Shown here one piece after another: positions 1 through 64,000 of a stretch of 64,000 nt of DNA. The DNA comes from Polaribacter sp. (GTDB lineage: Bacteria > Bacteroidota > Bacteroidia > Flavobacteriales > Flavobacteriaceae): contig DYMN01000003.1 of the NCBI GenBank assembly GCA_020740485.1, positions 1-64,000 on the forward strand, read 5' to 3'. Positions within the stretch are counted from its first letter, which is position 1. Every line of letters starts with the position of its first letter. The notes beneath the pieces are model-generated. The model ran no database searches and was not told where the DNA came from. It saw nothing but the letters and a program-made list of their open reading frames with translations. A program made the translations under genes and the position numbers.

Positions 1-2
1 TA

Positions 3-2288
3 AGAGATGGAGCTGCTGCTCAATACGGTTCCGATGCCATTGCCGGTGTTATCAATATTGTCCTTAAAAAAGATATAAACACCTTGGATATGTCTGTAAC
101 TTCAGGTGCTTATTTTTCAAAAAATTCAAATGAGCAAACCGGAGGCGTGGATGGTGCTACTACCAATATTGCCGCAAGTTACGGGATTAGTCTTGGGGAA
201 AAAGGCGGCTTTTTAACTTTTGCCGGAGATTTTGATGTACGGGATGACTACAATAGAATGAAAATGTTGGAAAAAGAAAATATTTTCAACAGATTAAATG
301 CTGTAGAATGGCAAGCAAATAAAATGGGTTATGACATCTCAAAATTATATGATACCGATTATGCCGATATCAATACCTATGCGCAAATGGTGCCTTATTT
401 AGACGCTACAACCAAAGCTGCCATCACAGCCGCCACAACAACCAATAATTTAACGGATTTAAGAAATCTGCTTAAAATAGACGCTTCTGACGCTGAAATG
501 GCATTAAGAGGTCTTAATAGAACCGATTTTAATATGAGAGTAGGTCAATCTGCGCTCAGAGGAAGCAGGTTGTTCTTGAACATGTCTTTACCTTTAGACG
601 ATAAAGGTACTGAATTATATGCCTTTTCCGGATTGAGCTCTAGAACCGGAAATTCTGCAGGTTTCTACAGATTGCCCAATCAAAGTAGAACTTATTCTCC
701 TATGTATATTAACGGTTTTTTACCTGAAATCAATTCAAACATCGGTGACCAATCTATGGCAGTGGGAATCAAAGGAAACATAGGCGATTGGAAGGTAGAT
801 TTCAGTAATACTTACGGAAAAAATAAATTTTTATATGTTATTTCAAATACCAGCAATGCTTCTATGCTGGGCAGTTCTCCGAACCGTTTTGATGCCGGAG
901 GTTATTCTTTTGCTCAAAATACGACCAATTTAGATCTTACAAAAATGTACGAGGACATTTTTGAAGGACTCAACGTGGCTTTTGGAGCAGAAAACAGAAT
1001 GGAAAAATATGATATTTACGCAGGTGAATTAGGATCTTATGCTCAATTTGATGTGAATGGCAATCCAATAACTAATCCAAGTCAAACTTCGCGAAAAGAT
1101 TTCTTTGGTGCTACTAGACCTGGTGGTTCTCAAGTGTTCCCTGGATTTTCTCCCGCCAATGAATTGTCAAGAGGAAGAAACAGTGTGGCAGGATATGTGG
1201 ACTTGGAAGCCGATTTTTCAGAAAAATGGCTTTTGAGTGTGGCTACTCGTTTTGAAAATTATTCCGATTTTGGGTCTACATTAAATTACAAATTAGCTAC
1301 CCGTTATAAGCTAACCGATAATGCGGTATTTCGTTTTGCAGCTAATTCCGGATTTAGAGCCCCTTCTTTACATCAAATCTATTTTAACTCTACTTCTACC
1401 ATTTTCAATAATGCAGGAATACCTGTAGAAGTGGGAACTTTTTCTAATGATAGTAAAGTAGCTCAATTATTGGGTATTCCGGAATTAAAACAAGAAACTT
1501 CAAATAGTATAAGTACCGGTTTTACGGTTAAAATACCTGCAGCCAATCTTACATTTACTGCCGATGCATACATAGTAAATATAGCAGATAGAATTGTATA
1601 TACCGGTTCATTTGCACCAAAAGCAGATGATGCTGGAAATTATTCAGGTGCTCAATTAGAGTTATACAACTTATTATCTCTAGCCAATGCAAGTGCTGCT
1701 GCCTTTTTTGCTAATGCCATCGACACGAAATCCAAAGGACTTGATTTTGTCATCACACATAAAGCAAAATGGGGAGGTGCTAATTTAAAAACAGATTTAG
1801 CCGGAACGCTTTCTAAAACCAGAAGAGTGGGTGACATTAAAGCCTCTGACGTATTACGCAATGCAGGATTAGTAACTACTTATTTCTCTGAAGAAAGTAG
1901 AGTGTATCTCGAAGAAGCCGTTCCCGGTACTAAAATTAATTTGACCAACACCTTGCAAGTCAATAAATTCAACGTATTTCTACGCAATGTATATTTTGGT
2001 AAAGTTACTGAAGCTACTACAGATTTATTATTGCAACAAGATTTTAGTGAAAAATTAGTTACCGATCTTTCATTGGGTTATAATATGAGTAAAAGTGCAA
2101 CGCTTACCGTAGGTGCCAATAATTTATTTGATATTTATCCTGATAGAGCTGCCCAAGACTTAAACCCTAACGTAGCCGGAGATCAAAATAACCGTAGCAA
2201 TGGTCGTTTTGATTGGTCACGTAGAGCGCAACAATTTGGTATTGGCGGACGTTTTATGTTTGCCAGACTTACTTTTGAAATAAAATAA
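3..2288 (+). CDS. TonB-dependent receptor (5' partial, continues upstream of window)
   Basis: Frame stays open upstream of the ORF-track start: RDGAAAQYGSDAIAGVINIVLKKD is a TonB plug motif. The beta-barrel contains FRAPSLHQIYF and ends in an aromatic-rich C-terminus. Confidence 0.9.
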   Translation, partial: RDGAAAQYGSDAIAGVINIVLKKDINTLDMSVTSGAYFSKNSNEQTGGVDGATTNIAASYGISLGEKGGFLTFAGDFDVRDDYNRMKMLEKENIFNRLNAVEWQANKMGYDISKLYDTDYADINTYAQMVPYLDATTKAAITAATTTNNLTDLRNLLKIDASDAEMALRGLNRTDFNMRVGQSALRGSRLFLNMSLPLDDKGTELYAFSGLSSRTGNSAGFYRLPNQSRTYSPMYINGFLPEINSNIGDQSMAVGIKGNIGDWKVDFSNTYGKNKFLYVISNTSNASMLGSSPNRFDAGGYSFAQNTTNLDLTKMYEDIFEGLNVAFGAENRMEKYDIYAGELGSYAQFDVNGNPITNPSQTSRKDFFGATRPGGSQVFPGFSPANELSRGRNSVAGYVDLEADFSEKWLLSVATRFENYSDFGSTLNYKLATRYKLTDNAVFRFAANSGFRAPSLHQIYFNSTSTIFNNAGIPVEVGTFSNDSKVAQLLGIPELKQETSNSISTGFTVKIPAANLTFTADAYIVNIADRIVYTGSFAPKADDAGNYSGAQLELYNLLSLANASAAAFFANAIDTKSKGLDFVITHKAKWGGANLKTDLAGTLSKTRRVGDIKASDVLRNAGLVTTYFSEESRVYLEEAVPGTKINLTNTLQVNKFNVFLRNVYFGKVTEATTDLLLQQDFSEKLVTDLSLGYNMSKSATLTVGANNLFDIYPDRAAQDLNPNVAGDQNNRSNGRFDWSRRAQQFGIGGRFMFARLTFEIK

Positions 2289-2310
2289 ACCAAATATTTA
2301 TTAAATATAG

Positions 2311-2352
2311 AAAAGGCTGTATCATTACAAGTAAAAACAGCCTTTTTTTTCT
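2311..2352 (+). terminator. Rho-independent-like terminator
   Basis: AAAAGGCTGT...ACAGCCTTTTTTTT stem-loop and T-run just after the receptor stop codon. Confidence 0.75.
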
Positions 2353-2583
2353 TAAAACAGTAAGTATTCTATCAGGAATTGATTACAGATTATCATTAAT
2401 CAATTCTAAAAATCATACTGATTTTATTACTTGTTATATAAAACCGAATTATAAACATTACATTGTTTTTGTGAAATCTTTGAGAACATTATCAAAGGAA
2501 TGCAACAAAAGATTTTCGGTTTAATGTAAATTGTAAGTTATATTATTAAAATATTTTGTTGAGGCTGTGAATAGAATAATTTC

Positions 2584-2591
2584 TATCTTTG
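2584..2591 (+). promoter_or_regulatory. Bacteroidota -7 element TATCTTTG
   Basis: TATCTTTG matches TAnnTTTG, with a TTTG at 2555-2558 upstream; it lies about 40 nt before the likely ATG at 2631. Confidence 0.5.
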
Positions 2592-2630
2592 TTAACATTC
2601 TTACTATTAATCCAATTAAAGAACTTTCTT

Positions 2631-4049
2631 ATGGCTTTTTTCCAAAAATTATTCGATAAAAAATCAAAACTCCTTTTTCTTTTTTTTATAGTTTTTTTGA
2701 TTAGCAGTATTTTACATCTTTTGAATTACTACAATGTTACTTTGATTCATCCCACGCTATTATTAGTAACACGACTAATTGGAATTTTGATTTTGGTTTT
2801 ATTCGCTTATAAACGAAGGTCTTTAACCACTTGGATATTAGTAAGTATGGTTTTAGGTGTTGAATTTGGCTTTGATCTACCCGAAATAGCCTCTAAGATG
2901 AATATCTTCAGTAAAATATTCCTCAATTTAGTTAAAACCATTATTGGTCCTTTGATTTTTTCCACCTTAGTGGTTGGTATTGCCGGTCACGCCGATTTAA
3001 AACAAGTGGGTAGAATGAGTTGGAAATCCATATTGTATTTTGAAGTGGTTTCTACTATAGCTTTATTTATTGGTTTGATAGCCATCAACATAAGTAAAGC
3101 CGGAGTAGGAGTTAATAAACCTGTAGGCGAAGTAGTTAATCAGATCAACCCGATGAAAGCACAATCTACGGAAGAAATCATATTGCATATTTTTCCTGAA
3201 AACATTGCAAAATCAGTAGCAGAAGGTCAAGTATTACAAATTGTAGTGTTCAGTATCATTTTCGGAATTGCGGTGGCGTTGCTTAGCGATACCTATCGCA
3301 AACCTATGCTTACTTTTACCAAAGCATTATCCGAAACGATGTTTAAATTTACCAATATCGTGATGTATTTTGCTCCTATAGCCGTATTTGCTGCTATTGC
3401 CTATTCTGTAGGACATATGGGAATTGATATATTGCTCAATTTAGCCCGATTATTAGCCACACTCTATATTGCGTTGATTGCTTTTATGCTTGTTATATTA
3501 TTGCCAATAGCCTTAATAATCAGGATTCCTATCAAAAAATTCATTGCTGCCGTATCCGAACCGTTTAGTATAGCATTTGCTACAACTAGTTCGGAGTCAG
3601 CATTGCCTATTGCGATGGAAAATATGCAAAAATTTGGAGTTCCTCAGAAAATAGTTGCCTTTGTGATGCCTACAGGGTATAGTTTCAATTTAGACGGCAC
3701 CACCCTTTATCTTTCTTTAGCATCCGTCTTTGTGGCACAAGTGGCCGGAATTGATTTAAGTGTTTCACAACAAATTATAATAGTGCTAACCTTAATGCTT
3801 ACCAGCAAAGGAGTAGCCGGTGTTCCGAGAGCATCTTTGGTCATTTTATTGGGTACTGCTGCCAGTTTTGGACTTCCTACTTGGCCCATCTTTATAATAT
3901 TGGGAATTGACGAATTAATGGATATGGCTAGAACCGGAGTAAATGTGGTGGGCAATTGTTTAGCTACTGCAGTAGTTGCACGTTGGGAAGGCGAATTTGA
4001 TGATAAAGCGGCTCGAAATTTTAATGCAGATTATTCGGAAGATTTATAA
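2631..4049 (+). CDS. Dicarboxylate/amino acid:cation symporter (DAACS family)
   Basis: Multi-TM protein with DAACS-like segments IAFATTSSESALPIAMENMQKFGVPQKIVAFVMPTGYSFNLDGTTLYLSLASVFVAQ. Start moved from TTG 2589 to ATG 2631 (MAFFQKLF). Confidence 0.9.
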   Translation: MAFFQKLFDKKSKLLFLFFIVFLISSILHLLNYYNVTLIHPTLLLVTRLIGILILVLFAYKRRSLTTWILVSMVLGVEFGFDLPEIASKMNIFSKIFLNLVKTIIGPLIFSTLVVGIAGHADLKQVGRMSWKSILYFEVVSTIALFIGLIAINISKAGVGVNKPVGEVVNQINPMKAQSTEEIILHIFPENIAKSVAEGQVLQIVVFSIIFGIAVALLSDTYRKPMLTFTKALSETMFKFTNIVMYFAPIAVFAAIAYSVGHMGIDILLNLARLLATLYIALIAFMLVILLPIALIIRIPIKKFIAAVSEPFSIAFATTSSESALPIAMENMQKFGVPQKIVAFVMPTGYSFNLDGTTLYLSLASVFVAQVAGIDLSVSQQIIIVLTLMLTSKGVAGVPRASLVILLGTAASFGLPTWPIFIILGIDELMDMARTGVNVVGNCLATAVVARWEGEFDDKAARNFNADYSEDL

Positions 4050-4273
4050 ATCAAGAAAGGTTTATAAATTAATTTATGGCTTTAGTACAATTTTTGTGGT
4101 AAATCTAAATTCTTTAATTTACGCTTAATTATAGTTACGAGCTACAGAGTCTATCCTTTTGTAAAACGAAAATCTCTACTGCACAAACCCGAAATCAATA
4201 ATATTGAAAGCCACTGTTTGTAGGGTTATGGCTTTGGTTCGCTTCAATGTGGGTTAGGTTTAATAAAATTCAC

Positions 4274-5242
4274 CTAAATTCTTTTTTTATTATACCAAGG
4301 CATTAATACCAAAGAAAACAGACCAATTACTACAATCATTCCGGTTTGTATCAACCACATCAACCAACCGAAAGCATAAGCCTTGGCGCTGTCAATATGA
4401 TAAAGCTCTAAGACTTTTTGAACGGCAAAAGGAAATGTTCCTAAGCCCCCATTTGCAGTGGTGCCAAATGCGCCACCAATGAATCCGCTGAGTACTTCAC
4501 CTAATCCCATATTTGAGGTGGCGGGAATAGCAAGAGCTACCACATAAAACATCAGTAAATACATTCCCCAAATAAAAAGGGAGTGAAATATAAAAGCCCA
4601 TCTGTGCTGCATGTGCCATATACTCATTACACCGGAAATCAAACCATCAATAAAGTGATTAATTTTTTGGATAAATAAATTCTTCGATTTCCTAAGCCAT
4701 TTATAAAAAACAATAAATACGATACCCGCTCCAATAAAAATCACAATTAACTTGAAAGGATTCTTGGGGATTTTGTTTTCCATCAAGCTCCAAATAAAAT
4801 CAAACTGATAAAATAAGGCACCTAATATGATAAGTAGCAACACGATCAAATCAACGATGCGTTCTGCTATTATGGTTCCAAAGGTTTTGTCAAAAGGGAT
4901 ATTTTCATACTTGCTCAATGCGCTGCCTCTGATTACTTCACCACCGCGTGGGATAATAATGTTAAACAGATAACCAATAAAAACGGCAAAAGTGTTATTC
5001 CAAAACTTAGTAGTATAGCCCAAGGGTTCTAATAAGTATTTCCAACGATAGGCTCTGGATAAGTGGCTCAATAAACCAATAAAAACAGCTAATAAAACCC
5101 ATAAATAATTAGCTTGTAGAATGGCGTTTTTTATATCGATTTTTTCTGCTACAGTGAGCTTAGATAAAGACCACCAAATGATAAAAAAACCCAACCCAAA
5201 GGATATTAAGACAATGATCCCGTTTTTAAATTGTTTGTTCAT
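4274..5242 (-). CDS. Lysylphosphatidylglycerol synthase transmembrane / UPF0104-type flippase-like membrane protein
   Basis: Multi-TM with IIPRGGEVIRGSALSKYENIPFDKTFGTIIAERIVDL and GTTANGGLGTFPFAVQ motifs. Likely ATG at 5242. Confidence 0.8.
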   Translation of the reverse strand: MNKQFKNGIIVLISFGLGFFIIWWSLSKLTVAEKIDIKNAILQANYLWVLLAVFIGLLSHLSRAYRWKYLLEPLGYTTKFWNNTFAVFIGYLFNIIIPRGGEVIRGSALSKYENIPFDKTFGTIIAERIVDLIVLLLIILGALFYQFDFIWSLMENKIPKNPFKLIVIFIGAGIVFIVFYKWLRKSKNLFIQKINHFIDGLISGVMSIWHMQHRWAFIFHSLFIWGMYLLMFYVVALAIPATSNMGLGEVLSGFIGGAFGTTANGGLGTFPFAVQKVLELYHIDSAKAYAFGWLMWLIQTGMIVVIGLFSLVLMPWYNKKRI

Positions 5243-5388
5243 TTTTGTCGTAAGCTTTTGATGACGTGAATACAATTGATGCTATCGTTAGTTCGATAAG
5301 TCCCTAATTTAATTGGGGTATGTTTAGAAACTATTGTTGCTATTTATTTCGCTGAAAACGGAAGACAGATTATTCCATTGTCAAAGGC

Positions 5389-6231
5389 TTACCCCAACTC
5401 AATATTATCGATCAATCTTATATCGCCGGCAAATACTGCAATAAACCCTCGATAGCTTACCCCTGACTTTTTACTTGCATCTTTTGTTAGGGTCTTTTCA
5501 TCGGCTATTGTGAAATATTCTAATTTCAATGAGGGATGATCCTTATATTGCTCGATTACAAATTTTTCTGTTTCTATTATTTCATGAATTGTAAAATAAT
5601 CTTTTGCTTTTTGTAAGGTTTTATATATAAAAGGGGCTGCTTCACGTTGTCCTTTTGTTAATCGCATATTACGTGAACTCATAGCTAATCCGTCTTTTTC
5701 TCGATGAATTGGATTGCCTACTACTTTGATGTTCATCTTTTCTTTATCCACCATTTTTTTGATGATTTGCAATTGTTGAAAATCTTTTTCACCAAAAAAA
5801 GCTTCGTCCGGTTGAACTATCTGAAAAAGCCTTTTGACAATAGTGCCAACCCCTGCAAAATGTCCCTTGCGATGCGCACCTTCCATTACTTTATCCAAAC
5901 CATCGAAATCAAAATCCTGAGCTACTATATTTTTATTGTACATTTCTTTGACACTTGGAATAAAAACCACATCGCAATTTTCTCTTTTTAACAAATCCAA
6001 ATCACGGTCTAAAGTTTTAGGATAAAGGTCTAAATCTTCTTTTCTATCAAATTGAGTTGGGTTTACAAAAACACTAACAACCAATATATTACAAGATTTT
6101 TTAGCGTTAGTAACCAACGAAAGATGCCCTTCATGCAACGCACCCATAGTGGGGACAAACCCTACCTTTTTACCTTGTTTAACCTTATTTAAATATTGCT
6201 GTAGAAACCTTTTGGAATGATAAATGCGCAT
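5389..6231 (-). CDS. panC: Pantoate--beta-alanine ligase
   Basis: GFVPTMGALHEGHLSLV, VSVFVNPTQF, GEKDFQQL and MSSRNMRL signature motifs. Confidence 0.97.
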   Translation of the reverse strand: MRIYHSKRFLQQYLNKVKQGKKVGFVPTMGALHEGHLSLVTNAKKSCNILVVSVFVNPTQFDRKEDLDLYPKTLDRDLDLLKRENCDVVFIPSVKEMYNKNIVAQDFDFDGLDKVMEGAHRKGHFAGVGTIVKRLFQIVQPDEAFFGEKDFQQLQIIKKMVDKEKMNIKVVGNPIHREKDGLAMSSRNMRLTKGQREAAPFIYKTLQKAKDYFTIHEIIETEKFVIEQYKDHPSLKLEYFTIADEKTLTKDASKKSGVSYRGFIAVFAGDIRLIDNIELG

Positions 6232-6291
6232 AATTTTTTGTTAAAAGCAACAAACATACCAAATAAAACATAAATTCTCGCTATTTTTTAG

Positions 6292-6299
6292 TAATTTTG
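6292..6299 (+). promoter_or_regulatory. Bacteroidota -7 element TAATTTTG
   Basis: Match to TAnnTTTG upstream of the ATG at 6372, in a divergent intergenic region. Confidence 0.45.
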
Positions 6300-6371
6300 C
6301 ATATGATTAGGTAAAATGCGAATATTAAAAATTATAACAACTAAAACGCTTATACCTTATTTTATATAATA

Positions 6372-7175
6372 ATGAAAGAACCGAAAGTTTTAACCATATC
6401 TACTGAAGTGATGCCTTATATGCCGGAGACTGACCTATCTTATTTGTCATTTGAGTCCGCTAAAATGGTATTCAACAACGGTATGCAAACGCGCATTTTT
6501 ATGCCTCGTTTTGGTGTTGTCAATGAAAGACGTCATCAGTTGCATGAAGTTATACGTCTTTCGGGAATTAATTTGATTATTGACGATATTGATATGCCGC
6601 TCATCATCAAAGTTGCCTCAATTCCCAAAGAAAGAATGCAAGTTTATTTTATTGATAATGATGATTACTTCAAACGAAAAGCTGTTTATACTGATGAAGA
6701 CAATGTATTGTTTGAAGACAACGACGATCGACTTATCTTTTTCACTAAAGGGGTCATAGAAACCGTAAAAAAACTCAATTGGGATCCTGATATTATCCAC
6801 CTTCATGGTTGGATGACTTCTTTGATTCCTTTATATTTAAAAGAATATTATAAGGATGATGCTTTATTTATGGATAGCAAAATTATTACTTCCTTGTATA
6901 ATGATTCTTTCGAAGGTGACATCAATCCAGATTTAACCAGAAAGATAGTCTTTGATTCCATTAAAAAAGAAAAATTAAATATTATTGAAAAACCGAGTTT
7001 TGTAAACTTACAAAAAATATCAGTGAATTACTCCGATGGACTGATTTTTGCCAGTCAATCAATAGCTGATGAAGTAAAAAATCATGTTAAAGAACAGAAA
7101 ATAGAAACTTTAGATTTTGTGGAAAGAGCTAATTTTGTTCCTTCTTACCTTGCGTTTTATAAAAAATTCATCTAA
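6372..7175 (+). CDS. Glycogen/starch synthase N-terminal (GT5-like) domain protein
   Basis: STEVMPYMPETDLSYLS...GMQTRIFMPRFGVVNERRHQLHEV and DPDIIHLHGWMTSLIPLYLK match the GT5 N-terminal half; no C-terminal GT-B half is present. Confidence 0.75.
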   Translation: MKEPKVLTISTEVMPYMPETDLSYLSFESAKMVFNNGMQTRIFMPRFGVVNERRHQLHEVIRLSGINLIIDDIDMPLIIKVASIPKERMQVYFIDNDDYFKRKAVYTDEDNVLFEDNDDRLIFFTKGVIETVKKLNWDPDIIHLHGWMTSLIPLYLKEYYKDDALFMDSKIITSLYNDSFEGDINPDLTRKIVFDSIKKEKLNIIEKPSFVNLQKISVNYSDGLIFASQSIADEVKNHVKEQKIETLDFVERANFVPSYLAFYKKFI

Positions 7176-7201
7176 TTCTTCCATTCGTTAAAATATAAAA
7201 A

Positions 7202-8803
7202 ATGATCAAAAAAATTTTGTATTTTTTAAAATACCCATTTTTAATTCTATCAGTCATTGCAATTGTAATTTCCTGTGAAAAAGATTTTAAAAATATTGGC
7301 ACAGATTTGGTAAACGACAATATTTACTCATCTAATAAGTATAACGCACAAGTTAGAGGATACAGTATTAGAATTCCTTCTAATATAACCAATGGTATGG
7401 GAAATTACTTGTTAGGCTACAATGAAAATGCTCAATTTGGCACCCTTACGGCTTCTATAGCTACCCAACTTACTTTACCTGAAACAAATCCTAATTGGGG
7501 TGAAAACGCCGTAATTGACTCAGTAGTCATAACCATCCCTTTCTTATCAAAGTTAATAGGAAATATAAGTGTAACTAATCCAAATAATCCTACTAAAACT
7601 ATTTTGGTGCCGAACTACGAATTAAATTCCGTATATACAAGTGGAGCAAATAATTTTAATCTGAATGTATATGAGTTGGGAACATTTTTAAATCCATTAG
7701 ACCCTACCGATCCAACAAAAGTAAATGAGTTTTTTAGCGACCAAGTTTATTTGAAAACCGGAAGTCCTTTGTATACTGGCGCTATTTCACCCAACAAAAA
7801 TGACACGATGATGGTTATCAATCGCCATAAATACACCAATGATCAATGGAATACTATTGAATTTTATAAAAAAGATACCGTCAAACTTGAAAAAGCTCCT
7901 GCTCTTCGAATTCCGTTAGACAAACAAAAAATTAAACAGCTATTTAAAGATAATGATATTGCGAATGGTTTTAACTTTTCATCACAGGATAATTTTAATC
8001 GCTATTTCAAAGGTTTGTATTTTGAAGCTTCTAATTCAGGAAACGGAGCTGCATTAGCTTATTTTGATATGAAAAAAGCTTATATGACTATTTTCTATAC
8101 AGAATCTACCGTTGATACTACAACAAACACCATCAAAGGGGAAGCAAAATCTTTTCAATATTCTTTTACCGGAATTACCACCAACGTCTATGACAGAGAT
8201 CAAACCGGATTCTTGGTTGAAAATTATCTCATTAACCCCAATATCACTACCGGCGATAATAAGCTTTTTGTGCAGGGGGCAGCCGGATCGGATGCAATTA
8301 TTCATTTGTTTGGTAATGATACCAATACAGACGGCATCCCTGATGAGCTTTCAACGCTGAGGGATAATAATTGGTTAATTACCGATGCCAAATTGTATTT
8401 GTATGTGGATCCTTCGAATACGACTTCGCAATATCCAGATTCATTGTACATATACAAAATAGAAAATAATAAAAAATATCAGACTTATGATGTGAAAAAA
8501 TTTGGTTACGGAATGGTGGGGGGATATTTAGTCTACGATACGGATAGTATTCCGGATTATTACCTTTTTCATTTAACTGATTATGTGTCTGAAATATTAA
8601 AACAGAACGAAAAGGTTAAAGTGGTTGATTTTGGAATAAAAGTATATGATCCACAAGATGGGTTTGATTTTCTCAAGCCTAATGACACTATTATAAAGGA
8701 ATACAATAGAAATTTTAAAGGGGTTGTTTTAACAGGTAAAAACCCTACCTTAACTCCAAGAGATTTAAAATTTGAAATTCATTACAGTCAAAAAAATAAT
8801 TAA
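7202..8803 (+). CDS. DUF4270-type lipoprotein
   Basis: Signal peptide plus lipobox (VISCEKDF), N-terminal GTDLVNDN, repetitive beta-rich body as in Bacteroidota DUF4270 proteins. Confidence 0.75.
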   Translation: MIKKILYFLKYPFLILSVIAIVISCEKDFKNIGTDLVNDNIYSSNKYNAQVRGYSIRIPSNITNGMGNYLLGYNENAQFGTLTASIATQLTLPETNPNWGENAVIDSVVITIPFLSKLIGNISVTNPNNPTKTILVPNYELNSVYTSGANNFNLNVYELGTFLNPLDPTDPTKVNEFFSDQVYLKTGSPLYTGAISPNKNDTMMVINRHKYTNDQWNTIEFYKKDTVKLEKAPALRIPLDKQKIKQLFKDNDIANGFNFSSQDNFNRYFKGLYFEASNSGNGAALAYFDMKKAYMTIFYTESTVDTTTNTIKGEAKSFQYSFTGITTNVYDRDQTGFLVENYLINPNITTGDNKLFVQGAAGSDAIIHLFGNDTNTDGIPDELSTLRDNNWLITDAKLYLYVDPSNTTSQYPDSLYIYKIENNKKYQTYDVKKFGYGMVGGYLVYDTDSIPDYYLFHLTDYVSEILKQNEKVKVVDFGIKVYDPQDGFDFLKPNDTIIKEYNRNFKGVVLTGKNPTLTPRDLKFEIHYSQKNN

Positions 8804-8817
8804 AAAATTAGAAAAAT

Positions 8818-10674
8818 ATGTGTGGAATAACCGGCTATATAGGCAATAGAGATGCTTACCCTATAATCATTCAAGGGCTACAACGATTAGAATATCGTGG
8901 ATATGATAGTGCAGGTGTAGTTTTATACGATGGGAAAAATATAAACCTTTCAAAAACTAAAGGAAAAGTTTCAGATTTACAGAAAAAAGCAGAATTAGAA
9001 ATTCCTATTGAAGGAAACATTGGATTTGGTCATACCCGATGGGCTACTCACGGAGTTCCAAATTATGTCAACTCACATCCGCACCTTTCTCAATCTGAAA
9101 ATTTAGTGATCGTACACAATGGGATTATTGAAAATTATGATACCCTGAAAAAAGAACTCATATCCCGTGGTTACGAATTTAAAAGTGATACTGACACTGA
9201 AGTACTGATAAATTTCATTGAAGAAATCCAAAAACAAAAAAAATGTAAACTCGGTAAAGCGGTACAATTAGCTTTAAGTGAGGTTGTTGGAGCTTATGCT
9301 ATTTTAGTTTTTGATAAAACAAAACCTGATGAGTTGGTAATTGCTAAATTGGGGAGTCCCATTGCAATAGGAATCGGTAAAGATTATTCCGAATATTTTA
9401 TTGCTTCCGATGCCACGCCTTTTATTGAATATACCAAAGACGCTATCTATTTAGAAGATGGAGAAATGGCCATTGCCAAAATAGGGCGTGAAGTAAAAAT
9501 TTTCAAAATTGACGAAGATCAGAGAGTAAAAGATTTCAGAATTCAAGAATTACAATTGAGTTTAGATCAGATAGAAAAAGGGGGTTATGAACATTTTATG
9601 TTGAAAGAAATCTATGAGCAACCCACCGCTATAACTGACACCTACAGAGGAAGACTTAACGCTAACGAAGGATTGATAAAAATGTCCGGTTTAGATGATA
9701 ATTTAGGGAGATTTATGAATGCCAACAGAATTATCATTGTAGGTTGTGGCACTTCTTGGCACGCCGGTTTAGTTGCAGAATATCTATTTGAAGATATTGC
9801 CCGAATCCCTGTTGAGGTAGAATACGGGTCAGAGTTTCGTTATAGAAATCCTATCATCACTGAAAAAGATGTGGTCATAGCCATTTCGCAATCCGGAGAA
9901 ACAGCTGATACTTTAGCCGCTGTTAAATTAGCTAAATCAAATGGTGCTTTTGTGTTTGGTGTTTGTAATGTGGTAGGCTCTTCAATAGCCAGAGAAGCAC
10001 ATGCAGGAGCCTATACCCATGCCGGACCCGAGATAGGGGTTGCTTCTACAAAAGCATTTACCACCCAAATTACCTTATTGAGCTTATTAGCCTTAAAATT
10101 AGGCAAAGAAAAGGGCAATATATCATCTACGGTCTATCAAACTTATTTGCATGAATTGCTTCAAATTCCCGCGAAAATACAATCCTTGCTTTCTGAAGAT
10201 GCTCATATTAAGGTTATTGCAGAAAAGTATAAAGATGTTGCTAATTTCTTATATTTAGGAAGAGGGTATAATTTTCCGGTTGCATTAGAAGGGGCTTTAA
10301 AACTGAAAGAAATATCCTATATACATGCTGAAGGTTATCCTGCAGCAGAAATGAAACACGGACCCATTGCTTTAATTGATGAGAATATGCCTGTTGTGGT
10401 TATCGCAACAAAACAAGGACATTATGAAAAAGTAGTTAGTAATATACAGGAAATAAAAGCAAGACATGGTCAACTTATTACCATTGTTAGCGAAGGAGAT
10501 GTTACAGTGAAAGAAATGAGTAATTATACTATTGAAATTCCTGATACGTTAGAACCATTTACTCCTCTTTTGACTACAATTCCTTTGCAACTCTTGTCCT
10601 ACCATATAGCTGTGATGCGCGGTTGTAACGTAGATCAACCGAGAAATCTGGCAAAATCTGTTACTGTGGAATAA
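8818..10674 (+). CDS. glmS: Glutamine--fructose-6-phosphate aminotransferase (isomerizing)
   Basis: MCGITGYIG N-terminal Cys-glutaminase, HTRWATHG, SIS motifs (GCGTSWHAG, ISQSGETADT), C-terminal NLAKSVTVE. Confidence 0.98.
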   Translation: MCGITGYIGNRDAYPIIIQGLQRLEYRGYDSAGVVLYDGKNINLSKTKGKVSDLQKKAELEIPIEGNIGFGHTRWATHGVPNYVNSHPHLSQSENLVIVHNGIIENYDTLKKELISRGYEFKSDTDTEVLINFIEEIQKQKKCKLGKAVQLALSEVVGAYAILVFDKTKPDELVIAKLGSPIAIGIGKDYSEYFIASDATPFIEYTKDAIYLEDGEMAIAKIGREVKIFKIDEDQRVKDFRIQELQLSLDQIEKGGYEHFMLKEIYEQPTAITDTYRGRLNANEGLIKMSGLDDNLGRFMNANRIIIVGCGTSWHAGLVAEYLFEDIARIPVEVEYGSEFRYRNPIITEKDVVIAISQSGETADTLAAVKLAKSNGAFVFGVCNVVGSSIAREAHAGAYTHAGPEIGVASTKAFTTQITLLSLLALKLGKEKGNISSTVYQTYLHELLQIPAKIQSLLSEDAHIKVIAEKYKDVANFLYLGRGYNFPVALEGALKLKEISYIHAEGYPAAEMKHGPIALIDENMPVVVIATKQGHYEKVVSNIQEIKARHGQLITIVSEGDVTVKEMSNYTIEIPDTLEPFTPLLTTIPLQLLSYHIAVMRGCNVDQPRNLAKSVTVE

Positions 10675-10699
10675 TAACTTGTTGTGGTATTTTTTTGAT

Positions 10700-13045
10700 T
10701 TATTCTTTTATAAATCTTAAAATCTGACTTGAAATCGTAGTATTTATCTTTAAAAAGTAAATCCCTTGTTTTAGATTTGAAATATCAATGGGTTGGTCAA
10801 TTGGTTGAAGATTAGATTTGTAAATTTGCTGTCCGATCATGTTGAATATTTCAAAATTAAAATTGGAAACAAGATTATTAGAATAAATTTGAATAGTACT
10901 TTTAGCTGGATTAGGAAAGATATTAAAATATTCAAACTCAGTTTCATTAATATTCGCAGTACTGGAAATGATGCTGATATTAAAATCATCAAAATAAAAG
11001 CCATCAGCAGCAACTCCTCCGTCCGAAACCAATCGGAATCGAACTTTGATTGAATTGCCTATATACTGACTGAACGAAATTTCTTCAAGTACCCAATTAC
11101 TCTCAGTTCCGTCATACAAAGGTTCTCCCTCGGCCTTTTGGTCAGCTACACCGGCATTAGTATGCTTTCCACATTGAGGCTGCCAAGTTGTTCCGCCATC
11201 AGTTGAAACTTCAAATTGAACATAATCATAATTATTTTCCAAATCCCATTTGGCATAAAAACTACACTTTGCGTCAATAACGTTTGATAAGTTTAGCTGG
11301 TTATTAGATTCTATAGTTTTATCAGAATTATTAGCATAATCCCCGTTTGGACTGTCCGTAATACTGTTTGAGGATGAATAAAAAGTAGTTGAGGTTGTTG
11401 ACCAAGTATTAGTGTTCCAATTAGGCAAAATAGCATTCCCATAGTCGGTTATCAAAGGTTCGTAATTTCCGTAGGTTTTTTCCACCATAATTTCTGTTGG
11501 AAAAATTCCATTATGGATAACTACTTTAAATCGGATAGTTTCACCTAATTGAATATCTGAATTTAATTGATAGTTGATGTTTGATGTTACGGATTGAAGT
11601 TTTGCAACCTCGTTGTGCGTATTCGGGTTTCCTACACTTAAAATGTTACTACTTATTGGAACGATACTCAAAGTAAAATTTGCAGGATGGTCTACAACAC
11701 TCATGTTTTTAACGGTATAGGACAATGTGTTGGATAAACTATTTGTATTAGATGCACTTAAATCAGAAAAAACAGGGACATTATGAATTAATCTCAATGC
11801 GGTTAAGTTGTGATGAACCATGTTTTTACAAAGCGGAATAATGGCGCTTTGCGAGATCCAAAAATCATCACCAATTTCGGGTGTCATGGCAAATATTTTA
11901 TCATGATTTTCGGTGGCCACATACATCCAATCGTCAGAATCGCCCGAAGCAGGATAAATGGAAGAAGAAATCTGATTAGCAAACCCATTGTCAGCTACCA
12001 TTACATCGGTAATTTCTAAAAAAGTATCATGGTCAGGCGTGTATTCTTCGGATTGCCAACCAAAAGGGAAAAGTAATAAATTGCCATATGTATGGGCATT
12101 TACAGCTATTTTGAAATTGTGATTTTCAACTAACCATTTGACGGCTAAATTTTCAGGTTCACTAAAGGCACTTGGCCCGCAATAAGTATCGTGGGATGAG
12201 TTGGTTGAAGCGCCGGTTTCACCCCAATGATAAGAGTAATTTCTATTGTTATCTACCCCATAAATCCCTTCCCCATTATCTCTTCTGTTTTTTCTCCACA
12301 TACCGCCACCGGCTGGATCCGTGGTTTGATTATAAACATAACCATCAGGGTTAATGACAGGGACAAAAAAGATTTGTGAATTATTGACCAAAGCTTGAAT
12401 TTCTGCATTGGTGCTATAATTCTCTAATAAATACCACATATAAAACACCAATTGCTGTAAAGATCCTGGCTCTCTAGCGTGATGTATGGCTGTGTATAAA
12501 ATTTCTTGTTCTACTTCTTCAATAGCCGGATTCTCTGATATTTTTACCCAATAAATCGGACGATTTTCTGCTGTGACATAAGAGCTTATAGGCGATTTTG
12601 CACTTATCAGATTGGGGTAAAGATTATGCATCTCATCTAATTCATCTAAAAATTCGGTATAATTTAAGAATCCACCCATACTTCCTAAATTAAAATTTTG
12701 AGGTGTTATGTAATCAACCCCTTCATTTTGGCAAGGAATAGCGTTTTTTTTTAAGGGTGCATTTTTAATTCTTTTGTGATAGTGTTTTTTCCAATCTGAA
12801 ATGAGTATTTCTACTTTATATCCTAAATTTTTGGCAGTTTCAATTTCTGAGGATGAAAAAACAGATTCAATATATGTGTTTTCTTTATTCTTTCCGTGAC
12901 CAACTTCAACCCCATTTTTGAGTAATATTTCTATATCAGCAACATTGGCATAATAAATTCTGGCTTTAGAGTACTTTACGTCATCTTGGGAAAATTGGGA
13001 AAATGAAGTAAATAGGAGCAGTGCTGATAAAATATATTTTTTCAC
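10700..13045 (-). CDS. M14-family zinc carboxypeptidase with T9SS type A C-terminal sorting domain
   Basis: Zn-binding AIHHAREPGS, GVDNNRNYSYHWG, VNAHTYGNLLLFPFG; C-terminus FNIFPNPAKSTIQIYSN...GIYFLKINTTISSQILRFIKE. Confidence 0.92.
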   Translation of the reverse strand: MKKYILSALLLFTSFSQFSQDDVKYSKARIYYANVADIEILLKNGVEVGHGKNKENTYIESVFSSSEIETAKNLGYKVEILISDWKKHYHKRIKNAPLKKNAIPCQNEGVDYITPQNFNLGSMGGFLNYTEFLDELDEMHNLYPNLISAKSPISSYVTAENRPIYWVKISENPAIEEVEQEILYTAIHHAREPGSLQQLVFYMWYLLENYSTNAEIQALVNNSQIFFVPVINPDGYVYNQTTDPAGGGMWRKNRRDNGEGIYGVDNNRNYSYHWGETGASTNSSHDTYCGPSAFSEPENLAVKWLVENHNFKIAVNAHTYGNLLLFPFGWQSEEYTPDHDTFLEITDVMVADNGFANQISSSIYPASGDSDDWMYVATENHDKIFAMTPEIGDDFWISQSAIIPLCKNMVHHNLTALRLIHNVPVFSDLSASNTNSLSNTLSYTVKNMSVVDHPANFTLSIVPISSNILSVGNPNTHNEVAKLQSVTSNINYQLNSDIQLGETIRFKVVIHNGIFPTEIMVEKTYGNYEPLITDYGNAILPNWNTNTWSTTSTTFYSSSNSITDSPNGDYANNSDKTIESNNQLNLSNVIDAKCSFYAKWDLENNYDYVQFEVSTDGGTTWQPQCGKHTNAGVADQKAEGEPLYDGTESNWVLEEISFSQYIGNSIKVRFRLVSDGGVAADGFYFDDFNISIISSTANINETEFEYFNIFPNPAKSTIQIYSNNLVSNFNFEIFNMIGQQIYKSNLQPIDQPIDISNLKQGIYFLKINTTISSQILRFIKE

Positions 13046-13422
13046 TCTGGGTTGAGATTTTTAATTTTGGCTTTAAGTTTAAAAGCCCCAGGATAATTTC
13101 TTCTAATTCTATTTAAATCTTTTAAAACATCAAGATCAGTTTTATAATTTCCTACTCTTACTTTCCAATCAGGTTGGTCATAGGATAGGTAAGCAGGTAT
13201 TTCAGGGAATAAATTATTAAATTTAGATTGAGCTGCTCTTGCTTCACTTTCTTTTAATCCGTTAAATATCTGAATACGATAACCCTCATCGCTATCTATC
13301 GACTTGTTGTATATTCTTCTTTCTTCTAATAAAAATTCCATTTCAGTATCATTATTTTGGCTAAAGCTGAAAAGTGAAATTAAGAATAATAAAATAAAAT
13401 AAATGTTTTTTTGGATAACCAT
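13042..13422 (-). CDS. SPOR-domain protein
   Basis: Signal peptide (LLFLISLFSFSQN) and SPOR-like GYRIQIFNGLKESEARAAQSKF...WKVRVGNYKT. Likely ATG at 13422; overlaps the downstream CDS by 4 nt. Confidence 0.75.
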   Translation of the reverse strand: MVIQKNIYFILLFLISLFSFSQNNDTEMEFLLEERRIYNKSIDSDEGYRIQIFNGLKESEARAAQSKFNNLFPEIPAYLSYDQPDWKVRVGNYKTDLDVLKDLNRIRRNYPGAFKLKAKIKNLNPE

Positions 13423-13647
13423 ATTTTTACAAATTAAGATTTGACAAAAATAGTACATATTGCAATTAAAATGTCAATAAAGGTATAATTTAATTTCAAA
13501 ACTATTTAGAATTGTTATAAATTAAAGTATCGTGTGTTGCACCATTTGCATATTCCTAAATAAATGTTAATTTCGCATCTTTAACGATTTCGCTGATATA
13601 AATCAGTGAAAATATCATACCAAACTTGATAATAATTTTGTAGTAAT

Positions 13648-14847
13648 ATGATTTATCTACATTCACGCCACATAAAAGCCAAACTTTTTAGTTTTGTTTT
13701 TGCACTTTCATTAATTTTTTCCAATCTACTGTCTGCCCAAGAAGGTGATGCCGCTAAGGGTAAAGAACTCTTTACCGCTAATTGTACCGCTTGTCATACA
13801 TTGGATACCAAATTGATTGGTCCACCCTTAAAAGAGATTGGAGACAAAAGAGATTTCGATTATCTTTTTAACCAAATAACCAACCCCACAGAATGGGTGG
13901 TAAAGAATGCAGATGCAAAAAAAGTGTTTGAAGAGTACAATAAAGTACCGATGACACCATTTCCTCAATTCACCAAAGAAGATGTGGCAAATATTATTGC
14001 TTATACCAAAGTGGGTGATGCAGGAGTTGCAGCACCTGAAAAGGCAAAAACCCAAGTGGCAGTTACACCTATTAACAAAGAATATTTGGAACTCCCCGCA
14101 AAAGATTCATTTAATTGGTGGCAACCACTGGTTTTATTAGTTTTAGCCGGTTTAGTGTACTTCGCAGCTAAGAAAAAAATGAACATTTTTGCTATTATTT
14201 TAACCATAGTTTTATTATTGGCAACAGCCTACTTTTTATTCAATTGGATGCTTCAAATTGGGGTTGAAACCGGATATAAGCCGGTTCAGCCTATAGAATT
14301 TTCACATAAAGTGCACGCTGGGGATAATGGTATTAATTGTGAATATTGTCATAGTGCTGCTAAGCACAGTAAAACATCAGGTATTCCATCCAATGACGTT
14401 TGTATGAATTGTCATAAATTTATTGGTGAATACAAAGGTGAAGTTTATGGTGGACATGACAAAGCTTTTTTCGATGCTGAAATTGCCAAAGTGCAACAAG
14501 CTTCCGGATGGGACAAAGCCAAATTTGCTTACACTAATAAAGGTAAAGGTATTGAATGGGTGAGAGTGCATAATCTACCTGATTTTGCTTATTACAATCA
14601 CTCACAACACGTAACGGTAGCCGGTTTAGAATGTCAAACTTGTCATGGTCCGGTGGAACAGATGCACCGTGTAGAACAATTCTCACAATTGACCATGCAA
14701 TGGTGTTTAGACTGTCATAAAGCCACTCCGGTTAAGTTAGACGAAAACGGTTATTACAAAGGTACCTATGAAGAATTTGCCAAAGGTCATAAAGGAGCAA
14801 CTGTAGCGGATATGGGGGGAAGAGAATGTGGAAAATGTCACTATTAG
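13648..14847 (+). CDS. actA: Alternative Complex III subunit A, multiheme cytochrome c with fused N-terminal c-type cytochrome domain
   Basis: Six CXXCH motifs (CTACH, CEYCH, CMNCH, CQTCH, CLDCH, CGKCH); first gene of an actABCDEF cluster. Confidence 0.92.
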   Translation: MIYLHSRHIKAKLFSFVFALSLIFSNLLSAQEGDAAKGKELFTANCTACHTLDTKLIGPPLKEIGDKRDFDYLFNQITNPTEWVVKNADAKKVFEEYNKVPMTPFPQFTKEDVANIIAYTKVGDAGVAAPEKAKTQVAVTPINKEYLELPAKDSFNWWQPLVLLVLAGLVYFAAKKKMNIFAIILTIVLLLATAYFLFNWMLQIGVETGYKPVQPIEFSHKVHAGDNGINCEYCHSAAKHSKTSGIPSNDVCMNCHKFIGEYKGEVYGGHDKAFFDAEIAKVQQASGWDKAKFAYTNKGKGIEWVRVHNLPDFAYYNHSQHVTVAGLECQTCHGPVEQMHRVEQFSQLTMQWCLDCHKATPVKLDENGYYKGTYEEFAKGHKGATVADMGGRECGKCHY

Positions 14848-14873
14848 TAAAGTTTGAAGTTGAGCGATAGCAA

Positions 14874-14892
14874 AATCCCGCAAGGCGGGATT
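14874..14892. repeat. Intra-operon hairpin AATCCCGC-AAG-GCGGGATT
   Basis: Perfect 8-bp inverted repeat with 3-nt loop, no T-run, between actA and actB. Confidence 0.8.
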
Positions 14893-14979
14893 GGAAGTTT
14901 GAAGTGAGAAATAGGTCAAAATAAATTGTTGAAGAAAATTGGAATTAGGATTTTTTAAAATTTGGAATTTATTATATAT

Positions 14980-17900
14980 ATGAGTGCAAATAAGAAATAT
15001 TGGGTTAGTATAGAGGAATTAAAACTGGACACTTCACGTATAGATGACATCAAAAACCGTGAGTTTATGGAAGAAATTCCAACTGATCAATTTTTAGGCG
15101 ATAAAGATGCTTTAGACGCCACTTCCACCACACGTCGTGATTTCTTGAAATATCTTGGTTTTACTACGGCAGCTGCTACCTTGGCATCTTGTGAAGGCCC
15201 TGTTCGTAAAGCAATTCCTTACATTGTAAAACCCCAAGAAATCATTCCGGGTATTCCTGATTATTATGCTACTACCTTTTTTGATGGTTTTGATTTTGCG
15301 AATATTTTGGTGAAAACCCGTGAAGGTCGCCCGATAAAAATTGAACCGAATAAAGAAGCTTTTGGTACTCCCAATGCACGTGTACAAGCTTCGGTTTTAT
15401 CTCTTTACGACTCAAATAGATTGCAAAGCCCAAAATTTAAAGGAAACGACACTACTTGGGATAAGGTAGATGCAGAAATTCCTGCCAAAATAAAATCTAT
15501 TATCGCAGCCGGTAAAGAGGTTGTTTTGCTCAAAGGTACTTGTGCGAGTCCTTCAGGCAATAAAATTGTAGAACAATTTCAAACCAAAGTAGGCGCCTTA
15601 CGAACTGTGGTTTATGATGCAGTATCAGAATCTGCGGCATTAGATGCTTTCGAAACGATGTATGGTGTGCGCGAATTGCCTGATTATGATTTTTCAAAAG
15701 CCAAAACCATTGTTTCTATCGGTGCAGACTTCTTAGGCGATTGGCAAGGAGGCGGATTTGAAAAAGGGTATATAGAAAGTCGTAAACCCGAATCCGGAAA
15801 CATGTCTTATCATGCACAATTGGAATCCAATATGTCTTTGACAGGAGCCAATGCTGATAAAAGAATTGCTATCAAACCTTCTGAACAAGTTTTTGCCCTT
15901 ATCAATTTATATAATGGAGTAACTGGCAACAGTCTTCCATCAAAAGCGACAGTAGTAGATGCTGATTTAAAAAAATTGGCAAATGCGCTCAAAGCAGCAG
16001 GAAATCAAGGAGTGGTGGTTACTGGCATCCAAGACAAAAATGCGCAAATATTAGCGTTAGCAATCAATGAAGCTTTAGGCTCCTTAGTGATTGACACAGT
16101 TCAAACTAAAAAAGTGCGTCAAGGAAACGATACAGCTGTTCAAACTTTAATGGCTGATATGAAAGCCGGAAAAGTGGGTGGTATCATCATTGTTAATTCA
16201 AATCCGGTTTATACTTTAGCCAACAGTAAAGAATTTGTTGATTCATTAAAGAAAATGGATTTAAGTGTTGTATTTGCGCAACATGATAATGAAACCGCAG
16301 AAGTGTGTCAATATGCATTAGCTGCACCTCATTATTTAGAGGCATGGGGTGATGTTGCTCATAAAAAAGGACATTACAGTTTAATTCAACCCACGATTCG
16401 TCCTTTATTCAATACGCGCGCGTTTCCAGATTCTATGTTGAAATGGATGGGAGAACCCGTTACTTTCTATGATTTCATGAAAGCAGGTTTTCTAGGAAGT
16501 TGGAATCAAGCCTTGCACGAGGGTTTTGTAAAATCAGAAGAAACATTTGCAGCACCATCTGCCAAAGCAGTTGATTTTGCTGCTGTTGCCACCGAATTGG
16601 GTAAAACAAAATCCGGGGCATTAGAATTGGCATTATATACCAAAACCTCAATGGGTGACGGTCAAATGGCAAACAATCCATGGTTGCAAGAACTCCCTGA
16701 CCCCATCACGCGTGCTTCTTGGGACAATTATTTAACGATGTCACCAACTGACGCTGCTGCAAAAGGTATAACCAATACCACCGCAGACAATGGTGCCATG
16801 GACGGACAATATGTTGATGTAAAAGTTGGTAACGTTACATTAGAAAATGTTCCCGTTTATATCCAACCCGGTCAAGCAGTTGGTTCTGTCGGATTGGCTT
16901 TAGGTTATGGAAGAACCGAAGGAGTAAAAAAAGAGATGAAACAAGGGGTGAATGCTTTTGCATTAGTTTCAGCCGGAAATGTTGTTGAAATCTCTGCACC
17001 AAAAGGACACCATGAATTTGCGTGTATACAATTGCAACACACCTTAGCGGGTCGTCATGATATTTTAAAAGAAGTTTCTTTAGCTGATTTTAAATCTAAA
17101 GATGCTAATGATTGGAATGAAAAAGCCAAATATTCTTTAAATCATCAAGAAGTTGATGGCAAAGAAGCTGACTTATGGGCTGAACACGATTCAAGTAATG
17201 GACATCATTTCAACTTATCTATAGACTTAACTGCTTGTACAGGTTGTGCGGCTTGTGTAATTGCGTGTCATGCAGAAAACAATGTTCCTGTAGTTGGTAA
17301 ACAAGAAATGCGTCGCAGTCGCGATATGCATTGGTTGCGTATAGATCGTTATTATTCTTCTGATGTTCCAACGCGTGAAGTTGCAATTGAAGAGGGCTTG
17401 AGTAAACCAGAAATGTACCACGGGTTAGAGCGTGTAGCGGAAAATCCACAAGTAGCTTTCCAACCGGTAATGTGTCAACATTGTAACCATGCACCTTGCG
17501 AAACGGTTTGTCCTGTTGCGGCAACATCACATGGGGCTCAAGGTCAAAATCAAATGGCTTACAACCGTTGTGTTGGAACCCGTTATTGTGCAAACAACTG
17601 TCCTTACAGAGTACGTCGCTTCAATTGGTTCCGTTACAACGAAAATCCGGAATTTGATTATAACATGAATAATGATTACGGCAGAATGGTACTTAATCCT
17701 GATGTTACCGTGCGTAGTCGTGGGGTAATGGAAAAATGTTCCTTGTGTATTCAAATGACACAAGCTACTATTTTAGAAGCAAAAAAAGATGGGCGTCCTA
17801 TCAAAGACGGAGAATTCCAAGTGGCTTGTGCCAATGCTTGTAGTACTAACGCATTAGTATTTGGAGATGTCAATGACAAATCAAGCAAGATTTTTGCTTT

Positions 17901-17991
17901 AGCACAAGACAAGAGAGCTTATCATTTACTTGATTTTGTTGGAACACGTCCGAATGTAGTGTATCAAGTAAAAGTACGCAACGAAGCCTAA
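14980..17991 (+). CDS. actB: Alternative Complex III subunit B (molybdopterin oxidoreductase-like and 4Fe-4S ferredoxin domains, Tat-like N-terminus)
   Basis: TRRDFLKYLGF Tat-like motif; CTGCAACVIACHAENN, CQHCNHAPCETVCP, CVGTRYCANNCPYR, CSLCIQ...CANAC cluster motifs. Likely ATG at 14980. Confidence 0.95.
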   Translation: MSANKKYWVSIEELKLDTSRIDDIKNREFMEEIPTDQFLGDKDALDATSTTRRDFLKYLGFTTAAATLASCEGPVRKAIPYIVKPQEIIPGIPDYYATTFFDGFDFANILVKTREGRPIKIEPNKEAFGTPNARVQASVLSLYDSNRLQSPKFKGNDTTWDKVDAEIPAKIKSIIAAGKEVVLLKGTCASPSGNKIVEQFQTKVGALRTVVYDAVSESAALDAFETMYGVRELPDYDFSKAKTIVSIGADFLGDWQGGGFEKGYIESRKPESGNMSYHAQLESNMSLTGANADKRIAIKPSEQVFALINLYNGVTGNSLPSKATVVDADLKKLANALKAAGNQGVVVTGIQDKNAQILALAINEALGSLVIDTVQTKKVRQGNDTAVQTLMADMKAGKVGGIIIVNSNPVYTLANSKEFVDSLKKMDLSVVFAQHDNETAEVCQYALAAPHYLEAWGDVAHKKGHYSLIQPTIRPLFNTRAFPDSMLKWMGEPVTFYDFMKAGFLGSWNQALHEGFVKSEETFAAPSAKAVDFAAVATELGKTKSGALELALYTKTSMGDGQMANNPWLQELPDPITRASWDNYLTMSPTDAAAKGITNTTADNGAMDGQYVDVKVGNVTLENVPVYIQPGQAVGSVGLALGYGRTEGVKKEMKQGVNAFALVSAGNVVEISAPKGHHEFACIQLQHTLAGRHDILKEVSLADFKSKDANDWNEKAKYSLNHQEVDGKEADLWAEHDSSNGHHFNLSIDLTACTGCAACVIACHAENNVPVVGKQEMRRSRDMHWLRIDRYYSSDVPTREVAIEEGLSKPEMYHGLERVAENPQVAFQPVMCQHCNHAPCETVCPVAATSHGAQGQNQMAYNRCVGTRYCANNCPYRVRRFNWFRYNENPEFDYNMNNDYGRMVLNPDVTVRSRGVMEKCSLCIQMTQATILEAKKDGRPIKDGEFQVACANACSTNALVFGDVNDKSSKIFALAQDKRAYHLLDFVGTRPNVVYQVKVRNEA

Positions 17992-18110
17992 AATTAAAAT
18001 AACTAATAACAATAAACAAATTCCAAAAGGTATTAAAAACGAAATTCCATCTTTGTTTAATTTTACAATATGGGAATTAGGGATTTGAAAATTATAAATT
18101 TTAAACATTT

Positions 18111-19511
18111 ATGTCTCATTACGAATCATCTTACAGAGAACCACTGATTTTAGGAAAAAAGTCCTATCACGATGTTTCTGTTGATATTGCAAGACCTATC
18201 GAAACAAGAGCCAATCGCAATTGGTGGATTGCATTTAGCATTGCATTGGTTGCTTTTCTATGGGGATTAGGAGCAATAGTTTACACCATAGGAACCGGTA
18301 TCGGAACCTGGGGTTTGAATAAAAACATCGGTTGGGCTTGGGATATCACCAACTTCGTTTGGTGGGTAGGTATCGGTCACGCCGGAACCCTGATTTCAGC
18401 CGTATTATTGTTATTCCGTCAAGAATGGCGTATGGCAATCAACCGTTCTGCAGAAGCCATGACCATATTCGCCGTATTCCAAGCAGGTTTATTTCCATTG
18501 ATACACATGGGACGTATTTGGGATGGTTTCTTTACGTTACCTATACCGAATATGTATGGTAGTTTGTGGGTAAACTTCAACTCACCCTTGCTTTGGGACG
18601 TATTTGCCATTTCAACTTATTTAACTGTTTCTGTAGTATTCTGGTGGACAGGATTGTTACCTGACTTTGCCATGATTCGCGATAGAGCGGTAAAACCATT
18701 TCAAAAATATATCTATGGATTGGTAAGTTTCGGTTGGACAGGTCGTGCTAAAGATTGGCAACGTTTTGAAGAAGTTTCATTAGTTTTAGCCGGTTTGGCA
18801 ACCCCATTGGTGCTTTCTGTTCACACCATTGTATCTATGGACTTCGCCACTTCTATAAATCCGGGATGGCATAGTACCATCTTTCCACCTTACTTTGTGG
18901 CAGGAGCTATTTTCTCAGGATTTGCCATGGTACAAACCTTATTGGGTATCATGAGAAAAGTAACCAACATGGAATCATATATCACTAGAAAACATGTGGA
19001 AAACATGAATATGGTGATTTTATTTACCGGAGGCATTGTCGCAGTAGCTTACTTAACAGAATTTTTCATTGGATGGTATACCGGAAGTCCTTATGAAAAC
19101 TTTACTTATATGTCAGTAGGCGCAGCAACAGGACCTTATTGGTGGGCATTCTGGTTGTTGATTCTCTGCAATATCTTAATACCACAATTATTATGGATCA
19201 AAGGAGTAAGAACCAGTTTTATTTATTCATTCTTAATATCTATTGTTATCAATATAGGCATGTGGTTTGAACGATTTGATATTATCGTTATCGTATTGAG
19301 CAAAGGACATTTACCATCCACATGGGACCGTTTTGAACCTACATTTGTTGATATAGGAATCTTTATAGGAACGCTTGGATTTTTCTTTGTATTATTCTTA
19401 TTATATGCACGTACATTCCCTGTAATTGCGCAAGCAGAAGTGAAATCTATTTTAAAAAAAACAGGTGAATATTATAAAAACTTAAGAGGAAACGATCATC
19501 ACCATGAGTAG
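18111..19511 (+). CDS. actC: Alternative Complex III subunit C (NrfD/PsrC-like membrane protein)
   Basis: Multi-TM NrfD-type sequence; position in cluster. Confidence 0.93.
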   Translation: MSHYESSYREPLILGKKSYHDVSVDIARPIETRANRNWWIAFSIALVAFLWGLGAIVYTIGTGIGTWGLNKNIGWAWDITNFVWWVGIGHAGTLISAVLLLFRQEWRMAINRSAEAMTIFAVFQAGLFPLIHMGRIWDGFFTLPIPNMYGSLWVNFNSPLLWDVFAISTYLTVSVVFWWTGLLPDFAMIRDRAVKPFQKYIYGLVSFGWTGRAKDWQRFEEVSLVLAGLATPLVLSVHTIVSMDFATSINPGWHSTIFPPYFVAGAIFSGFAMVQTLLGIMRKVTNMESYITRKHVENMNMVILFTGGIVAVAYLTEFFIGWYTGSPYENFTYMSVGAATGPYWWAFWLLILCNILIPQLLWIKGVRTSFIYSFLISIVINIGMWFERFDIIVIVLSKGHLPSTWDRFEPTFVDIGIFIGTLGFFFVLFLLYARTFPVIAQAEVKSILKKTGEYYKNLRGNDHHHE

Positions 19512-20058
19512 AAAATATTTTCAATTATTAGCATCGTTTGAAGACGATGAAGTTTTGTTGGATGCTGTTAAAGCAACAAAAGAAGCTAGCTATAATATAG
19601 CTGAAGTTTATACTCCGTTTCCGGTGCACGGATTGGATAAGGCGATGGGATTAAAACCTACTCGTATTGCCATTGCAGCATTCTTGTATGGAGTTACGGG
19701 ATTTTTCACCGCTATGTTGATTACCAATTACATGATGATTGTAGATTGGCCTCAAAATTTTGGAGGGAAACCTAATTTTACCTATGCTGAAAACATGCTT
19801 GCTTTTGTTACCATATTATTTGAAATGACGGTGTTTTTCGCTGCTCATTTAATGGTAATTACTTTTTATATGAGAAGTAGATTATGGCCATGGAAACAAG
19901 CTGAAAATCCGATAGCTAGAAGTACAGATGATTTGTTTGTTATGGAAGTGGAGGTAGATCAAAATGCGGATAAAGCCGTTGATTTCTTTAAATCTGTTGG
20001 TGCTTCAGAAGTAACTTTCACTGAAAAAGTAGATGAAAACGACTTTGATACTCATTAG
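19504..20058 (+). CDS. actD: Alternative Complex III subunit D (DUF3341)
   Basis: Two-TM protein, overlaps actC by 8 nt; YTPFPVHGLDKAMGL motif typical of DUF3341. Confidence 0.9.
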   Translation: MSRKYFQLLASFEDDEVLLDAVKATKEASYNIAEVYTPFPVHGLDKAMGLKPTRIAIAAFLYGVTGFFTAMLITNYMMIVDWPQNFGGKPNFTYAENMLAFVTILFEMTVFFAAHLMVITFYMRSRLWPWKQAENPIARSTDDLFVMEVEVDQNADKAVDFFKSVGASEVTFTEKVDENDFDTH

Positions 20059-20144
20059 GAAGGTAAAAGGTACGCTTCGACTGCGCTCAGCGACCAAAAG
20101 GTTAAAGGGAAAAGCAGAAAGTATTAAATTAACATTAAATAATA

Positions 20145-20255
20145 GTCTCTTAGAGACGTAATGTCGGTAGTAGAAAATTAACATTCAATAAAAGTCTCGT
20201 AGAGGCGTAAGTCGGGGACATTAAAACAAAAATTCGATAAAAGTCCCGTAGGGAC
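20145..20255. repeat. Three palindromic repeat units at 49-bp period between actD and actE
   Basis: GTCTC-TTA-GAGAC (20145-20157), GTCTC-GTA-GAGGC (20194-20206), GTCCC-GTA-GGGAC (20243-20255), each followed by CGTAAtGTCGG-like sequence. Confidence 0.85.
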
Positions 20256-20305
20256 GTAATGTCGGTAGAACGAATTGTCGGTAAAAACAATTTATATTTT
20301 TTAAA

Positions 20306-20884
20306 ATGAAAAAATATTTAATAGCATTATTATCCGTCGTGGTGTTATTCACATCATGCAACAGAGATAGAAGCAAACCCAATATACAGTACATGCCGGA
20401 TATGTATGTGGCAGTACCTTATGAACCCTATGGAATTAATCCAAAAATGCCGGATAGTTTGGCTTCATTGGTTCCACCTTCAGGAGCTGTTGCCAGAGGA
20501 CATTCAGTAATGGATTATCCATTCACTTCAGAAGGATATAACCAAGCCTTAGCTGAATTTAAAAATCCGTTACCAACAACAGATGAAAATCTCGCAAACG
20601 GGAAAAAAATGTATGACATTTACTGTGCGGTTTGTCATGGAGAAAATGGGGATGGACAAGGTGTTTTGGTTAAAAACGGTAAGTTTTTAGGGGTTCCTAA
20701 TTATAAAGATCGTGCTATTACAGAAGGAAGTATTTATTATGTAATCTACTATGGTAGAAATATGATGGGATCACATGCAGGTCAGTTAACTGAAAAAGAA
20801 CGTTGGCAAGTGGTACAATACGTTCAAAAATTGAGAAATGGACTTCTTCCGGCTGCTTCAACTGATGCAAATGAAGTTAAATAA
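20306..20884 (+). CDS. actE: Alternative Complex III subunit E, monoheme cytochrome c lipoprotein
   Basis: Lipobox LFTSCNRD; single CAVCH heme motif; cluster position. Confidence 0.92.
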   Translation: MKKYLIALLSVVVLFTSCNRDRSKPNIQYMPDMYVAVPYEPYGINPKMPDSLASLVPPSGAVARGHSVMDYPFTSEGYNQALAEFKNPLPTTDENLANGKKMYDIYCAVCHGENGDGQGVLVKNGKFLGVPNYKDRAITEGSIYYVIYYGRNMMGSHAGQLTEKERWQVVQYVQKLRNGLLPAASTDANEVK

Positions 20885-20929
20885 TTAATCAAGATTTATA
20901 AAATCTAAATTTATATAAATTACAACAAG

Positions 20930-22201
20930 ATGTTTCAATTTACAGGTAATTTAAAAAAAATAGCCCTAGCACTCATTCTGATTGGTTCAGTGAGTTTTGC
21001 CATAGGGGTTTTTACAAAAGACAATCATCACACAGCAGATGTAAAAACGGAAGTTGCTACAGCCGATGCACACGTTGCCACTGCAGATGGACATGCTGAA
21101 GCTTCACATGATGATCACACAGCGCTTCAAATGGCTAATAGACCTTGGGCTGCATTCTATGTGCCCTTGTTTTTCTTTTTTATGATAGCTTTGGGCTTGT
21201 TTGTGTTTCATTCCATTCAAGTAGCTGCTTCGGCAGGATGGTCTATAGTTTTGTTAAGGGTGATGCAGGGATTGAGTGGTGCGATAGTACCTTTAGGAGT
21301 GATATTATTTGTTTTCTTATCGCTTTCAGCTTTGGGGATGAACCATTTATTTCCTTGGATGCACGCGGAAGGCGACGAAATCATAGAAGGAAAAAGCTTT
21401 TGGTTGAATATTCCCGGGTGGATTATTAGAGCATTTATTTTTATCTTCGGGTTTATTGCTTTTCGTCATATTATTCTCAAGAAATCGGATGAGCAAGATC
21501 ATGCTCACGATTTTAAAGCCCACGAAAAAGGATTTAAATACACTATTTTCTTTTTAGCCTTTTTTATGCTAAGCGAATCGGCTTTTTCATGGGATTGGAT
21601 TATGTCATTAGACCCACATTGGTTTAGCACTTTGTTTGCATGGTACATCTTTATATCGGGATTAGTTTCTGCAGTAACCGTATTGGTCATCGTTGTTTAC
21701 TATTTAAAATCTCAAGGTTATTTGGAATATGTAAACAAAAGCCACATTCACGATGTTGCCAAGTTTATGTTTGGATTCAGTATATTTTGGGCGTATTTGT
21801 GGTTTTCGCAATTCATGCTTATTTGGTATGCCAATATGCCGGAAGAAAGCGTTTATTTTATACCTAGAATGAAAGGCGCCTACCAAACAATATTTTTCTT
21901 AATGGTAGTGTTAAATTTGGTTTTTCCTTTGATTATATTAATGGATAGGGATTGGAAACGTACATCTTGGATTGTAATTCCGGTAGGTTTAGTCATCTTA
22001 ATTGGACATTATATCGACTTTTATGTAATGATAATGCCTTCTGCAGTGGGTAACCACTTTGGATTTGGTTTGATGGAAATAGGGGCTTTGTTATTTTTTA
22101 TTGGCTTGTTTACCTTCTGTGGTTTCCGCAGATTGGAAAAACGACCATTGCTGGCAAAAGGCAATCCATATTTGCACGAGAGCGAACATCACCATTATTA
22201 A
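20930..22201 (+). CDS. actF: Alternative Complex III subunit F (quinol:cytochrome c oxidoreductase membrane subunit)
   Basis: Multi-TM protein with FSWDWIMSLDPHWFSTLFAWYIFISG motif; last act gene. Confidence 0.92.
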   Translation: MFQFTGNLKKIALALILIGSVSFAIGVFTKDNHHTADVKTEVATADAHVATADGHAEASHDDHTALQMANRPWAAFYVPLFFFFMIALGLFVFHSIQVAASAGWSIVLLRVMQGLSGAIVPLGVILFVFLSLSALGMNHLFPWMHAEGDEIIEGKSFWLNIPGWIIRAFIFIFGFIAFRHIILKKSDEQDHAHDFKAHEKGFKYTIFFLAFFMLSESAFSWDWIMSLDPHWFSTLFAWYIFISGLVSAVTVLVIVVYYLKSQGYLEYVNKSHIHDVAKFMFGFSIFWAYLWFSQFMLIWYANMPEESVYFIPRMKGAYQTIFFLMVVLNLVFPLIILMDRDWKRTSWIVIPVGLVILIGHYIDFYVMIMPSAVGNHFGFGLMEIGALLFFIGLFTFCGFRRLEKRPLLAKGNPYLHESEHHHY

Positions 22202-22258
22202 AGTTTGAAGGAAGAAGTTAGAAGTTAGAAGTGAAGTAGATTTTTCATTAAAATAAAT

Positions 22259-22296
22259 AAACCCATTGAATCTTAGGATTTGATGGGTTTTATTTT
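22259..22296. terminator. Terminator-like hairpin after actF
   Basis: AAACCCAT...ATGGGTTTTATTTT inverted repeat, between actF and the convergent GNAT gene. Confidence 0.65.
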
Positions 22297-22463
22297 GATG
22301 CAAATTATGATTTAAATATATCGTATCAGACCCTAATTAAGAAGAAACGCATTTAGCTTTGGTAAAAGCAACTGAGTGTTGAGAAACATTTTGTTTATTA
22401 AGCAGTTAGAGCACGTTTTTAACAACAAATATACCGACTTGACTTGCGATATGAACGTAATTA

Positions 22464-22985
22464 TTAAAGCATTTCTTTTTCCAATACAAACAGCATCAAT
22501 TCCTCAGGATCATTTGGGATAAAAATATTTTTCACATATTTTAAACCTAATTTCAAAATCAACTTTTGTGAATCTATATTTTGAGTGGTAGTAATGGCGG
22601 AAATTTTATCGTAACCATATTCATTAAATGCTTTTTCCAAAAGTTTGGTTGCACTTTCAAAGGCGTAACCTTTCTTTTCAAACTGAGGTAAAAAAGCAAA
22701 ACCAATGTCTATTCCATTCAAACCTTCACGGTCATACAAACCACAACTTCCAATTTTTTCTCCAGACTCTTTCAAAATTACAGTGTTATTTGAAAAACCT
22801 AATCGCTCAAATTGTGGTAACATTTTGTTTTTAATATAATTAGCAGCGTCTTCTTCTGTTTTGATGTTTCTGTCGCCAATATGTTCTATCCATTTTGGTG
22901 AATTAAACAATACTAAAAAAAATGCAGCATCTTCCACATCGGTAGGTTTTAAAATAAGTCGTTCGGTTTCTATGTTTTTATTCAT
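22464..22985 (-). CDS. GNAT family N-acetyltransferase (RimJ/RimL-like)
   Basis: ETERLILKPTDVEDAAFFL...GSCGLYDREGLNGIDIGFAFLPQFEKKGYAFESATKLLEKAF. Confidence 0.9.
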   Translation of the reverse strand: MNKNIETERLILKPTDVEDAAFFLVLFNSPKWIEHIGDRNIKTEEDAANYIKNKMLPQFERLGFSNNTVILKESGEKIGSCGLYDREGLNGIDIGFAFLPQFEKKGYAFESATKLLEKAFNEYGYDKISAITTTQNIDSQKLILKLGLKYVKNIFIPNDPEELMLFVLEKEML

Positions 22986-23024
22986 TTTGTAAAAATTGTT
23001 TGCTGTAAAAATACAAAATCCGAT

Positions 23025-23032
23025 TATCTTTG
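23025..23032 (+). promoter_or_regulatory. Bacteroidota -7 element TATCTTTG with -33 TTTG at 22999-23002
   Basis: TTTG-N22-TATCTTTG, 19 nt before the ABC-F ATG. Confidence 0.65.
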
Positions 23033-23051
23033 CCGACTTGATAATATATTA

Positions 23052-24686
23052 ATGATAACCATCAACAATTTAGCGGTAGAATTTGGGGGAACTACTTTGT
23101 TTAGTGAAATTACCTTTGCTATTAACGACAATGATAAAATTGCCTTAATGGGTAAGAACGGAGCTGGAAAGTCAACCTTGTTAAAAATCATTGCCGGAGC
23201 AAACAAACCTACACGAGGTAATATTTCTGCCCCTAAAGATGCTGTTATTGCCTATTTACCTCAACATTTGCTAGTTTATGACCACGTGACGGTGATGGAA
23301 GAAACCTCTAAAGCATTTGAAGAAGTTTTCAAAATCAAGCATCGATTGGATGTCATCAATGAGGAATTGATCGTTCGCACGGATTATGAAAGTGATGAAT
23401 ATATGAAGCTCATTGAAGAAGTATCGGAGTTGAGCGAAAAATTCTACGCTATGGAGGAAGTAAACTACGAAGCGGAAGTGGAAAAAGTGCTCAAAGGTTT
23501 GGGGTTTGAAAGGTCGGATTTCACCCGGCTTACTTCTGAATTTTCAGGCGGATGGCGTATGCGCATTGAATTAGCCAAGATATTACTCAAAAAACCGGAT
23601 TTAATATTGCTTGACGAACCCACTAATCATTTGGATATGGAAAGTATTCAGTGGTTGGAAGAATTTTTGATGCAATCAGCTAAAGCCGTAATGGTCATTT
23701 CGCACGACCGTGCTTTTGTAGACAACATCACCAATCGCACGATTGAAGTAACTATGGGGCGTATTTATGATTACAAAGCTAAGTATTCGCATTACTTGGT
23801 GTTGCGTCAGGAACGTCGTCAACATCAATTGAAAGCTTATGAAGAACAGCAAAAAATGATAGCCGAAAATCAAGAATTTATTGAACGGTTTAAAGGCACT
23901 TATTCTAAAACCAATCAAGTGCAATCTCGAGTTAAAATGCTTGAAAAATTAGTTTTAGTAGAAGTAGATGAAGTAGACAATTCAGCTTTGAGGCTTAAAT
24001 TTCCTCCTTCACCACGTTCCGGTCAGTATCCTGTAGTAGTTGAAGGGTTGAGCAAATCCTACGATGAACACGTGGTGTTCAAAGATGCCAATATGGTGAT
24101 AGAACGCGGACAAAAAGTAGCTTTTGTTGGAAAAAACGGAGAAGGAAAATCTACCATGGTCAAAGCCATTATGAAAGAAATTGATTTTCAAGGTAAATTG
24201 GAATTGGGACATAACATTCAAATTGGGTATTTTGCCCAAAATCAAGCTGGAATGTTAGATGGAGAAATAAGTGTTTTTGAAACCATTGATACGGTTGCTG
24301 TTGGTGATATCAGAACCAAAATCAAAGATATTCTCGGCGCTTTCATGTTTGGTGGTGATGAGGTGCAAAAGAAAGTAAAAGTGCTTTCCGGAGGTGAAAA
24401 AACCCGTTTAGCAATGGTCAAACTATTGTTAGAACCGGTTAATTTATTGATTTTAGACGAGCCTACCAATCACTTGGATATGAAAACAAAAGACATCATC
24501 AAAGAAGCTTTGATTGACTTTGACGGCACCCTTATCGTCGTTTCTCACGATAGAGATTTCTTAGACGGATTGGTAACCAAGGTTTTTGAATTCGGACACA
24601 AGCGGGTCAAAGAACATTTTGAAGACATTAAAGGATTTTTGGAATACAAGAAAATGGAAAATTTAAGGGAAATCGAAAAGAAGTAA
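23052..24686 (+). CDS. ABC-F family ATP-binding protein
   Basis: Two ABC domains (GKNGAGKSTLL, GKNGEGKSTMV; FSGGWRMRIELAK, LSGGEKTRLAMVK; two LLDEPTNHLDM-type Walker B motifs), no TM domain. Confidence 0.95.
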   Translation: MITINNLAVEFGGTTLFSEITFAINDNDKIALMGKNGAGKSTLLKIIAGANKPTRGNISAPKDAVIAYLPQHLLVYDHVTVMEETSKAFEEVFKIKHRLDVINEELIVRTDYESDEYMKLIEEVSELSEKFYAMEEVNYEAEVEKVLKGLGFERSDFTRLTSEFSGGWRMRIELAKILLKKPDLILLDEPTNHLDMESIQWLEEFLMQSAKAVMVISHDRAFVDNITNRTIEVTMGRIYDYKAKYSHYLVLRQERRQHQLKAYEEQQKMIAENQEFIERFKGTYSKTNQVQSRVKMLEKLVLVEVDEVDNSALRLKFPPSPRSGQYPVVVEGLSKSYDEHVVFKDANMVIERGQKVAFVGKNGEGKSTMVKAIMKEIDFQGKLELGHNIQIGYFAQNQAGMLDGEISVFETIDTVAVGDIRTKIKDILGAFMFGGDEVQKKVKVLSGGEKTRLAMVKLLLEPVNLLILDEPTNHLDMKTKDIIKEALIDFDGTLIVVSHDRDFLDGLVTKVFEFGHKRVKEHFEDIKGFLEYKKMENLREIEKK

Positions 24687-24791
24687 TTGCTCTTTATATC
24701 CCAAATCCAAAAAAAGTAAAAATCAATTTTAAAAACGATTTTGCACTCATAAAAGTAACATAAGTAACGTTAAAAGAAGTGTTCAGTTTTT

Positions 24792-24799
24792 TATTTTTG
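24792..24799 (+). promoter_or_regulatory. Bacteroidota -7 element TATTTTTG
   Basis: Match to TAnnTTTG, 35 nt before ATG 24835. Confidence 0.45.
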
Positions 24800-24834
24800 C
24801 ACACCTAAAATCAAATGCCAAAATATATTAACCA

Positions 24835-25410
24835 ATGGAAAAAATTAATTCCTTACAAGATTTTTTGTCCAAATCAAATGGAGTGGAAATTGTATATATT
24901 TTACTGTATAAAAGTGGATCTGCTCTTAATGATTGTGCATTGAATAGTGTAAAAGAAGCAGCCGAAAAAATTAAAAATGTATCTATTTTTGAAGCCGATG
25001 TAACGCATGTACGCGATATTCATCCGCATTTTCAAATAGATTCCGTACCTTCGTTTTTAGAAATTCAAAAGGGAAAATTGGTCAATAATTACAAGGGTTG
25101 TAATACGGTCAATTTTTATGTAAATGCCATCGAAAAAGCCGTTTATAATGCGCAACATCCGGATGCTAAACCGGCACACCGCGTTACGGTCTATTCCACA
25201 CCATCTTGTTCGTGGTGCAACACTTTAAAAGCCTATTTTAAGCAACAAAATGTACCATTTACAGATATAGATGTATCTCGTAACCAACAAGCAGCGCAAG
25301 AAATGGTGAGGCGTAGCGGACAACAAGGCGTGCCACAAACAGATATTGATGGAACCTTAGTAGTGGGATTTGACAAAACGAGAATCAACAATCTATTGGG
25401 ATTGAAATAG
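24835..25410 (+). CDS. Thioredoxin-like (no CXXC) plus glutaredoxin (CSWC) fusion protein
   Basis: N-terminal Trx-like fold signature (FEADVTHVRDIHPHFQIDSVPSFLEIQKGK) with active site replaced by SGSALNDC; C-terminal Grx with VTVYSTPSCSWCNTLKAYF and GVPQ. Confidence 0.8.
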   Translation: MEKINSLQDFLSKSNGVEIVYILLYKSGSALNDCALNSVKEAAEKIKNVSIFEADVTHVRDIHPHFQIDSVPSFLEIQKGKLVNNYKGCNTVNFYVNAIEKAVYNAQHPDAKPAHRVTVYSTPSCSWCNTLKAYFKQQNVPFTDIDVSRNQQAAQEMVRRSGQQGVPQTDIDGTLVVGFDKTRINNLLGLK

Positions 25411-25530
25411 TTTAGTGTTTCAAGTTTCAAAAAACTTAATAATCAAAGTTTCGGCTTCATTTCGGCTACATTTCGGCTACGCAATGACCACGTTCAATGA
25501 CCACGCTCACCGACCGATAATCAATGCTTC

Positions 25531-25548
25531 TCCCGATTGCTATCGGGA
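25531..25548. repeat. Palindrome TCCCGAT-TGCT-ATCGGGA
   Basis: 7-bp perfect inverted repeat with 4-nt loop. Confidence 0.8.
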
Positions 25549-25611
25549 TCGCTCAGCAAACAATAATCAATAACCTAATAATCAATAACTTAATAACATA
25601 ATAATTAAAAA

Positions 25612-25899
25612 ATGAAAACACTTCAACCCGTAAATCAAAACGTACTCTTAGACATTACAGAAGAAACTGATCTTCAACAAACCGCATCTGGCATTTATAT
25701 TCCTGATTCAGCAAAAGAAAAACAAAATGTGGCTACTGTAGCAGGGATTAGTGTAATTGATAATGCCGAAATTTCATTAGGAGATAAAGTATTATTCAAA
25801 GCTTACAGCGGTACGGAAACCGAATTTGAAGGCAAAAAATATTTGTTATTGCCTTATGCAGACATCTTGGCAAAGATTGTAGAGAGCGAAGCGATCTAA
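25612..25899 (+). CDS. GroES-like co-chaperonin paralogue
   Basis: PVNQNVLLDITEET...TASGIYIPDSAKEKQNVATV (mobile-loop-like), GDKVLFKAYSGTETEFEGKKYLLLPYADILAKI; no groEL nearby. Confidence 0.8.
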   Translation: MKTLQPVNQNVLLDITEETDLQQTASGIYIPDSAKEKQNVATVAGISVIDNAEISLGDKVLFKAYSGTETEFEGKKYLLLPYADILAKIVESEAI

Positions 25900-25911
25900 T
25901 TTTTAGTTACG

Positions 25912-25929
25912 TTCCGATAGTTATCGGAA
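25912..25929. repeat. Palindrome TTCCGATA-GT-TATCGGAA
   Basis: 8-bp perfect inverted repeat, related to 25531-25548. Confidence 0.8.
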
Positions 25930-26082
25930 TACGAATTACGAAAATATAATAGCTATCAAAAAAATAGCAACCTACAGATAAAATAACACACATACGAGAA
26001 GCAATAATTTTCAGCTTCTCCTATTCCTAATTGTCCATTTGTAGCTTTGGGATCTTGGTTTGTAATTCTAAAATTGCAAACA

Positions 26083-26832
26083 TCAATATCCTCCAACGGT
26101 TGTAGCACCATCGGCAATAACTTTAGCAGAGGAAGTTCCGATGCGTCGTACACCCATTTCAATCATTTTGACAGCTTCTTCATAGTTTCTTACCCCTCCG
26201 GCTGCTTTGATTGAAAGTGGTCTGGCGTTGTCTTTGATAATTTTCATTCCTTCAAAAGTAGCTCCATTGGGTTTTCCATTTTCGGTTACATAAAATCCGG
26301 TTGAAGATTTTACAAACACTTTTTCAAATTGTTCCGGTTGAAAATGAGTGATGACTACTTCTTTTATCAAAGCAGTTATACCGGCAATCTGTTCGTCAGT
26401 TAGGGCGGCAATTTCAATAATCCATTTTACTACTTTGTGGTTATCCAAGCCGAGACGCGTGCCTTTTAGTACTTCGTCTTTTATCAAATCTAATTTACCT
26501 TCTTTGTAAGCGGTGTAATTGATGACATAATCCAATTCATCCACACCGTCATCTATGGCTTTTTGGGCTTCTTCTAATTTTGATTCAATACTGTAAGTGC
26601 CTTCCGGAAAACCAATTACAGTTCCTACCAAAACTTTTTCTTGCAGAATATCAATCATTTCGCGTGCCATAGAAACATATTCAGGACGAATCATCGCTAA
26701 TATAAATCCTTCATTGATACATTCTTGTACTAGTTCACGTACTTTTTTGTCTGTTTCTTCTTTGGTCAATCCTGATTGTTCAGGGGTCTTTAAATAGGTT
26801 GAATCTAAATGATTTTGAATGTGTATTGACAT
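26083..26832 (-). CDS. deoC: Deoxyribose-phosphate aldolase
   Basis: VGTVIGFPEGTYSIESKLEEAQKAIDDGVDELDYVINY, VVITHFQPEQFEKVFVKSSTGF, IKAAGGVRNYEEA. Confidence 0.95.
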   Translation of the reverse strand: MSIHIQNHLDSTYLKTPEQSGLTKEETDKKVRELVQECINEGFILAMIRPEYVSMAREMIDILQEKVLVGTVIGFPEGTYSIESKLEEAQKAIDDGVDELDYVINYTAYKEGKLDLIKDEVLKGTRLGLDNHKVVKWIIEIAALTDEQIAGITALIKEVVITHFQPEQFEKVFVKSSTGFYVTENGKPNGATFEGMKIIKDNARPLSIKAAGGVRNYEEAVKMIEMGVRRIGTSSAKVIADGATTVGGY

Positions 26833-26857
26833 GATGTTAGTTTTTTTTGAAATTTAT

Positions 26858-28294
26858 TTAATCATATTTGATTTGAGTTATTCTCATCGTGTTGACCATT
26901 CCTTTGTTTTGAATAGGCATTGAAGAAAGATTAACCACAAAATCGCCCTTTTGTAAATATCCTTTGGCTTTGGCTATCATATTAATATCTACCACATTTT
27001 CGTCCGTACTTCCTCCTTTATCATAATAAAAAGCTTTTACACCCCACAACAAATTTAGCATAGTCAGAATTCTTCTATTGTTTGTAAATGCCAGAATAAC
27101 CGATTTAGGTCTTCCGGCAGAAATTTTGAATGCGGTAAAACCAGAATTAGTTAGAGTCGAAATAACTCGCGCATTGATTTCATTAGCGGTTAGTACAGCA
27201 TGATGGCAAACCATTTGGGATATATAACGTTCAGAAGTTTTCTCAACTGTTTTAAATTGAGGGACTACAATTTCAGGAGCATCTTCTACACTTTCTATGA
27301 TATTACGCATTTGTTTGATGACTTCTACCGGAAATTCACCAACAGATGTTTCCCCTGACAACATTACCGCATCTGCTCCATCCATAATAGAATTAGCAAC
27401 ATCATTCACTTCTGCCCTTGTAGGTACTTCATTGGTAATCATCGTTTCCATCATTTGGGTAGCGATAATCACCGGCTTGTGATTTTCTTTGGCTTTGCGA
27501 ACCAATTTTTTTTGAGCTAAAGGTACTTCATGCATAGGGATTTCCACTCCTAAATCACCTCGAGCCACCATCAGTGCGTCGCAAACGGTGAGTATTCTGT
27601 TAATATTTAACAAAGCTTCAGGTTTTTCTATTTTAGCAATGATCGGAATTTTGTATTCGCTGCGTTCGTCAATATAATCCCTTAATTGCTGCACATCCTC
27701 TGCCGTTCTGACAAATGAAAGGGCTACCCAATCTACTTCTTTTGCTATGGCAAATTCAACATCATTTTTGTCTTTTTCGGTCAATGCAGGCAAAGAAACA
27801 TTGGTATTGGGTAAGTTAACTCCTTTTTTTGATTTGAGTTTTCCCCCACGCAATACTTCGGTTAAAACTTTATCTTTGCCGTCGGTTTCCAATACTTTAA
27901 AAAGTAGTTTGCCATCATCAACCAATATTTTCTCTCCAACTTTGACATCATTGGGAAACTGTTGATAGGTCATATATGCAACTTCTTGATTGCCTATACA
28001 CTTTTCTGTTGTAAATGTGAACTTGGCTCCTTCCTTGAGTTTTACCCCGTCTTCCATTTCACCGACTCTCAATTTGGGTCCTTGCAAATCAGCTAAGATG
28101 GCAACGTTTACATTCAATTCATCGTTTAACTCGCGAATTATTTTGATTTTATCATCTACATCTTCATAAACAGCATGCGAAAAATTAATCCGAAATACAT
28201 TGACTCCGGCAAGAATCATTTCTTTTAAAACTTTTTTTGTGCTACTGGCAGGCCCTAAGGTGGCAACAATTTTTGTTTTTTTATGGTGTGACAT
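26858..28294 (-). CDS. pyk: Pyruvate kinase
   Basis: KIVATLGPASS, ILADLQGPKLRVG, IIAKIEKPEAL, VARGDLGVEIP, ATQMMETM, GADAVMLSGETSVGEFP. Confidence 0.98.
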   Translation of the reverse strand: MSHHKKTKIVATLGPASSTKKVLKEMILAGVNVFRINFSHAVYEDVDDKIKIIRELNDELNVNVAILADLQGPKLRVGEMEDGVKLKEGAKFTFTTEKCIGNQEVAYMTYQQFPNDVKVGEKILVDDGKLLFKVLETDGKDKVLTEVLRGGKLKSKKGVNLPNTNVSLPALTEKDKNDVEFAIAKEVDWVALSFVRTAEDVQQLRDYIDERSEYKIPIIAKIEKPEALLNINRILTVCDALMVARGDLGVEIPMHEVPLAQKKLVRKAKENHKPVIIATQMMETMITNEVPTRAEVNDVANSIMDGADAVMLSGETSVGEFPVEVIKQMRNIIESVEDAPEIVVPQFKTVEKTSERYISQMVCHHAVLTANEINARVISTLTNSGFTAFKISAGRPKSVILAFTNNRRILTMLNLLWGVKAFYYDKGGSTDENVVDINMIAKAKGYLQKGDFVVNLSSMPIQNKGMVNTMRITQIKYD

Positions 28295-28323
28295 AAAATT
28301 ATTTTATTGGTATTATTTTGTGG

Positions 28324-28800
28324 TTAAAATTTTAACAAATTCATATTTTTAATTCGTTGCAAATCTACTATTTCTGCGGTATAGATTTGCGGAATTTGAA
28401 TTAACTTTTCGATAAATTCATTAAAAAAAAGATTGTTTTCTTCTCCTTCAATTTTTAGAAAATATTTTGTCTTTGGGAATTCTTTGAGATAGTGAACTGG
28501 TTTTTCAGAGATAGTTTCCATATCGGCAAATAAGCCGCTTTTTATAACTTCTGATTTTAGTTGGTAATTCTGAAGCAAGTACCAATCTCTGAAGTGCGAT
28601 TCGTCTTTGTATTCAAAAACTGAAAAAAGTACTTTATTTTTCTCATCCGAAATGGCGTGAGTTTTTACAAAATGCATTTGAAAAAAATAATTGAGTAAAA
28701 ATGCCATTCTATAATCTTCTTCTTCAGTATAAATAGCAATAAGTATAAAATCTTCTTCAAAAAAATCGTCTAATGTTAATTTAATTGATTTGGATTTCAT
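28324..28800 (-). CDS. IPExxxVDY family protein
   Basis: C-terminal IPQIYTAEIVDL variant of the IPExxxVDY motif; gene order fabF-rnc-this-pyk. Confidence 0.8.
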   Translation of the reverse strand: MKSKSIKLTLDDFFEEDFILIAIYTEEEDYRMAFLLNYFFQMHFVKTHAISDEKNKVLFSVFEYKDESHFRDWYLLQNYQLKSEVIKSGLFADMETISEKPVHYLKEFPKTKYFLKIEGEENNLFFNEFIEKLIQIPQIYTAEIVDLQRIKNMNLLKF

Positions 28801-28818
28801 TGATTTAGGAAAATAAAA

Positions 28819-29577
28819 CTATTTTTGAGTTGAACTTTGTTGGGAAATTCCTTGGTCCTGTAATGCATAATAAGCTCTTTTGCAAGCTATTTCTTCCGCC
28901 TTTTTCTTTGATGTAGAACGTCCTTTACTTATTATTTCGTTGTTAACCAAGAGCTTTACGCTGAAGTGCTTTTCGTGATCCTTACCGGAATCTTCATAGA
29001 TATCAAAATAATATTTATGATGGTGTTTTTGACACCATTCAATAAATAAGCTTTTATAACTCGTTATTTTTCCTTGTAATTTTTGCAGATCGTCATAAGG
29101 GTCAAGTAATTTTTTTTGAATAAATTTATCCATCACTTCAAACCCTCGGTCTAAATAAATAGCAGCAACAAGTGCTTCGAACAAATCGCCATAAGCATTG
29201 TAGCTGAACTTTCGCTTAGAATTCGGTCTTTTAGCTAAACTTACTAAATCTAAGTCTTTACCAACTTCATTTAAATGTTCGCGACTTACAATTTTAGAAC
29301 GCATTTGGGTTAAATCGCCTTCACGACTCTCGGGTAAATTGTGATACAAATAAGTTGTTATAGAAGCATCTAATAATGAATCGCCTAAAAATTCCAAACG
29401 TTCATAATTGATTACAGAACCTTTATGATCTACTTTACTTTCAGATTTATGGGTGAATGCTATTTTATAAAAAGAAATATCCTTCGGTTTATGTCCTATG
29501 AGTTTTTTAATAGATCCAGTAAATTCATCTTCTTTTTCCCAAATTGAAGAAAACCTTATTTTTTGAATGAAATTCAT
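28819..29577 (-). CDS. rnc: Ribonuclease III
   Basis: NYERLEFLGDSLLDASITTYLY catalytic motif, dsRBD (GKITSYKSLFIEWCQKHHHKYYFDI...GRSTSKKKAEEIACKRAYYAL). Confidence 0.96.
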   Translation of the reverse strand: MNFIQKIRFSSIWEKEDEFTGSIKKLIGHKPKDISFYKIAFTHKSESKVDHKGSVINYERLEFLGDSLLDASITTYLYHNLPESREGDLTQMRSKIVSREHLNEVGKDLDLVSLAKRPNSKRKFSYNAYGDLFEALVAAIYLDRGFEVMDKFIQKKLLDPYDDLQKLQGKITSYKSLFIEWCQKHHHKYYFDIYEDSGKDHEKHFSVKLLVNNEIISKGRSTSKKKAEEIACKRAYYALQDQGISQQSSTQK

Positions 29578-29580
29578 TTC

Positions 29581-30828
29581 CTATAATTTCCTAAAGGCAA
29601 TACAAGCATTGTGTCCACCAAATCCAAAAGTGTTACTCAAGGCAACATTTACATTCCTGTTTTGAGCTACATTAAATGTAAAATTCAATTTATTATCCAA
29701 TTGATCATCATCCGTAAAATGATTGATGGTCGGTGGAACTATACCATGAACTAAGGTCAAAATAGAAGCTATGGCTTCAATAGCACCTGCAGCCCCCAAT
29801 AAATGACCGGTCATTGATTTGGTAGAATTAATGTTGATGTTATAAGCATGATCACCGAATACGGCTTGAATGGCTTTGACTTCGGAAATATCGCCCAGCG
29901 GAGTTGCAGTCCCGTGAACATTAATAACATCTACTTCTTCGGGCTGTAATCCGGCATCGCGTAAACAGTTTTCCATCACCAATTTTGCTCCCAAACCTTC
30001 AGGATGTGGTGCCGTAATATGATAGGCATCGGCTGATAGCCCTCCACCTATAATTTCAGCGTATATTTTAGCGCCACGCGCTTTAGCACGTTCATATTCT
30101 TCTAAAATCAAAACTCCGGCGCCTTCTCCCGACACAAAACCATCTCGGTCTTTGTCAAAAGGTCTTGAGGCAGTTTTAGGATCGTCATTGCGAGTAGATA
30201 ATGCTTGTAATGCATTAAAACCACCTATTCCAGCTTCAATAACAGTTGCTTCCGAACCTCCGGCAAGCATCACGTCCGCATGACCTAATCTGATGTAGTT
30301 TAAGGCATCTATAATAGCATTAGAAGAGGATGCACAAGCCGAAACCGTTGCAAAGTTAGGTCCGTGAAATCCATATTTGATTGAAATTTGCCCTGGGGCA
30401 ATATCAGCTATCATTTTGGGGATGAAAAACGGATTAAAGCGAGGAGTCCCGTTTCCCTTACTAAATTCAGACACTTCATCTTGAAATGTTTTAATACCAC
30501 CTATTCCGGCTCCCCAAATAACACCTATTCTGTTCAAATCTTCTTTTTCTAAATCTATTTTAGAATCTAAAACGGCTTCATCAGCTGCCACCATGGCAAA
30601 CTGCGTAAATCTGTCCATTTTACGTGCTTCCTTAGGATGCATAAATTGAGTAGGATCAAAGTTTTTTACTTCACACGCAAATTGGGTCTTAAATAAAGAA
30701 GCATCAAATAACGTTATAGGGGCAGCGCCACTGACGCCGTTTTTTAAACCTTCCCAATACTCGTTTACTGTATTTCCAATTGGAGTTAGCGCACCTAAAC
30801 CGGTAACAACAACACGTCTTTTATCCAT
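29581..30828 (-). CDS. fabF: Beta-ketoacyl-ACP synthase II
   Basis: RRVVVTGLGALTPIG, VSACASSSNAIIDA, NVHGTATPLGD, KSMTGHLLGAAGAIEA, NTFGFGGHNAC. Confidence 0.97.
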   Translation of the reverse strand: MDKRRVVVTGLGALTPIGNTVNEYWEGLKNGVSGAAPITLFDASLFKTQFACEVKNFDPTQFMHPKEARKMDRFTQFAMVAADEAVLDSKIDLEKEDLNRIGVIWGAGIGGIKTFQDEVSEFSKGNGTPRFNPFFIPKMIADIAPGQISIKYGFHGPNFATVSACASSSNAIIDALNYIRLGHADVMLAGGSEATVIEAGIGGFNALQALSTRNDDPKTASRPFDKDRDGFVSGEGAGVLILEEYERAKARGAKIYAEIIGGGLSADAYHITAPHPEGLGAKLVMENCLRDAGLQPEEVDVINVHGTATPLGDISEVKAIQAVFGDHAYNININSTKSMTGHLLGAAGAIEAIASILTLVHGIVPPTINHFTDDDQLDNKLNFTFNVAQNRNVNVALSNTFGFGGHNACIAFRKL

Positions 30829-30907
30829 AAAATGATTAAAACTTTAGTTAAATATTATATTAGTTAGTAGCGTCGTAAAAGTACTAAGAATTTTGATAAA
30901 CACAAAA

Positions 30908-30939
30908 AAAGCTATGGAATTTTAAAAAACCATAGCTTT
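30908..30939 (-). terminator. Terminator/attenuator-like hairpin between acpP and fabF
   Basis: AAAGCTATGG...CCATAGCTTT; read on the minus strand, the second arm is followed by a T-run. Confidence 0.7.
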
Positions 30940-30960
30940 GAAATTGTCTAACAATGAGTT

Positions 30961-31197
30961 TTATTTCAATGCCTCTTCGATAAATTTGATGGCTTGACCA
31001 ACAGTTTGGATGTTTTCTGCTTGATCATCAGGGATTTGAATATCGAATTCTTTTTCGAATTCCATGATAAGCTCAACTGTATCCAATGAGTCTGACCCTA
31101 AGTCGTTAGTGAAGCTTGCTTCTGGTGTAACTTCGTTTTCGTCAACGCCTAATTTATCAATGATAATGGCTTTTACTCTTGATGCAATGTCTGACAT
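30961..31197 (-). CDS. acpP: Acyl carrier protein
   Basis: [30 protein letters not shown] phosphopantetheine site. Confidence 0.98.
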
Positions 31198-31509
31198 AAT
31201 ATCTTATGGTTTATAGTTAATTACGGGGGCAAAAATAGAAAAAAAATTAATATCAAACTTCTTTTTGTGAAAAACTTATATTTTTTGTAGTCCATTCAAT
31301 GACTATTAAGTTCGTGCAATTTTTAATTAACTTCTATTAAATCAAGTGGATGTACCTGTTAGCACCCCATTTAAAAGGTGAATATTTTCATAAGAATACG
31401 CGTTATTCTTAAAATATTAACTTAAATTTTATTAACACTTTTTTATTTATTAATAAAAAAAAACACATCTTTGCATTTAATATTAACAACCAAAAAAATT
31501 AAAAACATT

Positions 31510-31962
31510 ATGGGACTATTTTCATTTATTAAAAATGCCGGCGCCAAAGTATTCGGAATCGGAAAAACTACTGAAGAAACTAATGTTGACAAAGCAGCAG
31601 CGTTAGTAAAATCAATCGAAAAATATGGATTTGGCGTTAGAGATCTCAATATTGAATTGGATGGTGATGTAGCTAAAGTTTGGGGCGAAGTTGACGCTCA
31701 AGAAACCAAAGAAAAAGTGGTATTGGCTATTGGAAACACGGAAGGTGTTGCTTCCGTTGATGACAAAATGACTGTTGTAGAACAAAAAGCTGAAGCTCAA
31801 TTCTACACCGTAGTTAGCGGAGATTCTTTGAGCAAAATAGCAAAACAATACTACGGTGATCCTATGAAATATCCGGTAATTTTCGAAGCTAACAAACCGA
31901 TGTTACAAGATGTAGATTTGATTTACCCCGGTCAAGTATTGAGAATTCCAAACTTAGATTAG
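31510..31962 (+). CDS. BON + LysM domain protein (Kbp/YgaU-like)
   Basis: BON-like region ELDGDVAKVWGEVDAQETKEKVVLAIGNTEGVASVDD; LysM FYTVVSGDSLSKIAKQYYGDPMKYPVIFEANKPMLQDVDLIYPGQVLRIP. ATG at 31510 preferred over TTG 31471. Confidence 0.9.
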   Translation: MGLFSFIKNAGAKVFGIGKTTEETNVDKAAALVKSIEKYGFGVRDLNIELDGDVAKVWGEVDAQETKEKVVLAIGNTEGVASVDDKMTVVEQKAEAQFYTVVSGDSLSKIAKQYYGDPMKYPVIFEANKPMLQDVDLIYPGQVLRIPNLD

Positions 31963-32006
31963 ATCTCACCCTACTCGGGTTGTAATCTTATAACTTTATA
32001 AATTAG

Positions 32007-32042
32007 GCACTTTTACAATTTTTTTTGTAAAAGTGCTTTTTT
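32007..32042 (+). terminator. Rho-independent-like terminator
   Basis: GCACTTTTACAA-N6-TTGTAAAAGTGC followed by TTTTTT. Confidence 0.85.
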
Positions 32043-32059
32043 ATTTCAAATCAAATATT

Positions 32060-32067
32060 TACTTTTG
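32060..32067 (+). promoter_or_regulatory. Bacteroidota -7 element TACTTTTG
   Basis: Match to TAnnTTTG upstream of rplM. Confidence 0.55.
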
Positions 32068-32134
32068 CAACCTCTTTTTAGAGAAACAATTAGTTCATTA
32101 ATTTATTAACACACAAAAAACCGATAGATTCAGT

Positions 32135-32590
32135 ATGAATACATTGAGTTACAAAACAGTGTCGGCTAACAAAGTAACAGCCCAAAAACAATGGGTGTTA
32201 GTGGACGCGGACGGGCAAACCTTGGGCCGTTTAGCATCAAAAGTAGCTAGTCTACTTAGAGGTAAGTACAAAACCAACTTCACGCCACACGTAGATTGTG
32301 GTGACAACGTAGTAATTATCAACGCGGACAAAATCGTTTTGACCGGAAACAAATGGAATGACAAAACTTATATTCGTCATACCGGTTATCCAGGCGGACA
32401 ACGTGAAAGAGTAGCCAAAGATTTAATTGTAAAACGCCCTATTCGTATGGTGGAAATCGCTGTAAAAGGCATGTTACCTAAAAATAAATTAGGTAGTGCC
32501 ATTTATAGAAATCTTTATGTTTATGCCGGAAACGAGCACAAACAAGAAGCTCAAAAACCTACATTGTTGAACCTAAACGATTTGAAATAA
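32135..32590 (+). CDS. rplM: 50S ribosomal protein L13
   Basis: [29 protein letters not shown]-equivalent [22 protein letters not shown]; adjacent to rpsI. Confidence 0.98.
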
Positions 32591-32591
32591 A

Positions 32592-32978
32592 ATGGAAACA
32601 GTACACAAAATAGGCAGGAGAAAAACGGCTGTAGCTCGTGTTTTCTTAAAAGAAGGTAAAGGAACTATTACGGTCAACGATCGTGAATTTGAAAAATATT
32701 TTCCAATGCCCACCCTACAATACAAGGTAATGCAACCATTAGTATTGACCAACAACGACAAAACATTTGACATATTCGTTACTGTTAAAGGTGGAGGCGT
32801 AAAAGGACAAGCAGAAGCTGTACGTTTAGCTATAGCGCGTGCTTTGTCTGAAATTAATCAAGAATTTAGAGCAATTTTAAAACCAGAAGGACTTCTTACC
32901 CGTGACGCTCGAATGGTGGAACGCAAGAAATTCGGTCAGAAAAAAGCCCGTAAGAGATTCCAATTCTCTAAACGTTAA
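32592..32978 (+). CDS. rpsI: 30S ribosomal protein S9
   Basis: GRRKTAVARVFLKEGKG; C-terminal KKFGQKKARKRFQFSKR. Confidence 0.98.
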   Translation: METVHKIGRRKTAVARVFLKEGKGTITVNDREFEKYFPMPTLQYKVMQPLVLTNNDKTFDIFVTVKGGGVKGQAEAVRLAIARALSEINQEFRAILKPEGLLTRDARMVERKKFGQKKARKRFQFSKR

Positions 32979-32984
32979 AAAAAT

Positions 32985-33041
32985 GTTTCAAGTTTCACGT
33001 TTTTTGTTTCAAGATTGACATCAAAACGTGAAACATGAAAC
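32985..33041. repeat. Long inverted repeat downstream of rpsI
   Basis: GTTTCAAGTTTCACGTTTT (32985-33003) vs AAAACGTGAAACATGAAAC (33023-33041): 18/19 complementary. Confidence 0.85.
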
Positions 33042-33121
33042 TTCAAACAATAATTATAAACCTGTTTTTAGTTGAAAATTATTTAGCATCCAAATAATGG
33101 AGACCATTTTTAAAAGATAGA

Positions 33122-33171
33122 AGTATGAAGTTGGAAGTATGAAGTTGGAAGTGTGAAGTTGGAAGTATGAA
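33122..33171. repeat. 14-bp tandem repeat AGTATGAAGTTGGA, about 3.6 copies
   Basis: Copies at 33122, 33136, 33150 (one substitution) and partial at 33164, between rpsI and rpsB. Confidence 0.9.
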
Positions 33172-33269
33172 AATTACTACAAACTTTAAACTTTAAACCA
33201 TAAACTTTAAACTAAATTAATGCTACTTTGTTATTGCTAACTCAACGGAACGTAAATCAATTTTAAAAA

Positions 33270-33992
33270 ATGTCACAAATTGACGTAAAACAACTCATCG
33301 AAGCAGGTGTTCACTTTGGACACTTAACCCGCAAATGGAACCCAAATATGGCTCAGTATATTTACGCTGAGCGCAATGGTGTTCATATCATTGACCTATA
33401 CAAAACCGCTGCTAAAATGGAGGAAGCAGGAGAAGCATTGAAAAAAATCGCTGCTTCAGGTCGCAGAGTATTGTATGTTTCTACAAAAAAACAAGCCAAA
33501 GACAGTATTGCTGACAATGCTAAAGTGGTAAACATGCCCTATATTACTGAAAGATGGCCCGGTGGTATGTTGACCAACTTTCAAACCATACGTAAAGCGG
33601 TAAAAAAAATGTCAAACATTGACCGTATGAAAACCGACGGTTCCTTTGACGCTCTTTCTAAAAGAGAAAAACTACAAATAGAACGCCAAAGAGCTAAATT
33701 GGAAAAAAACTTAGGGTCTATTGCCGATATGACTAAAATTCCGGGAGCTTTGATTGTAATAGATGTTAAAAAAGAACACATTGCAGTAGCAGAAGCCAAC
33801 CGATTGAATATTCCGGTATTTGCCATGGTTGATACTAATTCAGATCCTCGTCCTATTGACTTTGTAATTCCATCGAATGATGATGCATCAAAATCAATAG
33901 ATAAAGTTTTGGGTTATTTAACTGCTGCTATCACAGAAGGATTGGCAGACAAGAAAGCAAGCAAAGCAAAAGAAGACGAGAGCGAAGCTTAA
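33270..33992 (+). CDS. rpsB: 30S ribosomal protein S2
   Basis: LIEAGVHFGHLTRKWNPNMAQYIYAERNGVHIIDLYKT; ERWPGGMLTNF. Confidence 0.98.
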   Translation: MSQIDVKQLIEAGVHFGHLTRKWNPNMAQYIYAERNGVHIIDLYKTAAKMEEAGEALKKIAASGRRVLYVSTKKQAKDSIADNAKVVNMPYITERWPGGMLTNFQTIRKAVKKMSNIDRMKTDGSFDALSKREKLQIERQRAKLEKNLGSIADMTKIPGALIVIDVKKEHIAVAEANRLNIPVFAMVDTNSDPRPIDFVIPSNDDASKSIDKVLGYLTAAITEGLADKKASKAKEDESEA

Positions 33993-34045
33993 TCTATTCT
34001 TTTTTTAATAGTAAAATATATTTAAATTAAAACTATAAATAACGT

Positions 34046-34867
34046 ATGGCTACCATAACCGCAAAAGACGTAAACGATTTAAGACAAATCACCGGAGCCG
34101 GCATGATGGATTGTAAAAAAGCTTTGGTTGAAGCTGATGGTGATAGAGAATTGGCGATTGAAATATTGAGAAAAAAGGGACAAAAAGTAGCTGCTAACCG
34201 AGCTGACAGAGATTCTTCAGAAGGAGCTGTTATTGCAAAAGTAAGTGCTGATTTTACTAAAGGCGTTATCATTTCATTGAACTGTGAAACAGATTTCGTA
34301 GCAAAAAATGAAGCTTACGTAGCTTTGGCACATCGTTTTGCAGAAATCGCATTAAATGCAGCTGATAAAGAAGCCTTTTTTGCAGCACCTTTTGACAAAA
34401 TTACTGTGGCTGAGAAATTAATAGAACAAACCGGAGTTATCGGTGAGAAAATTGAAATCGGAGCTTTTGAAACCATCGAAGCACCATTTGTGAATTTCTA
34501 TATCCATTCAGGAAATAAAATAGCTACTTTGGTAGGTTTATCTGCTAACGTTACAGGCGCTGATTTAGTCGCCAAAGATGTGGCAATGCAAGCTGCTGCG
34601 ATGAGTCCTATTGCTCTAGACGAAGCCGCAGTAAATCAAAGCGTGATAGAAAAAGAAATTGAAATTGCTAAAGAACAATTACGTCAAGAAGGCAAACCGG
34701 AAGCTATGTTAGACAATATCGCTAAAGGTAAATTGCAACGTTTCTTCAAAGACAATACTTTGGTAAACCAAGAGTTTATTAAAGATCACCATATGAATGT
34801 AGCTCAATATGTAAAAACTTTGGGCGATGTGAAAGTGGTTAGTTTTAGAAGAGTAGCTTTAGGATAA
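34046..34867 (+). CDS. tsf: Elongation factor Ts
   Basis: DLRQITGAGMMDCKKALVEADGD; ISLNCETDFVAKNEAY. Confidence 0.98.
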   Translation: MATITAKDVNDLRQITGAGMMDCKKALVEADGDRELAIEILRKKGQKVAANRADRDSSEGAVIAKVSADFTKGVIISLNCETDFVAKNEAYVALAHRFAEIALNAADKEAFFAAPFDKITVAEKLIEQTGVIGEKIEIGAFETIEAPFVNFYIHSGNKIATLVGLSANVTGADLVAKDVAMQAAAMSPIALDEAAVNQSVIEKEIEIAKEQLRQEGKPEAMLDNIAKGKLQRFFKDNTLVNQEFIKDHHMNVAQYVKTLGDVKVVSFRRVALG

Positions 34868-34891
34868 GCGATAAAACAATCTATTTTTTTA

Positions 34892-34932
34892 AAAGAAACC
34901 TTTTCACTTTCTGTGGAAAGGTTTCTTTGGTT
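34892..34932 (+). terminator. Terminator-like hairpin after tsf
   Basis: AAAGAAACCTTTTC...GAAAGGTTTCTTTGGTTTTT. Confidence 0.75.
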
Positions 34933-34959
34933 TTTGGCGACGTCAAGACTTCAAATACC

Positions 34960-35110
34960 ACGAGAAATTTCTCGTTGTAGTATATCAAACCTTTGCTTAT
35001 TGCAAGCAAGCCACATCAAATATACGGGTTTTTTTTAGTTTTACAAAGTTATGAACTTTAGCAAACTTCTTATTTCTTAAAGTAAGGGCTTCACTACCAG
35101 TGAAACCCTT
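34960..35110. repeat. Intergenic region with a 16-bp palindrome and a second hairpin
   Basis: ACGAGAAATTTCTCGT (34960-34975); AAGGGCTTCACT-ACC-AGTGAAACCCTT (35084-35110), 11/12 bp pairing. Confidence 0.65.
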
Positions 35111-35369
35111 ATTTAAACTCTGGTTAATAAAGAGTAATCGCACGGTTGCCGATAAACACATTGACGTTCTGGTTGACAAACCAAAAAAGAAACCATCGAA
35201 AAATGGCAAAGATTTATAAAACTCCTATAGTATTTTATTGTTATTTTTGTAATATTTAAGTATTAAAATTATATTTAAATCAAATTTGTGCTATTAAATG
35301 TATAAAAAGTGCTATTTATTATTAGTTAATGCTATTAAATTTGTATAACTAACCTTAACATTTAAAATT

Positions 35370-36875
35370 ATGAGTAATTTAGTTCAAAGACCACAACTTA
35401 AAGAAAGGTATGATAATTATATCAACGGAAAATGGACTGCACCTTCAACAGGACAATACTTTGAAGTGCTTTCGCCGATAGATGCTAAATTAATGTCTAA
35501 AGCGGCACATTCTACTAAATTAGATATTGAAATGGCTGTGAATGCTGCAGTTGAATCTTTCAAATCATTTAGTCAAACATCGGCTACTGAGCGTAGTATT
35601 ATGTTGAATAAAATTGCAGACCGAATTGAAGAAAATTTAGCACATATAGCAGCTGTTGAAACGTTGGATAATGGAAAAGCAATTCGTGAAACGATGGCGG
35701 CAGATATTCCATTAGCAATTGACCACTTTAGATATTTTGCGAGTGTCATTCGTGCAGAAGAAGGTTCAATTACCGAGTTAGATAAAGATACCGTTTCTAT
35801 TATTGTACACGAGCCTATTGGAGTGATTGCACAAATTATTCCTTGGAATTTCCCTATTTTAATGGCTGTTTGGAAATTAGCACCTGCATTGGCAGCAGGT
35901 AATTGTGTGGTATTGAAACCCGCAGAAAGCACGCCAATTTCAATTATGGTATTGATGGAAATTATAGGCGATTTAATCCCAGCAGGTGTTGTAAATATAG
36001 TAAATGGTTTTGGTGCTGAATTAGGAAGAGCATTAGTTACCAACCCTAGAGTGGCTAAAGCGGCCTTTACAGGTTCAACAGCAACGGGTAGATTGGTGAT
36101 GCAATATGCTACTGAAAATATTATTCCAGTTACATTAGAACTAGGTGGAAAATCACCTAATATATTCTTCCCATCAGTTATGGATGCTGATGATGAATTT
36201 TTAGATAAAGCGTTGGAAGGTGCTGTTCTTTTTGCTCTAAATCAGGGTGAAGTTTGTACATGTCCTTCTAGACTTTTAATCCATGAGTCGATTTATGATC
36301 AATTTATTGAAAAAGTTTTGGCAAGAGTACAGGCTATTAAAACAGGTAATCCATTAGACTCTACTGTGATGATGGGTGCTCTAGCTTCTCAAGTTCAAAA
36401 AGATAAAATTCTGTCATATATAAAATTAGGTAAAGAGGAAGGTGCTGAATTATTATGTGGTGGTGATGTGAATCATTTAGATGGTGACTTAGAAGGTGGT
36501 TATTATATTCAGCCTACATTGTTCAAAGGACATAATAAAATGCGTATTTTCCAAGAGGAAATTTTTGGACCTGTATTGGCTGTAACTACTTTTAAAACGA
36601 CTGAAGAAGCTATCGAAATTGCAAACGATACCTTGTATGGTTTAGGTGCAGGAGTATGGACGCGTGACGCACACGAAATATACCAAGTTCCAAGAGCTAT
36701 AAAAGCTGGTAGAGTATGGGTAAATCAATATCATGCTTATCCTGCAGGAGCACCATTTGGTGGGTATAAACAATCAGGTATTGGTAGAGAAAATCATAAA
36801 ATGATGTTGGATCATTACCGTCAAACAAAGAACATGCTGATTTCTTACAATAAAAATAAATTAGGCTTCTTTTAG
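35370..36875 (+). CDS. NAD-dependent aldehyde dehydrogenase
   Basis: [62 protein letters not shown]; linked to DUF779. Confidence 0.95.
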
Positions 36876-36887
36876 TAGATTATTAGC

Positions 36888-36917
36888 GAACCCAGTGTAA
36901 TGCTGGGTTTGTTTTTA
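36888..36917 (+). terminator. Terminator-like hairpin
   Basis: AACCCAG-TGTAATG-CTGGGTT followed by TGTTTTT. Confidence 0.75.
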
Positions 36918-37046
36918 TAAACAATTAAATCTTATGTTGACTTAAATTTTAAAAACCTATAAGTCATATAACCTTAGATCAAGTTTTGTGCATTTATTTT
37001 TAAGAGCATTTAAGAAAGATGTTAAGGTGATAAAACAATCCAAAAT

Positions 37047-37427
37047 ATGGAAAAAATAAAACGTTTAGAAGCTACCGAAAAAGCAATGGAACTAATCAAA
37101 ATGTTATCTGAAAAGTTTGGTGATTTGATGTTTTACCAAGCGGGGGGTTGTTGTGAGGGAACACAACCGCAATGTTTTGAAAAAGGTGGATTTTATTTAA
37201 GGTTTGGTGATGTTTGCATTGGAACCATTCAAGGGTTTGAATTTTGGCTGGATAAAGATTTGTTTGAATATTGGAAATACGCTCATTTTACCTTAGATGT
37301 CACCGATGGTATTGGAGCTGGTGGATTTTCATTAGAGACGCCTTACGGAAAAACATTTAAAGTAAATTACCGATTATTTACTGATGAAGAAGCAGCTAAT
37401 TTAGTAGCGGTGGTGTTGAATGAATAA
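37047..37427 (+). CDS. DUF779 domain protein
   Basis: LMFYQAGGCCEGTQPQCFEKGGF, typical ALDH partner. Confidence 0.9.
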   Translation: MEKIKRLEATEKAMELIKMLSEKFGDLMFYQAGGCCEGTQPQCFEKGGFYLRFGDVCIGTIQGFEFWLDKDLFEYWKYAHFTLDVTDGIGAGGFSLETPYGKTFKVNYRLFTDEEAANLVAVVLNE

Positions 37428-37453
37428 TTGGTAATTGAATTACTGTTAATTAT

Positions 37454-38398
37454 CTATTGTTCATTATTTATTATTCGTCCATTAAAATTCATCAACTGGT
37501 ATTGCTTTGGGGTGACGCCTTCGTATTTTTTAAATAATCGGATAAAATAATTGGCGCTTTCAAAACCAGTGGCATAGGATACTTCGGAAATGTGGATATT
37601 GGGATTGCTCAATAATTTCTTAGCGTATTTTATTTTTTCATTCAAAATATATTCGATAGGGCTCATGCCTAATTCTCGCTTAAAATAGCGGTAAAAAGAA
37701 GTAGAACTCATGCATGCTTTATCGCTCAATTTTTTGAGGTTAATATTTTCTCTAATATTACTTTTGATAAATGTAATAGCAGGTGTGATTGGGTTGTTGC
37801 TATCGTTAAATTTTTCACTTTCAAAGCGTTTTGTGTTTTGTATTTGTATGATTCTAATGATTAATTCTTGTAATGTTAAATCGGCAATAGCGTCTTTGGT
37901 AATGGAATTGCCCATGCTCTCTTTAATCAATTTGTTGATGGTGTCGGCAAGTTCTACATTGTTGTAAAAGAAATAGTTTTCGTGGTCTAGATTCCACAGG
38001 TTACTTTTTCTTTCTTTTGGGTATTTTTCGTTTAAAAAATCTATGGTGTTGGTAATAATATTATTATCGATTGTAAGGGCAATACATTGGGTAGGATTGT
38101 CTTTGGAGGCTTCTGGAAAATCAATTTTCATTTCGACATTAGAGGGCACAATTACGGTTTCACCTGGCAAGTACTCAAAACTAGGGTCTTCAAACAAATG
38201 CATTACTTTTTTACCACGTAACATACTGGTTACTACCAAATCGTTAAATTTGAGTGGTACTAAATCTGATTTTTGATAGGTTTCAAAAATATTGAGTTCG
38301 CAATGGTTTAACGAGAATATGGTGCGGTTTTCCACTAATGTTTTTAACGACTTTTCGTAGGTGAGTGCAGGTGTATGTAATAATGTTTTACTTGACAT
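37454..38398 (-). CDS. AraC family transcriptional regulator
   Basis: C-terminal AraC HTH: NLKKLSDKACMSSTSFYRYFKRELGMSPIEYILNEKIKYAKKLLSNPNIHISEVSYATGFESANYFIRLFKKYEGVTPKQY. Confidence 0.93.
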   Translation of the reverse strand: MSSKTLLHTPALTYEKSLKTLVENRTIFSLNHCELNIFETYQKSDLVPLKFNDLVVTSMLRGKKVMHLFEDPSFEYLPGETVIVPSNVEMKIDFPEASKDNPTQCIALTIDNNIITNTIDFLNEKYPKERKSNLWNLDHENYFFYNNVELADTINKLIKESMGNSITKDAIADLTLQELIIRIIQIQNTKRFESEKFNDSNNPITPAITFIKSNIRENINLKKLSDKACMSSTSFYRYFKRELGMSPIEYILNEKIKYAKKLLSNPNIHISEVSYATGFESANYFIRLFKKYEGVTPKQYQLMNFNGRIINNEQ

Positions 38399-38738
38399 TA
38401 CTGTAGTGTACTATTAAATGTGTTAGCCCAACAACTAGTTCTTTATCCTAAATCTCATTCAAATATAATTAATTTCTTTCACCATTAACCGACAAATCAA
38501 AAAAAATACGCAAAAAAGTTTTTTAACCCTTGCATTTACAAGAGTTTTATGTTGATTTAAAAAACCTACCCCCTTTCTATTTGTAGTAAATATTTTTTTA
38601 GTAGAAGTCATAATTAACGTAATTACATAGCGAACTAAATGAAGTGAAACTTGTTTAGATAAGGCAGTTTTTGCATTTCATAATCAAACTTGAATTTTTT
38701 TTTAGTACCCACTTTACTTTCAATTCGTGAAAATTATC

Positions 38739-38746
38739 TATTTTTG
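38739..38746 (+). promoter_or_regulatory. Bacteroidota -7 element TATTTTTG
   Basis: Match to TAnnTTTG about 185 nt upstream of ATG 38932. Confidence 0.4.
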
Positions 38747-38931
38747 CAATCATTTTACGAATTATTTATTTTAGATTACTAAATTGTGATTTAAGTTTAG
38801 GTAGGTTCTAATCTCCATGATTATCGAGATAGTTTTTTTATAAAAGATTTTTTTTCTACCCTACATTTTCTAACTAGTTTTTATCAAAAAATCACAAGTG
38901 CAGCATTTGACTTTAAACTTTAACCTTTACT

Positions 38932-40122
38932 ATGCAACATTTGCTTTCACGACGCATTAACAATCTTCCACTTTCTGAAACATTGGCTATGTCTGCCAGG
39001 GCACGCCAGCTCAGAGCGGAAGGCAAAGATATCATCAATCTTAGCATAGGAGAACCTGATTTTGACCCACCTCAATTTATCAAAGATGCTGCCGTAGAGG
39101 CAATAAATGAAAATTTCAGTTGGTACACGCCTATTGAAGGCTATTTGGAATTGCGCGAAGCGATTTGCAGAAAGCTGTTGAGAGACAACGGACTGAAATA
39201 TGAACCTACGCAAGTAGTAGTATCGACCGGAGCAAAACAATCTTTGGCTAATGCAGCCATGGTATTATTAGACCCGGGAGATGAAGCCATTTTAGCCGCA
39301 CCTTACTGGGTGAGTTATGAAGCGATTATCAATCTGTGCGAAGCGGTTCCGGTGGTCGTCCACAGTGGTATCAAACAAAATTTCAAAATTCTCCCCGAAC
39401 AATTGGAAGCTGCCATTACACCGCAAACCAAGGTGCTGTTTATCAATTCACCCAGCAATCCGAGTGGTGCTATTTATACCAAAGAAGAATACCGTGCTTT
39501 AGCCGATGTATTGGTGAAACATCCCAATATTTTTGTGATTTCCGATGAAATTTATGAACATATTAATTATGATGGAAAACCTTTTAGTTTTGCTGCCTTA
39601 GAAGATATGTATGACCGCACCATTACTGTAAACGGATTATCAAAAGCATTTGCCGTAACAGGATGGCGATTAGGTTACATGGCTGCACCTGAATGGATTG
39701 CTAAAGCCTGTACTAAAATGCAAGGGCAAATTACTTCAGGAGCTAATTGCATTACCCAACGTGCTGCCATTACAGCATTAGAAGCACCGGTTTCGGCTAT
39801 CCAATATATGATTAATGAGTTTAGAGAAAGAAAGGATATTGTTTATAAATTACTTATTGATGTACCGGGATTTAAAACAACCATGCCAAGTGGTGCGTTT
39901 TATTTTCTACCGGATATATCCTATTATTTCGGTAAAACACTTCACGGTCGCACCATTTTAAATGCAACCGATTTTTCCATGCTTTTATTAGAAGTAGCTA
40001 ACGTGGCAACAGTATCAGGAGAAGCATTTGGTGCGCCTAATTGTGTAAGACTTTCTTACGCTACCTCACGGGAATTATTAATTGAAGCAATAGAACGTAT
40101 AAAAAAATGCGTTATGAATTGA
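38932..40122 (+). CDS. Class I pyridoxal phosphate-dependent aminotransferase (aspartate aminotransferase-like)
   Basis: INLSIGEPDFDPP, STGAKQSLANAAMVLLDPGDEAI, NSPSNPSGAIYTKEE, VNGLSKAFAVTGWRLGYMAAP. Confidence 0.95.
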   Translation: MQHLLSRRINNLPLSETLAMSARARQLRAEGKDIINLSIGEPDFDPPQFIKDAAVEAINENFSWYTPIEGYLELREAICRKLLRDNGLKYEPTQVVVSTGAKQSLANAAMVLLDPGDEAILAAPYWVSYEAIINLCEAVPVVVHSGIKQNFKILPEQLEAAITPQTKVLFINSPSNPSGAIYTKEEYRALADVLVKHPNIFVISDEIYEHINYDGKPFSFAALEDMYDRTITVNGLSKAFAVTGWRLGYMAAPEWIAKACTKMQGQITSGANCITQRAAITALEAPVSAIQYMINEFRERKDIVYKLLIDVPGFKTTMPSGAFYFLPDISYYFGKTLHGRTILNATDFSMLLLEVANVATVSGEAFGAPNCVRLSYATSRELLIEAIERIKKCVMN

Positions 40123-42361
40123 TGTTTTTCACTCTAAATTGTCCATAGAGCTCTAACATTTTTAAAGTAGCATCTACTAAATCTTTTGATTCTAAAAGTA
40201 TGCTAAAATAAAGGGTAGAATTTTTTGGACTGCTTTCTTCAGTTCTAATGCGATTAACTTGCGAATTGATTAATTTTTCGATATGACGAAAGAGTTGATA
40301 TTTCTCTTCTATTAGTTGATTTAAAACAGCGTAATTTTTATTTTGAAAAATAATTTCAACTTCTTTTAAGAATTTATCTAATTCATTATCAATATTTTTC
40401 AAATCGTCCATTTGATTTTTTTTGAGCTTTTTATGATTGTTATTCACATGCTCAAAAGTCGCAGTTGAAATGTAATTGATAGATTGGCTGATGTCTTGAA
40501 TATATTTTAAAATCAAGATATAAAAATGACTGGCTTCCACAGAATCATTATTCAACGATTTGATATAGTAAAACACGCCATTTTTCAAATCACTTACTTC
40601 TTTGTCTAACACATCAACGTGTTTTTTATTTTTCTTCAACTTATTCAAATCGTGAGCAGCTAAATCATCGCACACATTGCTGTAAAGTTTGTTGACTCTT
40701 TTTACAATTTCTGAAATATGTTCTGAAGTTTCATCTACTACATTAGAGATGTTCCTATTACCTACTATTTGCTTTTCTTGACGCGCTTTTTTCTCTTTAT
40801 AAGAAGTATAAAAAGTGTAATAATTTCGGACTATTAAACCTAAAGCTAAAATAAACAAAACACCGACTGCTGCAAAACCTCCTAAGTGCATCAAGAATAC
40901 CATGATACCGGCAGTAACAAACGCCACGAGTGCAGTCATAAACCAGCCTCCAATCACATTGAGTACCCCTGCAACTCTATAAACGGCACTTTCTAATCCC
41001 CAAGCTCTGTCGGCAAGAGAAGAACCCATAGCGACCATAAAGGTAACGTAAGTAGTAGAAAGGGGTAATTTATGAGCAGTAGCAATAGAAATCAAAACAC
41101 TGGATATCAATAAGTTTACAGATGCACGCACTTGGTCGAAAGCCGGAATTTCTACCGATTTATCGAGTGGGAGTTCAATTGGTTTTTTCTTAAATCGCTG
41201 GTCTATTTTTTCTATTAGTGATTTGGGAATTATTGCCAAATATAGATTGTTCAGGTATTGAGCGCTTCTTACTGCCACCCTTGAAACGTCATTAGGTAGG
41301 AATTTTTCTTCCCCATCATTGTCATTTGCCAAACCTACTTCAGTGTCGGTTACGTGACGCGCTTTTTTTGAAAACCAAAGCGTTAATACCATCACCAATC
41401 CGGCTAAAAACAACAAGCCTGTTTGGGTAGGCACCTTTTGAGCTAATATTCCCATGCTAAATTCATCAGCTTGAATTCCGGATGCACTCCACGCTTGATA
41501 TGAATTTAATGCAGCGATAGGCGCTCCGATAAAGTTGACCAAATCATTGCCGGCGAATGCCAAAGCCAATGAAAAAGTTCCTAAAGCAATGATTATTTTT
41601 AAAAGATTTATTTTGGTGAATTTTGTCAATATAAACCCTATTAGAGTCCATATAATAAAACTACCCCCTATTAAAAGTAATTCATTTTCGGTAACAAAAC
41701 CACTAATATTTTTATAAAAAGGGGTTCCTTTTATTCCGTCTAAAACGATAAAATGAGTAATAGCAGTCAATGCGATACCTCCAAAAACGGCGTGCAAATA
41801 GTTTTTATTCATTTTATAATGAAATGAATAAATCAGCCTAGCAAAATACATGACAAAGGAACCAACTGTAAACGCAATGAAAATGGAAAGAAAAATCCCT
41901 AAAATGATTTCTAAAGCTTTGGCAGAATTGATGTATTTGCCAAGGTCTGATAAGGTTTCAGAATTGCTTGAATAAATTTTAAAAATGGCAGTAATCACCG
42001 CAGCTCCTAACAATTCAAAAACCAATGAAACGGTAGTAGAAGTGGGAAGTCCCAAATTATTAAAAACGTCTAACAGGATGATATCCGTAATCATCACAGC
42101 CATAAAAATGAACATAATTTCATTAAAGTAAAACTCACCGGGCACAAAAATTCCTTTTCGCGCCACTTCCATCATCCCACTTGAAGTAGCAGCCCCAACA
42201 AACACTCCAACGCTGGCAATGATCATTAAAGTTTTAAAAGACAGCGCTTTAGACCCTATCCCTGAGTTTAAAAAATTTACAGCATCATTACTTACTCCAA
42301 CTACTAAATCGATTGCAGCTAATGTTCCAAGTGCAATTAACAATAAAATATATATGTCCAT
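40112..42361 (-). CDS. PiT family inorganic phosphate transporter with C-terminal PhoU-like helical domain
   Basis: GVSNDAVNFLNSGIGSKAL and AFAGNDLVNFIGAPIAA PiT motifs; about 200-residue cytosolic helical C-terminus. Confidence 0.92.
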   Translation of the reverse strand: MDIYILLLIALGTLAAIDLVVGVSNDAVNFLNSGIGSKALSFKTLMIIASVGVFVGAATSSGMMEVARKGIFVPGEFYFNEIMFIFMAVMITDIILLDVFNNLGLPTSTTVSLVFELLGAAVITAIFKIYSSNSETLSDLGKYINSAKALEIILGIFLSIFIAFTVGSFVMYFARLIYSFHYKMNKNYLHAVFGGIALTAITHFIVLDGIKGTPFYKNISGFVTENELLLIGGSFIIWTLIGFILTKFTKINLLKIIIALGTFSLALAFAGNDLVNFIGAPIAALNSYQAWSASGIQADEFSMGILAQKVPTQTGLLFLAGLVMVLTLWFSKKARHVTDTEVGLANDNDGEEKFLPNDVSRVAVRSAQYLNNLYLAIIPKSLIEKIDQRFKKKPIELPLDKSVEIPAFDQVRASVNLLISSVLISIATAHKLPLSTTYVTFMVAMGSSLADRAWGLESAVYRVAGVLNVIGGWFMTALVAFVTAGIMVFLMHLGGFAAVGVLFILALGLIVRNYYTFYTSYKEKKARQEKQIVGNRNISNVVDETSEHISEIVKRVNKLYSNVCDDLAAHDLNKLKKNKKHVDVLDKEVSDLKNGVFYYIKSLNNDSVEASHFYILILKYIQDISQSINYISTATFEHVNNNHKKLKKNQMDDLKNIDNELDKFLKEVEIIFQNKNYAVLNQLIEEKYQLFRHIEKLINSQVNRIRTEESSPKNSTLYFSILLESKDLVDATLKMLELYGQFRVKNINS

Positions 42362-42556
42362 TTTGAATTATATTGTAATTTTACAAAAATAGAAATTTTA
42401 ATATGAATTCAATGTTATGCCAATGTTAGTTTTTTATTTAATGTAAAATTTAAGTTCAATCAGTAAATGCAACTTTTGATGTTAAAAAGTAGAAACAATT
42501 TTAATTTAATGTTTTAATTTTGTTTATTTTCGACTTTTATTTTCAATTATATAAAG

Positions 42557-43507
42557 ATGCGAATTACTCCATTTTACTTTATTTTTTTTATAGTACAATT
42601 TCAATTTGCGCAGTACACGGATGTTATTAATTCAAAACGTCCCGGATTTTCTGAAAGTCCTTATAGTATTGGAACAAAAGTATACCAAGTGGAAGGTGGT
42701 GTATTTTACCAGAAATCCAATGAAGCCGGGTGGGAAGCTCTCCAACAATCTATTGGAACGGACTGGTTTCTCAGAGCAGGTCTGTTAAGCGAACGCATGG
42801 AATTCAGTGCCAATTTTAAATTGCAAAACGATGAAATCAGAGAACAACCCTTTCCTGAAAGTTTCAGAAAAATAGGAGGCATCAGTCAATTTACAATTGG
42901 TGCCAAATACATGATCTACAAGCCGACCTATAAAAATCCGGCAGATGAAATCAGGAGTTGGAAAGAAAAGATGAAATTTGATAAAAGTCGGTTGATTCCG
43001 GCTGTGGGGATTTATGCCGGATGGAATACCAATGTTTTGAACGAAAATTACAAATTGCCTTCCATGGGGGTTAAAGCGGCATTGCTTTTACAAAATGATT
43101 TTGACGATTACACCACTTGGGTAAATAATATTTATGCTGACCATATAAATCTTACAGATTACAGAAACTATGGATATATTTCCACTTTGAGCTATGCTAT
43201 GACGGATCGTTTTTTGATGTTTGCCGAACATCAGGGTGCTTTTTATAAAGATTTCAAAGAGTTTAAATTGGGTGGAGGCATGGCTTATTTATTCAATCCC
43301 GACATGCAAGTGGGTGTTAATTTACACTGGGATATGCATACTGACTATTTAAATCTTTACGGTGGAGTAGGATTTTCTTGGCGCTATGATAATCACAAGG
43401 AAAAAGTTAAATTTAAGAAAGAAAAAACAGAAGATAAAAATGAGGGCAGTGGTAAAATACAAACTAAAAAATCGTATAAAAAGAAATTAAAGAAAAAGAA
43501 AAAGTGA
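42557..43507 (+). CDS. Outer-membrane beta-barrel/transporter-like protein (MetA-pathway phenol degradation-like)
   Basis: Signal peptide; INSKRPGFSESPYSIGTKVYQVEGGVFY; beta-strand repeats; lysine-rich C-terminal tail. Confidence 0.65.
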   Translation: MRITPFYFIFFIVQFQFAQYTDVINSKRPGFSESPYSIGTKVYQVEGGVFYQKSNEAGWEALQQSIGTDWFLRAGLLSERMEFSANFKLQNDEIREQPFPESFRKIGGISQFTIGAKYMIYKPTYKNPADEIRSWKEKMKFDKSRLIPAVGIYAGWNTNVLNENYKLPSMGVKAALLLQNDFDDYTTWVNNIYADHINLTDYRNYGYISTLSYAMTDRFLMFAEHQGAFYKDFKEFKLGGGMAYLFNPDMQVGVNLHWDMHTDYLNLYGGVGFSWRYDNHKEKVKFKKEKTEDKNEGSGKIQTKKSYKKKLKKKKK

Positions 43508-43593
43508 CGGGAGGGAGGTCGGTGGTCAGTGGTCTTTGGACGTTGGTCATTGGTCTTTGGAATTTGATATTTTTAATTTGGAATTTATTAATT

Positions 43594-44301
43594 ATGCAAT
43601 TATTTTATCATCCTGAACTTTCGGAAAGTAGTGAGGAAATTACTTTTGACAATGTTGAAAGTCAGCATATTGTTCGCGTGCTTCGCAAAAAGGAAAATGA
43701 CACTTTGTGGATAACAAATGGTTTAGGAATCCTCTTTAAAGGAAGCATTATTCATGCAAATGATAAAAAATGTAGGGTTAAAATTATTGAAATCTATCCA
43801 CAAAAAAGATTAAGAGATTATCAACTTTGTATTGCCATTGCTCCAACAAAAAACATGGATAGAATGGAATGGTTTGTTGAAAAAGCAACTGAAATTGGCA
43901 TTGATAAAATCATTCCGATTATATCTGAACATTCTGAACGCAAGGTGCTAAAAACCGAAAGATTGGAAAAAATGGCAATCGCAGCCATGAAACAATCCGG
44001 TCAATATTTTCTCCCTGAAATTGCACAACCTATTGATTTTAATCAATTTATAAAAAACAATATTTGTGAGCAAAAATTTATTGCTCATTGTGTGGATAGC
44101 CAAAAAAATAGTTTGAAAACATTAGTTCAAAAAGGAAAAAATGTATTAATTTTGATTGGTCCCGAAGGCGATTTTTCTGAAAGAGAAATCAATTTGACAT
44201 TAAAACATGATTTTCAGCCGATTGAATTAGGAAAAACTCGCTTAAGAACAGAAACTGCGGCTTTGGTGGCTGTACATTCGGTGATATTTGCAAATGAATA
44301 A
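43594..44301 (+). CDS. rsmE: 16S rRNA (uracil1498-N3)-methyltransferase
   Basis: QHIVRVLRKKENDTLWITNG, LCIAIAPTKNMDRMEWFVEKATEIGIDKIIPI, LIGPEGDFSEREI, LGKTRLRTETAAL. Start moved to ATG 43594. Confidence 0.95.
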   Translation: MQLFYHPELSESSEEITFDNVESQHIVRVLRKKENDTLWITNGLGILFKGSIIHANDKKCRVKIIEIYPQKRLRDYQLCIAIAPTKNMDRMEWFVEKATEIGIDKIIPIISEHSERKVLKTERLEKMAIAAMKQSGQYFLPEIAQPIDFNQFIKNNICEQKFIAHCVDSQKNSLKTLVQKGKNVLILIGPEGDFSEREINLTLKHDFQPIELGKTRLRTETAALVAVHSVIFANE

Positions 44302-44357
44302 GATATATCGGGTAACATAAATCTGTAATAACTGAAGTCATTAAAAAAAGATAAATT

Positions 44358-44621
44358 ATGGGCTATATGGGATTTGGTTTAAGAAAAGATATTTATACTC
44401 AAAAACCAAGAAAACCTTTTATAAATTTTAAAAAAATCCTTGATATTGAAGTTACTCATTATCATCAAATTCATGAAAATGAGGTTCATAAAATTTTAGA
44501 GGAGGAAAAAGAAAAAATAAGATTAAAAATAATACGTGAAAGAAGAATTGAATTTATTAAAATTTCAATTGTCAGCATAGTAATAATTTTATTTATTTAT
44601 CTATTATACAATCTATTATAA
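44358..44621 (+). CDS. Small basic protein with C-terminal TM helix, unknown function
   Basis: 87-aa ORF, charged N-terminus and C-terminal IKISIVSIVIILFIYLLYNLL; tightly packed between rsmE and the DUF4159 gene. Confidence 0.55.
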   Translation: MGYMGFGLRKDIYTQKPRKPFINFKKILDIEVTHYHQIHENEVHKILEEEKEKIRLKIIRERRIEFIKISIVSIVIILFIYLLYNLL

Positions 44622-44622
44622 A

Positions 44623-45282
44623 ATGAAACTACATTATAAATTAAAATATTTTGCCATAATTATCTTTACCTATATCTCTCATTCAATTCATTCACAAGAT
44701 GTTGCAACACTAGAATACGGCGGGGGAGGTGATTGGTATGCCAATCCTACTGCTATTCCTAACCTAATAAAATTTTGCAATGACAATATAGACACCAAAA
44801 TCAATTCAAAGCCTTTTCAAGTAAAAGCCTCTTCTGTAGATGTTTTCAATTATCCCATCCTGTTTGTTACCGGACATGGCAATATGTTTTTGGATGATGA
44901 AAGCGTGGAAAATTTTAGAAATTACCTTATCTCAGGCGGATTTATTCACGTTTCGGACAATTACGGGTTGGATAAGTTTGTGAGAAGAGAATTTAAAAAA
45001 ATATTTCCTGATTTAGAATTTGTAGAAGTGCCTTATGACCATCCTATATTTCACCAAACCTTCGTTTTTAATAAAGGAATTCCGAAAATCCACGAACACG
45101 ATGGTAAACCACCCAAAGGTTACGGTATTTTTTACGAAGGAAAATTAGTTTGTTTCTATGACTACGAAAGCGATTTGAGCGATGGATGGGAATCCCAGCC
45201 GGTTCATAATGACCCACAGGAAGTAAGACTCAAAGCTTTGCAAATGGGAGCTAATCTTGTGGAATATGCTTTTGAAAATTAA
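44623..45282 (+). CDS. DUF4159 domain protein (secreted)
   Basis: Signal peptide, ATLEYGGGGDWYANPTAIPNLIKF, GHGNMFLDDESVENFRNYLISGGFIHVSDNYG. Confidence 0.85.
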   Translation: MKLHYKLKYFAIIIFTYISHSIHSQDVATLEYGGGGDWYANPTAIPNLIKFCNDNIDTKINSKPFQVKASSVDVFNYPILFVTGHGNMFLDDESVENFRNYLISGGFIHVSDNYGLDKFVRREFKKIFPDLEFVEVPYDHPIFHQTFVFNKGIPKIHEHDGKPPKGYGIFYEGKLVCFYDYESDLSDGWESQPVHNDPQEVRLKALQMGANLVEYAFEN

Positions 45283-45303
45283 TCAATAATTTAAATCCCC
45301 AAA

Positions 45304-47445
45304 ATGAAAAAATTCATTCAATTACTCATCTTTTTATTCTCTGTTTCTCAAATTTCAGCCCAATACACTACCGATTATCCGTTTGATTCTGATTGGGTTA
45401 CCAATTTTAACGGGCGTGTTTTTAATATTGTAGATTTGGGTGCGATACCCAATGACGAAATTAACGACAGCCCATATTTCAGAATGGCTGCCGATTCTAT
45501 TCAACATTATGGAACAGGCAAGTTGATAATTCCGTCCGGATTGTATATTGTAGGCGAGCAAAATATCAACCCAAACCCGAATTCCCAAGAGCAATATTAC
45601 CAAAATAATGAAATTTTTAATATTGAAGGAGTAAACAATGTTATCATCGAAGGGGAAACGGGTACCAAAATAAAAATTCGAGATGGTTTACGTTTTGGTT
45701 CATTCCATCCTTTAACCGGTGAGGCATATCATCACGAACCCGATACCGTCCAATTTACAACTTATGAATACAGAGCAGATGTTGGGGATATATTTTTAAT
45801 TGAAAATTCAAATAACATTTATATTAAAAATCTGGAATTAGATGGTAATAACGAAAATTTGATTCTTGGGGGTTATTACGCCGAAACAAGTGCTCATGGA
45901 AAACAAACAGAAGCAACCGGTATTAAACTTATGGGGTCCACAAATGCAAAGATTCAAAACATTCACACCCATCATCACGGGTTGGATGGAATAGAAATAA
46001 CCCATTACAATTTAACCCCAACTTCTAATCCCACGGTAGTTGTGTTAGAAAACATCAATAGCGAATATAATGGCAGACAAGGGTTGTCATGGGTTGGAGG
46101 CATTGGGCTTACCGCATACAATTGTAAGTTTAATCACACAGGGAAAGCCAATATATTATCACCGCCTGCATCCGGTGTTGATATTGAAGCGGAAGATTCA
46201 GTATGTCGTGGTGGAAAATTCATCAATTGCGAATTAATCAACAATGGAAATTCAGCTTTGGTTTCCGCATCGGGGGATGGTGGTTATTCCACTTTTGAAA
46301 ATTGTACATTTTGGGGTAACACATCTGCATCTTTATCTATTACTAAACCTGCCTTGTATTTTGAAAATTGTCAGATATACGGTTCTATGTATCACGCTTT
46401 CGGGTCTTCGGATGATGCTTCGCTTGCCACTAAGTTTACCAACTGTCATTTTGAAGACTTGGAACATCCCGATTACGGGGTTTTTAGAGCAAACTATCTT
46501 ATTGATATCAATGAAAATGATCTTGGAAATGTAACTTTTGACAATTGTACCATTGTAGCTAATGAAATAAAAAGTATTTGGATAACCAACGAATTAAATG
46601 TTCCGGCTTATGTAAAAAACACCACCATTACCCACAAAAAACAAATTGAGAACCATGATTTCATTGCCAATTTCAGGCGTGTATCGTTGGAAAATGTCCA
46701 ATTTACGGAAGAATATCCTGCCGTTGTAACTGATGTATATTTTATAAATATTCAGGATGATGTTGACGTTGGAAATTGTGTAACCTTAGAAAACCAACAT
46801 GTAAAATGGGAAAGTTGGGACAATGATACAATGCTTGGTAATTGGATATTGCCCGGACATTATCCTATGCAAAACACCTTGGAATTACTGACTCCTTCGG
46901 TGGGAGAAACGCTCTCCGTGGGGAATGTTTACAATGTAACGTGGAATGTAGATAATTCAAATGACTTTGTAGAAATTCAACTTTTTAAGGGTTGCGAATT
47001 TCTCGAAACAATTGAAAACACGACAGAGAATGATGGTTTATATGCGTGGACGGTTTCTAGTGATATTTCAACTGCAAATGATTATAGAATGAAGATACTG
47101 AACAAAAACAACCTACAAGACTTTGATTATAATCCAACTGAATTTTCTATTTCAAATCCTTCTGCCGGAACCAATGACATCATAAACGGAAATGAGCTGC
47201 ATATTTATCCTAATCCATTTAATGATAGGGTATTTATATCTTACACATTAAAAGAGAAGCCTGAAAAAATCAATATAAAAGTTAAAAACCTTTTAGGTAA
47301 AACTATTTCAGAAACTAACATCGAAAATCAAGATACAGTCGGAAATATGGAAATCAAGTTAAATAATTTTGCATCAGGTTTATACTTACTTGAATTTTAT
47401 GATAATTTGGAAATGCTTAAATCTTTTAAAATAATTAAGCTGTAA
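45304..47445 (+). CDS. Right-handed parallel beta-helix (pectate-lyase-like) secreted protein with T9SS type A sorting domain
   Basis: VDLGAIPNDEINDSPYFRMAADSIQHYGTGKLIIPSGLY, beta-helix repeats, C-terminal LHIYPNPFNDRVFISY...GLYLLEFYDNLEMLKSFKIIKL. Confidence 0.88.
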   Translation: MKKFIQLLIFLFSVSQISAQYTTDYPFDSDWVTNFNGRVFNIVDLGAIPNDEINDSPYFRMAADSIQHYGTGKLIIPSGLYIVGEQNINPNPNSQEQYYQNNEIFNIEGVNNVIIEGETGTKIKIRDGLRFGSFHPLTGEAYHHEPDTVQFTTYEYRADVGDIFLIENSNNIYIKNLELDGNNENLILGGYYAETSAHGKQTEATGIKLMGSTNAKIQNIHTHHHGLDGIEITHYNLTPTSNPTVVVLENINSEYNGRQGLSWVGGIGLTAYNCKFNHTGKANILSPPASGVDIEAEDSVCRGGKFINCELINNGNSALVSASGDGGYSTFENCTFWGNTSASLSITKPALYFENCQIYGSMYHAFGSSDDASLATKFTNCHFEDLEHPDYGVFRANYLIDINENDLGNVTFDNCTIVANEIKSIWITNELNVPAYVKNTTITHKKQIENHDFIANFRRVSLENVQFTEEYPAVVTDVYFINIQDDVDVGNCVTLENQHVKWESWDNDTMLGNWILPGHYPMQNTLELLTPSVGETLSVGNVYNVTWNVDNSNDFVEIQLFKGCEFLETIENTTENDGLYAWTVSSDISTANDYRMKILNKNNLQDFDYNPTEFSISNPSAGTNDIINGNELHIYPNPFNDRVFISYTLKEKPEKINIKVKNLLGKTISETNIENQDTVGNMEIKLNNFASGLYLLEFYDNLEMLKSFKIIKL

Positions 47446-47783
47446 AAAAATTAAATTATCCTTTACATAATGAAGTAGAAAGTGTTTTTGAACCTTACGT
47501 TAATAAAACCAAAAGTTATGATTGTAAGGAAATTGTCAATATTCAATAAGATTGAAAGAACCCGTTTTCTCAATTTTAAATGGGAAAAATTACCTGTAGT
47601 TTTATTATTTATTCTCTACAGGGTATTATATTTAATATCAAAGAATTACACATACTTCTGAGGCAATAAAAGACTTTTTCTAAAGGATTTATAGAAATGA
47701 AATTGTATAAGAAAACACAATAATTTGTGTAAGTTTGTAAAAATTTAAATTTCGTAGACCACAACAAAAAACTCAACTTAAAA

Positions 47784-48449
47784 ATGTTATTTTCAGATTC
47801 CATAATAAGCATTATCACTTCCTCGTTTATAACCCTCTTTCCGGTTGTAAATCCTATTGGAACCTCCTTCATTTTAAATCCGATTTTATCTGATTTTGAA
47901 TTGAAAGATCAACGTCAAATAGCAAAAAAAATAGCGATTTACACTTTTATTTTAAGTCTGGTTACCGTGATCATCGGACAATATATTTTGCAATTATTTG
48001 GTTTAAGTGTCCCTATAGTGCAATTGGCAGGGGGAATTATTATTTCTAAAATGGGCTGGGAATTTATGAGTGATAAAAAGACGAAAAAGGAAGCAAACAT
48101 AAGTACTGAATCCGGACTAAATTCCATTAAAAATCAGTTGTTTTATCCTTTAACTTTTCCAATAACTGCGGGCGCAGGAACCATCTCAGTTTTATTGACT
48201 TTGACCGCACACAGCTCTAGTACGGATATACTAAAACGTATTACGCATATGGGTGCAATCATGATTGGAGTTCTTATCATTAGTATTATGATCTATGTTT
48301 TCTTTTCCAATACCTCTCGCATCATCAATCGTTGGGGCGAAAGTGGTAGAAATATAGTCAATAAAATATCCGCTTTTTTAGTTTTTGCGGTTGGATTAAA
48401 CATTTTTATACATGGTTTATTCAATGTGATTAAAAATTATCAATTTTAA
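47784..48449 (+). CDS. MarC family membrane protein
   Basis: FITLFPVVNPIGTSFIL, multi-TM, LTFPITAGAGTISVLLTL. Confidence 0.92.
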   Translation: MLFSDSIISIITSSFITLFPVVNPIGTSFILNPILSDFELKDQRQIAKKIAIYTFILSLVTVIIGQYILQLFGLSVPIVQLAGGIIISKMGWEFMSDKKTKKEANISTESGLNSIKNQLFYPLTFPITAGAGTISVLLTLTAHSSSTDILKRITHMGAIMIGVLIISIMIYVFFSNTSRIINRWGESGRNIVNKISAFLVFAVGLNIFIHGLFNVIKNYQF

Positions 48450-48604
48450 ATTATTTTATTTAATAAATTGATAATCTTCTAATTAATATTTATAAAATAC
48501 GTAACAATAGTTACATAAACTAAACTAATTCGCTCGTATTATTGCAAACACTAAATTAAAATTAAAAAAAACATCAACTTAATAACTCATCTAATTTCAA
48601 ACCT

Positions 48605-48949
48605 ATGTTATACACTGACTTAACGCACATTTCAACAGACGAAGAGTACAATAAATTATTGCAAGAAAACGAAAACGTTATGCTTATTTGCGGACGTATG
48701 GGACCGATGTGTATTCCTGTTTACGGCATTGCTGAAGAATTGGAAGAAGAATATCCGCATGTAAAATTTGTAGATTTAGAATTCGATATTCCTGCTGCTT
48801 ATCCGGTGCGAACTCTTCCTGAAGTTCGCGGATTTATGGGAATTCCTTTCACCATTTATTACAAAAACGGACAAGTAGTAAAAGCTACTTCAAGCATCCA
48901 AAATCGTCAACAAATTACTGCCATATTAGACGAATACTTCGAAAAATAA
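48605..48949 (+). CDS. Atypical thioredoxin-like protein (CGRMGPMC)
   Basis: NVMLICGRMGPMCIPVYGIAEELEEEYPHVKFVDLEFD...GIPFTIYYKNGQVV; Trx-like order with non-canonical cysteine spacing; next gene is trxB. Confidence 0.8.
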   Translation: MLYTDLTHISTDEEYNKLLQENENVMLICGRMGPMCIPVYGIAEELEEEYPHVKFVDLEFDIPAAYPVRTLPEVRGFMGIPFTIYYKNGQVVKATSSIQNRQQITAILDEYFEK

Positions 48950-48966
48950 TGGTTTAAACTATTAGT

Positions 48967-49899
48967 ATGAATCATTACGACACCATCATCATCGGTGGGG
49001 GTCCTTCGGGACTTACTGCCGGTATTTACTTATCGCGCGCCAAACTGAAAGCTTTGATTCTCAATCAAGGGGCTGTTGGTGGTCAAATGGTATTGACCCA
49101 CGAAATTGCAAATTATCCAGGCGTAGAAAGTATCAGCGGTTATCAATTAGCTAATATTATGAAAAACCAAGCCAAGAGTTTTGGAACTAAAATCAAAACT
49201 ATAGGCGAAATCACCAATTTAGATTTACTAAGCAAAGTAAAATCTGTTACAGTAGATAACACTGAAACTTTTACTGCTGATAGCATTATTTTAGCTTCCG
49301 GTGGGCGTTCACGCACATTGGGTGTTCCAGGTGAAGACACCTTTAAAGGACGTGGTATTTCCTATTGTGCTACTTGCGATGGCGACTTCTTTACCGACAA
49401 AGAAATCATCGTGGTGGGTGGTGGAAATTCCGCTTTAGAAGAAGCTGTTTCATTGACCAAATATGCGAGTAAAGTTACTATAGTCCATCAGTTTGATCAT
49501 TTTCAAGCTTTTGAACACGCTATTCAAGAAGCCACCGAACATCCCAAAATCAATTTCATTATGGAATCCACGATTTCAGGTTTTAACGGAGATGATAAAT
49601 TGGAAAGTGTAGATGTTTTGAACCTTAAAACCAACGTAATTACTAAAATACCCATTGATGGAGTCTTTATTTTTATTGGTTATGTTCCCAATACTGAATT
49701 CTTAGAAGGAAAGATGGAACGAAACAAATGGGGCGAAATAGGAGTTGATTCTTTGATGAACACTCCAATTTCCGGAGTATTTGCAGCGGGTGATTGCATT
49801 GCAAAAAAATACCGTCAGGTAAGTACGGCTGTGGGCGAAGGAACCATTGCTGCCCTTACGGCTTCAGCTTATTTAAATGATTTAAAAACCAAAAAATAA
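48967..49899 (+). CDS. trxB: Thioredoxin reductase (NAD(P)/FAD-dependent)
   Basis: IIGGGPSGLTAGIYLSRA, SYCATCDGDFF redox site, VVGGGNSALEEAV, GVFAAGDC. Confidence 0.95.
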   Translation: MNHYDTIIIGGGPSGLTAGIYLSRAKLKALILNQGAVGGQMVLTHEIANYPGVESISGYQLANIMKNQAKSFGTKIKTIGEITNLDLLSKVKSVTVDNTETFTADSIILASGGRSRTLGVPGEDTFKGRGISYCATCDGDFFTDKEIIVVGGGNSALEEAVSLTKYASKVTIVHQFDHFQAFEHAIQEATEHPKINFIMESTISGFNGDDKLESVDVLNLKTNVITKIPIDGVFIFIGYVPNTEFLEGKMERNKWGEIGVDSLMNTPISGVFAAGDCIAKKYRQVSTAVGEGTIAALTASAYLNDLKTKK

Positions 49900-49920
49900 A
49901 CATCTTAATTTTTTAAAAAT

Positions 49921-49963
49921 AAGTCATCGGATTGTTTTTATATTTGCATTTCGATGACTTTTT
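49921..49963 (+). terminator. Terminator-like hairpin after trxB
   Basis: AAGTCATCG...CGATGACTT followed by TTTC; ends about 10 nt before the next ATG. Confidence 0.65.
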
Positions 49964-49972
49964 CTTTTATTT

Positions 49973-50380
49973 ATGACTGCAACTATAATTTTAATTTCTA
50001 TTGCTCTTATTTTTATAAGTTTTCTTGTATATCTCAATAAATTCAAAAAAGCACCTATGCCTGCCAATCATGAAAAAGTCATCGAGCTGACGGACATTAC
50101 CTTTGAAAAAAACATTGCGGGGAAAACCGTTTTAGTTGATTTTTGGGCAGAATGGTGTGTGCCTTGCAAGGTAATGGCTCCTGTTCTCAATGAATTAGCC
50201 GCCGAGCTTCCTGAAGGTTATTTCATTGGAAAAATTGACGTTGAAAAATATCCACGTAGCTCTCAAAAATACGGTATTCGCGGGATTCCTACTTTAATTT
50301 TATTCAAAAACGGAAAGGAAGTAGAGCGTTTTGTCGGTGTAAAACCAAAGGGTTTTTTGAAAGATAAAATAATGAAGTAA
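49973..50380 (+). CDS. Thioredoxin with N-terminal membrane anchor
   Basis: N-terminal TM (ATIILISIALIFISFLVYL) and VDFWAEWCVPCKVMAPVLNELA. Confidence 0.92.
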   Translation: MTATIILISIALIFISFLVYLNKFKKAPMPANHEKVIELTDITFEKNIAGKTVLVDFWAEWCVPCKVMAPVLNELAAELPEGYFIGKIDVEKYPRSSQKYGIRGIPTLILFKNGKEVERFVGVKPKGFLKDKIMK

Positions 50381-50427
50381 TTTGATAATTTGATAATTTG
50401 CTAATTTGGAAATATGTTAATGCGATG

Positions 50428-50515
50428 CACTGAGCTCGCCTGCACTGAGTTTATCGAAGTGTCGAAGTGTGATAATCTGCTAATTTGCTAAAGTGATAAT
50501 CTGCTAATTTGCTAA
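50428..50515. repeat. Intergenic repeat cluster (CACTGAG...TCGAAGTG words and 24-bp-period TGATAATCTGCTAATTTGCTAA)
   Basis: TGATAATCTGCTAATTTGCTAA at 50470-50491 and 50494-50515; CACTGAG/GAAGTG words at 50428-50469. Confidence 0.8.
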
Positions 50516-50569
50516 TCTGCTAATTAAAAAAACTATCTTTGCTCTATTGAAATTTGAAAACCACTTTAC

Positions 50570-52303
50570 ATGCGTTGGACACTCAAACCCGAACCTGATG
50601 CAAAAAAAATAGAAGTTCTTTCACGTGAATTGAGCGTGGACAGAATAATTGCCAAAACTTTGTTGCAAAGGGGAATCCAAAATTACGACCAAGCCAAAGC
50701 CTTTTTTCGTCCGCTACTTTCTGATTTACACCAGCCATTTCTGATGAAGGATATGGAAAAGGCGGTGAGTAGAATTGAAAAAGCTATTGAAAATCGTGAA
50801 AATATATTAGTTTACGGTGATTATGACGTAGATGGCACTACGGCTGTGGCATTGGTATTTCAATATTTAATAAAATTTAATCCCAACCTTGCCACCTACG
50901 TTCCCGACCGGGACACCGAAGGATATGGCATTTCATTTCAAGGCATTGACTTTGCGTATGACAATGATTTTTCTTTAGTAATTGCCTTAGATTGTGGCAT
51001 CAAAGCAGTGGACAAAATAGATTACGCTAACGAAAAGAATATTGATTTTATCATCTGCGACCATCATACACCCGGTGAAACTTTGCCGGATGCCGTTGCT
51101 ATCTTAAATCCAAAACAAATAGATTGTCCGTATCCCTACAAAGAATTAAGTGGTTGTGGAATAGGCTTTAAACTCATTCAAGCGTTACAGGAGAAACAAG
51201 GAGGAAATGTAGAGGAAATTACCCATTTTTTAGATTTGGTAGCTACGAGTATTGCTGCGGATATTGTTCCGATAACCGGAGAAAACCGCATTTTAGCTTA
51301 TCACGGATTAAAAATAATCAACGAAAATCCAAGTGTGGGCATAAAAGCGATGATGGGGGAAGTCCAAAAAGAAAAAATGGATATCACCGATGTCGTTTTT
51401 CTCATAGCACCGCGCATTAATGCTGCCGGAAGACTAAAGCATGCCCATCAAGCCGTTGAATTATTAATAGAGCAAAATCCGGAAAAAGCTATACAAATGG
51501 CTGCAAGTATCGGGACTATTAATTCCGATCGAAAAAATTTGGACCAACTCATTACACAAGATGCTTTAAAGCAAATTGAATCTCAACTAAATGAAAATCA
51601 ATATACAACAGTAGTTTACAACGAAGAATGGCACAAAGGCGTTATTGGTATTGTGGCATCTCGGCTCATAGAAACTTATTATCGTCCTACTGTGGTTTTT
51701 ACAGAAAGCAATGGTTTATTAGTTGCTTCAGCTCGTTCGGTAAAAGGCTTTGATTTGTATGAAGCCCTCGAAAGTTGCAACGGATATATTGAACAATTTG
51801 GGGGACATAAATATGCGGCCGGATTGAGAATTCTACCCGAAAACTTAGATAACTTTAAACAAAAGTTTGAAGAAGTGGTTAAAAATAGCATCCCCGAAGA
51901 ACTGCGCGAACCCGAATTAAAAATTGATTCCGAAATATTTTTGTCAGATATTTCACCAAAATTCTATAGAATTATTCAACAAATGGCTCCTTTTGGGCCT
52001 CATAATATGCAACCGGTTTTTATGGCTTCCGGATTAAGAGATAATGGGTACAGCAGAACAGTAGGTAGTGATTCAAGCCATTTAAAATTAAGTATCGTTG
52101 AAGGAGCTAATCCGAAAACTTATAATGGCATTGCTTTTGGAATGGGTAAAAATATAGATTTAATAAAAAAACCTTTTAAAACTGCTTTCACCTTAGATGA
52201 AAATATTTGGAATGGAATTTCAAGTATCCAACTGAAAATAAAAGATATTAAGCAAGAAGCAACCCAAAATGAAAAATATGATTTAAATGTTGCCAATGAA
52301 TAA
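50570..52303 (+). CDS. recJ: Single-stranded-DNA-specific exonuclease RecJ
   Basis: VYGDYDVDGTTAVAL DHH motif, IALDCGIKAVDKIDYA, DFIICDHHTPGETLP, GRLKHAHQAVELL. Confidence 0.96.
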   Translation: MRWTLKPEPDAKKIEVLSRELSVDRIIAKTLLQRGIQNYDQAKAFFRPLLSDLHQPFLMKDMEKAVSRIEKAIENRENILVYGDYDVDGTTAVALVFQYLIKFNPNLATYVPDRDTEGYGISFQGIDFAYDNDFSLVIALDCGIKAVDKIDYANEKNIDFIICDHHTPGETLPDAVAILNPKQIDCPYPYKELSGCGIGFKLIQALQEKQGGNVEEITHFLDLVATSIAADIVPITGENRILAYHGLKIINENPSVGIKAMMGEVQKEKMDITDVVFLIAPRINAAGRLKHAHQAVELLIEQNPEKAIQMAASIGTINSDRKNLDQLITQDALKQIESQLNENQYTTVVYNEEWHKGVIGIVASRLIETYYRPTVVFTESNGLLVASARSVKGFDLYEALESCNGYIEQFGGHKYAAGLRILPENLDNFKQKFEEVVKNSIPEELREPELKIDSEIFLSDISPKFYRIIQQMAPFGPHNMQPVFMASGLRDNGYSRTVGSDSSHLKLSIVEGANPKTYNGIAFGMGKNIDLIKKPFKTAFTLDENIWNGISSIQLKIKDIKQEATQNEKYDLNVANE

Positions 52304-52482
52304 AAAAATTTACACGCCGACATACATGGATTTAAAATGAAATTTCCCCCGCTCCTCTAAGTGTCTCCGCAATGCGCCACAAATATCTCCAAGCTCAAAT
52401 ATAGCGTTTATAACGTAGTAAAAGTATCGAATTTAAACGATGAGGTGGTTTGGGCAGCAGCTATTTAGAATATTGTGAGTCC

Positions 52483-53307
52483 TTAAACCGAAATTTTCCC
52501 ACTGATGTGGGGATGTGGATGGTAATCGGTCAACTCAAAATCTTCAAATTTAAAATCAAAAATATTTTTCACATTCGGATTGATGTTTATTTTGGGCAAG
52601 GGTCTCGGTTCACGCGATAATTGCAATTGCACTTGTTCCAAATGATTGTTGTATATATGGGTATCGCCTAATACGTGCACAAAATCACCGGGGAGTAAAT
52701 CGGTTACTTGAGCTATCATCATCGTGAGCAACGAATAGGAAGCAATGTTGAAGGGAACTCCCAAAAAAGTATCACAACTGCGTTGATACATCTGACACGA
52801 GAGTTTTCCATCGGCTACATAAAATTGAAAAAATGCATGACAAGGTGGTAAAGCCGCTTTACCATTGGCAACATTTTCGGCAAAACTGACGGAAGTGTCC
52901 GGCAATACCGACGGATTCCAAGCGCTGATAAGCATTCTACGCGAATTAGGATTGGTTTTGATCGTGTCAATGAGTTCTGTAATTTGGTCTATACCTTCGC
53001 CGTTCCAATTGCGCCATTGGCTGCCATAAATGGGGCCTAAATCGCCATTTTCATCCGCCCATTCATCCCAAATTTTCACCCCGTTTTCTTGTAGATATTT
53101 CACATTGGTTTCGCCATTGAGAAACCATAATAATTCGTGAATAATGGATTTAAGATGCAGTTTTTTGGTGGTCAATAGCGGAAAACCTTCGCTCAAATCA
53201 AAACGCATTTGATAGCCAAACACGCTGATGGTTCCTGTTCCGGTACGGTCGCCTTTTTGAACACCGTTTTTCACTATATGGTCTAATAAATCTAAATAGG
53301 GTCGCAT
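52483..53307 (-). CDS. thyA: Thymidylate synthase
   Basis: [63 protein letters not shown]. Confidence 0.98.
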
Positions 53308-53315
53308 GAGCTGGA

Positions 53316-54029
53316 TTAGTTTTTATAATGTGTCACAAACGCGTCTTTAAACTTTGATTGTATCTTTTTTCGTAAAGCAATTGCCGCTTTTTGATTTTCA
53401 AAATTACCTATCACCACTTGATACAAAATAGTGTTGTCTTTGGAATATTCAAACACAAATACCGTTTCGTTAGTGATTTCGGCAATGGATTTTTTCACTT
53501 TTTCAATATTCTCTAATTCTTTAAAAGAACCTACTTGAATACCATAATACCATTTTTTTTCTATTTCTTTGAGGTCGATATTATTAGAAACATTGGTAGT
53601 ATCTATTGGGCTTACAGAAACCTCAGAAATTGAATCTCGAATGGCTATGGGCTGTTCTATGTTAGCCGGCAAAGAATCTAAAACCTTAATATGAACTTTT
53701 CCTATCCCGGTGGCAATCAAATCTAATTCTTTGGCTGCGGCTTTTGATAAGTCTATCAATCTATTTTTTGAAAAAGGTCCACGATCATTGATTTTTACTA
53801 CAACTTGTTTGTTGTTTTTAGGATTGGTAACCAAAAGATTAGTTCCAAAAGGCAAGGTACGATGCGCTGCGGTATATTTAGAATTGTCAAATTTTTCGCC
53901 GTTCGACGTTTTCCTACCATCGAATTTATCGGCATAATAAGAAGCAATGCCCACTGAATCTTTTAGTATTTGGGCATTATTCTCTATACTGATGGTAAAA
54001 AAACAAATTAATAGTAGATGCTTGATCAT
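53316..54029 (-). CDS. RlpA-like septal ring lytic transglycosylase with SPOR domain
   Basis: [46 protein letters not shown]...[10 protein letters not shown]-terminal SPOR-like [15 protein letters not shown]. Confidence 0.92.
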
Positions 54030-54152
54030 GTTTTCTTAATCTATTACTAAACATGAAGTTTAGTTTTCAAAATCTAAAAATTGAATTATCTCATTTTGAT
54101 GCTTCTCCAAAATTAGAAATAAGTCCCTAGTTGATAAATTCCCTGTTCTGAT

Positions 54153-54374
54153 CTAAATAATTTTTGGAGGTATCCCTTTTAGAATACTTATTTTGTAAAA
54201 ATCTGCGTCGAAAGTAACGATTGTAAAATTTTCACGGTGTGCATAATTCCAAATTTTATCATCTTCTTGGTTTTGCAAAGAAACATGTGACACATGTTTA
54301 CTCTCTGGAAAAAGCTTGATAATTTTTTTAACTATACTATAAGAAATATTTTGATCAAATAGAAGTTTCATCAA
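54153..54374 (-). CDS. DUF5615 PIN-like putative toxin
   Basis: MKLLFDQNISYSIVKKIIKLFPESKHVSHVSL...DDKIWNYAHRENFTIVTFDADF; overlaps the upstream DUF433 ORF by 4 nt. Confidence 0.85.
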   Translation of the reverse strand: MMKLLFDQNISYSIVKKIIKLFPESKHVSHVSLQNQEDDKIWNYAHRENFTIVTFDADFYKISILKGIPPKII

Positions 54375-54592
54375 ATATGAAGGAGTTTGAATTCCCTATC
54401 TGCTGCGTACATAAGACATGCTTTTATGTCGTCTTCTTTAAGTTCAGGAAAATCTTTTAGAATTTCCTTGTTAGTCATCCCGGATGCCATCCAGCCTAAT
54501 ACATCATAAACACTAATTCGGGTTTCACGAATACAAGGTTTACCAAATCTTTTGTTGGGGTTTATTTTAATAATTTTTTTATAATCCATCAT
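54371..54592 (-). CDS. DUF433 putative antitoxin
   Basis: INPNKRFGKPCIRETRISVYDVLGWMASGMTNKEILKDFPELKEDDIKACLMYAADRE. Confidence 0.87.
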   Translation of the reverse strand: MMDYKKIIKINPNKRFGKPCIRETRISVYDVLGWMASGMTNKEILKDFPELKEDDIKACLMYAADREFKLLHI

Positions 54593-54604
54593 ATCAATAC
54601 TAAA

Positions 54605-55966
54605 TTAATGTGAAACTTCACCAATGGCATTTGGATCGTGTTTGTGTTTGAACATGACGGCAAATAATACTGCCACTACCAATGCATAAGCGGCAAAAGT
54701 AAGCCAGATTTCATGCCACATTTTGTCTCCATTGGGGGCAGTAAAAAAGTTTTTAATCAAATAACCGCTAGCCAAACTTCCCATGATGGCGCCAAAACCG
54801 TTGGTCATCATCATAAATAGACCTTGCGCTGAAGAACGTATTTTGGAATTGGTGTTGGTTTCTACAAAAAGCGATCCTGAAATATTGAAAAAATCAAATG
54901 CCATTCCGTAAACAATGCATGATACTATTATCATCCATAACCCTTCTGCAGGGTTTCCAAAAGAGAATAATCCAAAACGTAAAACCCAAGCAAACAAAGA
55001 AATGAGCATTACTTTTTTAATACCAAATCGTTTTAAAAAGAATGGAATTGCTAATATGAATACGGTTTCAGAAATTTGAGAGATTGACATAATTATAGTA
55101 GAATACTTAATAATCAATGCGGGATATATAGCGTTAATATTGTTAAAAACAAATACTATTTTATCCCAATAATTATCAATATTTTCGATTTGAGGCAAAT
55201 ATTGTTCATTAAATAAATCAATTATATTTTTATAAGGAGATACATTACCAAAATCAGATATATAAACATCACCGTACATATTAGTTAATTGTAAAGCAGC
55301 CCCTAACATCATACTAAACAAAAAGAACAATGCTAACTTATAGTCATTGAATAATTTGAATGCGTTCAATCCAAATTTTTCAGCTAAAGTGGTGTTGCCG
55401 GAAATTTTATTTTCCGGTTTTACTTGGGGTAATGTAAACGCATAAACCCCTAATATTATGGCTCCAATCGCAGCAATATAAAATTGGTTAGCTGTTGCTT
55501 TGTTTCCGGATAAATTGGTTACCCACATCGCCACAATAAAACCGATGGTTCCCCAAACTCTAATAGGAGGAAACGCTTTGATGACATCAAAATTATTGGT
55601 TTTTAATATACTGTAAGCTACTGAATTAGATAGAGATATTGTAGGCATATAAAACATCATTGCCGTACCCATTACAAAAATAAATACAATAGGATCGTTG
55701 ACTTGAGGTAAAAAGAACAAAGTGAGTCCATACCCCAAATGTAATATACCATATAATTTTTCCGCATTAATCCATTTATCCGCAATTATTCCTGTAAGCG
55801 GCGGCATAAACAAGGATGCAATCGCTAACGTACTAAACACCCAACCAAATAAATCCGGAGCCCAGTGTTTGGTGCCAAACCAATAATTGGCTATTGTAAT
55901 CAACCATGCTCCCCAAACAAAAAATTGAAGGAAGCTCATCAGGGTTAGTTTAAGTTTTAAGTTCAT
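54605..55966 (-). CDS. MFS nucleoside permease-like transporter (nucleoside:H+ symporter family)
   Basis: 12-TM-like protein; LTLMSFLQFFVWGAWLITIANYW, FPPIRVWGTIGFIVAMW, SSAQGLFMMMTNGFGAIMGSL. Confidence 0.85.
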   Translation of the reverse strand: MNLKLKLTLMSFLQFFVWGAWLITIANYWFGTKHWAPDLFGWVFSTLAIASLFMPPLTGIIADKWINAEKLYGILHLGYGLTLFFLPQVNDPIVFIFVMGTAMMFYMPTISLSNSVAYSILKTNNFDVIKAFPPIRVWGTIGFIVAMWVTNLSGNKATANQFYIAAIGAIILGVYAFTLPQVKPENKISGNTTLAEKFGLNAFKLFNDYKLALFFLFSMMLGAALQLTNMYGDVYISDFGNVSPYKNIIDLFNEQYLPQIENIDNYWDKIVFVFNNINAIYPALIIKYSTIIMSISQISETVFILAIPFFLKRFGIKKVMLISLFAWVLRFGLFSFGNPAEGLWMIIVSCIVYGMAFDFFNISGSLFVETNTNSKIRSSAQGLFMMMTNGFGAIMGSLASGYLIKNFFTAPNGDKMWHEIWLTFAAYALVVAVLFAVMFKHKHDPNAIGEVSH

Positions 55967-56046
55967 CTCATTGTGTAAATTAAATTATTAACTATTAGGT
56001 TCAACCCAAAAACGAATTAATGCGTTTTTCTTGGGTATATAAAAAA

Positions 56047-57270
56047 TTACAAATCTTCAATCTCTCTGTCTCTAAAGCCCATCAAATAAAGTACAGCATC
56101 TAATCCTATGGTAGAGATAGATTGTTTGGCGTTTTCTTTTACTTTGGGTTTGGCGTGAAAAGCGATGCCCAATCCGGCAGCGTTCAGCATAGGTAAATCA
56201 TTAGCACCGTCGCCTACGGCAACGGTTTGCTCTAAGTGTATATCTTCTTTAAAGGCGAGTTTTTTTAGTAATTCTGCTTTTATCTCGCCATTGACAATCT
56301 CGCCAATGTGCCTGCCGGTAAGTTTTCCGTCTTTGATTTCCAAGTTATTGGCAAAGACGTAGTCTATACCCAATTTTCGTTTTAAATATTCTCCAAAATA
56401 AGTAAAACCTCCCGATAGAATCGCTGTTTTGTATCCGTATTTTTTGAGTACTTGAAACAAGCGTTCGGCACCTTCGGTTATCGGTAGATTTTCGGCAATT
56501 CCTTTCATCACGCTTTCATCCAAACCTTTGAGTAGGGCAATGCGCTTTTTAAAACTTTCATTAAAATCAAGATGACCTTGCATGGCTTGTTCTGTTATTT
56601 CGTGGACTTCTTCGCCCACACCTGCCAATTTCGCCAACTCCACAATCACTTCAGTTTGTATCAATGTGCTGTCCATATCAAAGCAAACCAACCGACGGTT
56701 ACGCCTGAAAATATTGTCTTCTTGAAAGGCAATATCAGCGCCGGTTTCTTGCGCTGCTTTGATAAAGCATTCTCTGATGAGGGCTTTATTTTTAGGCGTA
56801 CCCCGAACGGAAAATTCAACACTAGCTTTGGTTTTAGCATCCGATTTGTTCAGATGAACCCTTCCGGTCAATCGTGAAATGGTATCGATATTCAATCCTT
56901 GTTTAAAAATAACTTCACTTACTCTCGCTAATTGTACAGAAGTAATTTTTCTTGCTATTAATGTAATTATGTAACGCTCTTTACCTTGTTGCGCTACCCA
57001 GCTTTCATATTCATCTCTTTGAATAGGCGTAAATTTGATGTTGATGTCTAATTCATAGGCTTTTAAGAGTAAATCTTTCAGAATGGAAGAGGCTTCTTTT
57101 TCTTTGGGATGGACAAATAAAATACCCAGAGATAGTTGGTCGTGAATTACAGACTGACCTACATCTAACACATCCACTTTATGAGAAGCTAATATATCCG
57201 TAAGCAAGGAGGTGATACCGGGATGATCTGTTCCGGTAATGTTTAAAAGTATAATCTCATTTAGATGCAT
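56047..57270 (-). CDS. serB: Phosphoserine phosphatase with N-terminal ACT-like domains
   Basis: VCFDMDSTLIQTEVIVELAKLAGVG, AILSGGFTYFG, VAVGDGANDLPMLNAAGLGIAF; N-terminal ITGTDHPGITSLLTDIL. Confidence 0.95.
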   Translation of the reverse strand: MHLNEIILLNITGTDHPGITSLLTDILASHKVDVLDVGQSVIHDQLSLGILFVHPKEKEASSILKDLLLKAYELDINIKFTPIQRDEYESWVAQQGKERYIITLIARKITSVQLARVSEVIFKQGLNIDTISRLTGRVHLNKSDAKTKASVEFSVRGTPKNKALIRECFIKAAQETGADIAFQEDNIFRRNRRLVCFDMDSTLIQTEVIVELAKLAGVGEEVHEITEQAMQGHLDFNESFKKRIALLKGLDESVMKGIAENLPITEGAERLFQVLKKYGYKTAILSGGFTYFGEYLKRKLGIDYVFANNLEIKDGKLTGRHIGEIVNGEIKAELLKKLAFKEDIHLEQTVAVGDGANDLPMLNAAGLGIAFHAKPKVKENAKQSISTIGLDAVLYLMGFRDREIEDL

Positions 57271-57334
57271 ATAATATTTCTTAATTCTGCGGGTTTTAAG
57301 CTATTTTTGATTACTTTAAGAACTGAAAAAATGG

Positions 57335-57961
57335 TTACTCTAACCTCTCTCTCTTTTCAATTACATCACGTAAACGAGCCGCTTTTTCATAATCTTCATT
57401 TTCTATGGCTTCGTCTAATTGTTTTTGCAATTCTTCCATGCTGATTTGGTCAGGCTCTTTTAGACTGTTTTCTAATTCAGTGAAAATTTTTTCAACAAAA
57501 TCTACTTGTTCTTCTTCCATTTGGTTTTCGTCAGGAAGTAATTCATCGCCTTGCATTTCAAAGCCGGCTTTGTCTAAAATGTTTTCGTAAGTATAAATCG
57601 GAGCATTAAACCTGACGGCTATGGCAATAGCATCCGATGTACGCGAATCAATAATGTCTTCTACTTTATCTTTTTCTACCACTAAACTAGAATAAAAAAC
57701 ACCATCAATTAATTTGTGAATGATGACTTGTTTCACGGTAAAATGGTAAATATCCGCAAAGGATTTGAATAAATCGTGCGTAAGCGGACGAGGTGGTTTT
57801 ACATTTTCTTCAATGGCAATGGCTATAGATTGAGCTTCAAACGGGCCAATGACGATGGGTAAGGTGCGTTTGCCATCCACTTCATTTAACACCAATGCAT
57901 AAGCACCTGTCTGCGACTGGCTGTAAGAAATTCCTTTGATCTGTAGTTGAATTAATCCCAT
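57335..57961 (-). CDS. Bifunctional nuclease family protein with C-terminal UVR-like motif
   Basis: ISYSQSQTGAYALVLNEVDGKRTLPIVIGPFEAQSIAIA, SRTSDAIAIAVRFNAPIY; C-terminal LQKQLDEAIENEDYEKAARLRDVIEKRE. Likely start at 57961. Confidence 0.92.
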   Translation of the reverse strand: MGLIQLQIKGISYSQSQTGAYALVLNEVDGKRTLPIVIGPFEAQSIAIAIEENVKPPRPLTHDLFKSFADIYHFTVKQVIIHKLIDGVFYSSLVVEKDKVEDIIDSRTSDAIAIAVRFNAPIYTYENILDKAGFEMQGDELLPDENQMEEEQVDFVEKIFTELENSLKEPDQISMEELQKQLDEAIENEDYEKAARLRDVIEKRERLE

Positions 57962-58197
57962 TATAATATATTTCAAATACCAAACCTGATAGCTATCGCG
58001 AAAAGTTTCGTATTTTGACCTTAAAATGATTATTTCCCACTTAAAATTTGGGTTTTACAAAACTACACAATTTTTAAAAAAATCAATTCTATAAATTAGG
58101 CTATTTGTTTAGGAGTAGGTAAAATTCATAAAATAAGGTTACTTTTTCTAATTTTGGAAATATTCAACTAAAATTTGATACAATAAGAGAATTTATA

Positions 58198-58629
58198 TTA
58201 TTCAAACCAATAATGCCATGGTATTCCGGCTAATACTAAGAGCAAAGCCATACCATAAAACCAGATCAATGTGAGGTATTTTGATCGGTCGGTTGTTTTC
58301 TTCTTGTGTTTTGAAAAGCCTATAGTAACAAGCGTTATAGCAATTAGCATCATCAAAGGGTGTTCAATAGCTAATTGTCTTATTTCCGGATTTTTTATCG
58401 CTGCTCCCATTCCTAAAGCTTTTAAGGATTGGTATGCCGGCGACATAAAATACCAAACTAAACCCAGCAAGAGTTGAATGTGAAATACGATAAGTGTAAA
58501 CAAAGCCAATCTTTGTTCTTTAACAGTAAATTTTTTATTGAAAAACCAGCCTATTTTAAAGATAATAACAGAAAGTAGTAGTAAACCCAATGCTAAATAA
58601 GCCCAATAGGAATGTAATTGTAAAATCAT
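58198..58629 (-). CDS. Four-TM cytochrome b-like membrane protein
   Basis: LHSYWAYLALGLLLLSVIIFKIGWFFNKKF, HIQLLLGLVWYFMSPAY, EHPLMMLIAITLVTIGFSKH, conserved His in TM segments. Confidence 0.65.
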   Translation of the reverse strand: MILQLHSYWAYLALGLLLLSVIIFKIGWFFNKKFTVKEQRLALFTLIVFHIQLLLGLVWYFMSPAYQSLKALGMGAAIKNPEIRQLAIEHPLMMLIAITLVTIGFSKHKKKTTDRSKYLTLIWFYGMALLLVLAGIPWHYWFE

Positions 58630-58702
58630 TAGTTTTTAGTTTAGATGTTAATTTAGGGTCAAAAATAATGATTATGTTTTACAATCAATAACATTTGGGC
58701 AT

Positions 58703-58736
58703 AAAAAAACCACTCTTGCGTTGACAAGAGTGGTTT
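58703..58736 (-). terminator. Rho-independent-like terminator of the TonB receptor gene
   Basis: AAACCACTCTTG-N6-CAAGAGTGGTTT; minus-strand T-run. Confidence 0.9.
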
Positions 58737-58757
58737 GAAGAAAATATTATAAAATAT

Positions 58758-61448
58758 TTAGAAATCAAAACGAACTGAAGCAGACCAAGTTCTACCCCAA
58801 CCAAAGTTTACGCTATTACGTGTATCAATACCATTCCAAGTGGCAGTTGTAGCATCTGTAACTAAATATTGCGAAGATGAAGAAGCTTCAGAAATATAAA
58901 TTTGATCAAATAAATTATCTACATTAAATCTGAATGTAAGACCTAATTTATCGGTAAATACAAATTTGTATGACATTCCCATATCAGTTAGAGAGTAAGA
59001 AGGTAATAGAAGTGTTTGTTTTCCTTCTGTTGTGAAGTTAGAAATATTTAAAGGAGCATACAATTTATTATAGAATTGTTGACTTAAATCTAATCTGAAA
59101 TTCTTAAAAGCTTTCCATTCTAATCCTAATCTAGAAGTGAATTGAGCCGCATCACCCACTTTTACTTTATCTAAATACAATTTATTATCAGAAGTTCCAA
59201 TAACTGCATTGGTAGTAGCATCATAGTTTGTGCCTTCAGCATTTCCTTTATAGTACCAGTCACCGATGGAAAACATGGCTAATAATTTTAAATTATCAAT
59301 GGGTTTATAATAAGATTCTAACTCAACTCCTTGGTGCAACTCATTTACTCCATTAAAATCAGTATAGGTCAACACGTTATTAAGAGTAAAGTTACCACTT
59401 CTTTGAAAACGATCATTCCATTCAGTTCTATATAAGTTTAAATTAAAACCTGCGCTTGCACTGCGAAAAGCATAACCCAACTCAACACCAATAATGGTTT
59501 CATTTTTTAAATTTTCACGAACTTTATTTGGGTCACTATTTCCACCGATATATACGGCATTAAAGTTAGGCTGTTTTGAGTAATATCCTGCATTACCAAA
59601 TACGTTGTGTTTTTTGTTGATGTTATAGTTGATACCTCCTTTAATATTACCACCGAGCATTTTAGTCCAATCGGTAATACTATCTTTAGTATATCTGTAG
59701 AACTCCTCGCGTTTAAAGTTTTGTTGAGATACTCCTCCTTGAATAAAGGCAGAAACAGTTTCGCTCTTGTATTCTACTTGTGTAAATGCACTCAACCAAT
59801 TAACCAAGCCATTGTAGTTTCTATCAGTTTTAACTTGATCTTTAATACTGGTAAAAGGATTCCAAGCCGGTAAAGCAGAATAAGTTTCAGTGACTAATTG
59901 ATTTGGATTTTGTAAATCAAGCGTATTAATAAAACCATTAGCACCTATCAAATCATTTACTACTTTATAGTGATAGGCTTTATACGTTCTTAAATCTACT
60001 CCTAAATCAAATCCGATTTTATCAAAATTTTTGTGGAAATTAGACAAAGCACCATACCAGTCATGTGAATTCATAGACGATATTCTTGTCATACCTAAAT
60101 TATACTTGTTGTAGAAGGGAGCTACACCTGTGCGGGTTGCTCCAAAATCAGCTACTGTTTGCCCTTTATTCCATAAAACAATGTCGTCAAATCTAATTAA
60201 ACCATCATTGTACAAATTAGAAGCTCCAGCAGTATCATAAGTGCCTAACGTGTTAATTTTACCGGTACTTCCTGTTCCACCTCCACGTCCCCAAGAACCG
60301 TAGATAACAGTAGCTAAATCTGCTGTTTCATTCAAATTCCAATCCCAGTTCAAAGATGCTATTGGTTTGTGATAAAAATTTTGAGACCAATTATATTCTT
60401 CTCCATTTAAGTAACCCCAGTTATTGTTATATTTAATGTTTGGGTCTTCATTATCACTGTGTCTTAAAAAAGTAGAAATAGGCATTCCATATTTTTGGTT
60501 ATGCCATTGTGGTGCTCCAGTAGCAGTAAACATTAAATTTTGGTTATCATTTATTTTATAACCTACACCAATAAAATAGGTATTCCCTTTATAATTAGTT
60601 CCATCAGCATATTTAGAACCTTGGTCTTGAGCAAATAATAATGAAGCAGACAATCCGCTTTCCAATAATCCGGTAGAATAAGAAACAGATCCTTTAACAC
60701 TTTCTTCACCTCTGTAAGTAAATGCAACGGATCCACCTTCTTTTATATCAGAAGTTCTAGTCATATAATTCACTGTACCCCCTACAGAAGGAATACCTAA
60801 TTTAGAAGAACCCAAACCTCTTTGTACTTGAATGAATGATAATACATCTGATAAACCTGCCCAGTTACTGTAATAAACCCATCCGTTTTCCATATCATTA
60901 ACAGCTACACCATTTATCATAATTGCAGTGTTTTTTTGATCAAAACCGCGAATATTTATACGCGAATCTCCAAACCCACCTCCAGCTTTTGTTGCATACA
61001 CTGATGGAGTAGCATTTAAAATTTCAGGAAGTTCTTTACTTCCTAATTTTTCAACAATTTCAGTGGCTTTAATCGTTGACACAGCTACCGGCGTTTCACG
61101 TTCTTTAGCGATATCGGCTACCCCTACAATAACAACCTCGTCTAGAGTATCTGCGGAGGGTTGTAATTGTACTGAACCAAAATCTTTTGAACCATTGTAA
61201 GCAATGTTGGTTGGTTCATAACCAACATAGCTAACTTCTACTGTTCCATTAGGATTTTTACATTCTAAATTGAATTTACCGTCAAAATCGGTAACCGTTC
61301 CTTTGGTAGTTCCTTTGATAACTACACTGGCACCGGGTAAGGGCATGTTGTTCTCATCTACCACTTTACCGGTTAATTTCGATTGTGCAAAAAGCGTAGC
61401 TCCCATTAAAAATAGAGCAATGGCTAATACATTTTTGAAACTTTTCAT
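58758..61448 (-). CDS. TonB-dependent receptor with N-terminal carboxypeptidase-regulatory-like domain
   Basis: KLTGKVVDENNMPLPGASVVIKGTTKGTVTDFDGKF, TLDEVVIVG, SRINIRGFDQKNTAIMINGVAVNDMENG, barrel C-terminus WSASVRFDF. Confidence 0.95.
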   Translation of the reverse strand: MKSFKNVLAIALFLMGATLFAQSKLTGKVVDENNMPLPGASVVIKGTTKGTVTDFDGKFNLECKNPNGTVEVSYVGYEPTNIAYNGSKDFGSVQLQPSADTLDEVVIVGVADIAKERETPVAVSTIKATEIVEKLGSKELPEILNATPSVYATKAGGGFGDSRINIRGFDQKNTAIMINGVAVNDMENGWVYYSNWAGLSDVLSFIQVQRGLGSSKLGIPSVGGTVNYMTRTSDIKEGGSVAFTYRGEESVKGSVSYSTGLLESGLSASLLFAQDQGSKYADGTNYKGNTYFIGVGYKINDNQNLMFTATGAPQWHNQKYGMPISTFLRHSDNEDPNIKYNNNWGYLNGEEYNWSQNFYHKPIASLNWDWNLNETADLATVIYGSWGRGGGTGSTGKINTLGTYDTAGASNLYNDGLIRFDDIVLWNKGQTVADFGATRTGVAPFYNKYNLGMTRISSMNSHDWYGALSNFHKNFDKIGFDLGVDLRTYKAYHYKVVNDLIGANGFINTLDLQNPNQLVTETYSALPAWNPFTSIKDQVKTDRNYNGLVNWLSAFTQVEYKSETVSAFIQGGVSQQNFKREEFYRYTKDSITDWTKMLGGNIKGGINYNINKKHNVFGNAGYYSKQPNFNAVYIGGNSDPNKVRENLKNETIIGVELGYAFRSASAGFNLNLYRTEWNDRFQRSGNFTLNNVLTYTDFNGVNELHQGVELESYYKPIDNLKLLAMFSIGDWYYKGNAEGTNYDATTNAVIGTSDNKLYLDKVKVGDAAQFTSRLGLEWKAFKNFRLDLSQQFYNKLYAPLNISNFTTEGKQTLLLPSYSLTDMGMSYKFVFTDKLGLTFRFNVDNLFDQIYISEASSSSQYLVTDATTATWNGIDTRNSVNFGWGRTWSASVRFDF

Positions 61449-61654
61449 TTGTTTGATTTTCGTTTTAAATTAGATTAAAATTTGTTAAAATTTATTAAAT
61501 GTTTAGAGATAATATAAATAAATCACCCAATTACCCCCAAAAATTTGATGCAAAGATAAATAAAACACTTAAAAAAAAAACAATTGTTAACATTAGTTCG
61601 TTATCAATTTGTTAACTTTGGTTCATAACTCTATTTCAATCAATAGTAAAAAAA

Positions 61655-64000
61655 TCATTCTTTAATGATTTTTTTACTAAAGTGATTAGTATTAGAAATA
61701 AAGTTTAAAAAATAAACCCCATTAGAAATGTTTTCTAAATCTAAATTATAAGTTTGATAAGCCTGAATTGAACCTGATTTTATCAGTTTTCCGGTGATAT
61801 CGTATAGGTTAAAATTGGTATTATGCGCATGAGGCCATTCAATACTGATCATTGAATGGGTTGGGTTGGGATATAATTTTATCCTATTTACATACTGAAG
61901 ATCTTCATTTGCCAAAGTCCCGTCGATTACGAAATCATCAATTAAAACCCCTTCGCCATTTACAGCTTCATCAGAGGCAAAATGGAATCTGAAAATAATT
62001 TGACTCTCACCGGTAAATGCAGAAAGGTCATAAGAGTACTCTTTTAAAGTGGTATCTTTTCCTGACCATTGTCCTCCTATAGTTAAAGCATTGGTGTTAG
62101 ATGAATTGTTATACCAATTCAGGTCATTAGCAGTCCCTAATACCTGCCAAGTTTTACCATTATCTACAGAAAACTGCACATACATTACATCCCAATCTAA
62201 TTCAATGTCAAATGCCATTTTGAACTTCATAACAGGATGCGTCAGTGTCGTCAAGTTATAACAAGGTGTGTACAAATCACTAACCGTATTATTTGTGTAA
62301 TTTCCATTTGGATTGGTAATATAAGCATTAGAACCGGATGATAAGGTGGTTCCGTTGCCGGGATAGGCAATTTCCCATAAATCTGAAACTTCAACTCTAT
62401 CTGTTATGACAAGCCATTGGTTAGAGCTATTCTCAAAGGGGTTAACCGCATTTGGGTTTGAGTCTAAATCATCTATATAAAAACTCACCTCTCCTGTATT
62501 GTTGTCTGAGTAGGTGTCATTATCGATACTAATGTTAAAATTAATCTTATACAAACCCTTTTCTAAATTCAATTCATTTAAAACAATGTCAGTTGTATTT
62601 GTAGAAAGAAGCGTTCCGTTCCATGTGTAATTATAATTTTGTCCCGCGACTACGTACGAAACATTGATTTGATTGATCGGATTGGTGCCATTATTTTTAA
62701 CTCTAATAGATGGAGTGACACTGCCACAATTTACGCTTGGCAATGGATAAAGTGGCTCAACAAATGATGCATCATTGGCAGCCTGAGCAAGGGGTACCGC
62801 CGATTTCCAAATCCCTCTGCCGTAAGTAGAGGCTATGATTAGATTGTCATTTTCATTGATCTCTAAATCCGTAACATTGGAGTTAGGTAAATTAGTAAAG
62901 AAAGGCTGCCAAGTATTGGAAGTGTCATCTAAATAATAAACGCCGAGATAAGTGCCTACGTAGATTGGGTTGTTTACATTGTATTTCTGATGTCGTATTA
63001 CATTTTTAGATTCATTAGGTAAATTATAAGTAATGTCGTTCCAAGAAGCTCCACCGTCCATAGATTTGTAAACCTTTCCCGAACTTCCACTTGTGGTCAA
63101 ATAAACTATTTCTGAATTATGGCTGTTTACTTCAACTGAAGTTATAAAATCGCCACTAAAAGAGGTAGAAAGGGTAGTGAAATCAACTCCGGAATTGGTG
63201 CTTTTGTATAATTTTAATCCGCGGCTAACGTAGATAATTTGGTTGTTTGTTGGGTTAATTTCAATATTTGTGAGATTTTCTAAAAAAGGATGATTGGAAA
63301 CTTGAGTCCACGTGCTGCCCACCAATTTATAAAGTTGATCGAATCCGGCATACAAGTTTCCTTCATTATCAGACACCAAAGGGGTTATCCAGTTTCCCGC
63401 TACCGTACTTGATGCAACAAAGGAAGATGACAATCCCCCGTCTTTCGTTTTATACAATCCGGAACCGGATTGAATAAATCCGTAATATTCATTTTTGTTG
63501 TTTGGATTTACGGCTACATCCATTCCGTCAGCCCCGTAATAATTGTTCCAATTACCCTCACTGTAGGCAAAGCCACCATTGTCTTGAAGTCCCCCAACCA
63601 CATTTTGTGCTGATTGCTTTGCAACGGAAATTTTATAAAACTGACCGATTGCCATTCCTGTTGTTAAATTAGTAAAAGTAGTACCATTATCCGTTGATTT
63701 GTACAAACCTCCATCAGTCCCTGCAAAAAGCACTCCGTTATAATATCTCAGAAAATGAATATCAGCATGCGTGTAGGCAGGTGCAGTATCATTATTCCAA
63801 TCATTTATTTTAATAAAATTATTGCCTGCATTCGTAGATTTCCAGATGTTCAAAACGCCTGTAAATATTGTTTCTGCATTGATATCTGATGCACACAGCG
63901 CCATATCATACCAAGCTTGCTGGCTTAGATCAAATATATCATCCGATTCTAACGTTTTTGTAAAGGTGTTTCCGCTGTCGGTAGATTTATATACGCCTTG
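61655..64000 (-). CDS. Secreted VPS10/BNR-repeat protein with T9SS type A sorting domain (5' partial, runs off window)
   Basis: Repeated GGLYKSTDNGTTF / KVYKSMDGGASW motifs; C-terminal IKLYPNPTHSMISIEW...GVYFLNFISNTNHFSKKIIKE. Frame remains open from 63904 to 64000. Confidence 0.9.
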   Translation of the reverse strand, partial: QGVYKSTDSGNTFTKTLESDDIFDLSQQAWYDMALCASDINAETIFTGVLNIWKSTNAGNNFIKINDWNNDTAPAYTHADIHFLRYYNGVLFAGTDGGLYKSTDNGTTFTNLTTGMAIGQFYKISVAKQSAQNVVGGLQDNGGFAYSEGNWNNYYGADGMDVAVNPNNKNEYYGFIQSGSGLYKTKDGGLSSSFVASSTVAGNWITPLVSDNEGNLYAGFDQLYKLVGSTWTQVSNHPFLENLTNIEINPTNNQIIYVSRGLKLYKSTNSGVDFTTLSTSFSGDFITSVEVNSHNSEIVYLTTSGSSGKVYKSMDGGASWNDITYNLPNESKNVIRHQKYNVNNPIYVGTYLGVYYLDDTSNTWQPFFTNLPNSNVTDLEINENDNLIIASTYGRGIWKSAVPLAQAANDASFVEPLYPLPSVNCGSVTPSIRVKNNGTNPINQINVSYVVAGQNYNYTWNGTLLSTNTTDIVLNELNLEKGLYKINFNISIDNDTYSDNNTGEVSFYIDDLDSNPNAVNPFENSSNQWLVITDRVEVSDLWEIAYPGNGTTLSSGSNAYITNPNGNYTNNTVSDLYTPCYNLTTLTHPVMKFKMAFDIELDWDVMYVQFSVDNGKTWQVLGTANDLNWYNNSSNTNALTIGGQWSGKDTTLKEYSYDLSAFTGESQIIFRFHFASDEAVNGEGVLIDDFVIDGTLANEDLQYVNRIKLYPNPTHSMISIEWPHAHNTNFNLYDITGKLIKSGSIQAYQTYNLDLENISNGVYFLNFISNTNHFSKKIIKE

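Follow-up and report, generated by a model that had tools for sequence, protein, structure and literature searches.

TnpA-Y1 transposases of subclass 1.2 have been listed without REP elements and generally without the typical terminal structures of IS200 (Quentin et al., 2018, PMC6006769), which leaves their substrate and their role open. They are characterized by the motifs DH[IV]H, W and Y---Q--HH, by low copy number and by a distribution in Bacteroidetes. The REP/RAYT systems (REPtrons) of the GTAG super-family consist of short dispersed intergenic palindromes, which occur singly, as inverted pairs or in clusters, flank a Y1 transposase gene and show stem changes that preserve pairing (Di Nocera et al., 2013, PMC3733652). 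Their enzyme is a class 2 RAYT, their GTAG lies 0–2 nt 5' of the hairpin foot (rule in PMC6006769), head-to-tail dimers are rare, and a high genome copy number is one criterion of the super-family. In the IS200/IS605 elements, hairpins lie near the ends, and near-identical multiple IS copies with a single subterminal hairpin per end are one criterion for them. The Acido-Lenti-1 RNA (Rfam RF01687) is described as a small RNA family, and its smaller hairpin resembles the opposite-strand reading of the unit described below.

The window is the whole stretch of DNA analysed here, 64,000 nucleotides from a Polaribacter assembly (G000; 2.18 Mb, 84.6% complete). Three hairpins are located on its forward strand between the genes called actD and actE after the initial annotation and the operon order. 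The start-to-start spacing read directly from the sequence is 49 and 49 bp, and repeat finding on the window gave one family of three copies of 49 nt. The initial annotation had placed three palindromic units at 20145, 20194 and 20243 with an exact 49-bp period, and its sequences and coordinates were found to be correct. Unit 1 (20145–20157) is GTCTC-TTA-GAGAC, with a folding energy of −3.0 kcal/mol as an isolated DNA hairpin. Unit 2 (20194–20206) is GTCTC-GTA-GAGGC, and is weak as DNA. Unit 3 (20243–20255) is GTCCC-GTA-GGGAC, the commonest stem of the family, with −4.0 kcal/mol as DNA. As had also been noted, unit 3 shows a paired T-A to C-G change relative to unit 1 (stem pair 4), and a single A to G change in unit 2 leaves a G-T(U) pair (stem pair 2).

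Each unit of the window is composed of the 13-nt hairpin, the tail GTAATGTCGGTAG and an AT-rich spacer. A similar tail had been described after every unit; it is intact (CGTAATGTCGG) 3' of units 1 and 3, whereas that of unit 2 is decayed by a 1-nt deletion (CGTAAGTCGGGG). The tail of unit 1 (20158–20172) is GTAATGTCGGTAGTA, compared with the family consensus NNAATRTYKGTAGAA, and the tail of unit 3 (20256–20270, GTAATGTCGGTAGAA) matches the consensus exactly. In the decayed tail of unit 2 (20207–20219, GTAAGTCGGGGAC), GTAG is lost. Unit 3 fits the family pattern exactly, unit 1 differs by one tail change and the loop TTA, and unit 2 is decayed. A tail-only remnant without a hairpin (AATTGTCGGTA) lies 3' of unit 3 at about 20273–20283. 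The leader ahead of unit 1 (20120–20144) resembles the spacers at 20173–20193 and 20222–20242 (AT-rich, ATTAACATTNAATAA). When up to three mismatches are allowed, the 64-kb window contains three matches to the core pattern, with 0.13 expected by chance.

The actD–actE gap that contains the array (20059–20305) is 247 bp in the window, whereas it is 34–38 bp in the congeners G001–G003. Among the other relatives with a readable gap, most have 10–40 bp. According to the comparison with the three congeners, the array is a lineage-specific insertion. As the short junctions of the congeners have diverged, the exact boundaries of the insertion could not be set.

The repeat family extends beyond this site. 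A genome search for further copies, proposed in the initial annotation, gave a second array in the same assembly as well as copies in congeners. The second array (C20:108262–108340, minus strand) has two units at a spacing of 50 bp, and lies between two co-directional genes that look nuo-like by eye. The assembly thus holds five copies in total, a low copy number. The congeners G002 and G003 hold copies with the tail ATATCTGTAG or near it, and the G002 copies are inverted pairs. Two G002 loci (L025 and L026) have a MITE-like composite, in which inverted pairs of GTCCCGTAGGGAC(G/T)A(A/T)ATATCTGTAG flank a long palindrome (CGCCGACCGTTGCAGC...GCTGCAACGGTCGGCG or a sequence close to it). Using the strict pattern, no match was found outside the genus in 300 sampled genomes of the family. 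The wider repeat family was reached by scanning contigs of 84,980 species, and at least 119 stretches were obtained from Bacteroidales, Cytophagales, Flavobacteriales, Planctomycetota, Brocadiaceae, Poribacteria, KSB1 and Acidobacteria. Rfam was searched with the window and with 13 loci of the family, and no hit reached the threshold. A search of the open-access literature by the repeat letters found no paper on the repeat among the 30 of 248 matches listed.

The family element is a 5-bp hairpin with a 3–4-nt loop (GTA or GTTA), followed by 2 nt and then AATRTYKGTAGAA. The initial annotation took covariation as a sign of a retained hairpin. The three copies of the window alone are insufficient for this; the covariation was established using 192 distinct elements picked by the tail alone. 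When a loop of 3 or 4 nt was allowed, 150 of the 192 had fully paired 5-bp stems of 20 types, including GTCCC/GGGAC, GTTCC/GGAAC, GCCCC/GGGGC, ATCCC/GGGAT, GAGCC/GGCTC and GTCGC/GCGAC. In the fixed register of a 3-nt loop, 95 stems were fully paired, exceeding both the mean (56) and the maximum (67) of 500 shuffles, which leave the relatedness between the sequences in place. A looser element set agreed with this result. The number of stem types across phyla is hard to explain without real covariation.

The same-strand spacing of family copies peaks at 49–53 bp, and the pitch of the window array (49 and 49 bp) falls within this peak. In 65 distinct arrays, the agreement between spacers is little above chance, and the agreement between hairpins and tails is strong. 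As the spacers of neighbouring units are mostly unrelated, the ~50-bp pitch is not only the trace of recent tandem duplication. The frequent layouts are the single copy, the convergent pair, ++- and ++--. Among dispersed copies within one genome, conservation begins within a few nt of the outermost hairpin and continues inward through the tail.

Y1_Tnp genes were found in 13 of the 15 genomes searched, and several of them are flanked by hairpin-tail elements, either on one side or on both. Two motifs are present in the flanked genes, [DN]H[ILV]H and Y---Q--HH, and together they are the signature of TnpA-Y1 subclass 1.2. In order to limit circularity, the linkage was examined using three tests. 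The contigs selected by the repeat alone (119 stretches among the matches listed, 816 kb) hold seven subclass 1.2 genes, six of which lie 0–93 bp from an element. At roughly 0.3–0.4 genes per Mb, as estimated from the class sample, fewer than one is expected in 816 kb. When genes were selected class-wide by protein similarity alone, hairpin direct repeats at 44–58 bp were present within 600 bp in 12 of 26 cases, against none of 21 controls, from which L216 was left out because it carries the window array itself. About half of this class-wide sample has no array according to the detector used. Hairpin-tail copies that flank the gene in inverted orientation, with at least 21/28 identity, were observed at 17 of 45 loci, against 0 of 26 flank pairings across genomes. 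These 45 loci include genomes chosen for holding the repeat, so that the comparison of arrays with controls is the cleaner one; the class-wide subset alone gives 5 of 26.

At the genes, the hairpin-tail units point inward from both sides ([+ + ... tnpA ... - -]), and the ++-- composites would correspond to this layout minus the gene. The genes at related arrays score 68–87 bits with the NCBIfam IS200/IS605 model (cut-off 55). With the NCBIfam REP transposase model, the flanked genes stay below the cut-off of 80, at 30–43 bits or with no match at all. In the four loci examined, no elements closely flank classical RAYT genes (YIH.NP type). The window array itself has no such transposase gene beside it.

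In the congener G003 (L155), an intact subclass 1.2 gene of 154 aa is preceded by eight units at a 49-bp pitch, seven of GTCCCGTAGGGAC and one degenerate, and inverted units lie downstream. The tail at this gene (TCTCTCTAGG) differs from the tail of the window (GTCGGTAG). The only Y1 gene found in the window's own genome (C28:137755–138364, L156) has the subclass 1.2 motif and one internal stop. It is flanked by a different palindrome, CCACGCCC-TTTA-GGGCGTGG, which forms a 49-bp pair on one flank and is present in two copies on the opposite flank, and this palindrome or close variants are located at about 24 places genome-wide. No intact cognate transposase gene for the window array was found in the 84.6% complete assembly. 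Since the only Y1 gene found has a stop and a different flanking hairpin, the window array is probably a relic.

From these comparisons of sequences, we are fairly confident that the window array consists of REP-like elements clustered in tandem, in which a hairpin and the tail NNAATRTYKGTAG recur every ~50 bp, and that the family is the probable single-stranded DNA substrate of subclass 1.2 Y1 (HUH) transposases (Y---Q--HH). Family membership, covariation, the ~50-bp pitch, the linkage of arrays and genes with inward tails, and the lineage-specific insertion are established. The initial annotation had suggested a mobile REP-like family, and these features together with the dispersed copies support it and narrow it down. 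Using the biochemistry of IS608 and TnpA-REP (PMC8266576) as the model, the HUH enzyme would bind the hairpin where the DNA is single-stranded, such as at replication forks, nick near the conserved GTAG-containing tail, and transfer the strand. Units moved or copied in this manner would spread through intergenic DNA as single copies, tandem arrays and inverted pairs. The presence of the array in the operon is most likely near-neutral. As the system appears to work like a REP system, "REP-like element of subclass 1.2 Y1 transposases" is the best name. The arrays offer a concrete candidate substrate for these enzymes, and provide an explanation for an intergenic repeat that is very widespread in Bacteroidota and other phyla.

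The flanked genes agree with the published subclass 1.2 in motifs, low copy number and occurrence in Bacteroidetes. They differ from it in that hairpin arrays accompany about half of the genes in the class-wide sample, and in that copies are also found in Planctomycetota and other phyla. The elements resemble the GTAG super-family in being short, dispersed, intergenic palindromes with pairing-preserving changes beside a Y1 gene, present singly, as inverted pairs or in clusters. However, their GTAG lies 3' of the hairpin foot, 9 nt away, ~50-bp direct repeats are common, the enzyme belongs to subclass 1.2, and the copy number in the assembly is low. By definition, they fall outside the GTAG REPs, which have GTAG on the other side of the hairpin, outside the RAYT REPtrons, whose enzyme is of another class, and outside Acido-Lenti-1, for which the window scores below the gathering threshold. 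The IS200/IS605 elements share the transposase model and the hairpins near the ends, but here the ends are formed by inverted arrays with one hairpin or several, the genes are single-copy and divergent, and no typical IS arrangement is observed. Three other assignments were rejected. CGTC-tagged REPs have 8–9-bp stems and CCA tails. An intrinsic terminator is excluded as there is no GC hairpin with a T run on the transcribed strand, terminator-like sites being present on the opposite strand only. The 49-nt unit as a minimal IS608-like circle, with the left cut ~20 nt before the hairpin, does not agree with the conservation of dispersed copies, which fades within a few nt ahead of the outermost hairpin.

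The initial annotation had also offered an mRNA processing or stability element, in which a fold of the transcript at the actD–actE junction would tune stability or processing between the cistrons. The array is co-directional with the operon, the second array of the genome also lies between co-directional genes, G-T(U) pairs are present in the stems, and the stretch folds as RNA better than shuffles (z = −2.44). The moderate excess of family copies 3' of a co-directional gene (126 of 198) leaves some room for this explanation. However, the coding strand has no T(U) run, the 5-bp stems are weak with unit 2 nearly unfolded as DNA, and the minimum-energy RNA fold pairs the neighbouring units 1 and 2 instead of forming separate hairpins. 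At the same junction, neither the three congeners nor other relatives have the array, and the hairpins are concentrated beside transposase genes. The conserved tail and this linkage would need another reason. No positive support for the mRNA element was found, nothing in the data requires an RNA role, and we regard this explanation as unlikely.

The innermost hairpin is often located directly before the start codon of tnpA (L076, L108, L155 and L095), which could allow autoregulation. Such sites could be read as operators of a transposase autoregulator, with the dispersed copies as stray operators and not mobile units, and cooperative binding would fit the fixed pitch. The inverted copies downstream of the gene, the many dispersed copies and the inverted composites without a gene fit mobilized REPs better, and the operator explanation is very improbable. 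A simple tandem duplication at this site, starting from a palindrome that arose by chance and has no wider meaning, would leave spacers alike between units, as they are in the window. It is contradicted already by the copies elsewhere. The same hairpin and tail occur in many phyla, the stems covary, the arrays share a pitch although their spacers are unrelated, and they are linked to transposase genes, so that this explanation can practically be dismissed.

A wider reading may also be considered, to which we give somewhat less than an even chance. In this reading, the subclass 1.2 HUH enzymes are not REP-less, but form a REP system distinct from RAYT REPs and IS200/IS605, with fixed-pitch (~50 bp) arrays of hairpins and GTAG tails with free spacers in several phyla; and Acido-Lenti-1 would, in some genomes at least, be one of the DNA elements of this system rather than an RNA gene. 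A fixed ~50-bp pitch with unrelated spacers is undescribed for REPs in the open-access literature searched, and asks for a structural reason. Acido-Lenti-1 is abundant in several genomes that carry the repeat, and flanks a subclass 1.2 gene in two places. It differs in having a second hairpin of 8 bp, and the window scores 14.3 bits, against a gathering threshold of 37, over positions 28–45 only.

About 70–157 Acido-Lenti-1 matches per genome were observed in G310, G306, G307 and G308, of which G310, G307 and G306 are Brocadiaceae, Acidobacteria and Planctomycetales records, respectively. The matches often pair up on opposite strands at a distance of about 149 bp, as at G310:C29:8704(-) and 8853(+), and they adjoin a subclass 1.2 transposase gene in G309:C4 and G306:C11. 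In these genomes the matches look like mobile DNA repeats, which suggests that the Rfam family may partly represent a DNA repeat.

The inserted stretch between actD and actE also contains one copy of another dispersed repeat, CTTCGACTNCGCTCAG (20075–20090, forward strand, CTTCGACTGCGCTCAG). The pattern CTTCGACT(G/T/A/C)CGCTCAG was located at 32 places of the window's own genome among the matches listed (at most one mismatch), and the copies are often 49–51 or 25 bp apart. In addition to the window site, copies are present at C10:32094 and 32143, C10:25471 and 25522, C35:64340, 64365 and 64415, and C2:43104 and 43129. At C10:25182–25537 (L265), which includes a stretch of N in the assembly, copies of CTTCGACTTCGCTCAG enclose a run of short repeats of the CAATAGCAT type.
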